Assembly (NCBI GenBank): GCA_023511915.1
Contig: JAIMAN010000027.1
Location: forward strand, 1-32,215
Reading direction: 5' to 3'
Length of the DNA stretch: 32,215 nt
Origin: Armatimonadota bacterium
GTDB lineage: Bacteria; Armatimonadota; Fimbriimonadia; Fimbriimonadales; GBS-DC
Of this stretch, positions 1 through 32,215 are shown piece after piece. Below the pieces are notes generated by a model that saw nothing but the letters and a program-made list of their open reading frames with translations, was not told where the DNA came from and made no database searches. The position numbers were made by a program, and so were the translations under genes. How positions within the stretch are numbered: position 1 is the stretch's first letter; each line of letters begins with the position of its first letter.

Positions 1-2
1 TC

Positions 3-269
3 TCATGCCGTGACCTCCACCGCCGGGACGAGAAGCGCAACCGGGGCGGCGCCCAGCAGGCTCCCTATCGCGTGTTCTCCACCGACACATTCCCGCCCGT
101 GGCAGAGGCTTCGAAGTCCAGTCACATGCGTCCGCGGGCGTATGCGCTGCCCAATGCGCCGAACTCGCCCAGCAGCGGAATATCGAAGTACCCGCCGCCT
201 GAACTGGATCTGTTAAAACTGCCCCCTAAAAAACATGATGCCTTATGCTTCAGGCGGCGTCGTGTGTGA
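3..269 (+). CDS. Possible 3' end of a gene entering from the left edge (unrecognised)
   Basis: One frame stays open from the first bases of the window to a stop at 269. It encodes about 88 residues rich in Pro, Ser and Arg, including the stretch KYPPPELDLLKLPPKKHD. I recognise no domain. The reading would overlap the last 20 bases of the convergent sigma-factor gene. A PP-L-LL stretch of this kind occurs in linkers of several protein families, but no catalytic domain follows. It may be the tail of a real gene whose body lies outside the window, or an open frame by chance in GC-rich DNA. Confidence 0.3.
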   Translation, partial: SCRDLHRRDEKRNRGGAQQAPYRVFSTDTFPPVAEASKSSHMRPRAYALPNAPNSPSSGISKYPPPELDLLKLPPKKHDALCFRRRRV

Positions 270-1548
270 GGCGCGCTCGCGCGCGATGCTCCAGCAGCCG
301 CTGGTCGGCAAGGCGTGCAATCTGCTCGTGGTCATCGCAATCGCGCGGGTAGAACGCCCAGCCGAAGTGGATGTGGAACCGCTCGTGCATTGTGGGGCTG
401 AAGGCGGTCTGCAGCCACTCGGTAAGCGCGCCAGCCACGCGCTCGGCGATGCTGGGCGCATGCTCGCCCGCGTAGGGCAGCAGCAAGCCGAGCGTCGTGT
501 GCCCGTAGCGCCCCACGATGTCCGCCTTGCGCACTGTCTCGCGCACAACCGCCGACGCCTGAAGCAACAGCTCGCCAATCGCGAACTCGCCCAGCGCGTC
601 GAGCGCGCTCTTCTCGGCGGCGAACTCGAACACCGCGAAGCCAACGCTCTGGTCGTAGCGGGCGGCGCGTTGCACCTCCTCGCGCAGGCGCACCGCGAGA
701 TAGTCCGCCGAGAACAGCCCCGTCTGCGGATCCAGAATCCGCGCCTCGAAGTCGCCCCGCGCCAGCGCACGCGCACGGAACCGCTGCTCGTCGAGCCACT
801 CCGCCTCGCTGACAATCCGCCGCAGTTTCTGAGTCGCGTTGCGCAGGATATGCGAGACATAGTTGCACGAAATGCTAAGCATATGCGCAATCTCGGTCTG
901 GTTGTAGCCCTCCTCGAAGAACAGGTGCAGCACCTGCTGCTCGATTTGCTTGAGTTGTTGCATGGCGGTCTCCACGACGACGCGCTCCTCAATCGGCAGG
1001 TTGAAGGTCTGGCACGGCTCGCAGTTGAGCTTCTCGAGGTCGTAGCCGCTCCACTCCTCCTCCTCGTCCTCGTAGATGGCGTCGAGCGAGCTGACCTTGA
1101 ACACCTCGCGCATCATCAGCACATCCTCGACGGTTTTGGCGGTCATGCCCAGAAACTCGGCAATTTCCTGTGTTGTGGGCGGGCGTCCCAAGCGTGCGCT
1201 GAGTTCGTTGGTGACGCGGTTGATTTTGCTGTTCAGTTCCTGCAGCCACGCGGGCTCTTTGATGATTTTGCCCTTGTCGCGCAGGTAGTGCTTGATTTGC
1301 CCGACAATCAGGTGCGTGGCGTAGGTGGTGAACTTGACGCCTTTTTCGGGCTTGAACAAGTTCAGCGCGTTCAGCAGCCCCAGATAGCCCTCTTGGATGA
1401 GGTCTTCGATGGGTTCGCCTGAGCCGATGAACTTACGGGCGATGCTCTCCACCAGCCCCGACAGCTGGATAGTAATAGCGTCGCGCAGTTCAAAGTCGCG
1501 CGTCTGGCAATACTCCAACACCAGTTCCTCCGTATCCCGTTTTAGCAT
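250..1548 (-). CDS. Sigma-70 family factor (SigB/SigF/SigG-like) fused to a degenerate GGDEF domain
   Basis: This 432-residue protein has two parts. Residues about 30-245 are a sigma factor. Region 2 holds IEDLIQEGYLGLLNAL and KFTTYATHLIVGQIKHYLRD, region 3 spans about 100-155, and region 4 holds a helix-turn-helix (YNQTEIAHMLSISCNYVSHIL). The order resembles SigB/SigF/SigG-type alternative sigma factors. Residues about 271-425 then match the GGDEF fold: DPQTGLFSADYL at the start, RKADIVGRYGHTTL in the middle, and HIHFGWAFYPRDCDDHEQIARLADQRLL at the end. The GGDEF signature is replaced by GHTTL, and the metal-binding aspartates of the first motif are replaced (FEFAAEK), so cyclase activity is very unlikely. 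A ligand-sensing or dimerisation role is inference. It lies downstream of pilT and pilC in the same direction. An acidic linker (EDEEEEW) separates regions 3 and 4. Confidence 0.93.
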   Translation of the reverse strand: MLKRDTEELVLEYCQTRDFELRDAITIQLSGLVESIARKFIGSGEPIEDLIQEGYLGLLNALNLFKPEKGVKFTTYATHLIVGQIKHYLRDKGKIIKEPAWLQELNSKINRVTNELSARLGRPPTTQEIAEFLGMTAKTVEDVLMMREVFKVSSLDAIYEDEEEEWSGYDLEKLNCEPCQTFNLPIEERVVVETAMQQLKQIEQQVLHLFFEEGYNQTEIAHMLSISCNYVSHILRNATQKLRRIVSEAEWLDEQRFRARALARGDFEARILDPQTGLFSADYLAVRLREEVQRAARYDQSVGFAVFEFAAEKSALDALGEFAIGELLLQASAVVRETVRKADIVGRYGHTTLGLLLPYAGEHAPSIAERVAGALTEWLQTAFSPTMHERFHIHFGWAFYPRDCDDHEQIARLADQRLLEHRARARLTHDAA

Positions 1549-1602
1549 GGCGCGCTCCTCCTGAGCATCAGTTGCGCGGTCATCCCGACCACGCGGGCAG
1601 GG

Positions 1603-1616
1603 CGGGCAGCTGCCCG
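1603..1616. repeat. Perfect 14-bp palindrome between pilC and the sigma gene
   Basis: The sequence CGGGCAGCTGCCCG reads the same on both strands and lies in the 78-bp gap between the pilC stop and the sigma-factor start. It has no loop and no following T-run, so it is a poor intrinsic terminator. It could be an operator or a weak hairpin that sets the expression ratio of the two genes. Confidence 0.4.
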
Positions 1617-1626
1617 TCCAACACAG

Positions 1627-2838
1627 CTACTGTATCGCATTGATTAGCTTGAACATTGGCATCATAATCGAGATGGCGATGAACCCGACGATGCCCCCCA
1701 GAAACACAATCAGCATCGGCTCAATCATCGAGGTGAGTCCCTTGATGGTCGCATCCACCTCTTGCTCGTAGAAGTCGGCGATTTTGACCATCATCTCGGA
1801 GAGGCGTCCCGATTCCTCGCCGATGTCGAGCATGTGGATGACCATCGACGGGAACAGCCCTGTGGCGGCGAAGGGCGCGCTAAGCGGCTGCCCCTCGCGA
1901 ATGCTCTGGCGTGTGCCCTCAATCGCGGTCGCCAGCACCTGATTGCCCGAAGTCTGCCCGACAATCTCCAGCGTGCGCATCAGCGGCACGCCGCTGGCGA
2001 CCAGCACGCCGAAAGTGCGGGCGAACCGCGCGACCGCCAACTTCATCACCAAGTCGCCGAAAATCGGGAACTTCAGCTTGAGGTAGTCGTACTGGTAGCG
2101 CCCGCGCGGCTTGCGAATATACGCCTTGATGGCGAACACCACCCCCACCAGCGCACCCGCAATCGCCCACCAGTAGCCCACCATAAAGTCGCTCGCACTG
2201 AACAGGAACTTCGTCATCGTGGGCATTTCCACATTCATGCTGGCGAAGATTTCCTTGAACTTCGGCAGCACGAAGGTGAAGATGGCAATCAGCACCAGGA
2301 ACGAGAAGACCAGCACCATCACGGGGTACATCATCGCCGACTTGATTTTCTGGCGTACTTCGAGGTCTTTCTCGAGGAAGGTTGCCAAGCGGTCTAAAAT
2401 CTGGTCTAAGATACCCGCCACCTCCGCCGCGCGAATCATGTTCACGAACAGGTCGGAGAACACGAACGGGTGCTTCTCCATCGCCTCGTTGAGCGCCATG
2501 CCCGATTTGACATCCTTGCGGATGGCGTCGATGGCGTTTTTGAGCGCGTGGTCTTTCGTCTGCGTGTGCAGGATGTCCAGACAGCGCAGGATGGGGATGC
2601 CCGCGTCGATCATTGTGGCGAACTGGCGGGTGAACAGCACCAGCGCCTGCAGTTTCGGCTTTTTGGATTTGCCGACCCCGCTGAACAGTTGCGTTTTTGT
2701 GCGTTGGGGCGCGACGCGCACCACATGCAATCCCTGCTCGTGCAGTTTGGCAAGCACGAGTTGCTCGTTGTCCGCTTCTATCGCGCCTTTGAGCGTGCGT
2801 CCCTTGTTATCGACGGCTTCGTATCCGTACAGCGGCAT
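1627..2838 (-). CDS. pilC: Type IV pilus inner-membrane platform protein PilC (GspF family)
   Basis: PilC is the polytopic inner-membrane protein on which the PilB and PilT ATPases act during pilus extension and retraction. The 403 residues match the family length. The N-terminus (PLYGYEAVDNKGRTLKGAIEADN) is the usual cytoplasmic start. Two T2SSF repeats follow, at about 70-195 and 270-395, with membrane segments near 170-190, 220-240 and 375-395. The family-typical stretches FTRQFATMIDAGIPILRCLDIL and FARTFGVLVASGVPLMRTLEIV are present. An AGGAGG ribosome site precedes the ATG, and the gene starts 11 bases after pilT stops, so the two are surely co-transcribed. No pilB or pilin gene is in the window. 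Confidence 0.97.
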   Translation of the reverse strand: MPLYGYEAVDNKGRTLKGAIEADNEQLVLAKLHEQGLHVVRVAPQRTKTQLFSGVGKSKKPKLQALVLFTRQFATMIDAGIPILRCLDILHTQTKDHALKNAIDAIRKDVKSGMALNEAMEKHPFVFSDLFVNMIRAAEVAGILDQILDRLATFLEKDLEVRQKIKSAMMYPVMVLVFSFLVLIAIFTFVLPKFKEIFASMNVEMPTMTKFLFSASDFMVGYWWAIAGALVGVVFAIKAYIRKPRGRYQYDYLKLKFPIFGDLVMKLAVARFARTFGVLVASGVPLMRTLEIVGQTSGNQVLATAIEGTRQSIREGQPLSAPFAATGLFPSMVIHMLDIGEESGRLSEMMVKIADFYEQEVDATIKGLTSMIEPMLIVFLGGIVGFIAISIMMPMFKLINAIQ

Positions 2839-2849
2839 AGCAATCCTCC

Positions 2850-4031
2850 TTACGCGGTCTTGAGCAGTTGCACGAAGTTCTCCTTGTCCATCGCGCGGTT
2901 GACGGCTTCCTCGTAGGTGATGTAGCCGTTGCGGTGCAGGTCTGCCAGCGCGCGATCCATCGTAATCATGCCCTGTCCCGACTGGGTTTCCATAATCGAG
3001 TAAATCTGGTGCGTTTTGCCCTCGCGGATGAGGTTGCGGATGGCGGCGTTGGCGAGCATCACTTCGATGGCAGCCACGCGCCCGCCGCCAATCATCGGAA
3101 TCAGTTGCTGCGCGAAGACGGCTTCAATCGTGTTCGCCAGCAGCACGCGAATCTGCTCCTGCTGGTGGGGCGGGAACACATCGATGATGCGGTCGATGGT
3201 CTGCGGCGCGTTGCGTGTGTGGAGGGTGGCGAACACGAGGTGTCCCGTCTCGGCGAGGGTGAGCGCGGCTTGGATGGTCTCCAGGTCGCGCATCTCGCCA
3301 ATCAGAATGACATCGGGGTCTTCACGCAGCACGGCGCGCAGCGCGTTGTGGAAGCACTCGGTGTCGGTATGCACCTCGCGCTGGTTGACCATCGCGCGCT
3401 TGTGCGTGTGGACATACTCGATGGGGTCTTCGATGGTCATGATGTGGCACGGGCGCGTCTGGTTGATGAGGTCGATCATGCACGCCAGCGAGGTGGACTT
3501 ACCCGACCCCGTGGGACCCGTGACCAGCACCAGCCCGCTGTGCTTTTTGACCACCTCGTAGATGACCGACGGTAGGCGCAGCGACTCGATAGACGGGATT
3601 CGCGACGGGATGACGCGCATCGCCGCGGCGACCGCGCCCTTTTGCATGTAGACATTGAAGCGGAATCGCGCGGCGTCTTTGACCGTGTAGGCGAAGTCCA
3701 GTTCGTGATGGCGTTCGAACTGTTCCAGTTGCTGGTCGTTCAGCGCTTCGTAGACGAGGCGTCGGGTGTCGTGCGCCGTGAGTGGCTTGTAGGGCAGGGG
3801 TGTGAGGTGTCCGCTGAGGCGTATCGTTGGCGGCAGTCCCACCGTCAGGTGCAGGTCAGATCCGCCGCGCTCGACGCACTGACGGAGCAGGTCGTCGATG
3901 GTGATGTCCTCCACCGACTGCTCGTCGCCCGCGATTTGCAGGGTGACATCGGCTGCCTGATTCGTCGGCTGCTCGTCGTCCGCCGCCGCCTCCAGCCCAA
4001 CCAGTTTTCGCCAGTCGAAGTGTTGTTCCAT
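2850..4031 (-). CDS. pilT: Twitching motility retraction ATPase PilT
   Basis: PilT is the hexameric ATPase that depolymerises type IV pili. I chose the ATG at 4031 (393 residues) because GAGGGGG precedes it; the frame is open 35 codons further but without a good site. The protein has an N-terminal extension of about 42 residues, a PAS-like domain (IDDLLRQCVERGGSDLHL), a Walker A (TGPTGSGKST, 171-180), an acidic Asp box (TIEDPIEYVH), a Walker B (VILIGEMRDLET) and a His box (TGHLVFATLHT). The AIRNLIRE motif near 330-337, diagnostic of PilT and needed for retraction, identifies it against PilB. pilC follows directly. Confidence 0.97.
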   Translation of the reverse strand: MEQHFDWRKLVGLEAAADDEQPTNQAADVTLQIAGDEQSVEDITIDDLLRQCVERGGSDLHLTVGLPPTIRLSGHLTPLPYKPLTAHDTRRLVYEALNDQQLEQFERHHELDFAYTVKDAARFRFNVYMQKGAVAAAMRVIPSRIPSIESLRLPSVIYEVVKKHSGLVLVTGPTGSGKSTSLACMIDLINQTRPCHIMTIEDPIEYVHTHKRAMVNQREVHTDTECFHNALRAVLREDPDVILIGEMRDLETIQAALTLAETGHLVFATLHTRNAPQTIDRIIDVFPPHQQEQIRVLLANTIEAVFAQQLIPMIGGGRVAAIEVMLANAAIRNLIREGKTHQIYSIMETQSGQGMITMDRALADLHRNGYITYEEAVNRAMDKENFVQLLKTA

Positions 4032-4111
4032 AGCAACCCCCTCGGAAGGTTTCGAGCCGAGAGTATTTTGGGCAGGGCGGGGCAAAAACTTTACCGCGAT
4101 TTTGCGGGCGG

Positions 4112-4531
4112 CTACAGCGGCTCGTAGCAGAGCCACACGGGGCAGGGCGCGTGCTTCATCACATAGGCGACCACGCCCACCCCCAGCGGGTTCTCCATCG
4201 GCAGCAGTTTGCGATGATCGGTCAGCACCAACAGGTCAGCCTCGACCTCTTCCGCTTCGCTGACCAGCCCGTGCCCGACCTCGCGCGCCTGCACCAAGTC
4301 GGCGGCGACCACGACGCCCTCTTCCTGCGCGAGGTGTTCCGCTTCCAGCAGCATCTGCTCGGCTTCCTTCGCGCCAGGCGGTTCGGGATCGTCCACCTCG
4401 TGCGTGTAGCCGACCGCCAGCACATACACCAGCCGCAGGTTGCTGCGCGTGTGCTTCGCGAAACGGCACAGCCAGCGCAGGATGCGCTTGTCCTGCTCGC
4501 TGCCCCGATACGCCATCAGAATCGTTCGCAT
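4112..4531 (-). CDS. UspA-like small protein, coupled to the KimA-like transporter
   Basis: This protein of 139 residues begins MRTILMAYRGSEQDKR, the usual first strand of the universal stress protein fold. It ends with the family-like APCPVWL strand. The ATP-binding pattern G-2x-G-9x-G(S/T) is not evident (TDHRKLLPMENPLGVGVV in its place), so it may be a UspA member that does not bind ATP. The start at 4531 is only 2 bases beyond the stop of the transporter gene, indicating translational coupling. Since the transporter has its own cytosolic C-terminal region, this protein may be a separate regulatory subunit; that is inference. Confidence 0.85.
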   Translation of the reverse strand: MRTILMAYRGSEQDKRILRWLCRFAKHTRSNLRLVYVLAVGYTHEVDDPEPPGAKEAEQMLLEAEHLAQEEGVVVAADLVQAREVGHGLVSEAEEVEADLLVLTDHRKLLPMENPLGVGVVAYVMKHAPCPVWLCYEPL

Positions 4532-4533
4532 CG

Positions 4534-6453
4534 CTATCGCTCCAAAAAGTAGCGCACGGTGGCGACCACCACCTTCGGCTTCTTCATCAGTGCCAAGCGT
4601 AGAATCCACGCCGACTGATTGTGCAACAGATGATGCCACCACTTGCGCGGATAGAATTCGGGGATAATGACCGTCACTTGGTCAATCGGCTCGCGCTCCA
4701 GCAACTCGTCGATGTAGTCCCCTATCGGCTCGATGAGCGAGCGGTGTTCCGAGTCGAGAATCACCAGCGGGATGTCGGGCACGAACTCGCGCCACTCCTG
4801 CTGCATCTTTTCGGCGGCGGGGGTCACAAGGCGCAGTTCGGTCTCCTCGTCTTTGGCGCGTTTGAGCACGCGGCGGTAGACGGCGGGCGGACGCGGGTCA
4901 AGGTTGACATGCAGCGCGACGATTTCGTCGGGGTGGCTGAGCGTGCGGGCGTAGTCTAACGCCTGCAGCACGCCCTGATGCACGCCCGGCGCCAGCACGA
5001 CCACCTTGTGGCGCAGGGCGCGCGGCGGCGTCGGCTTGGGCTTCAGCTGCCCCTTGAGGGTCATGTAGTGTTCGTGGACCTTGAACAGCAGGAACATCAG
5101 CACGCCGATGGACACCAGCGTAATCCACGCGCCGTAGCGGAAGTTGGCGACCAGTTGCGTCATCAGCACCAGCCCTGTGGTGAACGCGCCGAAACTGCTA
5201 ATCGCCATGCCGATGCGCCAACGCGGGGGCTTGACGCGGGCGAATCGGCGCGCCATGCCCGCTTGCGAGAGCGTGAAGCCGATAAACACGCCCACCGCAT
5301 AGAGCGGTATCAGCGCGTGCGTGTCGCCCCGAAAGTAGACTATCAGCAGCGCAGAGAGCAGACCGAGCAGTATAATCCCGTTGTTGAACACGAGGCGGTC
5401 GCCCAAGTTCGCCAACTGTCGCGGCGCGAACCGCGCGTTCGCCAGCACCGACGACAGGCGCGGAAAGTCCACATACGCCGTGTTCGCCGCCAAAATCAGA
5501 ATCAGCGTCGTCGCAACCTGCACCACATAGTAAAACCACTCGAACGGCGTGCCTTCCAGCACCGTGCGCGCCAAGCGCGAGGTGAGCGTCTCGACAATCT
5601 CGCCGTTCTCGTTTTTGACGGGCAGCACATGGAAGTGGGAGGCGGTGTAGGTGATGCCCAGCACCAGCCCCGATAGGATAATCGCCATCAGCAGCAGGGT
5701 CAGCGCAGCGTTGCGCGATTCGGGCGACCTGAAGGCGGGCACGCCGTCCGAAATCGCCTCCACGCCCGTCAGCGCGGAGCAGCCCCGCGCGAACGCCGTC
5801 AGGATGACCAGCAAGCCGAGCGCCTGCGCGCCCTCGCCATAGGGCGGGTAGGGCGCGGGCTGAATATCGCCCGCAAAGCCGCGCGACAACCCTACCAGTA
5901 TCAGAATCGCGAAGGTCAGCACGAACCCGTAGGTCGGCGGCGCGAACACCAAGCCTGACTCGCGCGCCCCGCGCAGGTTAATCAGCGTCATCAGCGCGAT
6001 AAACAGGATGCACAGCGACACGCGATAGGGCAACATCGCGGGGAACGCCGAGATAATCGCGTTCACGCCCGCCGCGATGCTCACCGCCACCGTCAGCACA
6101 TAGCCCACCAGCAGCGCAGACGCCGCCAACACGCCCCAGAACTCGCCCAGATTCTCGCGCGACACGATAAACGCGCCGCCGCCCTGCGGGTAGGCGTACA
6201 CCGTCTGCCGATAGGAGAACACCACGATAAACAGCAGCGCGACGACCGCCAGCGAGATGGGGAACGCCAAGCGCAACGCCTCCTCGCCCGCCGACCACAA
6301 CACTAACATCATCTCCTCGGTCGCGTAGGCAGACGACGAAAGCGCGTCGGAAGCGAACACAGGAAGAGCCAACAGCACGGGCAGACGCTCGTGGCGCGCC
6401 CGCCGCGTGGAAAGCACCGGTCCAATCAGTAGCCGCCAAACTCTGCCCAGCAT
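4534..6453 (-). CDS. kimA: KimA-like potassium importer (APC superfamily / KUP-type)
   Basis: The 639 residues resemble Bacillus KimA (YdaO), a high-affinity proton-coupled potassium importer, along their whole length. Matches recalled from that family include the start (RLLIGPVLSTRRARHERL), SDALSSSAYATEE, YAYPQGGGAFIVSRENLGE, CSALTGVEAISDGVPAF, LIPLYAVGVFIGFTLSQAGM and, in the tail, WHHLLHNQSAWILRL. About 12 membrane segments occupy residues 25-475. A cytosolic domain of about 155 residues follows (HKVVVLAPGVHQGVLQALDYARTL), corresponding to the part of KimA that forms its cytoplasmic dimer. In Bacillus, KimA is inhibited by c-di-AMP. The gene begins 6 bases after the nucleotidyltransferase gene ends, leaving no space for a ydaO riboswitch here. 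The ribosome site is weak (GCAGGG next to the ATG). Confidence 0.88.
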   Translation of the reverse strand: MLGRVWRLLIGPVLSTRRARHERLPVLLALPVFASDALSSSAYATEEMMLVLWSAGEEALRLAFPISLAVVALLFIVVFSYRQTVYAYPQGGGAFIVSRENLGEFWGVLAASALLVGYVLTVAVSIAAGVNAIISAFPAMLPYRVSLCILFIALMTLINLRGARESGLVFAPPTYGFVLTFAILILVGLSRGFAGDIQPAPYPPYGEGAQALGLLVILTAFARGCSALTGVEAISDGVPAFRSPESRNAALTLLLMAIILSGLVLGITYTASHFHVLPVKNENGEIVETLTSRLARTVLEGTPFEWFYYVVQVATTLILILAANTAYVDFPRLSSVLANARFAPRQLANLGDRLVFNNGIILLGLLSALLIVYFRGDTHALIPLYAVGVFIGFTLSQAGMARRFARVKPPRWRIGMAISSFGAFTTGLVLMTQLVANFRYGAWITLVSIGVLMFLLFKVHEHYMTLKGQLKPKPTPPRALRHKVVVLAPGVHQGVLQALDYARTLSHPDEIVALHVNLDPRPPAVYRRVLKRAKDEETELRLVTPAAEKMQQEWREFVPDIPLVILDSEHRSLIEPIGDYIDELLEREPIDQVTVIIPEFYPRKWWHHLLHNQSAWILRLALMKKPKVVVATVRYFLER

Positions 6454-6459
6454 CCCTGC

Positions 6460-7263
6460 TCAGAGAGTATACCTGCTGTGCGCCTGCAGCCACGCCTGCG
6501 CGTAGCGGTAGTCTTCGTCGGCGTCGATGTCATACGCCAGCTCAGGCGCGGCGTTGAGGTACAGGTGCAGCCGCGCGCCAAGCAGCCGCTGGGCAATCGA
6601 GGGCAGGCTTGCCAGCGCGAGGCGTCCCGTGAAAAAGCGCGCCGCCAACGGCATGCCCGTCGTCGCCAGATGGTAGTGGAAGGCGCGGAGAAGCGTCAGG
6701 GCGACCTTGCCCGCCGACTTGCGCGCCGCCGCCAGCCGCCGAAGTAGGGGCAACTGCGCCTCCAGAAAGCCCACCCGCATCACACTCGCCGACGCCGTGA
6801 GAAACCGCCCCTCCGCGAACTGCAACGCCGTGTAGGGCGCGCCAGGAAACATCTGCACGAACGCCGACTCAGGCGTCCACCCGACCACCACATCGGCGTC
6901 TGGGGGCGCCGCGCGCATCAACTCGCACAGCGCGCGCCCCGTCGCCATCGGCAAATCCACCGCGCAGTGTAGGAACTGCGCCTCCGAAGGCAACCCCAGC
7001 CGCTCTACCCCGCGCAGGAGATTGTCGATGGGTTCGCTGCCCTCCACGGCGAACAGAATCTCGGCGTCCAGCGACGGCAGCGCGTGCAGCAGCAACTCTG
7101 AGCCGACGACGGCAATCCGCTCCACCCCCGACTGCTGCAGGGCGTGCAGCGCGCGCGTGATGAGCGTCGCGCCGTGCAGCGAGAACAGCCCCTTGACCGA
7201 GTGCCCCGCGACTTCCGACAGCGGCGCGTGCGCCCGCCCACCCGCGATTAATATGGCGTCCAT
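6460..7263 (-). CDS. MobA-like nucleotidyltransferase (NTP_transf_3 type)
   Basis: The 267-residue protein starts MDAILIAGGRAHAPLSEVAGHSVKGLFSLHGATLITRAL, with the first strand, glycine-rich loop and later lysine typical of GT-A-fold nucleotidyltransferases. The loop is AGGRA rather than the usual AGGxSxRMG, and only one Asp of the metal site is obvious (HCAVDLPMAT). The substrate cannot be predicted; MobA, IspD and sugar nucleotidyltransferases share this fold. The C-terminal half is hydrophobic and basic. It is the first gene of the minus-strand run leading into kimA and is divergent from the ECF-like sigma gene. Confidence 0.8.
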   Translation of the reverse strand: MDAILIAGGRAHAPLSEVAGHSVKGLFSLHGATLITRALHALQQSGVERIAVVGSELLLHALPSLDAEILFAVEGSEPIDNLLRGVERLGLPSEAQFLHCAVDLPMATGRALCELMRAAPPDADVVVGWTPESAFVQMFPGAPYTALQFAEGRFLTASASVMRVGFLEAQLPLLRRLAAARKSAGKVALTLLRAFHYHLATTGMPLAARFFTGRLALASLPSIAQRLLGARLHLYLNAAPELAYDIDADEDYRYAQAWLQAHSRYTL

Positions 7264-7271
7264 CCTACCGA

Positions 7272-7277
7272 ATTATA
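7272..7277 (-). promoter_or_regulatory. -10 element (TATAAT) just upstream of the nucleotidyltransferase start
   Basis: A perfect TATAAT on the minus strand ends 8 bases before the ATG at 7263. If transcription starts 6-7 bases downstream, the mRNA would have a leader of about 2 bases and be nearly leaderless. The -35 (TTCCGC, 17-bp spacing) is weak. Confidence 0.5.
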
Positions 7278-7302
7278 ACGCCCAAGCACGCCCTGCGGAA
7301 TG

Positions 7303-7314
7303 GGACTTAAGTCC
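7303..7314. repeat. Perfect 12-bp palindrome between divergent genes
   Basis: GGACTTAAGTCC lies between the nucleotidyltransferase promoter and a TTGACA at 7318-7323 that points toward the ECF-like sigma gene. The position fits an operator acting on both directions, but no matching regulator is known. Confidence 0.4.
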
Positions 7315-7382
7315 TAATTGACACTCCATCCAGCAGGAATCGCCATCCCCGCCTCGAAATCTGCCTGCAGGGGAAAACGCCG

Positions 7383-8024
7383 ATGCCCGACGCAACGAAG
7401 CGTCCCGTCGCGGAATGGCGCGAAACGGAGTGGCTGCAACACCTGCAGCGGCAGGCGCAACGACTGACCGCCTGCTCGCACTCTGCCGCTGACCTCGCCC
7501 ATACTTGCCTGATCGCCTTCTACGACCACCACCGCCGCTACCCGTGGCAACACCACGAACCCGCCCACGCCCTGCGCTGGTGCTGCCAAAAACTCCCCGC
7601 CCTCGCCTGCGACGCCCACCGCTATGCCCAGCGCCACCCCTGCCTCGCGCTGGAGACACTCCCTGAAAGCGTCGCCTGCGTAGACATCGCCGCGCAGGTG
7701 CAAGGGGACATTGACGGCGAGCAGTTCGTGGCGAGCCTGCCGCCGCGCCTGCGCGCCGCCGTAGAGTTGCGCCTTGCGGGCTACTCGTGGGACGAGGCAG
7801 CGCAGCAGTTAGGGGTCAGCGCCAGCACCTTGCAGGGCTATTTGCCCGATTTGCGGGCGAAATTCGTGGCTTTTTTCGGATACGACCCATCGAAACGGGC
7901 TTCTGAATCGTTTAAGGCAGAGGGGAAAACTGTCCCCTCAGATGATAGAGGAGGAGACACAGATGAAGGCGATACTCGGATTGGTGAACGGCTTGGTGAC
8001 GACACGGAACATGCTGCGGGGTAA
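7383..8024 (+). CDS. ECF-like RNA polymerase sigma factor
   Basis: The 213-residue protein has a region-2-like segment (SAADLAHTCLIAFYDHH, then ALRWCCQKLPALACDAHRY) and a region-4 helix-turn-helix (LPPRLRAAVELRLAGYSWDEAAQQLGVSASTLQGYL), the usual ECF layout. It is divergent from the usual family sequence, and the last 40 residues are hydrophilic and probably unstructured. Its 3' end overlaps a strong ribosome site (GAGGAGG at about 7948) and ATG at 7963, so translation of a downstream reading frame may be coupled to it. It opens the accessory islet. A candidate TTGACA lies at 7318-7323, but no clear -10 follows. No anti-sigma factor is recognisable nearby. Confidence 0.75.
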   Translation: MPDATKRPVAEWRETEWLQHLQRQAQRLTACSHSAADLAHTCLIAFYDHHRRYPWQHHEPAHALRWCCQKLPALACDAHRYAQRHPCLALETLPESVACVDIAAQVQGDIDGEQFVASLPPRLRAAVELRLAGYSWDEAAQQLGVSASTLQGYLPDLRAKFVAFFGYDPSKRASESFKAEGKTVPSDDRGGDTDEGDTRIGERLGDDTEHAAG

Positions 8025-8199
8025 ATCCCTCGTGGCTACGGGACGCGCGAAGCGTGGTGGTCTGCTTTTGGACACGGGATACCGTACAACACAAGACCGA
8101 GTGCATTCCTCCCGCAGTGATAGGTCCCTGCCAGAGGTACTGGCGGAAGATAGAGAATGTGAAAGAGTCGCAGTCAAAGGTGTACAAATGTGTCTCTGA
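7963..8199 (+). CDS. Small ORF with a strong ribosome site (doubtful)
   Basis: An ATG at 7963 follows GAGGAGG with ideal spacing, giving a 78-residue reading beginning MKAILGLVNGLVTTRNMLRG. The composition after residue 30 is basic and unlike a known protein, and a different frame (8054-8347) looks more protein-like from that point. Either this is a short real peptide or its 5' part belongs to the cysteine-rich ORF through a frameshift. No family is recognised. Confidence 0.25.
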   Translation: MKAILGLVNGLVTTRNMLRGKSLVATGRAKRGGLLLDTGYRTTQDRVHSSRSDRSLPEVLAEDRECERVAVKGVQMCL

Positions 8200-8347
8200 G
8201 AATGGAGAGGAGTTGTGTCGAGAAACAAGAGAACGCACCAAGTATTACTTTGCTAAGTATAACGTCACTATCGACCTGAGCAACTGTCAGTGCGAGCCGC
8301 TTCCTGCTCCTGTCGCACCGGTCGAACGTCGGGAAGTTCAACAGTGA
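8054..8347 (+). CDS. Small cysteine-rich ORF, unrecognised
   Basis: This reading of up to 97 residues, from a GTG at 8054, contains paired cysteines: TECIPPAVIGPCQRYW, KVYKCVSENGEELC and SNCQCEPL. The aromatic and cysteine spacing looks like a small disulfide-stabilised secreted domain, but no signal peptide is in frame. The good ribosome site upstream (about 7948) serves a different frame. The true N-terminus is therefore unclear and a frameshift between 7990 and 8054 is possible. It ends 19 bases before the next gene. Confidence 0.4.
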   Translation: MVVCFWTRDTVQHKTECIPPAVIGPCQRYWRKIENVKESQSKVYKCVSENGEELCRETRERTKYYFAKYNVTIDLSNCQCEPLPAPVAPVERREVQQ

Positions 8348-8366
8348 ATTAGTTAGGAGGTGATTT

Positions 8367-9446
8367 ATGAGCATTATAAGCTTTCTCTGTGCACTCATGA
8401 TAGTAGGGCAAGACTTTCAGGATTTTACCGATGATCCAAGTCGCTCGCAGCAGGTACAGGCTCAAGTTTTTGTCAGCGACTCCCTGCACTCACGAGACTC
8501 GCTGATTGTCATAGGAGTTGCTTCAATGTCAGAGCGCGCTACTGCAAGGAATCTGCTAGAGTCTACTGGGGGGTCGCTACAACAAATAGAAGTTAGGGCG
8601 AACTCTCTGGGATATAAGGTGATTCGAGATGGGGAAGTCGTCTACCTAATTTCTCCGAGCCACTGGCGTGACAATATACTTCTTGGACTGTGCCATCTGG
8701 CGGAACAACTGAGTACTGTCTCGCCACAGAATCCCCTTCCGATCTCGCGAGTGTCTTCTCGGAGTCGAGCTTTACTCCACCGTTGGCTGACAAGCCAAGC
8801 AAATCGATCGCGACCTCGTGAGATTGCTGTCTCTGAGCGATTGCTCACCGACGGCGTGATATGGTGGTCAGGTTTAGTTCAGTTTGAAATATACGCAGGC
8901 GATCAAGAGTACCGTGGCTCCTTCATTTTGGAATATACCCCCTCTGTACCTCCTCATAGCGTGCAGAGGGATCAACAGTCCCCCAATACATTTTCAAGTG
9001 TAAAATCCAAAATGGACGGCGAATTGGAATTGACTATATTGTTTTCAAAAGAAGTCTCGGAAAACGATTATGTAAGACTCAGTAGGAATTACCTCGATTT
9101 GGTTGCCCGTGAGTTTCAAGCAATACGCGAGAGATATGACGAAGTGGTTCTCCAGATGCAGAGGGTTCTGGTGAGCCACTTTGGTATGCCAGAAGAGTGG
9201 GCTGCGGGAAAAGAATCTCCCTTCACAACGCTTCCTGAATGGATAAAGAACCACATCGCTGAGGAACTGAGAAGCCACTACGCAGGCAAAGCTATCGACG
9301 AGATAAAAGGCTTGCTTGGAGGCTACAGTGTAAAAGCAACCATACGGCCTGTGATCTTAATAGGAGGCTTTGTGAGCGAGTACTCTTTTGAAAGCTACGG
9401 TTGGGGATTGAGCGATTTGCTAGGCGCTGTAAAGCCACAACGCTGA
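8367..9446 (+). CDS. Hypothetical protein with short hydrophobic N-terminus, AT-rich islet
   Basis: The ATG at 8367 is preceded by an excellent AGGAGGTGA. The 359 residues begin with a short hydrophobic stretch (MSIISFLCALMIVG) that could be a signal sequence. The rest is mixed alpha/beta in composition, with a helical, charged section at about 240-330 (ARNLLESTGGSLQQIEVRANSLGYKVIRDGEV near the front; YLDLVAREFQAIRERYDEVVLQM later). I recognise no family. Base composition is clearly more AT-rich than in flanking genes, with many A/T-ending codons, suggesting transfer. It follows the sigma gene and the small cysteine-rich ORF in one direction. Confidence 0.75.
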   Translation: MSIISFLCALMIVGQDFQDFTDDPSRSQQVQAQVFVSDSLHSRDSLIVIGVASMSERATARNLLESTGGSLQQIEVRANSLGYKVIRDGEVVYLISPSHWRDNILLGLCHLAEQLSTVSPQNPLPISRVSSRSRALLHRWLTSQANRSRPREIAVSERLLTDGVIWWSGLVQFEIYAGDQEYRGSFILEYTPSVPPHSVQRDQQSPNTFSSVKSKMDGELELTILFSKEVSENDYVRLSRNYLDLVAREFQAIRERYDEVVLQMQRVLVSHFGMPEEWAAGKESPFTTLPEWIKNHIAEELRSHYAGKAIDEIKGLLGGYSVKATIRPVILIGGFVSEYSFESYGWGLSDLLGAVKPQR

Positions 9447-9518
9447 GGCACGCAAAGGCAGTTTGCACGGATACGCTTGCCACTGAAATCCTAGCAGTAG
9501 GAGGAGATTCCTTCACAG

Positions 9519-10289
9519 GTGGGTTTTGTGTGGAAAGTGGAGCACAAGCGTTCGGCGAATGAGAGCTTGCTGATTGGGTACGAGTATAGTTATGACCTGC
9601 TGGGTCGTGTGGTGCAGAGCGTGGAGTATCCAAGTGGGGATAAGACGGAGTATGCCTACACGCCTGCGGGTCGTTTGGAGAGTGAAGTGCGTGAGGGTCA
9701 GGTATGGTACAGTCGGTACTACGGGTACAATCTGGACGGCAGTCGGCATACGGTGGAGCGCAACGATATGTTGAATGGTGCGCATGTGGATGTGTATGCC
9801 TATGACCCTGAATCGGGTCGGTTGGTGTCGGTGACGGACACTGTTCCCGAGCCTGATGTGGTTCACAGTTTTGTGTGGAACCCAGAGGGCACTTTGGCGC
9901 GGTGGGAGGAGCCGAACAGTTATGCGCGTGTGTTTGGGTACGACGAGGAGGGTCGGTTGGTGAAGATAGAGCGCGATTACGGGGCTGGCAGTGTGCAGTT
10001 GGCGTATGAGTACGGGTACAGTAGTGATGGTGCGCGTGTGTGGAAGCGGGATGTGCGGAACGAGCAGGAGTATCGGTATGTGTGCCGAATTGGTTGTGGT
10101 GGTGTGCCGATGCGGGTGTATAACCGACCGACAAGCGGCGGGAGTTGGATAAGCATGGAGGACTACTTGCCTGCAGGCAACGCGCTGGGGTACAATCAGA
10201 ACTGGCGGTTCGGTATTCAGGCGGTGAGTTGCTGATGATGACGGCGAGTGGTGAGCCAAGCAGGTACTATCCGATGGGAAGCAACGGGT
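9519..10289 (+). pseudogene. RHS/YD-repeat protein remnant, frameshifted and truncated
   Basis: The 238-residue reading 9519-10235 is made of YD repeats (YSYDLLGRVVQSVEYPSG, YAYTPAGRLESEV, VYAYDPESGRLVSV, FGYDEEGRLVKI, YEYGYSSDGARVW), as in RHS proteins of several thousand residues. It ends LPAGNALGYNQNWRFG, then shifts out of frame near 10212. The sequence resumes in another frame as SGGELLMMTASGEPSRYYPMGSNGSV until it meets the convergent DUF4350 gene at 10289. Both the N-terminal body and the C-terminal core are missing. A GGAGGAG site lies 12 bases before the first GTG, so expression of a fragment is possible. It is most likely a decayed or recombined piece of a larger RHS gene. Confidence 0.8.
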
Positions 10290-11473
10290 CAGTGATTTGC
10301 CGCCTCAATCCGCCGCAGGAGGCGTAGCGCCTCGTCGGGGGTGAGTTGCGGGTTTTGGAGGGCGCGGTGCGCCTCCGCGAGCGCGTCGCGCATCGGCGAG
10401 TCGGGCGGCAGGGCTTGAATGAGCTGCAGCAGCGTCGCGCCCGCAGGCAGCCCCAGCCGACGACAGAGCCGACGGCGCACATCGTCCAGAATCGTCTCGA
10501 AGGCGGGCTGAACGGCTTGTGTGCGCTCGTAGACGCCCGCGAGCGCGTCTACATACTCGCTGAGCGCAGGGGCGCGCGACGGGGTAGGGCGGGGCAGCCC
10601 GAACCGCTTGCCCAGCGAGTAGAACGCCACCAGCGTGACCAGCATCAGGTGCGCGAAGGCGATTCGCACACCCATCGGCGCGACGCCCCAGAAGCCGCGC
10701 GGCGCGCCCACCTCGCGCTCCAAGTCGCCTTGACCCGCGTCGTCGAAGTAGACCACGCCGCCCTTGGGGAGCATCGTGCGCACCACCGCCAGAATGAACG
10801 CGCCGTTGTCCGCCTCGCGCAGCCGCTCGTTGGTCAGCCACTGCCAGTCGGTACACTCGAACACGATGCCCTTCTCGTAGTGCCACAGCGCCGCCTCCAC
10901 CGCGCCGCCTGTGTGGAGCAGGGGAACCCAGCGCTCCTCGCGGGGCGAAAGGTTCGTCTGCTGATCTGCCAGTCGCACGCGCTGGATGCCGTCCAGCCAC
11001 GGCGTGGGCAGGCTCGGCTGGGCGTCGAGCAAGCGGTCGGTGGGGAACAGCGCAATTGGCAGGCGGTTGCGGGCGTCGCCGCGCAGCGAATCGGGCAGGC
11101 GCGTGTCCCCGCTGAACAGCAGCAGTCGCCCACCCTTGCGCAGCCAAGAGTCCAGCGCGTCGGCGTCCTCCGCGCTCCAATCGCCGCCTGTGCCACTGGC
11201 GTCCAGTCGGAAAGGGGGCGGGAAGATGACGAGCATATCGGCGTCTTTGGGCAAGCGGCGGTAGGTGCGCTTGAGCGGGCGCACCGTGTAGCCGTTGCGC
11301 TCCAGCAGGCGGGCGAAGCCCTTGACGCCGTAGCGGTGCTGGCTATAACTCAGGGGCAGGGGACTGAAACGCGGGTCGCGCGCCTCCTGCGCCAGCCGCA
11401 GCGAATAGAGCAGCATCGCCGCCACCACGCCAATCAGCAGCACCAGCCCCAGCCGCTCACGCAGGAACTGCAT
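10289..11473 (-). CDS. DUF4350 domain membrane protein
   Basis: The 394 residues begin with one membrane segment (LVLLIGVVAAMLLYSL). A periplasmic or extracellular DUF4350 domain follows, with YSQHRYGVKGFARLLERNGYTV and ADALDSWLRKGGRLLLFSGD, resembling a GATase-like fold. A second hydrophobic segment lies at about 275-295 (IAFAHLMLVTLVAFYSLGKRFG), then a cytosolic helical tail. DUF4350 proteins usually sit with DUF4129, MoxR and DUF58 genes. Here the DUF4129 gene overlaps upstream by 17 bases, but no MoxR or DUF58 gene follows, and the convergent RHS remnant begins at the stop codon. Function is unknown. Confidence 0.85.
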   Translation of the reverse strand: MQFLRERLGLVLLIGVVAAMLLYSLRLAQEARDPRFSPLPLSYSQHRYGVKGFARLLERNGYTVRPLKRTYRRLPKDADMLVIFPPPFRLDASGTGGDWSAEDADALDSWLRKGGRLLLFSGDTRLPDSLRGDARNRLPIALFPTDRLLDAQPSLPTPWLDGIQRVRLADQQTNLSPREERWVPLLHTGGAVEAALWHYEKGIVFECTDWQWLTNERLREADNGAFILAVVRTMLPKGGVVYFDDAGQGDLEREVGAPRGFWGVAPMGVRIAFAHLMLVTLVAFYSLGKRFGLPRPTPSRAPALSEYVDALAGVYERTQAVQPAFETILDDVRRRLCRRLGLPAGATLLQLIQALPPDSPMRDALAEAHRALQNPQLTPDEALRLLRRIEAANH

Positions 11474-12491
11474 GCGCCTCCAGCCTCCTGTAGAGCGCGT
11501 CGAACGCCGCCTCGAACTGGCGGTAGGTCGCTTCGTCGGGGGTCATCCCGCCGTACCAGATGGAATCGAACAGCAGCGTGACGGGGCGCAGTTGCTGGTA
11601 CGCCTCCTCGCGCAGGGCGGGGTCGGGCAGGGGAGCAGGGAAGGGGAGCAGGGCAGCGAGCGGCGGCTGGCGCAACCGTTGCAGATGCTCCCAGTTGGTG
11701 AGCGCGGGGTCGTAGTCCAGCAGTTTCGCCTCGTGTAGCAGGCGCAGCGTGCCCAAGTAGTACGCCCGTGACGCCTGCTGCCAGTTGCCTTCGTAAGCGA
11801 GTCGTCGCGCCAGTTCGCGCCACTCGCGTGCGCTGAGCGTGCGCGCGTCGTCGGGCAGGGCGTCCAGCGCGGCGAGCGACGCGCGCGCCCGACGGCGGAA
11901 CTGCACACGCCCCGCAAGGTACGAAACCGCCAGCGCGAGCGTCAGCACCAGCAGCACAATCATGAACCACTGCAGGAACTGCGCCAGCCAGCCGCCGCCA
12001 ACCCCGCCCAGCCCGCCAAACAGCCGATTGAGCCAGCGCACAACCGTCTCCACCGCGTTCAGGAACGCCTCCGACAGGCGCTCTATCAGGGACTTGGGCG
12101 GGATTTGCATGTCAGGCTCGGCGAAGATGGCGTCCAGTTGCTGCCTGACGCGGTCGGGGGCAGGGGATGGGGTAGGGGAGGGCGCGAGCGTTTCGCGATA
12201 GGCGCGGATGCTGCGCCTTGCGCGGGCGATGTCGGACAGGTCGCCGTCGGTCGCCGCCTCGTCGAGCAACGCCTCAAGCGGTTCGCGCGCCTCTGGGGGC
12301 AGGGGAGCGAGCGCGCGCTGCGCCCGCTGGACGAAAACTTTTCGGTCGGCAGGGCGTGCGCGGGACGCCGCTTCAAGGGCGCGCTCCGCCTCGAGCAGCG
12401 CGTCCGCAGGCTCGCTCGCCCACACGCACGCACAGAGCAGGGCAGCCCACACCCAGCTACACGCCCGCCTCGCCCCGCTGCAGCACCTCAT
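11457..12491 (-). CDS. DUF4129 domain protein with signal or membrane anchor
   Basis: I start this at the ATG at 12491 (344 residues), which follows GAGG and overlaps the previous gene by 35 bases; the frame is open 12 codons further. A hydrophobic N-terminus (SWVWAALLCACVWA) looks like a signal sequence. A helical region follows, then a membrane segment at about 180-200 (FMIVLLVLTLALAVSYLAG). The C-terminal DUF4129 domain (LARRLAYEGNWQQASRAYYLGTLRLL ... DSIWYGGMTPDEATYRQFE) is the helical, transglutaminase-associated module often found beside MoxR. It is transcribed between the multi-pass membrane gene and the DUF4350 gene. Confidence 0.85.
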   Translation of the reverse strand: MRCCSGARRACSWVWAALLCACVWASEPADALLEAERALEAASRARPADRKVFVQRAQRALAPLPPEAREPLEALLDEAATDGDLSDIARARRSIRAYRETLAPSPTPSPAPDRVRQQLDAIFAEPDMQIPPKSLIERLSEAFLNAVETVVRWLNRLFGGLGGVGGGWLAQFLQWFMIVLLVLTLALAVSYLAGRVQFRRRARASLAALDALPDDARTLSAREWRELARRLAYEGNWQQASRAYYLGTLRLLHEAKLLDYDPALTNWEHLQRLRQPPLAALLPFPAPLPDPALREEAYQQLRPVTLLFDSIWYGGMTPDEATYRQFEAAFDALYRRLEAHAVPA

Positions 12492-13494
12492 AGATGTCCA
12501 GACCCTCGTTGCGATAGCGCAGGTCAAAGTAGAGCAGGATGCTGGTCAAATACATCGCAGGCATCACCAACACATACGTGACATAGGTGAGCGACTCGTA
12601 CACTTGATTGAGAGAGAGCGACCAGCGCGTTAGCACCTGCTCAAGGTCCGAATAGATACTCAGGATGCCTACGATAATCCCCAGAAGGAGGAACACGACA
12701 CTCACCACAGCAATCGAGAAGACCGCATAGATGCCCCAGAAGGCGAGACAGCAGAGCGTGGCGTGTCGCAGGTTCGGGCGTACCAGCTCCACCGCGCGGC
12801 TGAATGCTGTAATCGCATCGGAGCGCTCTTCCAGCACGATGATCTGGGGCAGAATCGTGAACCACACCGTTGCCATCGCCGCCAGTACCAGCGTCGGGAT
12901 AGTGACGACCAACAGCAGCACAGACGACAGCACGATGGCAAGGGTCGGGCTACCGCCTGCCAGCGCGGCGACCCCGAAAATAACCGCCAGCACCAACAGA
13001 GAGTAGCCCAGCCATACCACGAAGTAGATCCCACCCAGTGCAAGCATTGCCAGCAGTTGATTCGCCACCAGTTGCCAGAAGCGTGGCTTCAGACGCTTCC
13101 ATAGGGCGCGCAGCGTGATTGGCTCGCCGACCGCCAGCATCCGAAACGCCAGCGTCGTGAACGCCGCGTGCACCATCGGCGCGACGATCAGGTACGGCAA
13201 CAGCAAAAACAGCCCCAGATATTCCAACCCTATCGCTGCAAGGAACCCGCCCGATGAGGTTCCCTCCAAGAACAACATCGGAATCAGTAGCAGAATCGAG
13301 ACAGTGATCGGAATCAGGTAGACCCAGAGCGAAATCATAAACAGCGGGCGGAAGTTTTCGCGGTAGTAGCTGACGGCGTCGTCCATCAGTTCGAACGGCG
13401 TCGCGGGGCGCGCGAGCGTGCGGAAGCGCGACTGCAGGATCGCCGCGCCGCGCGTCGTGATGCGCCAATCGCCCGATTGTGCATGCGTCTCCAT
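12457..13494 (-). CDS. Multi-pass membrane protein, unknown function
   Basis: The ATG at 13494 follows GAGGAG at good spacing and gives 345 residues. The protein has about six membrane segments: near 55-75 (LWVYLIPITVSILLLIPML), 90-110, 160-180, 185-210, 250-275 and 300-330. It also has a cytosolic basic loop containing LRALWKRLKPRFW and the segment SDAITAFSRAVELVRPNLRH. That pattern, a loop with ALWKRLKPRFW followed by AFSRAVELV, resembles the membrane domain seen in glycerophosphoryl diester phosphodiesterase-associated proteins, but I cannot assign a function. It starts 2 bases after the DUF4058 gene ends and leads into the DUF4129 gene. Confidence 0.8.
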   Translation of the reverse strand: METHAQSGDWRITTRGAAILQSRFRTLARPATPFELMDDAVSYYRENFRPLFMISLWVYLIPITVSILLLIPMLFLEGTSSGGFLAAIGLEYLGLFLLLPYLIVAPMVHAAFTTLAFRMLAVGEPITLRALWKRLKPRFWQLVANQLLAMLALGGIYFVVWLGYSLLVLAVIFGVAALAGGSPTLAIVLSSVLLLVVTIPTLVLAAMATVWFTILPQIIVLEERSDAITAFSRAVELVRPNLRHATLCCLAFWGIYAVFSIAVVSVVFLLLGIIVGILSIYSDLEQVLTRWSLSLNQVYESLTYVTYVLVMPAMYLTSILLYFDLRYRNEGLDIYEVLQRGEAGV

Positions 13495-13496
13495 CG

Positions 13497-14309
13497 CTAA
13501 CTCCTCAAGCCCTGCTCGCGTAAGCGTGCGTCCACCCACGCCTGTTTTTCTGGGGGCAGGGGAATCGGCGGCGGCTGCGTGTAGTCCACCGCCTTGTGAT
13601 ACTGCCCCTCACGGTAGGCGTCCTCGAACCCCGCCTGCAAGTGTACCACAATATCGGGGTCAGGCGCACGCAAGGGCACAAGCACTGCGGGCAGAGGATC
13701 CGCGAGGTCGACGAACCACACATCTGCCTCGCGCCCCGACCAGCCTGCCCTGTGTAGACAAACAAGGTAATCCCACGCCGAACGGACACGCTGCAACGCC
13801 TCCAACGGGGGGAAGACCGTGTGCGCCCCCTCGTGCAGCAGGTCGATCTCCATCAGATGAACCGTGCTGTTGAGCAAATCGCGCTGTTTGCGCAGGTACT
13901 GCCGTCGCCCTTCGGAGTTGGGTGCCTTGTTGGCAGGGCTTAGAATCTCGATAACGGTCACTAAGGTACGCTCGGGCGCGTGCAACGAGTAAATCTCGAT
14001 GTAGGGTTCGCGCATAGGCTCGGTGTGAATGGCGATATGGACGGGCGCGTCTGCGACGGCAGCACCTGTTGCCCACGCGTGCGTCTCGCGGTTCGAGATG
14101 CCTACAGAGACATCAGGCACATAACGCAGCCTACCCTCGTGTGTCTCTACATAAATGCGTTCCTGTATCAGCGCGAGGTAGCCTTCGGGCAATCGCTCGC
14201 TAATCTGGCGGCGCAGCGCGCTGATGAGCGTGTGATGCACATCGCCCCACAGCGCAGGGTTCTCCAAGTAGGGATCCATTCCAGGAAACGGGCACAGGCT
14301 CGCAGCCAC
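13497..14309 (-). CDS. DUF4058 family protein
   Basis: The 270 residues contain the family signature at the start (PFPGMDPYLENPALWGDVHH) and the conserved core RYVPDVSVGI, PYIEIYSLHAPERTLVTVIEILSPANK, YLRKQRDLLNSTVHLMEIDLL. The arrangement of Asp, the E-I-L-S-P-x-N-K motif and a downstream K/R resembles restriction-endonuclease-like folds such as Uma2. That is only a resemblance, and no activity is established for DUF4058. It is the fourth gene after rho in the same direction. Start: the codon used gives the standard N-terminus. Confidence 0.88.
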   Translation of the reverse strand: MAASLCPFPGMDPYLENPALWGDVHHTLISALRRQISERLPEGYLALIQERIYVETHEGRLRYVPDVSVGISNRETHAWATGAAVADAPVHIAIHTEPMREPYIEIYSLHAPERTLVTVIEILSPANKAPNSEGRRQYLRKQRDLLNSTVHLMEIDLLHEGAHTVFPPLEALQRVRSAWDYLVCLHRAGWSGREADVWFVDLADPLPAVLVPLRAPDPDIVVHLQAGFEDAYREGQYHKAVDYTQPPPIPLPPEKQAWVDARLREQGLRS

Positions 14310-14327
14310 AGCCGAATTGTACCTGTT

Positions 14328-14993
14328 TCACTCGTGGCAGGCGCGCGCCCTGCGCTGTCCCGACAGGCGGGCGACCTGCTCCTCCAGAAACGCGAGCTGC
14401 GCCTCCGCGCTAGGCAAGCTCAGCACCTGCTCGGCGGGGATGACCTGCCCGAAGCGCACGCGCACGACGCCGAATGCGGGCTTCGGAACCAGCCTCCCGT
14501 AGGGCAGGATTCGATCCGTGCCGACGATTCCGACAGGCAGCACAGGCGCGCGTGTCTGGCGCAAAATCAGCAGCACGCCCGGCAGAAACGGCTGCAGGTC
14601 GCGCGACTCGGAGAGTTCGCCTTCGGGGAAAATCGCCAACGCTTCGCCGCTCTGCACGGTCTCGATGGCGAGCTTCAGCCCCGTGCGGTCAGGGGCGCGC
14701 TGCTTGATGGGCACCATCTTCGCCAGCCGCGCAATCGCGCCGACGATGGGGATGCTGGGGATGTCCGCGCGCCCGATGAAGCACAGGTGGCGCGGCGCAG
14801 CGTACCACAGTACGGGCGGATCCGCCAGCGAGAGATGGTTCGCGACCACAATCAGCCCGCCGCGCCGCGGCACATTCGCGCGCCCTTCAATTCGCAGCCA
14901 CACAAAAAACGGGAACCGAAAAGTAATCGCGAACAGCAACTTGAAAAACACATAGGCGATATCGAAAACGATTCGGTTCCACAGGGCGCGCAT
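14328..14993 (-). CDS. plsC: 1-acyl-glycerol-3-phosphate acyltransferase (PlsC family)
   Basis: This 221-residue protein transfers an acyl chain to lysophosphatidic acid in phospholipid synthesis. It has an N-terminal hydrophobic segment (IVFDIAYVFFKLLFAITFRFPFFVW). The catalytic NHLSLAD box gives the H-x4-D motif, the substrate-binding FPEG sits within AIFPEGELS, and a VLPVGIVG strand follows. All PlsC motifs are recognisable, and the length is usual for bacterial forms. It follows the bifunctional-nuclease gene with a gap of about 27 bases. Confidence 0.92.
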   Translation of the reverse strand: MRALWNRIVFDIAYVFFKLLFAITFRFPFFVWLRIEGRANVPRRGGLIVVANHLSLADPPVLWYAAPRHLCFIGRADIPSIPIVGAIARLAKMVPIKQRAPDRTGLKLAIETVQSGEALAIFPEGELSESRDLQPFLPGVLLILRQTRAPVLPVGIVGTDRILPYGRLVPKPAFGVVRVRFGQVIPAEQVLSLPSAEAQLAFLEEQVARLSGQRRARACHE

Positions 14994-15020
14994 AGAGTCT
15001 GATAAGTGGGATTATGTTAA

Positions 15021-15629
15021 CTAATAGTCTTCGGGCTGACCCTCCGCTTCCAGCACCGACTCCGCCATGTAGATGGGCGCGCGGAAGCGCAGCGCGAGCG
15101 CAATCGCGTCGCTGGGGCGCGAGTCGATCTCGATTTCCTCGTCGCCGTGCAGCAGGTAGATTTTCGCGTAGAAGGTGCCTTGCCACAGGTCGTCGATGAC
15201 CACGCGGTCGATGCTCACGCCCAGCCGTGTGAGGATGTTGCGCGTGAGGTCGTGCGTCATCGGGCGCGGCGGCGCATCGTCGTTGAGCGCGGAGACAATC
15301 GCGTGCGCCTCGAACGGACCGATGACAATCGGCACGGTGCGTCCGTAATTGTCGCGCACCTGCACCAGCAGCGCGCGGGGCTGTCCATGCTCGATGCGCT
15401 CGTAGACGCCCGTGACGCGCACTTCCAGCTCGCGTCCGCGCTCGAAGCGGGGTGCGGCGCGTTCGTCCAGCTCGCTGCTGGTCGGCTCGCCGCCCAAAAG
15501 ACGCTGCAGCTGCGCCTCTATCTCTTCGAGTTCCGCCTCTTCAGACTCGAAATCATCATCGTCGAAGAGGTCTTCGAACTCGTCGTCGGGGTCTTCGTCG
15601 AACGGTCGCTTGCGTTCGTCGTCGCGCAT
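15021..15629 (-). CDS. Bifunctional nuclease family protein (DUF151)
   Basis: The chosen ATG at 15629 follows AGGAG and starts 11 bases after rho stops, giving 202 residues. The first 65 residues are highly acidic (DEDPDDEFEDLFDDDDFESEEAELEE) and probably unstructured. The BFN domain covers about 70-200: VRVTGVYERIEHGQPRALLVQ, RTVPIVIGPFEAHAIVSAL, RPMTHDLTRNIL, VVIDDLWQGTFYAKIYL and SRPSDAIALALRF. The family has reported nuclease activity in some plant members, and its bacterial role is unclear. The acidic N-terminal tail is unusual for a nuclease. Confidence 0.9.
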   Translation of the reverse strand: MRDDERKRPFDEDPDDEFEDLFDDDDFESEEAELEEIEAQLQRLLGGEPTSSELDERAAPRFERGRELEVRVTGVYERIEHGQPRALLVQVRDNYGRTVPIVIGPFEAHAIVSALNDDAPPRPMTHDLTRNILTRLGVSIDRVVIDDLWQGTFYAKIYLLHGDEEIEIDSRPSDAIALALRFRAPIYMAESVLEAEGQPEDY

Positions 15630-15640
15630 GGGGTTGTCTC

Positions 15641-17011
15641 CTATCCTGAGCGGGTACGCGCCACCACTTCCATCAAGAAGTCGCGGTTGGACTTCGTGCG
15701 TTGCAGCAGGCGGATGAGTTGCTCTGCCGCCTCCACAAGGTCTTCCTGGTTTGCCAGCAGGCGTCGCAGTTGCCAAATCGCCATCAGTTCCTCTTTGGAA
15801 TACAGCAGTTCCTCGTGGCGTGTTCCCGACCGCTTGACATCGATGGCTGGGAAGATGCGTCGCTCGGCAAGGTCGCGCGAAAGCACCAGCTCCATGTTGC
15901 CTGTGCCCTTGAACTCCTCGAAGATGACCTCGTCCATGCGCGAGCCTGTGTCGATGAGACAGGTGGCGATGACGGTGAGGCTGCCGCCCTCTTCGATGTT
16001 GCGTGCCGCGCCGAAGAAGCGTTTGGGGCGGTACAGCGCGGCGGGGTCAAGACCGCCCGAAAGCGTGCGCCCGCTGGGGCTAGTGGTCAGGTTCGACGCG
16101 CGCCCGAAGCGGGTCAGGCTGTCCAGCAGAATCACCACATCTTTCCCCTGCTCCACCAGTCGCTTGGCGCGCTCCAGCACGAGGTCGGCGACGCGCATGT
16201 GGTTTTCGGGCGGCTCGTCGAAGGTGGAGCTAATCACCTGCCCTTTGACCGAGCGGCGCATGTCGGTGACCTCTTCGGGGCGTTCGTCGACCAGCAGCAC
16301 CAGCAGCACCACTTCGGGGTGGTTGGTCGTGATGCTGTTGGCGATGTTTTTCAGCAGGGTGGTCTTGCCTGCTTTGGGGGGCGCGACGATGAGCGCGCGT
16401 TGCCCCTTGCCAATCGGCGCGATGAGGTCGATGATGCGCCCAGAGGTGTTTTCGGGGGTGGTCTCCATCACCAGTCGCTGGTTCGGGTACAGCGGGGTGA
16501 GCTGCTCGAAGTCTTTGCGGCGGCGCGCTTCGTCGGCGGGCGCGCCGTTGATGGCTTCCACGCGCAGCAGCCCGTAATACTTTTCGCCCTCTTTCGGCGG
16601 GCGCGCGACGCCGAACACCAAGTCGCCCGTGCGCAGCCCGAACCGCTTGATCTGCGACTGCGAGACATACACATCCTCGCTTGCGCTCTGCAGGTTCGGA
16701 TGACGGCGCAGGAAGCCCCACCCGTCGGGCAGGATTTCCAGCACGCCCCAAGCGTATTCGCTGCCAGGCTCGCTGGCGCCCGCTCGCAGGATGTAGTAAA
16801 TCAGCTCCGCCTTATCGTCGATGTCGTCGCTGATACCGATGCGCTTGGCGCGCCGCTTGAGGTCGCTGAGCGGTTGCTGCCAGAGCTGCTTGAAGTCAGC
16901 GGTCTCTTTCGGCTTGGGGCGCATCTCCACTTCAAGGGCGTCGCCCGCACCGTTGGTCAAAGTCTCAATTGATTCCTCAGATGAGGTAGTGGTCTGCGTT
17001 CGTCTTCTCAT
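15641..17011 (-). CDS. rho: Transcription termination factor Rho
   Basis: Rho is the hexameric RNA helicase that ends transcription at unstructured RNA. The 456 residues comprise a short acidic N-terminus, a SAP-like RHO_N helix bundle (about 45-80), a cold-shock-like RNA-binding domain (about 85-150, YAWGVLEILPDGWGFLR) and the RecA-like ATPase. The P-loop reads APPKAGKTTLL (about 210-220), and LLVDERPEEVTDMRR and VILLDSLTRFGRASN follow. The Q-loop/R-loop region LSGGLDPAALYRPKRFFGAARNIEEGG and the arginine-finger stretch DTGSRMDEVIFEEFKGTGNMEL are intact. The order rho, bifunctional nuclease, plsC is one transcription unit. Confidence 0.98.
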   Translation of the reverse strand: MRRRTQTTTSSEESIETLTNGAGDALEVEMRPKPKETADFKQLWQQPLSDLKRRAKRIGISDDIDDKAELIYYILRAGASEPGSEYAWGVLEILPDGWGFLRRHPNLQSASEDVYVSQSQIKRFGLRTGDLVFGVARPPKEGEKYYGLLRVEAINGAPADEARRRKDFEQLTPLYPNQRLVMETTPENTSGRIIDLIAPIGKGQRALIVAPPKAGKTTLLKNIANSITTNHPEVVLLVLLVDERPEEVTDMRRSVKGQVISSTFDEPPENHMRVADLVLERAKRLVEQGKDVVILLDSLTRFGRASNLTTSPSGRTLSGGLDPAALYRPKRFFGAARNIEEGGSLTVIATCLIDTGSRMDEVIFEEFKGTGNMELVLSRDLAERRIFPAIDVKRSGTRHEELLYSKEELMAIWQLRRLLANQEDLVEAAEQLIRLLQRTKSNRDFLMEVVARTRSG

Positions 17012-17036
17012 TGTTGCCTATCCCGTCCAGATGTGG

Positions 17037-17084
17037 TCATCCGCCCATTGGCTGCACAGGGTGCAGTTCTGGGAAAGCCTCCAT
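17037..17084 (-). CDS. Possible 15-residue leader ORF upstream of rho
   Basis: The leader between the rho promoter and its ATG holds an ATG at 17084 opening MEAFPELHPVQPMGG, ending in TGA. GGGG precedes it by about 7 bases. It would begin about 6 bases from the expected transcript start. Known rho genes often have a leader used for autoregulation (rhoL in E. coli). The small size makes this a candidate only. Confidence 0.3.
   Translation of the reverse strand: MEAFPELHPVQPMGG
17052..17066 (-). promoter_or_regulatory. Hairpin in rho leader
   Basis: CTGCAC CCT GTGCAG forms a perfect 6-bp stem with a 3-base loop, inside the leader ORF. It may affect ribosome or Rho movement through the leader. 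It is too short and lacks a T-run to be an intrinsic terminator. Confidence 0.4.
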
Positions 17085-17096
17085 AGTAGCACCCCA

Positions 17097-17124
17097 ATTA
17101 TACCCTAATTCCGAAGGCATGCAA
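17097..17124 (-). promoter_or_regulatory. rho promoter (TTGCAT-16-TATAAT)
   Basis: TATAAT (17097-17102) and TTGCAT (17119-17124) are separated by 16 bases on the minus strand. The likely transcript start near 17090 leaves a leader of about 80 bases before rho. The -35 lies inside one arm of the stem at 17121-17146. Confidence 0.6.
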
Positions 17125-17146
17125 GGGCGCGTCTGTGCGCCCTTGC
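17121..17146. terminator. Stem-loop after the propeller gene, no T-run
   Basis: GCAAGGGCGC and GCGCCCTTGC form a perfect 10-bp stem around a 6-base loop, 10 bases downstream of the propeller gene's stop. The minus strand does not continue with T residues, so it may act as a 3' stabilising hairpin or need Rho. It sits beside the rho promoter. Confidence 0.5.
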
Positions 17147-17155
17147 AAACGAAAG

Positions 17156-18610
17156 TCATCGCATCCCGCCCGGAAGCGGAACGGTACCCAAACCGCCAAC
17201 GCCTGCGCCCGGACTGATGCCCGTCGACAGCACTGACTGATCCACAATCGCGTACATGAACCGATTCGACGCCGCCACATACATAATCGTCGTCGGGTTG
17301 CCGTTGTAGGTAAACTCGCCCATCACAGGCGCGATGCGGATGGGCGCGCTCAGGTAGGTCTGCCACTTGACCGTGTTGTTCGGGTTGATAGCATACAGGA
17401 ACCCGCGCTCATCGCCGAGATACAGCACGCCGTTCTGGTCAATCGTGGGCGTGCAGCGGCTCACATTCGGCAGCACGCGCACCCACTTCTGGGCGCCGTT
17501 CGAGGCGCGAATCGCGTGAATTGCGCTCTGCGTCGGCGAATGGCGCACCACGATATAGACCGTGTCCTCGTTGGCGTTGTTCGGGTCGGGACCGATCGAC
17601 GGACCCGCCATAATCGGTCGCCCCGACTGGTACTCCCACTGGCGCGAGCCGTCCGCCATCGCCACGCCGTAGACGCGACCACTGTTGGACGCGCACACAA
17701 TCGCCGTCTGGTTGTTCGAGGTCACGGCAATCGGGCGGTCTACCGAATCGGACGGCACTTCGGGACCGTTGCCGTTGTCGCTGAGGGTCGGAATGTCGGT
17801 GAACCAAGCGTAGTCGAGTATTATCGGGTCGATTGCGACGACCAGCCCGTTGTGGAACCCTAACAGCACCGTAGAGCCGTTCTGATTGGAAGAGACCGAG
17901 CTGAGTGCAGCAGAGGGAATTTGGTCGAAAATCAAGCCGCCGTAATCGGCAACGACATCCTGTATCTGGAAGGATGTGTCCACTTCAATGAACCACGCCA
18001 AGAACAGAAAGATAATGTTCCCGAAGTTGTCGGCGAACACAGGCAAGATATAGTTGCCGTCGGTGGTCGCGCCGAAGCTGGTGCGGTACGCAGGAACCCC
18101 ACGAATTGTCCAGAACACATCGGGGTATCCAAGCACAGGACTCGCGCTGAACAGCAAGCAGTCATACTGCCCGCCTGAGAGCATGAGCGCGTCCCACGGC
18201 ACGGGGGGGAGTACCTGGTTGCCGTTATTATCCACAATAAAGATCGCCGCGTTGAGAAAAATCGGCGTGGACGGCTGCCCCCAGAAAGGACCGAACGAGC
18301 CAGTTGCATTCCCGTTGACGGGGTTGTAGAAAGTGTAGCGCGTGTAGCGTGAGCCTTGCGCGGGGTGCTGCGGCACCCACAGGCTGTTGCCAGGGATGGC
18401 AGGCTCCTCAAGTGCGCCGCCTAAACGGAACCACAGCACGGCGGGAGTGTTCGGACCCGCCAAATCGTCCACGAAGTGGCTGCGGCGCATATCGCGTCCC
18501 CAAGTGGGCCACGCGGAATCGAAAAGCGGCTCGGTAATCGGGGGCTGCGCAAACGCGCCCAGAAGTCCTATCACTGCAGTGATTCCAATCGTCCAGCGTC
18601 TCATCGTCAC
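17156..18610 (-). CDS. Secreted PQQ-like beta-propeller protein
   Basis: The frame starts at a GTG at 18610, 7 bases after GGAGG; an ATG two codons in is an alternative. A signal peptide is evident (MRRWTIGITAVIGLLGAFAQ). The mature part has blade-like repeats of small hydrophobic strands ending in Trp or Tyr, such as VVAIDPIILDYAWF, VYGVAMADGSRQWEYQSG, IHAIRASNGAQKWVRVL and LYAINPNNTVKWQTYL. These match PQQ/PQQ-binding-like propellers, which often bind no PQQ. The length (484) suits one to two propellers. The C-terminus is Gly/Pro-rich. Its role is unknown. It is divergent from the Gfo/Idh/MocA gene. Confidence 0.8.
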   Translation of the reverse strand: MTMRRWTIGITAVIGLLGAFAQPPITEPLFDSAWPTWGRDMRRSHFVDDLAGPNTPAVLWFRLGGALEEPAIPGNSLWVPQHPAQGSRYTRYTFYNPVNGNATGSFGPFWGQPSTPIFLNAAIFIVDNNGNQVLPPVPWDALMLSGGQYDCLLFSASPVLGYPDVFWTIRGVPAYRTSFGATTDGNYILPVFADNFGNIIFLFLAWFIEVDTSFQIQDVVADYGGLIFDQIPSAALSSVSSNQNGSTVLLGFHNGLVVAIDPIILDYAWFTDIPTLSDNGNGPEVPSDSVDRPIAVTSNNQTAIVCASNSGRVYGVAMADGSRQWEYQSGRPIMAGPSIGPDPNNANEDTVYIVVRHSPTQSAIHAIRASNGAQKWVRVLPNVSRCTPTIDQNGVLYLGDERGFLYAINPNNTVKWQTYLSAPIRIAPVMGEFTYNGNPTTIMYVAASNRFMYAIVDQSVLSTGISPGAGVGGLGTVPLPGGMR

Positions 18611-18650
18611 AGTTCGCCTCCTGCGTATTATTTTGGCATGCCCCTGCCCT

Positions 18651-18674
18651 TTCCTGCTGATCTGCAGGCAGGAA
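18651..18674. repeat. Inverted repeat in divergent promoter region
   Basis: TTCCTGC and GCAGGAA flank a 10-base spacer between the divergent propeller and oxidoreductase genes. The motif resembles words seen upstream of two other genes in this window (near 7333 and 29590), so it may be an operator or a dispersed element. Confidence 0.4.
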
Positions 18675-18703
18675 TCCAGAGAAAACTGCAGAAGTCCGCG
18701 CCT

Positions 18704-19945
18704 ATGAGCCGTTTAAGGATAGGCTTTGTCGGCAGCGGGTTCGTCGCGCACTTCCACGCGCAGGCGTTCGCCAGCGTGCGCCACGCCGACATCACAGCAA
18801 TTATGACGACCAACCCCGCAAAAGGTTCCGAACTGGCAACGTTCTGTCGGTCGCTGGGCGTGGGCGACCCAAAGGTGTATACCGATGTGCGCGAGCTGGC
18901 GCGCGACCCCGAGGTAGACGCCATCTGGTTCCTCGCGCCGAACTATGTGCGCGTGGAGCTTATTGAGGCAATCGCCGACGAGGTGCGGTCGGGTCGCGCG
19001 ACGCTCAAAGGGCTGGCGGTGGAAAAGCCGCTTGCACGCAACCTGCGTGAGGCGCGCCAAATTCTGAGCGCGGTCTCGGAGGCGGGCATCGCGCACGGCT
19101 ACTTAGAGAACCAGCTCTTCGCGCCTGCGTTGGTGCGCGGCAAGGAGCTGCTCTGGCGTCGTGGCGCGGCGGTTGCAGGCGAGCCGTACTTGGCGCGCTG
19201 CGCGGAGGAACACAGCGGTCCGCATCGCGCGTGGTTTTGGCGAGGCGACCTGCAGGGCGGCGGCGTGCTGAACGATATGATGTGCCACAGCGTCGCCGCA
19301 GGCTGGTACGCGCTCACCCCGCCCGACCAGCCGCTCACTGCCCTGCTTCCCTGCTCCGTCTCAGCGCAGATCGCGTGCCTCAAGTGGGCGCGCCCCGAAT
19401 ATGCCCGACGCCTGCGCGAGACCTATGCGCACGAGATGGAGGTGGACTACACCAAAGCGCCCGCCGAAGACTACGCCACCGCCCGCATCGAGTTCCGCAC
19501 CCCATCGGGCAACAAGGCGATGGTGGAAGCCAGCACCTCGTGGTGCTTCGTGGGCGCGGGGCTGCGCCTCACCTTCGAAGTGCTGGGACCCGAATACATG
19601 CTGGCGATTAATACGCTGCGCGGCGAGGGCGAAATCTTTTTCAGCCGCGCCGTGCAGGGCGCAGCGGGCGAAGACCTTGTGGAGAAGCAGAACGCGGAGC
19701 AAGGGCTGATGCCCTACCTCGCGGACGAGGCGCACGCCTACGGCTACATCGCCGAGAACCGTTACTTCACGGAGTGCTTCCTTGCGGGGCAGACGCCGTT
19801 TTGCACGCTGGAGTACGGCGCGCGGATTACCGAGCTGCTGATGGCGGCGTACCTGAGCGCGGAGCGCGGCGCGACGGTCGCCCTGCCCTGCCCCGAACTG
19901 GAAACTTTCGTGCCTGCGGTGGCGCGGGGCGAATGGCGCGGCTAA
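18704..19945 (+). CDS. Gfo/Idh/MocA family NAD(P)-dependent oxidoreductase
   Basis: The start at 18704 gives 413 residues beginning MSRLRIGFVGSGFVAHFHAQAF, the usual Rossmann start. An upstream ATG at 18638 is possible but has no good ribosome site. The NAD-binding GxGxxA/G-type loop, the EKPLARN motif (about 108) and a C-terminal alpha/beta domain with GGGVLNDMMCHSVAAGWYAL agree with the family, which oxidises or reduces sugars, polyols and related substrates. The substrate is not predictable. A YbbR-domain gene begins 18 bases after its stop. Confidence 0.9.
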   Translation: MSRLRIGFVGSGFVAHFHAQAFASVRHADITAIMTTNPAKGSELATFCRSLGVGDPKVYTDVRELARDPEVDAIWFLAPNYVRVELIEAIADEVRSGRATLKGLAVEKPLARNLREARQILSAVSEAGIAHGYLENQLFAPALVRGKELLWRRGAAVAGEPYLARCAEEHSGPHRAWFWRGDLQGGGVLNDMMCHSVAAGWYALTPPDQPLTALLPCSVSAQIACLKWARPEYARRLRETYAHEMEVDYTKAPAEDYATARIEFRTPSGNKAMVEASTSWCFVGAGLRLTFEVLGPEYMLAINTLRGEGEIFFSRAVQGAAGEDLVEKQNAEQGLMPYLADEAHAYGYIAENRYFTECFLAGQTPFCTLEYGARITELLMAAYLSAERGATVALPCPELETFVPAVARGEWRG

Positions 19946-19963
19946 CGGGTACACTACCCAGCG

Positions 19964-20965
19964 ATGCGGTGGCGCGAGAACCTGCTGGAGAAAATCGGCG
20001 CGCTGGCGACGGCGGTGCTGCTGGCGCTCTATGTGCAGTCGCAGCTGCACCCCGTGATCGAGCGCTCCTACGAGGTTCCGATTGAGCTGCTGAACGCGCC
20101 GCCGAACTACGAGGTGCGCTTAGAGGGCGCTCCGCGTGCGCGGGTCATCGTGCGTGGCGTGCGCGAGGTCGTCGAGCAGACCCGCGCGGAGCAAATCCGC
20201 GCCTCCGTCGACCTCAGCCGCGCTAAGCCTGGCGAGAACCGCCTCGCCATACGGCTCGACTACCCCGCCGAATGGCGCGAGCAACTCACCCTCACGCCCG
20301 AACGCCCTGTGGCGCGCGTCTCGCTGGAGCCGCGCCTAAGCCGCCAGTTCCCCGTGCGGGTGAACCTCACAGGCGTCCCCGACCTGCAGGAGGTGCTGGC
20401 GGAGGCAGTACCTGAACCCAGCAGCGTGCGCATCACGGGCGCAGCGTCCCAAGTGCGGCGCGTGCGCACCGTGCAACTCAACTTCGACATGACGGGCTTG
20501 CAGGGCGACCTCGATCTGGAACTTGCGCCCACACCTGTCGACGAGCGCAGCGAACCCGTGATGGGCGTGCAGATTGCGCCTGCTGAGGTGCGCCTCAAGG
20601 TGCGCCTCATTCCGCAGCCGACTTCCAAAACCGTGCCTGTCAGCCCGCGCCTCGATGACCTGCCCCCCTTCCCCTACCGCGTGATTTGGTTCTCGGTGGA
20701 GCCTGTGACGGTGCAACTGCGCGGCAGCCCCGCGCGATTGGCGCAGATCAATGTCGTAGAGACCGCGCCCATCTCACTGCGCAACAAGACCAGCGACGCC
20801 GAGATGCGCGTGCCGCTCAAGCCCCCGCCTGGCGTCGAGATTTTGGGCGTGCGCGAGGTGACCGTGCGCGTGCGCATCCAGCGCGATACACAGCCTGAGC
20901 CGTCGCGCCCGAAGCCGCCCGCCGACGCCGAACCGCAGCCCGCGCCGAAGGAGGGCGACGCCTGA
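19964..20965 (+). CDS. YbbR-domain protein (CdaR-like)
   Basis: The 333 residues start with one membrane segment ([17 protein letters not shown]), then repeated YbbR domains of about 80 residues ([56 protein letters not shown], then a last repeat). The tail is Pro/Lys-rich. In Firmicutes, CdaR is a YbbR protein that modulates the diadenylate cyclase CdaA; the cyclase is not next to it here. The next gene starts within its stop codon (TGATG), so ilvC is coupled to it. Confidence 0.88.
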
Positions 20966-21963
20966 TGGCACAGGTCTACACCGACGCGGACGCCCCGCTG
21001 ACGCCCCTGCAGCACCGCACGGTCGCTATTCTTGGCTACGGCTCGCAGGGGCACGCGCACGCGCTCAACCTGCGCGACAGCGGCGTTCGAGTAATCATCG
21101 GCGCGCGGCAGGGGCTATCATGGGAGCGGGCACAGGCAGACGGGTTCCCCGTCTACCCCATCCCCGACGCCGTGCAGCAGGCAGATGTGCTGATGCTGCT
21201 GGTCAACGACGAGCAGCAGCCGCGCCTGTACACCGAGCAGATTGCGCTCCACTTGCGCACGGGGCACGCGCTCGGCTTCGCGCACGGGTTCAACATCCAT
21301 TTCGGGCAGATCACGCCCCCCGACGACATCGATGTGCTAATGGTCTCGCCGAAGGCGGTCGGTCCGCAGCTGCGGCGGCTCTATGTGCAGGGGCATGGCG
21401 CACCGTGTCTGATAGCTGTCCACCAAGACTACACGGGCGAGGCGAAGGCGATTGCGCTTGCCTATGCCCGCGCACTGGGCGGCACACGCGCAGGTGTCTA
21501 CGAGACCACCTTCCGCGAGGAGTGCGAATGCGACCTGTTCGGCGAGCAAGCCGTGCTGTGCGGCGGCGTGCCTGCGCTTATCCGCGCTGCGTTCGAGACG
21601 CTGGTGGAGGCAGGCTACGCCCCAGAGGTTGCCTACTACGAGTGCCTGCACGAGCTGAAACTCATCACCGACCTGATTTACGAGAGCGGCATCCGCGGGA
21701 TGGAGTCCGCCATCTCCGACACGGCGCACTACGGAGCGATGACGCGCGGACCCCGAATCGTGGACGCCCACACGCGCGAAACGCTACGCCAAATCCTGCG
21801 CGAGATCCAAACGGGTGCGTTCGCCCGCGAGTGGATTCTGGAAAACCTTGCGGGACGCCCCGTGTTCCACGCGCTGGAGCAAGCCAACGCGCAGCACCCC
21901 ATCGAGTCGGTCGGTGAAGCCGTGCGCGCCCGCATGGCGTTCCAGCCCAAGCGCGATGGTTAG
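20965..21963 (+). CDS. ilvC: Ketol-acid reductoisomerase (class I)
   Basis: IlvC carries out the second step of valine, leucine and isoleucine synthesis. The 332 residues match the class I length. The NADPH-binding fingerprint is [12 protein letters not shown], and the catalytic residues K130, D190, E194, E226, E230 and S251 are at the positions seen in Bacillus IlvC. The loop that decides cofactor preference reads GARQGLSW, where Bacillus has GVRQGKSF; a Lys is replaced by Leu. The gene overlaps the YbbR gene by one base and lacks ilvB or ilvH neighbours, so the branched-chain pathway is dispersed. Confidence 0.96.
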
Positions 21964-21984
21964 CTAATAAAAGCCGCTACCGCC

Positions 21985-22413
21985 CTACTTGAACGGCGTC
22001 TTACGGGCGATTTGCGCCAGCGTCAACTCGCGCATTGACTGCTCCGCGTAGTCGCGCAGCCCCACCCAGAAAAAGTGCGCCGCGCACGGGTTAATCGCCG
22101 AGCAGGTGCGCGTGCGATCCAGCAGGCAGTGCGGCTTCTCAATCAGCCCCTCCACCGCCGACACGATGTCGTAGAAGGTGATGTCTTCGGGCGGGCGGCA
22201 CAGCGCAAACCCGCGCTTGACCCCACGAAACGAGCGTACAATCCCCGCCTTCGCCAAGTCGTCGAAGATGTTATACAGGAAGTGCTGCGAAATGCCCGTC
22301 TCTTCCGCCAGCTCCTTGACCGTGACGATGGCGCCCTCGCCACGCTGCGCCAACAGCGCGAGCGCCTTCACCGCATAATCTGTCCGCGCTCCCAAGTCCA
22401 ATAGCTTCGTCAT
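21985..22413 (-). CDS. Rrf2-family iron-sulfur type regulator
   Basis: The 142 residues contain the Rrf2 winged-helix domain (LDLGARTDYAVKALALLA, TVKELAEETGISQHFLYNIFDDLAKAGIVRSFRG) followed by cysteines C96, C104 and C110. This is the place where IscR and NsrR bind an Fe-S cluster, although spacing differs slightly (C-x7-C-x5-C). It likely senses oxygen, NO or iron-sulfur status. It follows the oxidase operon in the same direction, with a promoter of its own in the 56-bp gap, making regulation of the oxidase plausible. Confidence 0.92.
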   Translation of the reverse strand: MTKLLDLGARTDYAVKALALLAQRGEGAIVTVKELAEETGISQHFLYNIFDDLAKAGIVRSFRGVKRGFALCRPPEDITFYDIVSAVEGLIEKPHCLLDRTRTCSAINPCAAHFFWVGLRDYAEQSMRELTLAQIARKTPFK

Positions 22414-22445
22414 AGCGATTCATCCCCTCACAACTATTTGACTGA

Positions 22446-22451
22446 ATTATA
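22446..22451 (-). promoter_or_regulatory. -10 element for the Rrf2 gene
   Basis: A perfect TATAAT lies between the SCO stop and the Rrf2 start, predicting a leader of about 26 bases with GAGGGG before the ATG. A good -35 is not evident, which would suit an activated or read-through-supplemented promoter. Confidence 0.5.
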
Positions 22452-22469
22452 CCACTGACTTCAGCGCAA

Positions 22470-23150
22470 CTATCGTTTACGGCGTGCGCCCAACATCAGC
22501 CATGCTCCTGTCGCCAGCATGCCGACTGCGCCCACAGGGAAAATCCAGTCGCTCACGCGCTCCCAGAGGGTGTATTGCCCGCGTGCAATCCGCAGCCCAC
22601 GCTGCAACTGCGCAGGCGTGAACTCCAGACCAAACTCGTAGTGGCGGATGACTCCCTCGCTGTCCAGGAACACCAACAGGTTCGGGTGATCCTTCACAAT
22701 CTCCGACACATAGGTAAAGCGGAAGTCGATGGCGTCCAGCAACTGGAACAGCGCGTCGTCGTCAGGCACATAGGCAACCCGCCAGTTCGAGGCGTTAAGT
22801 TGATGTTTTTGCTGAAAACCTTTCATATCGGCGAGGTCTTCCTTTGGGTCGAAGCTGAAGGTCAAAACGGTATAGGTTTCTGGGTCTAAGTTTAGCTCTG
22901 AGAGAGCTTTTTTCACGCTGCGGCTGATGACGATGCACGCGCTGGGGCAACCCGCGTAGATGGGGCTGAGGATTACAGGCTTGCCCTTTAAATCGCTGAG
23001 CTTGAAGGCTCGCCCCTGCGTGTCGATGAACTTCACATCGGGCGGCGTCGCGCCCAGCGTCTTGGCGAGGTTAGGCGGGACGCCCTGCCCGAAGGCAGAG
23101 CATCCCAGCGCGAATGACAGGAGGTATCCAGCAAGTGGCAAGGCTCTCAT
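22470..23150 (-). CDS. SCO1/SenC copper chaperone for cytochrome oxidase
   Basis: The start at 23150 overlaps the end of the subunit I gene (ATGA), giving 226 residues. A signal sequence (LPLAGYLLSFALGCSAFG) is followed by the thioredoxin-like SCO domain. The copper site is complete: C68-x3-C72 in YAGCPSACIVIS and H155 in VKDHPNLLVF. SCO proteins help load copper into CuA. A C-terminal membrane segment (WIFPVGAVGMLATGAWLML) is unusual for SCO and would anchor the protein at its other end. Confidence 0.95.
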   Translation of the reverse strand: MRALPLAGYLLSFALGCSAFGQGVPPNLAKTLGATPPDVKFIDTQGRAFKLSDLKGKPVILSPIYAGCPSACIVISRSVKKALSELNLDPETYTVLTFSFDPKEDLADMKGFQQKHQLNASNWRVAYVPDDDALFQLLDAIDFRFTYVSEIVKDHPNLLVFLDSEGVIRHYEFGLEFTPAQLQRGLRIARGQYTLWERVSDWIFPVGAVGMLATGAWLMLGARRKR

Positions 23151-24931
23151 GGCAGTTTCGTTTGCTCCCGTAAGGTCTGTTGCGGCACAAGGTTGTTCTC
23201 GTGGCTCTGGTAGCCTGGCACTTTCGTAATCACGCCGCGCGTCATCGATTCGTAGACGGGGTAAGTGTAGGAGATGGCGATGAGCGCGAGCGTTGCCGTC
23301 ACCCACGGGCGCAGGTTCACCACCAGCGGTGTGGGGGTATCGTGGAGGGCGTCGGCGATGGGGAAATCGATCGCAGGCGCGCGCACGGGCTTGGCGAACA
23401 GCGTACCCACCAGCGAGACGACATAGGCGAGGAACCCGACCACCGCAATCGCGCCGCCCAGCGCGCCCACATGCGACCAGAAGAGCCAGTCGCCGCGATA
23501 GAGCAGCTCGTTGCTGGGGTCAAGGTAGCTGATGCCGATATTGCTCCGACGCGGCGCGCCCTGAAGCCCCGTAATCGAGAGCGCAACCTCGAAAATCACG
23601 AAGCCCAGCATCCACAGGTACGGCGCAGCCAGCGCAAACGGCTTCGCTTTCACATCCACCCCGCGCAGACACGCAATCAGGTAGAGCGTCATCCCCAAGA
23701 AGCTCAGCGTCACCAGCCCGCCGACGGTCGTGTGGAAGTGCCCCACAATCCACGCGGTGTTATGCACGACCAAGTTCAGGTTGTACGAGGCGTTGATAAT
23801 CCCCGTAATCCCGCCAAACAGGAACAGAATCAGCCCCGAAATGAAGTAGGCGAACAGCCACTTGTCCCCTTCCCTGCTCCAGTACGGCAGCTTGCTCCAC
23901 CAGCTGAACAGTCCCTGCCCGCCGTTCTGACGCGCGCCATGCTCCAGCGACGCCGCGACCGTGAACGCCGTGATGAAGCTTGGCAGCGCGACCATGAAGG
24001 TCAGAAACGCATGCCAGAGCTTCCAGCCGCTGCTCAAGCCGCCCTCCGTGTATTGGTGGTGCAGCCCGACGGGAATCGAGAACAGCAGGAACAGCAGGAA
24101 CGCCAGCCGCGCGGCAGGATCCGAGTAGAGCTTGCCACCCGCCAGCTTCGGCAGCATCGTGTAGAGCATAATATACGACGGCAGCAGCCAGAAGTAGACC
24201 AGCGCGTGCCCGAAGAACCAGAACAGCGTGCGCGACAGCAGCGGGTTCACCTCGCTGGCAAGCCCCAGCGACAGCGGCAACATCTGGAACAGCACGGTGG
24301 TCGCCAGCGGCAGGATAATCAGGAACCACAGCGTGAAGTTGACGAGGTTGCCCAGCACCGCCAGCGGCGGTTTCGCGTTCGGGTTCTCCCGTCGCCACGC
24401 AAGCGTGTTGGGTATCCAGTCCAGAAAGTATGGCAGAATGGAGCCAATTAGCAGCAGCGTCGCGCCCACATAGAAAGTCCAGTGCGCGACCATCGGCAGG
24501 TAGAAGGTATACAGCACGGTGGCGCGCCCCGTGAGCATCGCCCACGCCGCCATCAGGGTCCCGCCCACCATCAGCAGCCACGACGCCCACTGCACGCCCA
24601 CCTTCAGCGGACGCTTGAGCTGGTGCAGCATAATCGCGTTCCCGAACGCCACCGCGAAAAAGGTCGTGAACACAATCGCGTTAATCACGCCGTGCAGGGT
24701 CAGCCCCTGATAGTAGTTAATCCCGAAGATCTCCGCCGAGCGGATAATCCCCGCGCGCGCCAGCACCTGATACAGCCCCAGCAGCACGCCCAAAATGAGC
24801 AGAAGAAACGGGACGATGAGCTCGCTCAGCAGAATGAACCGTATCGCGCCAGTGGCTTGGGCAGCGTCCCCACTGCGATCTTGGGCGCTACCCACAGCAA
24901 CGCTCTTCAAGTAATCCCCTGTAATTTGCAT
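23147..24931 (-). CDS. Cytochrome c oxidase subunit I, ba3 type
   Basis: The start at 24931 follows AAGGAGG, giving 594 residues. The ba3 (type B) catalytic subunit has about 13 membrane helices. The haem b ligand H80 lies in YQGLTLHGVINAIVF. The CuB His-Tyr pair H242/Y246 lies in GHALVYFWLLPSY, the CuB histidines H291-H292 in HHQYTE, and haem ligands H398/H400 in WIVGHFHTTVGG. The A-type D-channel signature is not evident, as expected for type B. It is expressed after subunit II and overlaps the SCO gene by 4 bases. Confidence 0.96.
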   Translation of the reverse strand: MQITGDYLKSVAVGSAQDRSGDAAQATGAIRFILLSELIVPFLLLILGVLLGLYQVLARAGIIRSAEIFGINYYQGLTLHGVINAIVFTTFFAVAFGNAIMLHQLKRPLKVGVQWASWLLMVGGTLMAAWAMLTGRATVLYTFYLPMVAHWTFYVGATLLLIGSILPYFLDWIPNTLAWRRENPNAKPPLAVLGNLVNFTLWFLIILPLATTVLFQMLPLSLGLASEVNPLLSRTLFWFFGHALVYFWLLPSYIMLYTMLPKLAGGKLYSDPAARLAFLLFLLFSIPVGLHHQYTEGGLSSGWKLWHAFLTFMVALPSFITAFTVAASLEHGARQNGGQGLFSWWSKLPYWSREGDKWLFAYFISGLILFLFGGITGIINASYNLNLVVHNTAWIVGHFHTTVGGLVTLSFLGMTLYLIACLRGVDVKAKPFALAAPYLWMLGFVIFEVALSITGLQGAPRRSNIGISYLDPSNELLYRGDWLFWSHVGALGGAIAVVGFLAYVVSLVGTLFAKPVRAPAIDFPIADALHDTPTPLVVNLRPWVTATLALIAISYTYPVYESMTRGVITKVPGYQSHENNLVPQQTLREQTKLP

Positions 24932-24942
24932 GGTTTGCCTCC

Positions 24943-25389
24943 TTACTCTACAATCACTTGACCTGCCATGTTCTGATGCCCCAGCCCGCAATACTCATGG
25001 CAGATAATCTGGTACTCCCCTGCCCTGTCGAACTTCACACGGGAGTAGGTCACCGCGCCTGGAATCGCCATCAGGTTCACCAGCGTCTTGTCGATGTGGT
25101 AGCCGTGCATCACATCGCGACTGGTGATGTAAAAATCCACCACCGCGCCGCGCGGCAGCTTAATCTGGTTCACCGTGCCCATATCAAAGCCCCACATGTA
25201 CGCGACGACATCCACCTGATAGCGGTTGGGACCAATCTCCACGACGCGCCCGCGCTCAAACAATCGTGCGTTCGGCAGACAGGTTGGCAAGTCCGCCTGC
25301 AGCCCTTTCGCGGCGTACACTACCAGCCCGAAGAACATCATCACCAACGACAACGCTAACGCCATCGCGCGCTTCTCAAACCGATCCAT
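24943..25389 (-). CDS. Cytochrome c oxidase subunit II, ba3 type
   Basis: The 148 residues have one N-terminal membrane helix (ALALSLVMMFFGLVVYAA) and a small cupredoxin domain. All CuA ligands are present: H95 in DVMHGYHID, and C130, C134, H138 and M141 in CHEYCGLGHQNM. The short length matches the ba3 subunit II. The GGAGG site overlaps the stop of the 39-residue gene upstream, and its own stop overlaps the ribosome site of subunit I. Confidence 0.96.
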   Translation of the reverse strand: MDRFEKRAMALALSLVMMFFGLVVYAAKGLQADLPTCLPNARLFERGRVVEIGPNRYQVDVVAYMWGFDMGTVNQIKLPRGAVVDFYITSRDVMHGYHIDKTLVNLMAIPGAVTYSRVKFDRAGEYQIICHEYCGLGHQNMAGQVIVE

Positions 25390-25393
25390 ACAA

Positions 25394-25513
25394 TCACCTC
25401 CATTTGAGCAACACGCCGTAGGTCGTGAGCCATACCAGCGCGTACACGAAAATCATCGTCACGAAAAACGCCACTGCGCCGACGGGCGTAAAGCTCTCCT
25501 GTGTCTCTCGCAT
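25394..25513 (-). CDS. Cytochrome ba3 oxidase subunit IIa (39 residues)
   Basis: This gene is too short for automatic calling in many pipelines. The 39 residues have a short polar start (MRETQESFTP) and a single membrane helix (GAVAFFVTMIFVYALVWLTTYG), ending LLKWR. It follows GGAGG and precedes subunit II by 4 bases. Thermus ba3 has a subunit IIa of about 34 residues, placed in the same way; this is the same arrangement. It is the first gene of the oxidase operon. Confidence 0.85.
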   Translation of the reverse strand: MRETQESFTPVGAVAFFVTMIFVYALVWLTTYGVLLKWR

Positions 25514-25546
25514 CGCGTTACCTCCGTCTGTTCACATGCTGTATTC

Positions 25547-25577
25547 AGGCTATTCAACCTCTTAGGTTTAATAGCCT
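25547..25577. promoter_or_regulatory. 31-bp near-perfect dyad, candidate operator of the oxidase operon
   Basis: Two 14-bp arms (AGGCTATTCAACCT and AGGTTTAATAGCCT) around CTT pair at 13 of 14 positions. On the minus strand it begins 6 bases beyond the -10, covering the likely transcription start. A protein bound here would block transcription. The Rrf2 regulator at the end of the operon is the natural candidate. Confidence 0.7.
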
Positions 25578-25583
25578 AATAGG

Positions 25584-25613
25584 AGTATACCACACCATCA
25601 GCAGCTTTGTCAA
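25584..25613 (-). promoter_or_regulatory. Oxidase operon promoter (TTGACA-18-TATACT)
   Basis: A perfect -35 (TTGACA, 25608-25613) and near-perfect -10 (TATACT, 25584-25589) are 18 bases apart on the minus strand. The transcript should start near 25577. Confidence 0.8.
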
Positions 25614-25733
25614 GGGGTGAAGGCTCGTTTCGGGGGAAATTCGGCGCGATTTGGGGCGATTAGGGTCTCGTCAGAGGGTCATTTGAGGTATAGTCCCTGC
25701 AGTTTTGGTTGCGAAAAACCGAAAATAGGGGGT

Positions 25734-26954
25734 GTGAGCCTGTTGGAGATCCGCACAGAAGGCTTGGTGGACGATTGGTCGCTGTTGCGCTGGACGGACA
25801 GCGCGGGGGACGCTCTGCGCTTAACGCCGCCCCGCGTTGGCGCAGTCGCCGAGTTGCCCCCTGCCCCGTTCGGTGTGGCGTACCCTGCCCGCTTGGAGGG
25901 GATGGGGCGCGTCTACCTGTGGGCAAATGGGTTCACGGCGCGCCAGCCCACGCTGACGCTGGAGCCTGCGCTGGCGACGCGCTACCTGGAAGCCGCCAGC
26001 GCACTGGTCAAGCAGTACGCGCGGCGCGGCGTGGCGATGGAAACCGCCCAGCAGCATCTCCAGCAGGCGCAGACACTGCAAACCGAGCAGCGATGGGCAG
26101 AGAGCCTCGCGGCGAGCGTCGCCGCCGCTGAAGCGAGTGTAGTGAGTCTTGCACGGGCGCGACTTGAACGCATGCACGGGCGCACGGCGTTTCTGTGGGG
26201 CGTCTGGGTGGACGCGCCTGCTGCCCTTCCCTTCCCTGCCCTCGCGCCGCCGCTGAACCTTGTTGCCCTGCGCAGGCTCGAACCGTCTGACGACTGGCGC
26301 GCCCTGATTCAGCAGGCGCAAGGAACCCGCGCTGCCGTCGCCGCGTTCTGGACGGAGTGCGACCTTTGCCCACACGCAGAAGACGCGCTCCGCGAGACGG
26401 TCGCCGCCTATAGGGGCAGCGTGCGCTACTGGAACATCGCCGCGAACCTGCACCGCATCGAACCCTCCGAGCGCGTCGCGCAGCAGATTGGCGCGCTGTG
26501 CGAGGTCGCGCGGGCAACGGACTTCGGCGTCGTGCGCTTACTGCACGGCGCACACGGCTACCACGAGCCAGGCAGTCCGTATGCCCTGCTGGAATCGTGC
26601 GCCGAGACGGGCACTCCCTACGAAGCGATTCACCTCGAGTGGCAGTGGTACGACGGCGCGCTCTACGACCTCGACCAACTGCTGGAACGCTACGGCGAGT
26701 TGGGCAAGCCGATCCACCTGAGCATCAGCCTTCCGCCAGAGGGGGGGTGGGGCGTCTTCTCGCGCACGGAGCCGCTGGCGTGGCTGGAGGGCGCGTGCCT
26801 GATTGCGCTCAGCAAGCCGTATGTGATTGCGCTGCAGGTTCCGTTGCAGGCGACTGAGCGGAGCGGCGGCGCACTCGACGCAAGCGAGCAGCCCAGCGCG
26901 CATTGGCAACAACTCGCGCAGGTCGCCGCATGGAACGCTTCCCTGCTGGACTAA
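25734..26954 (+). CDS. GH10-like TIM-barrel protein, apparently lacking catalytic acids
   Basis: I use the GTG at 25734 (406 residues). A TTG at 25743, with better spacing from AGGGGG, is an alternative, and the open frame extends upstream without a start site. The first 75 residues form a beta-rich domain, then a helical section (about 84-150). A C-terminal barrel resembles GH10: VRYWNIAANLH where GH10 has its WDVVNE, and GELGKPIHLSISLPPE where GH10 has the ITE nucleophile strand. Both glutamates are thus missing. Similar inactive-looking forms occur in planctomycetes and related phyla (recalled, not searched). Its convergent neighbour, the M48 gene, overlaps by 4 bases. Confidence 0.65.
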   Translation: MSLLEIRTEGLVDDWSLLRWTDSAGDALRLTPPRVGAVAELPPAPFGVAYPARLEGMGRVYLWANGFTARQPTLTLEPALATRYLEAASALVKQYARRGVAMETAQQHLQQAQTLQTEQRWAESLAASVAAAEASVVSLARARLERMHGRTAFLWGVWVDAPAALPFPALAPPLNLVALRRLEPSDDWRALIQQAQGTRAAVAAFWTECDLCPHAEDALRETVAAYRGSVRYWNIAANLHRIEPSERVAQQIGALCEVARATDFGVVRLLHGAHGYHEPGSPYALLESCAETGTPYEAIHLEWQWYDGALYDLDQLLERYGELGKPIHLSISLPPEGGWGVFSRTEPLAWLEGACLIALSKPYVIALQVPLQATERSGGALDASEQPSAHWQQLAQVAAWNASLLD

Positions 26955-28141
26955 AAGCTCGTGCGTACGGCGTCGCTCCAGAGCAGGCGGCGAATCGCTT
27001 CGCGTGCGGCTTCGGCAAGCACCTCAGCAGGCTTACCGGCGAGTTGGGCGTCCTCGTCCAAAACACGCACCACCTCCTGCCCCTTCACCAGCACGGCGCG
27101 CCGATCGCCGCTCAGCTGCACCTCGAACAGTTGCACGCCGTCATCCAGCAGCGTGTTAAGCAGCCCCGCGATACGCTCTGCGCGGGCGCGCGAACTGCCT
27201 AACTCCGCATGCGGCGCAGGGGTGAAGACGCGAATCTTCTCGAACTGCACGGTGTAGAGCCCGTCGGGCTGTTCCTTGTCTTCCATCAGGGCGTGTACCG
27301 CCAGCGCGGGGCTAACCTCGCGGCGGCGGATGGGAATGCCATACTCCTGCAACGCGCGGCGCAGGGTCTCCACACGGTCGCGCGTAATCGGGTGCGTGCG
27401 GAAGATGCCCCAGTCAATCTGCGGGCGCTTGCGCTCCTCCGCCGCCAGCCGCTCCATAAACACCAGCAGCCCCGCGGGGTTGTAGGGCGAGCGACGCAGG
27501 TATTCCAGCGCGGTCAGGTCGGCGTCGATCTCTGCTTCCTGGCTGAAACTGCTCACACGCGCGATGCGGTACAACTGTGCGCCCGTCATCAGTCCCGCAA
27601 AGTCCTGCGACGGCAGCCGCCCGAACGCCCCCACCAGCAACGCGGGCAGCAGCACGCTCTGTTGCACCCGCGCGTCGTCGCGGATGAGTTTCATCACATG
27701 CCGATGCGCGGCGTGCGCAATCTCGTGCGCCAGCACCGCCGCTAACTCGTCGTCGCTGGACACAAACTCCAAGAGCCCCTTGTTCACGAAGATGAAGCCC
27801 CCAGGCACCGAGAAGGCGTTCACATCCTTTTCGTCGATGATGCGGAAGGTGTATTGAAACGGTGCGGGTCCCGACTCTCCGTAGCGCGCCACAGTGGGCG
27901 TCTGGCGCGAAATCTCCGCCAGCGTCTGCCCAATCCGATCGACGCGCTCCACCAGTTCCGCGTCGGTGAGGAACTTGTAGTGTTTCTCGATTTCGGCGAC
28001 GACCTTCTTGCCGAACTCCACTTCTTGCTGGTCGCGCGGCGAGAGGGTGGGCTGTTCGGGCGCGGGTTCCTGCGCCACAAGGAACCCCACCAGCGCCATA
28101 CACGCAATCAGCAGACTCATCGGCTTCCGTAATACTCGCAT
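26951..28141 (-). CDS. M48-family zinc metalloprotease (BepA/LoiP-like), secreted
   Basis: The 396 residues begin with a signal sequence (SLLIACMALVGFLVA). The HEIAH zinc motif is at H139-E140-H143, with E204 (EAEIDAD) as the third ligand. The stretch VNAFSVPGGFIFVNKGLLEF before it is typical of M48 envelope proteases. A C-terminal extension of about 120 residues beyond the catalytic domain (LYTVQFEKIRVFTP onwards) is not recognised. BepA-type enzymes work in outer-membrane protein quality control. It has a strong extended -10 promoter. Confidence 0.93.
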   Translation of the reverse strand: MRVLRKPMSLLIACMALVGFLVAQEPAPEQPTLSPRDQQEVEFGKKVVAEIEKHYKFLTDAELVERVDRIGQTLAEISRQTPTVARYGESGPAPFQYTFRIIDEKDVNAFSVPGGFIFVNKGLLEFVSSDDELAAVLAHEIAHAAHRHVMKLIRDDARVQQSVLLPALLVGAFGRLPSQDFAGLMTGAQLYRIARVSSFSQEAEIDADLTALEYLRRSPYNPAGLLVFMERLAAEERKRPQIDWGIFRTHPITRDRVETLRRALQEYGIPIRRREVSPALAVHALMEDKEQPDGLYTVQFEKIRVFTPAPHAELGSSRARAERIAGLLNTLLDDGVQLFEVQLSGDRRAVLVKGQEVVRVLDEDAQLAGKPAEVLAEAAREAIRRLLWSDAVRTSF

Positions 28142-28162
28142 CGGTTTCTCCCCACAGCAGCG

Positions 28163-28179
28163 CGTCTAATTTATAGACG
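28163..28179. repeat. Small inverted repeat in the M48 leader
   Basis: CGTCTA and TAGACG flank a 5-base spacer between the promoter and the start codon of the M48 gene. It could be an operator or an RNA hairpin. Confidence 0.35.
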
Positions 28180-28203
28180 ATGCGCGACGCGGTCGCGTTC
28201 CCT

Positions 28204-28212
28204 ATTATAGCA
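28204..28212 (-). promoter_or_regulatory. Extended -10 promoter (TGCTATAAT) of the M48 gene
   Basis: TGC followed by TATAAT on the minus strand is an extended -10, which does not need a strong -35. The leader would be about 55 bases. Confidence 0.6.
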
Positions 28213-28224
28213 CATGTCGCGCCG

Positions 28225-29556
28225 TCAGCCGCCCCGCTGGGTCGCGATGAACTCGGCATACCAGCGCCCGCTGGCTTTCATCGTGCGCCGCTGGGTCTCG
28301 AAGTTCACATAGAGTAGCCCGAACCGCTTGCTGTAGCCGAACGCCCACTCGAAGTTGTCCATCAGCGACCAGTAGAAGTAGCCGTGCAGGGGGATGCCTT
28401 CTTGCAGCGCGCGGTGCGCCTGCTCCAAGTGTGCGCGGATGTAGTCCACGCGCAGCGGGTCGTCCACTTCGCCGTGCGCGTCGGGCGCATCTGGGAACGC
28501 CGCGCCGTTCTCAGTGATGTAGAGCGGGATCGCGCCGTACTCGTCGTGAACCCACTTCAGGATTTCGTACAGCCCTTCGGGGTAGACCTCCCAGCCCATC
28601 TCGGTGTGCAGTTTGCCCGCCTGATGCACCGTGCGCGAGCCGATGGGGTCGCTGGCGTCGTAGGCAAGCACATTCCGCGTGTAGTAGTTCACGCCCAGAA
28701 AGTCGATGGACGCGCCAATCGTCTGCATATCGTCGGGGGCGACTTTGGGCGCGAACTCGCCGATAAAATTCAGCACCGTGTCGGGGTACTCGCCGCGAAA
28801 GATGGGGTCTAAAAAGTAGCGGTTGATGAAGTTATGCCACAGGGCAGCGACCATCTGGTCTTGCGGGCTGTCGCTGGCGGGCTGTTGTGGACCCAGATTC
28901 GTCACGATGCCAATCTGTGCGTTGGGTAGCCCCAGCCCGCGCAGTGCCTGCACCGCTTTACCGTGCCCCAGCAGCATGTGGTGTCCTGCCTTCGCGGCTG
29001 CACCGATGTCGCGGATGCCGGGCGCGTGCTGCCCCCACAGGTAGCCCAGCGCCATCACGACCCACGGCTCGTTCAGTGTCGCCCACAGATGCACCCGGTC
29101 GCCCAGCGCGCGGAACATCAGGCAGGCGTAGTCGGCGAACCACTTGGCGCAGTCGCGGTTCGCCCAGCCGCCCATATCTTGCAACTCGGCGGGCAGATCC
29201 CAGTGGTACAGCGTAATCATCGGCGTAATGCCTGCGCCGAGCAGCCCGTCCACCAGCCGCTTGTAGAAGTCCAGCCCCTTGTGGTTGACCGCGCCGCGCC
29301 CTGTGGGCAGCACGCGCCCCCACGCCACCGAGAAGCGGTAGGCGTTCAGCCCCAGCCGACGCATCCACTCGATGTCCTCTTGCCAGCGATGATAGTGGTC
29401 GCATGCGACATCCCCTGTGTCGCCGTTCAGGATTGTGCCCGGCGTGTGGCTGAACCGATGCCAGATAGACGCGCCTGCGCCGTCCGCCAGCGGCGAGCCT
29501 TCAATCTGATACGCCGCCGTCGCCGCGCCCCATAGGAAGCCTTTCGGGAAGTGCAT
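28225..29556 (-). CDS. GH1 beta-glucosidase
   Basis: The ATG at 29556 (443 residues) gives the usual start MHFPKGFLWGAATAAYQIEG; a GTG six codons earlier abuts a GGGGG run. The acid/base E163 (ATLNEPWV) and nucleophile E349 (YITENGAA) are present, with the conserved FLWGAATAAYQIEG, HYHRW and GYFYWSLMDNFEWAFGYSKRFGL. It hydrolyses beta-glucosides or related sugars. No signal peptide is seen, so it is probably cytoplasmic. The adjacent minus-strand gene, 83 bases on, has its own promoter. Confidence 0.97.
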   Translation of the reverse strand: MHFPKGFLWGAATAAYQIEGSPLADGAGASIWHRFSHTPGTILNGDTGDVACDHYHRWQEDIEWMRRLGLNAYRFSVAWGRVLPTGRGAVNHKGLDFYKRLVDGLLGAGITPMITLYHWDLPAELQDMGGWANRDCAKWFADYACLMFRALGDRVHLWATLNEPWVVMALGYLWGQHAPGIRDIGAAAKAGHHMLLGHGKAVQALRGLGLPNAQIGIVTNLGPQQPASDSPQDQMVAALWHNFINRYFLDPIFRGEYPDTVLNFIGEFAPKVAPDDMQTIGASIDFLGVNYYTRNVLAYDASDPIGSRTVHQAGKLHTEMGWEVYPEGLYEILKWVHDEYGAIPLYITENGAAFPDAPDAHGEVDDPLRVDYIRAHLEQAHRALQEGIPLHGYFYWSLMDNFEWAFGYSKRFGLLYVNFETQRRTMKASGRWYAEFIATQRGG

Positions 29557-29641
29557 AGCAAGTTGCAATTTCACCCCCTACGCGAGGACTCCTGCTGCGC
29601 AAGGCGTATGGGAAGCGGCAAGTACAATCGCGGGAGTGGTG

Positions 29642-29647
29642 TATAAT
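29642..29647 (+). promoter_or_regulatory. -10 element of the HAF-repeat gene
   Basis: TATAAT directly preceded by TG (GTGTATAAT) lies on the plus strand. It predicts a start near 29654 and a leader of about 50 bases to the ATG at 29703. Confidence 0.55.
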
Positions 29648-29746
29648 TTTGCACAAGGCTGCGTGTCGCGACTTGGCGACGCGCGAGATTAGTAGGCGCA
29701 CTATGGAACGGAACCTTCTCTTGCGAGTGAACGCGCTCGTAGGGCG

Positions 29747-30802
29747 TTGGTGCTGTCGTTCTGGGCGAACATCGGTTGGACTCAGCGGTTGACTTGGCTG
29801 GGTACGCTGGGGGGGAGCAGAAGCGAGGCACACGGCGTTTCAAGGGATGGCTCAGTGGTGGTCGGATGGGCATACAACGCTTTCGGTCAGACTCGCGCGT
29901 TTCGCTGGACCGTGGACACAGGGATTCAGGAAATTGCAGTGGGGACGGCTTATGGCGTTTCTGCAGACGGTCAAGTGATCGTTGGTGTGGCTGAGGTGGG
30001 CGTGAATCAGATACGCGCGTTTCGCTGGACACAGGCGGGAGGGCTTCAGTCGCTCGGCTCGCTCGGGGGCGTCTGGAGCGAAGCGCACGGGGTATCCGCC
30101 GATGGCGCCGTAGTGGCAGGCTGGTCTCTCACCACCGTGTCCGCAACCTATCGCGCCTTTCGTTGGACTCAATTTGAGGGGATGCAGAATATCGGCTCGC
30201 TAAGTGGCAGTTCCAGCTGGGGGCGAGGCTTATCTGCAGACGGCTCCGTGGTAGTCGGTGAGGACCAAAACCGCGTAGGACGGCTCCGTGCGTTTCGATG
30301 GAGCGCCGCCACAGGGATGCAAGATCTCGGCACGCTCGGAGGGTACCAATCGGGCGCGCGCGGCGTCTCTGCAGACGGCTTGGTCGTCGTCGGCTGGGCT
30401 ACCCTGCCCGGAGAGATCCAACGCGCCTTCCGCTGGACTCCATCTGGCGGGATGCAAGCGCTCGGCTCGTTAGGCAGCGCCAGCGAAGCGCTCAGCGTCT
30501 CTGGAGATGGCTCTGTGGTCGTGGGAAAGTTCCATACCGCAGGTACAAATCGAGCTTTCCGCTGGACTGCATCAGGGGGTATGGAGAACCTGAACCTCAC
30601 TTACGCCAGCTTACTAACCGATGGCTCAATACTGTTTGCGGCGAACTCTATCTCCGCGGATGGACGCTTCATTGTGGGATACGGCTGGAACGCGACGACC
30701 CTGCGCTTAGAAGCGTTCCTGTTGGATACTGTGCCTGAGCCTGCGAGCCTGATTGCGCTTGGCTTGGGGCTGATAGGGCTTGTGCGGCGTCGCTGCAGCT
30801 GA
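29747..30802 (+). CDS. HAF-repeat PEP-CTERM protein, possible frameshift in its signal peptide
   Basis: The reading from a TTG at 29747 gives 351 residues with about six HAF repeats, each holding AFRW and a VSADGSVVVG-like strand, spaced by about 50 residues. A PEP-CTERM tail (VPEPASLIALGLGLIGLVRRR) would direct cleavage by exosortase at the membrane. The signal peptide looks incomplete in this frame (LVLSFWANIGWTQ). An ATG at 29703 with AGTAGG starts a natural N-terminus (MERNLLLRVNALV) in another frame, so a one-base gain or two-base loss near 29735-29745 would join the two. The promoter at 29642 fits the ATG at 29703. Confidence 0.85.
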   Translation: MVLSFWANIGWTQRLTWLGTLGGSRSEAHGVSRDGSVVVGWAYNAFGQTRAFRWTVDTGIQEIAVGTAYGVSADGQVIVGVAEVGVNQIRAFRWTQAGGLQSLGSLGGVWSEAHGVSADGAVVAGWSLTTVSATYRAFRWTQFEGMQNIGSLSGSSSWGRGLSADGSVVVGEDQNRVGRLRAFRWSAATGMQDLGTLGGYQSGARGVSADGLVVVGWATLPGEIQRAFRWTPSGGMQALGSLGSASEALSVSGDGSVVVGKFHTAGTNRAFRWTASGGMENLNLTYASLLTDGSILFAANSISADGRFIVGYGWNATTLRLEAFLLDTVPEPASLIALGLGLIGLVRRRCS

Positions 30803-30814
30803 TTGCCCTGCATC

Positions 30815-31280
30815 CTAAAACGGCGGCGCGGGGGGCTGGGCAACTGCCTGCACCGTCTGCTCGCGGCTGGCGCGATTGCCCGCGCCGTCGGTGGCTTTGT
30901 ATCTCCACCCGCGCCTGACTGACGCTGTTGAGCGTCCACTGCGCCGTGAACGCGCCTCGGTAGCGCGCACCCGCGAGTTGCAGTGCGACGGTCGCCTGCG
31001 TGTTGTCGGGATAGGTCACCACCGCCAGCACCGTCTGCACGCCGCTTTGCAGGTCTAAGACTTCCGCCTCGATCTGCGCTTGTGCGCCCACTGTGAGCAG
31101 GCTGGGCGAGACGGCGACCGCGCCGATGATGGGAGGCGTCGTGTCGGCTGCGCCGTTGCCCCCGCCGCCCCCACCGCCCCCACTGCCTCCGCCGCCACCA
31201 CCGCTGCATGCAATCACTGACGCGCCCGCCACAACCAGCAGCGCATAACACAAACTCCGTAATCCAAACCGAATGCGCAT
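30815..31280 (-). CDS. Poly-glycine lipoprotein, interrupted by a one-base frameshift
   Basis: The ATG at 31280 follows AGGAGG, giving MRIRFGLRSLCYALLVVAGASVIAC with a lipobox (VIAC). A tether of glycines (SGGGGGGSGGGGGGGGN) follows, then an Ig-like domain of about 90 residues (PPIIGAVAVSPSLLTVGAQAQ ... ARVEIQ). As sequenced, the frame then runs on into unlikely Arg/Ser-rich sequence to 30669, overlapping the HAF gene. If one A is removed from the AAA at 30896-30898 (TTT on the plus strand), the domain continues as ATDGAGNRASREQTVQAVAQ and stops at 30815, 12 bases from the HAF stop. The gene starts 5 bases after the WD40/FlgD gene ends. Confidence 0.8.
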
Positions 31281-31285
31281 CGTTG

Positions 31286-32215
31286 CTACCTCCTGACAAT
31301 AATCGGCGCGACGGCGCGTGCGACCTGACCATCCGCGCTGACAGCGGTAATCTCCGCAAGGTACGCGCCTGGCGGCAGGTGTACGCCTGCGTCGTCCCGA
31401 CCGTCCCATGTGAACTCCTGCAGTCCCGCGCTGCGCGTGCGCGTGTCGCTCAGCGTGCGCACCGTGCGGCTCCCAGTTCGGATTTGTACCTGTACCTGCG
31501 CGTCAGCGGTCAGCGTGAAGCCGAGCGTGAGCGTTTCGCCCGCGCGTGTGCCGCCGCGCACCGTCGGGTTCAGCACGCGCAGCAGCGTCCGTCGCGCAAT
31601 CGGTTCAATCGCGAAGCGGAAGACGCCGCCTTCGGGCGGAGCCGTGAAGGTCAGCGACGCGCCCGCGCTGCGCAAGGGTCGCCGCGCGCCGCTCTGCTCG
31701 TCTACCAGCGCGAGGTTGACCCCGCGCGGCAGGTGGGTCGCTTGGTGGATGCGCAGGCTGATCTGCTGCGGCTGGTCGCTGGGCGCGACGACCACTTCAA
31801 GGCTCCAGCGGGCATCGCGCGTCAGCGTCGGGCGTACATCGGCAGCGAACACGCCTTTCACACGGCGCACCCGCACCTGTATGGGCAACTCGCCGTCGGG
31901 TGGCTCGTGCGCCAGCATCGCCTGCACCGAGCGTCCCTGCGCCACGCCTACCCAGACCGCCCCGCTGCCCCGCGCACTCAATGCCTCCACCTGCAACGTC
32001 CAGACGCTATCGGACGGCGCGAGCGAACCTTGAACAGCGCGACTGGGCGCAGCGTTCAATACCAGCGTGCATTCCACCCGCGCCAGTATCCAGTACGCTT
32101 GCCACGGTTCCAACGCCCCCGCCACCCCCTGCAGTTCACGCGTCCCATCAGATATACGCCACAGGTTAATCAATCCGTCGCCGCTGCCCGAAGCCAGCAA
32201 GCTCCCATCGCGCGA
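31286..32215 (-). CDS. Propeller protein with FlgD-like C-terminal domain, 5' end outside window
   Basis: The reading is open at the right edge. The first visible residues (RDGSLLASGSGDGLINLW) are the end of a WD40-type blade, so an N-terminal propeller probably lies outside. About 200 residues of beta-rich sequence follow, then a C-terminal FlgD-like Ig module (LQEFTWDGRDDAGVHLPPGAYLAEITAVSADG) of the kind found in secreted proteins of several phyla. The lipoprotein gene starts 5 bases downstream and has its ribosome site in this gene's end. A role on the cell surface is inference. Confidence 0.75.
   Translation of the reverse strand, partial: SRDGSLLASGSGDGLINLWRISDGTRELQGVAGALEPWQAYWILARVECTLVLNAAPSRAVQGSLAPSDSVWTLQVEALSARGSGAVWVGVAQGRSVQAMLAHEPPDGELPIQVRVRRVKGVFAADVRPTLTRDARWSLEVVVAPSDQPQQISLRIHQATHLPRGVNLALVDEQSGARRPLRSAGASLTFTAPPEGGVFRFAIEPIARRTLLRVLNPTVRGGTRAGETLTLGFTLTADAQVQVQIRTGSRTVRTLSDTRTRSAGLQEFTWDGRDDAGVHLPPGAYLAEITAVSADGQVARAVAPIIVRR

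Follow-up and report, generated by a model that had tools for sequence, protein, structure and literature searches.

How might a sigma factor and a GGDEF domain work together within a single polypeptide? This question is raised by a gene at positions 250 to 1548 of the window, i.e., of the whole stretch of 32,215 nucleotides analyzed here. The gene was called from its open reading frame (ORF) and from Pfam and NCBIfam matches. It runs on the minus strand from 1548 to 250 and codes for a protein of 432 residues (432 codons, ATG start), with a Shine-Dalgarno stretch, AGGAGGAG, close 5′ of the start codon. A plus-strand frame between 235 and 1422 was discarded as an antisense shadow ORF of this gene. 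The preliminary description of the sequence had envisaged a one-protein signaling route from the GGDEF fold to promoter choice; it mentioned neither the strand nor the intact RxxD motif that lies beside the dead catalytic one. Our analyses strengthened this idea and narrowed it to a probable one-protein c-di-GMP-responsive sigma factor.

The sigma half comprises residues 1 to 250 (positions 799 to 1548, minus strand) and was assigned using Pfam, NCBIfam and Foldseek. Pfam detected sigma-70 regions 2, 3 and 4 in that order, all over their cut-offs (E values of 7.5e-18, 5e-13 and 1.9e-13), as required of a group 3 sigma factor of the SigB/SigF/SigG type. The top NCBIfam model was that of the SigB/SigF/SigG family (TIGR02980; E = 7.5e-51). 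As its score of 173 bits remains below the curated cut-off of 234.35 bits, we call the sigma half SigB/SigF/SigG-like by sequence rather than a certified family member. The runner-up, cyanobacterial SigF (PRK07408), reached 151 bits for a cut-off of 261. Foldseek matched the sigma side of the structural model to Staphylococcus aureus SigB in the holoenzyme and to WhiG in the RsiG-WhiG-c-di-GMP complex, both with high rmsd because the domain arrangement is flexible. In the AlphaFold model, a helix of residues 228 to 263 (positions 760 to 867, minus strand) leads from the recognition helix of region 4 into the linker that precedes the GGDEF domain.

The C-terminal part, residues 272 to 432 (positions 253 to 735, minus strand), adopts a GGDEF fold according to Pfam, to its nearest solved structures by sequence, which are diguanylate cyclases, to AlphaFold and to an alignment with PleD. 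The Pfam GGDEF model (PF00990) matched residues 272 to 424 with an E value of 4.3e-16 and a score of 59.5 bits, well over the gathering cut-off of 23.8. An AlphaFold2 model of the fusion built with 89 aligned homologues had a mean pLDDT of 87.8, mostly above 90 across residues 281 to 431, and a pTM of 0.54; thus, the domains are well modeled and their mutual placement is uncertain. The GGDEF half of the model superimposed on c-di-GMP-bound PleD with a Z score of 19.1 and an rmsd of 2.1 over 155 residues, so that the score and fold requirements of the family are both met. The complete GGDEF fold announced in the preliminary description behind a SigB/SigF/SigG-like sigma factor is therefore supported by the structure prediction it had recommended, which returned no other fold after the sigma half.

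The same description had called the domain catalytically dead, with GHTTL at the active motif and FEF at the first metal site. Both readings are correct. GHTTL occupies residues 349 to 353 (positions 490 to 504, minus strand) in place of GG[DE]EF, and not one of the 102 homologues carries GG[DE]EF at the catalytic position. Also lost are the equivalents of PleD D327, N335 and D344, which serve in metal and guanine binding; among the homologues these positions are scattered over many residues. Neither the motif nor the metal and GTP residues expected of an active diguanylate cyclase are thus present, and the fused domain is predicted to be devoid of catalysis in all 102 relatives.

In contrast with the active site, the putative allosteric site for c-di-GMP is intact. 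In PleD this I-site consists of four residues, of which R313 is contributed by the partner domain and the other three belong to a single domain (PMC7288161). Two GGDEF domains become cross-linked when a c-di-GMP dimer binds to such residues (PMC8041772), as also described for WspR (PMC2270323). The primary RxxD motif of the fusion, R340-K-A-D343 (positions 520 to 531, minus strand), corresponds to PleD R359 and D362; each of the two residues is kept in 101 of 102 homologues, and both in 100. R294 (positions 667 to 669), the equivalent of PleD R313, is present in 101/102 homologues versus 30/73 ordinary GGDEF domains, and R370 (positions 439 to 441), the third I-site residue equivalent to PleD R390, in 99/102 versus 53/73. 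All four occur together in 96 of the 102 fused domains and in 19 of the 73 ordinary ones (Fisher P = 5e-22, without correction for relatedness). The controls were GGDEF domains of Armatimonadota, a set that leans to high scorers. As RxxD by itself is found in 55 of these 73, its conservation may in part reflect ancestry or structure; what sets the fused domains apart is the full set of four residues combined with a lost active site. An intact RxxD in a dead GGDEF domain is the signature of PopA-like I-site receptors, which the fusion meets, and the charged residues are near-invariant across the phylum at 30 to 45% sequence identity. The "nucleotide-binding or dimerizing" fold of the preliminary description can be sharpened accordingly: the residues for GTP have been lost, whereas the I-site is conserved beyond what is usual for GGDEF domains, and no data exist on ligand binding itself.

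The first helix of the domain, which bears R294 (residues 287 to 294, positions 667 to 690), harbors three further residues, R287, E290 and E291, that are near-invariant in the fused family and not in ordinary GGDEF domains. They perhaps contact the sigma half.

Relatives of the fusion were detected in 129 of 151 Armatimonadota genomes searched (E ≤ 1e-40), most spanning both halves. A minority of matches covered the sigma half only; in several of these cases, the genome has the fusion as well. A scan of genome contigs, overlapping in part with that search, yielded 28 Armatimonadota loci aligned over both halves, including one in the complete genome AP024673.1. The occurrence of the fusion in about 100 genomes, complete ones among them, rules out an assembly or frameshift artifact. 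The search in related genomes proposed at the outset thus places the fusion across the phylum, and separate genes joined by error need no longer be invoked. Open frames of about 880 amino acids in G070, G087 and G109 were considered as pilC-sigma fusions and dismissed; in G070, pilC lies in another open frame. No record of the plasmid collection covered 80% of the fusion, the best being sigma-half matches of about 33%. This collection and the contig scan, which relies on near-exact peptides, are the only look taken beyond Armatimonadota, and absence there is not shown.

Phylogenies argue for a single origin. The 102 fused GGDEF halves form one clade against the 73 ordinary domains of the phylum (support 0.987), and the fused sigma halves form another (100/98), with a separate clade of unfused sigma paralogues (100/90). 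As each half is monophyletic, these trees point to a single fusion that dates far back within the phylum. The GGDEF part was lost once later, in family f25, and is very degenerate in family f9. The two f25 loci (L235 and L236) encode sigma factors nested in the fused clade from which the GGDEF domain is gone, a natural domain deletion that may serve for comparison.

Is c-di-GMP available as a signal? The genome encodes four canonical GG[DE]EF domains, a fifth partial match with GGDEF and seven HD-GYP matches (PF13487) over the cut-off; no EAL domain was found in it. The four canonical domains and the PF13487 matches suggest that c-di-GMP is made and probably broken in this organism. GGDEF, PF13487 and EAL matches are all absent from the near-complete fusion-less genomes G026, G043 and G044. 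Other fusion-less genomes, e.g., G041, have kept a full set of c-di-GMP enzymes, which indicates that the disappearance of the fusion cannot simply be equated with that of c-di-GMP. In the reduced 1.5-Mb genomes G054 and G055 (loci L116 and L117), only two GGDEF domains remain, those of an active-looking cyclase and of the fusion, and no PF13487 or EAL match was obtained.

The genomic context points to type IV pili. In the window, the fusion gene follows a pilT-like gene for a retraction ATPase (T2SSE family, positions 2850 to 4136) and pilC (T2SSF family, positions 1627 to 2838), all on the minus strand. Upstream of the gene block to which these three belong, a divergent gene at positions 7383 to 8024 codes for a small protein with an ECF-like match to sigma-70 region 4. 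pilC is located directly upstream of the fusion gene in 91 of the 102 genomes that yielded both, with a median gap of 143 bases; in the other 11 the two genes differ in contig or strand. Elsewhere in the phylum, other families have the fusion gene at the end of a whole pilO-pilP-pilQ-pilB-pilT-pilC cluster, in which pilO and pilP were named from position. Across 112 genomes of the order, the pilC orthologue is present in 87 of the 97 genomes with the fusion and in none of the 15 without it. Some of the absences reflect contig breaks or incomplete genomes, and nearly all fusion-less genomes of the order retain other, more distant pilC paralogues. G054 and G055 are exceptions: in both, the fusion persists in the absence of this pilC, and the equivalent of PleD R390 has been lost.

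No promoter motif for the fused sigma factor was revealed by k-mer searches or searches for SigB-type sites. The k-mer search 5′ of the sigma gene returned only words from the coding end of pilC, SigB-type GTTT-N-GGGTAT sites were not in excess over the control, and a sigma-70 promoter scan gave no excess over shuffled sequences. FliA/WhiG-type sites, TAAA-N16-GCCGATAA, were strongly enriched in the family, with 12 exact sites in the genome and none in the reversed control. They were rejected as the regulon of the fusion: a true FliA/WhiG sigma factor is encoded by another gene of the genome (237 bits; locus L002, G000:C54:2702-3373), and the sites lie before flagellar genes. Many exact promoters of the form TAAA-N14..16-GCCGATAA (loci L237 to L256) precede genes for flagellin, FlhF, FlgM-like and FlgB-like proteins, names that are our own reading of the sequences, and for a PilB/GspE-like ATPase (L241).

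These observations can be accounted for in several ways. The GGDEF domain might be a ligand-free module for dimerization or for docking of a partner, e.g., an active diguanylate cyclase, a phosphodiesterase or a pilus protein, its conserved arginines and aspartate forming salt bridges at the interface. Degenerate GGDEF domains can act through protein contact, and the family-specific R287, E290 and E291 on the R294 helix could mark such an interface. However, the four residues make up a single defined ligand site and are retained as a set, to an extent beyond that in ordinary GGDEF domains, and salt bridges would not need exactly those four. We consider docking unlikely without being able to dismiss it. 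Binding and reporting of another nucleotide, be it GTP, ppGpp or a different cyclic dinucleotide, has precedents in degenerate GGDEF domains that bind GTP or hydrolyze ATP (PMC7288161) and in PleD crystallized with (p)ppGpp. As the equivalents of PleD D327, N335 and D344 were lost together with the GGDEF motif, an active-site ligand is improbable, and we give this reading little weight. That the domain is a decaying, functionless remnant and the sigma half alone matters would fit its disappearance in f25 and its degeneracy in f9, yet it is hardly reconcilable with charged residues that have remained near-invariant phylum-wide in a fold kept at full length, and we find it very improbable.

A different alternative grants c-di-GMP sensing and questions the target: the regulon may be other than type IV pili, the linkage to pilC being historical. 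The presence of the fusion in G054 and G055 without that pilC is in line with this, as is our failure to find a pilus promoter motif. Against it, the pilC orthologue is co-lost in 15 of 15 fusion-less genomes and the two genes are adjacent in 91. We therefore treat a non-pilus regulon as a minority view that deserves to be kept in mind.

On balance, we favor, with some confidence, a sigma factor that responds to c-di-GMP as a single protein and is linked to type IV pili. This reading adds ligand binding, cross-linking, the sign of the effect and the regulon, all inferred, to the observed architecture, dead catalysis, I-site conservation, single origin, and linkage and co-loss with pilC. We propose that the N-terminal half works as a SigF/SigB-like sigma factor and that the fused GGDEF, having lost GTP binding and catalysis, would act as a c-di-GMP receptor in cis via its I-site. 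If PleD and DgcR are a guide, R340, D343 and R370 of one molecule would, together with R294 from another, bind an intercalated c-di-GMP dimer. This dimer would thereby cross-link two GGDEF domains and gate the sigma factor. As the GGDEF domain is connected to sigma region 4 through a helix, cross-linking might hold region 4 in a geometry that alters promoter binding or assembly of the holoenzyme. We consider inhibition at high c-di-GMP only slightly more likely than activation, a sign suggested by RsiG-WhiG. The targets most likely would include type IV pilus genes, as inferred from the pilC linkage and from the parallels of SigF (PMC7690835) and Rubrobacter WhiG (PMC8325347). Arguments against this explanation are the lack of binding data, the frequency of RxxD in ordinary GGDEF domains, the G054/G055 exceptions, the domain loss in f25, the enzymes of G041-type genomes and the lack of a promoter motif. 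The full version, in which the sigma factor is itself the c-di-GMP receptor, with ligand cross-linking of its own GGDEF switching promoter choice, no anti-sigma factor, and control of type IV pili throughout the phylum, stands at even chances in our judgment.

If true, it would provide a first phylum-wide regulator of surface life for Armatimonadota, very few of which have been brought into culture, and would join cyanobacterial SigF and Rubrobacter WhiG as the third case of a group 3 sigma factor tied to type IV pili. It would also offer a tractable two-domain system, in which a single RxxD-to-AxxA mutation splits sensing from transcription. No description of a sigma-GGDEF fusion was found in the literature, open-access papers only. 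Among mechanisms already described, RsiG-(c-di-GMP)-WhiG and receptors of the PopA type come nearest. We know of no PopA- or PelD-type degenerate GGDEF receptor joined to a sigma factor, nor of a GGDEF domain in cyanobacterial SigF, the second-best family for the sigma half. The latter controls the major pilin gene pilA in Synechocystis and Nostoc (PMC7690835). The product-inhibited diguanylate cyclases PleD and DgcR share the fold, and PleD the four I-site residues; they are enzymes, whereas the fused domain is without catalysis and has a sigma factor as its partner. Like PopA of Caulobacter and PelD-type proteins, degenerate GGDEF domains with an intact I-site that act as c-di-GMP receptors (PMC12564702), the fusion has a dead catalytic site and a kept RxxD; those receptors have other partner domains and other outputs. 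In the actinobacteria Rubrobacter and Streptomyces, a group 3 sigma factor is likewise under c-di-GMP, and in Rubrobacter this switch on WhiG controls type IV pili (PMC8325347). According to PMC8325347, no sigma-anti-sigma complex other than RsiG-WhiG is known as a target of c-di-GMP, which so far is known to reach such a pair only via a separate protein. There the ligand sits in a coiled-coil anti-sigma factor, whereas in the fusion the candidate receptor, a GGDEF domain, belongs to the sigma polypeptide itself, and the FliA/WhiG-type sigma factor of this genome is a different gene. The fusion thus probably combines two known principles in one polypeptide, a c-di-GMP-controlled group 3 sigma factor and a degenerate GGDEF I-site receptor, which, if true, would be the shortest route from a second messenger to promoter choice.
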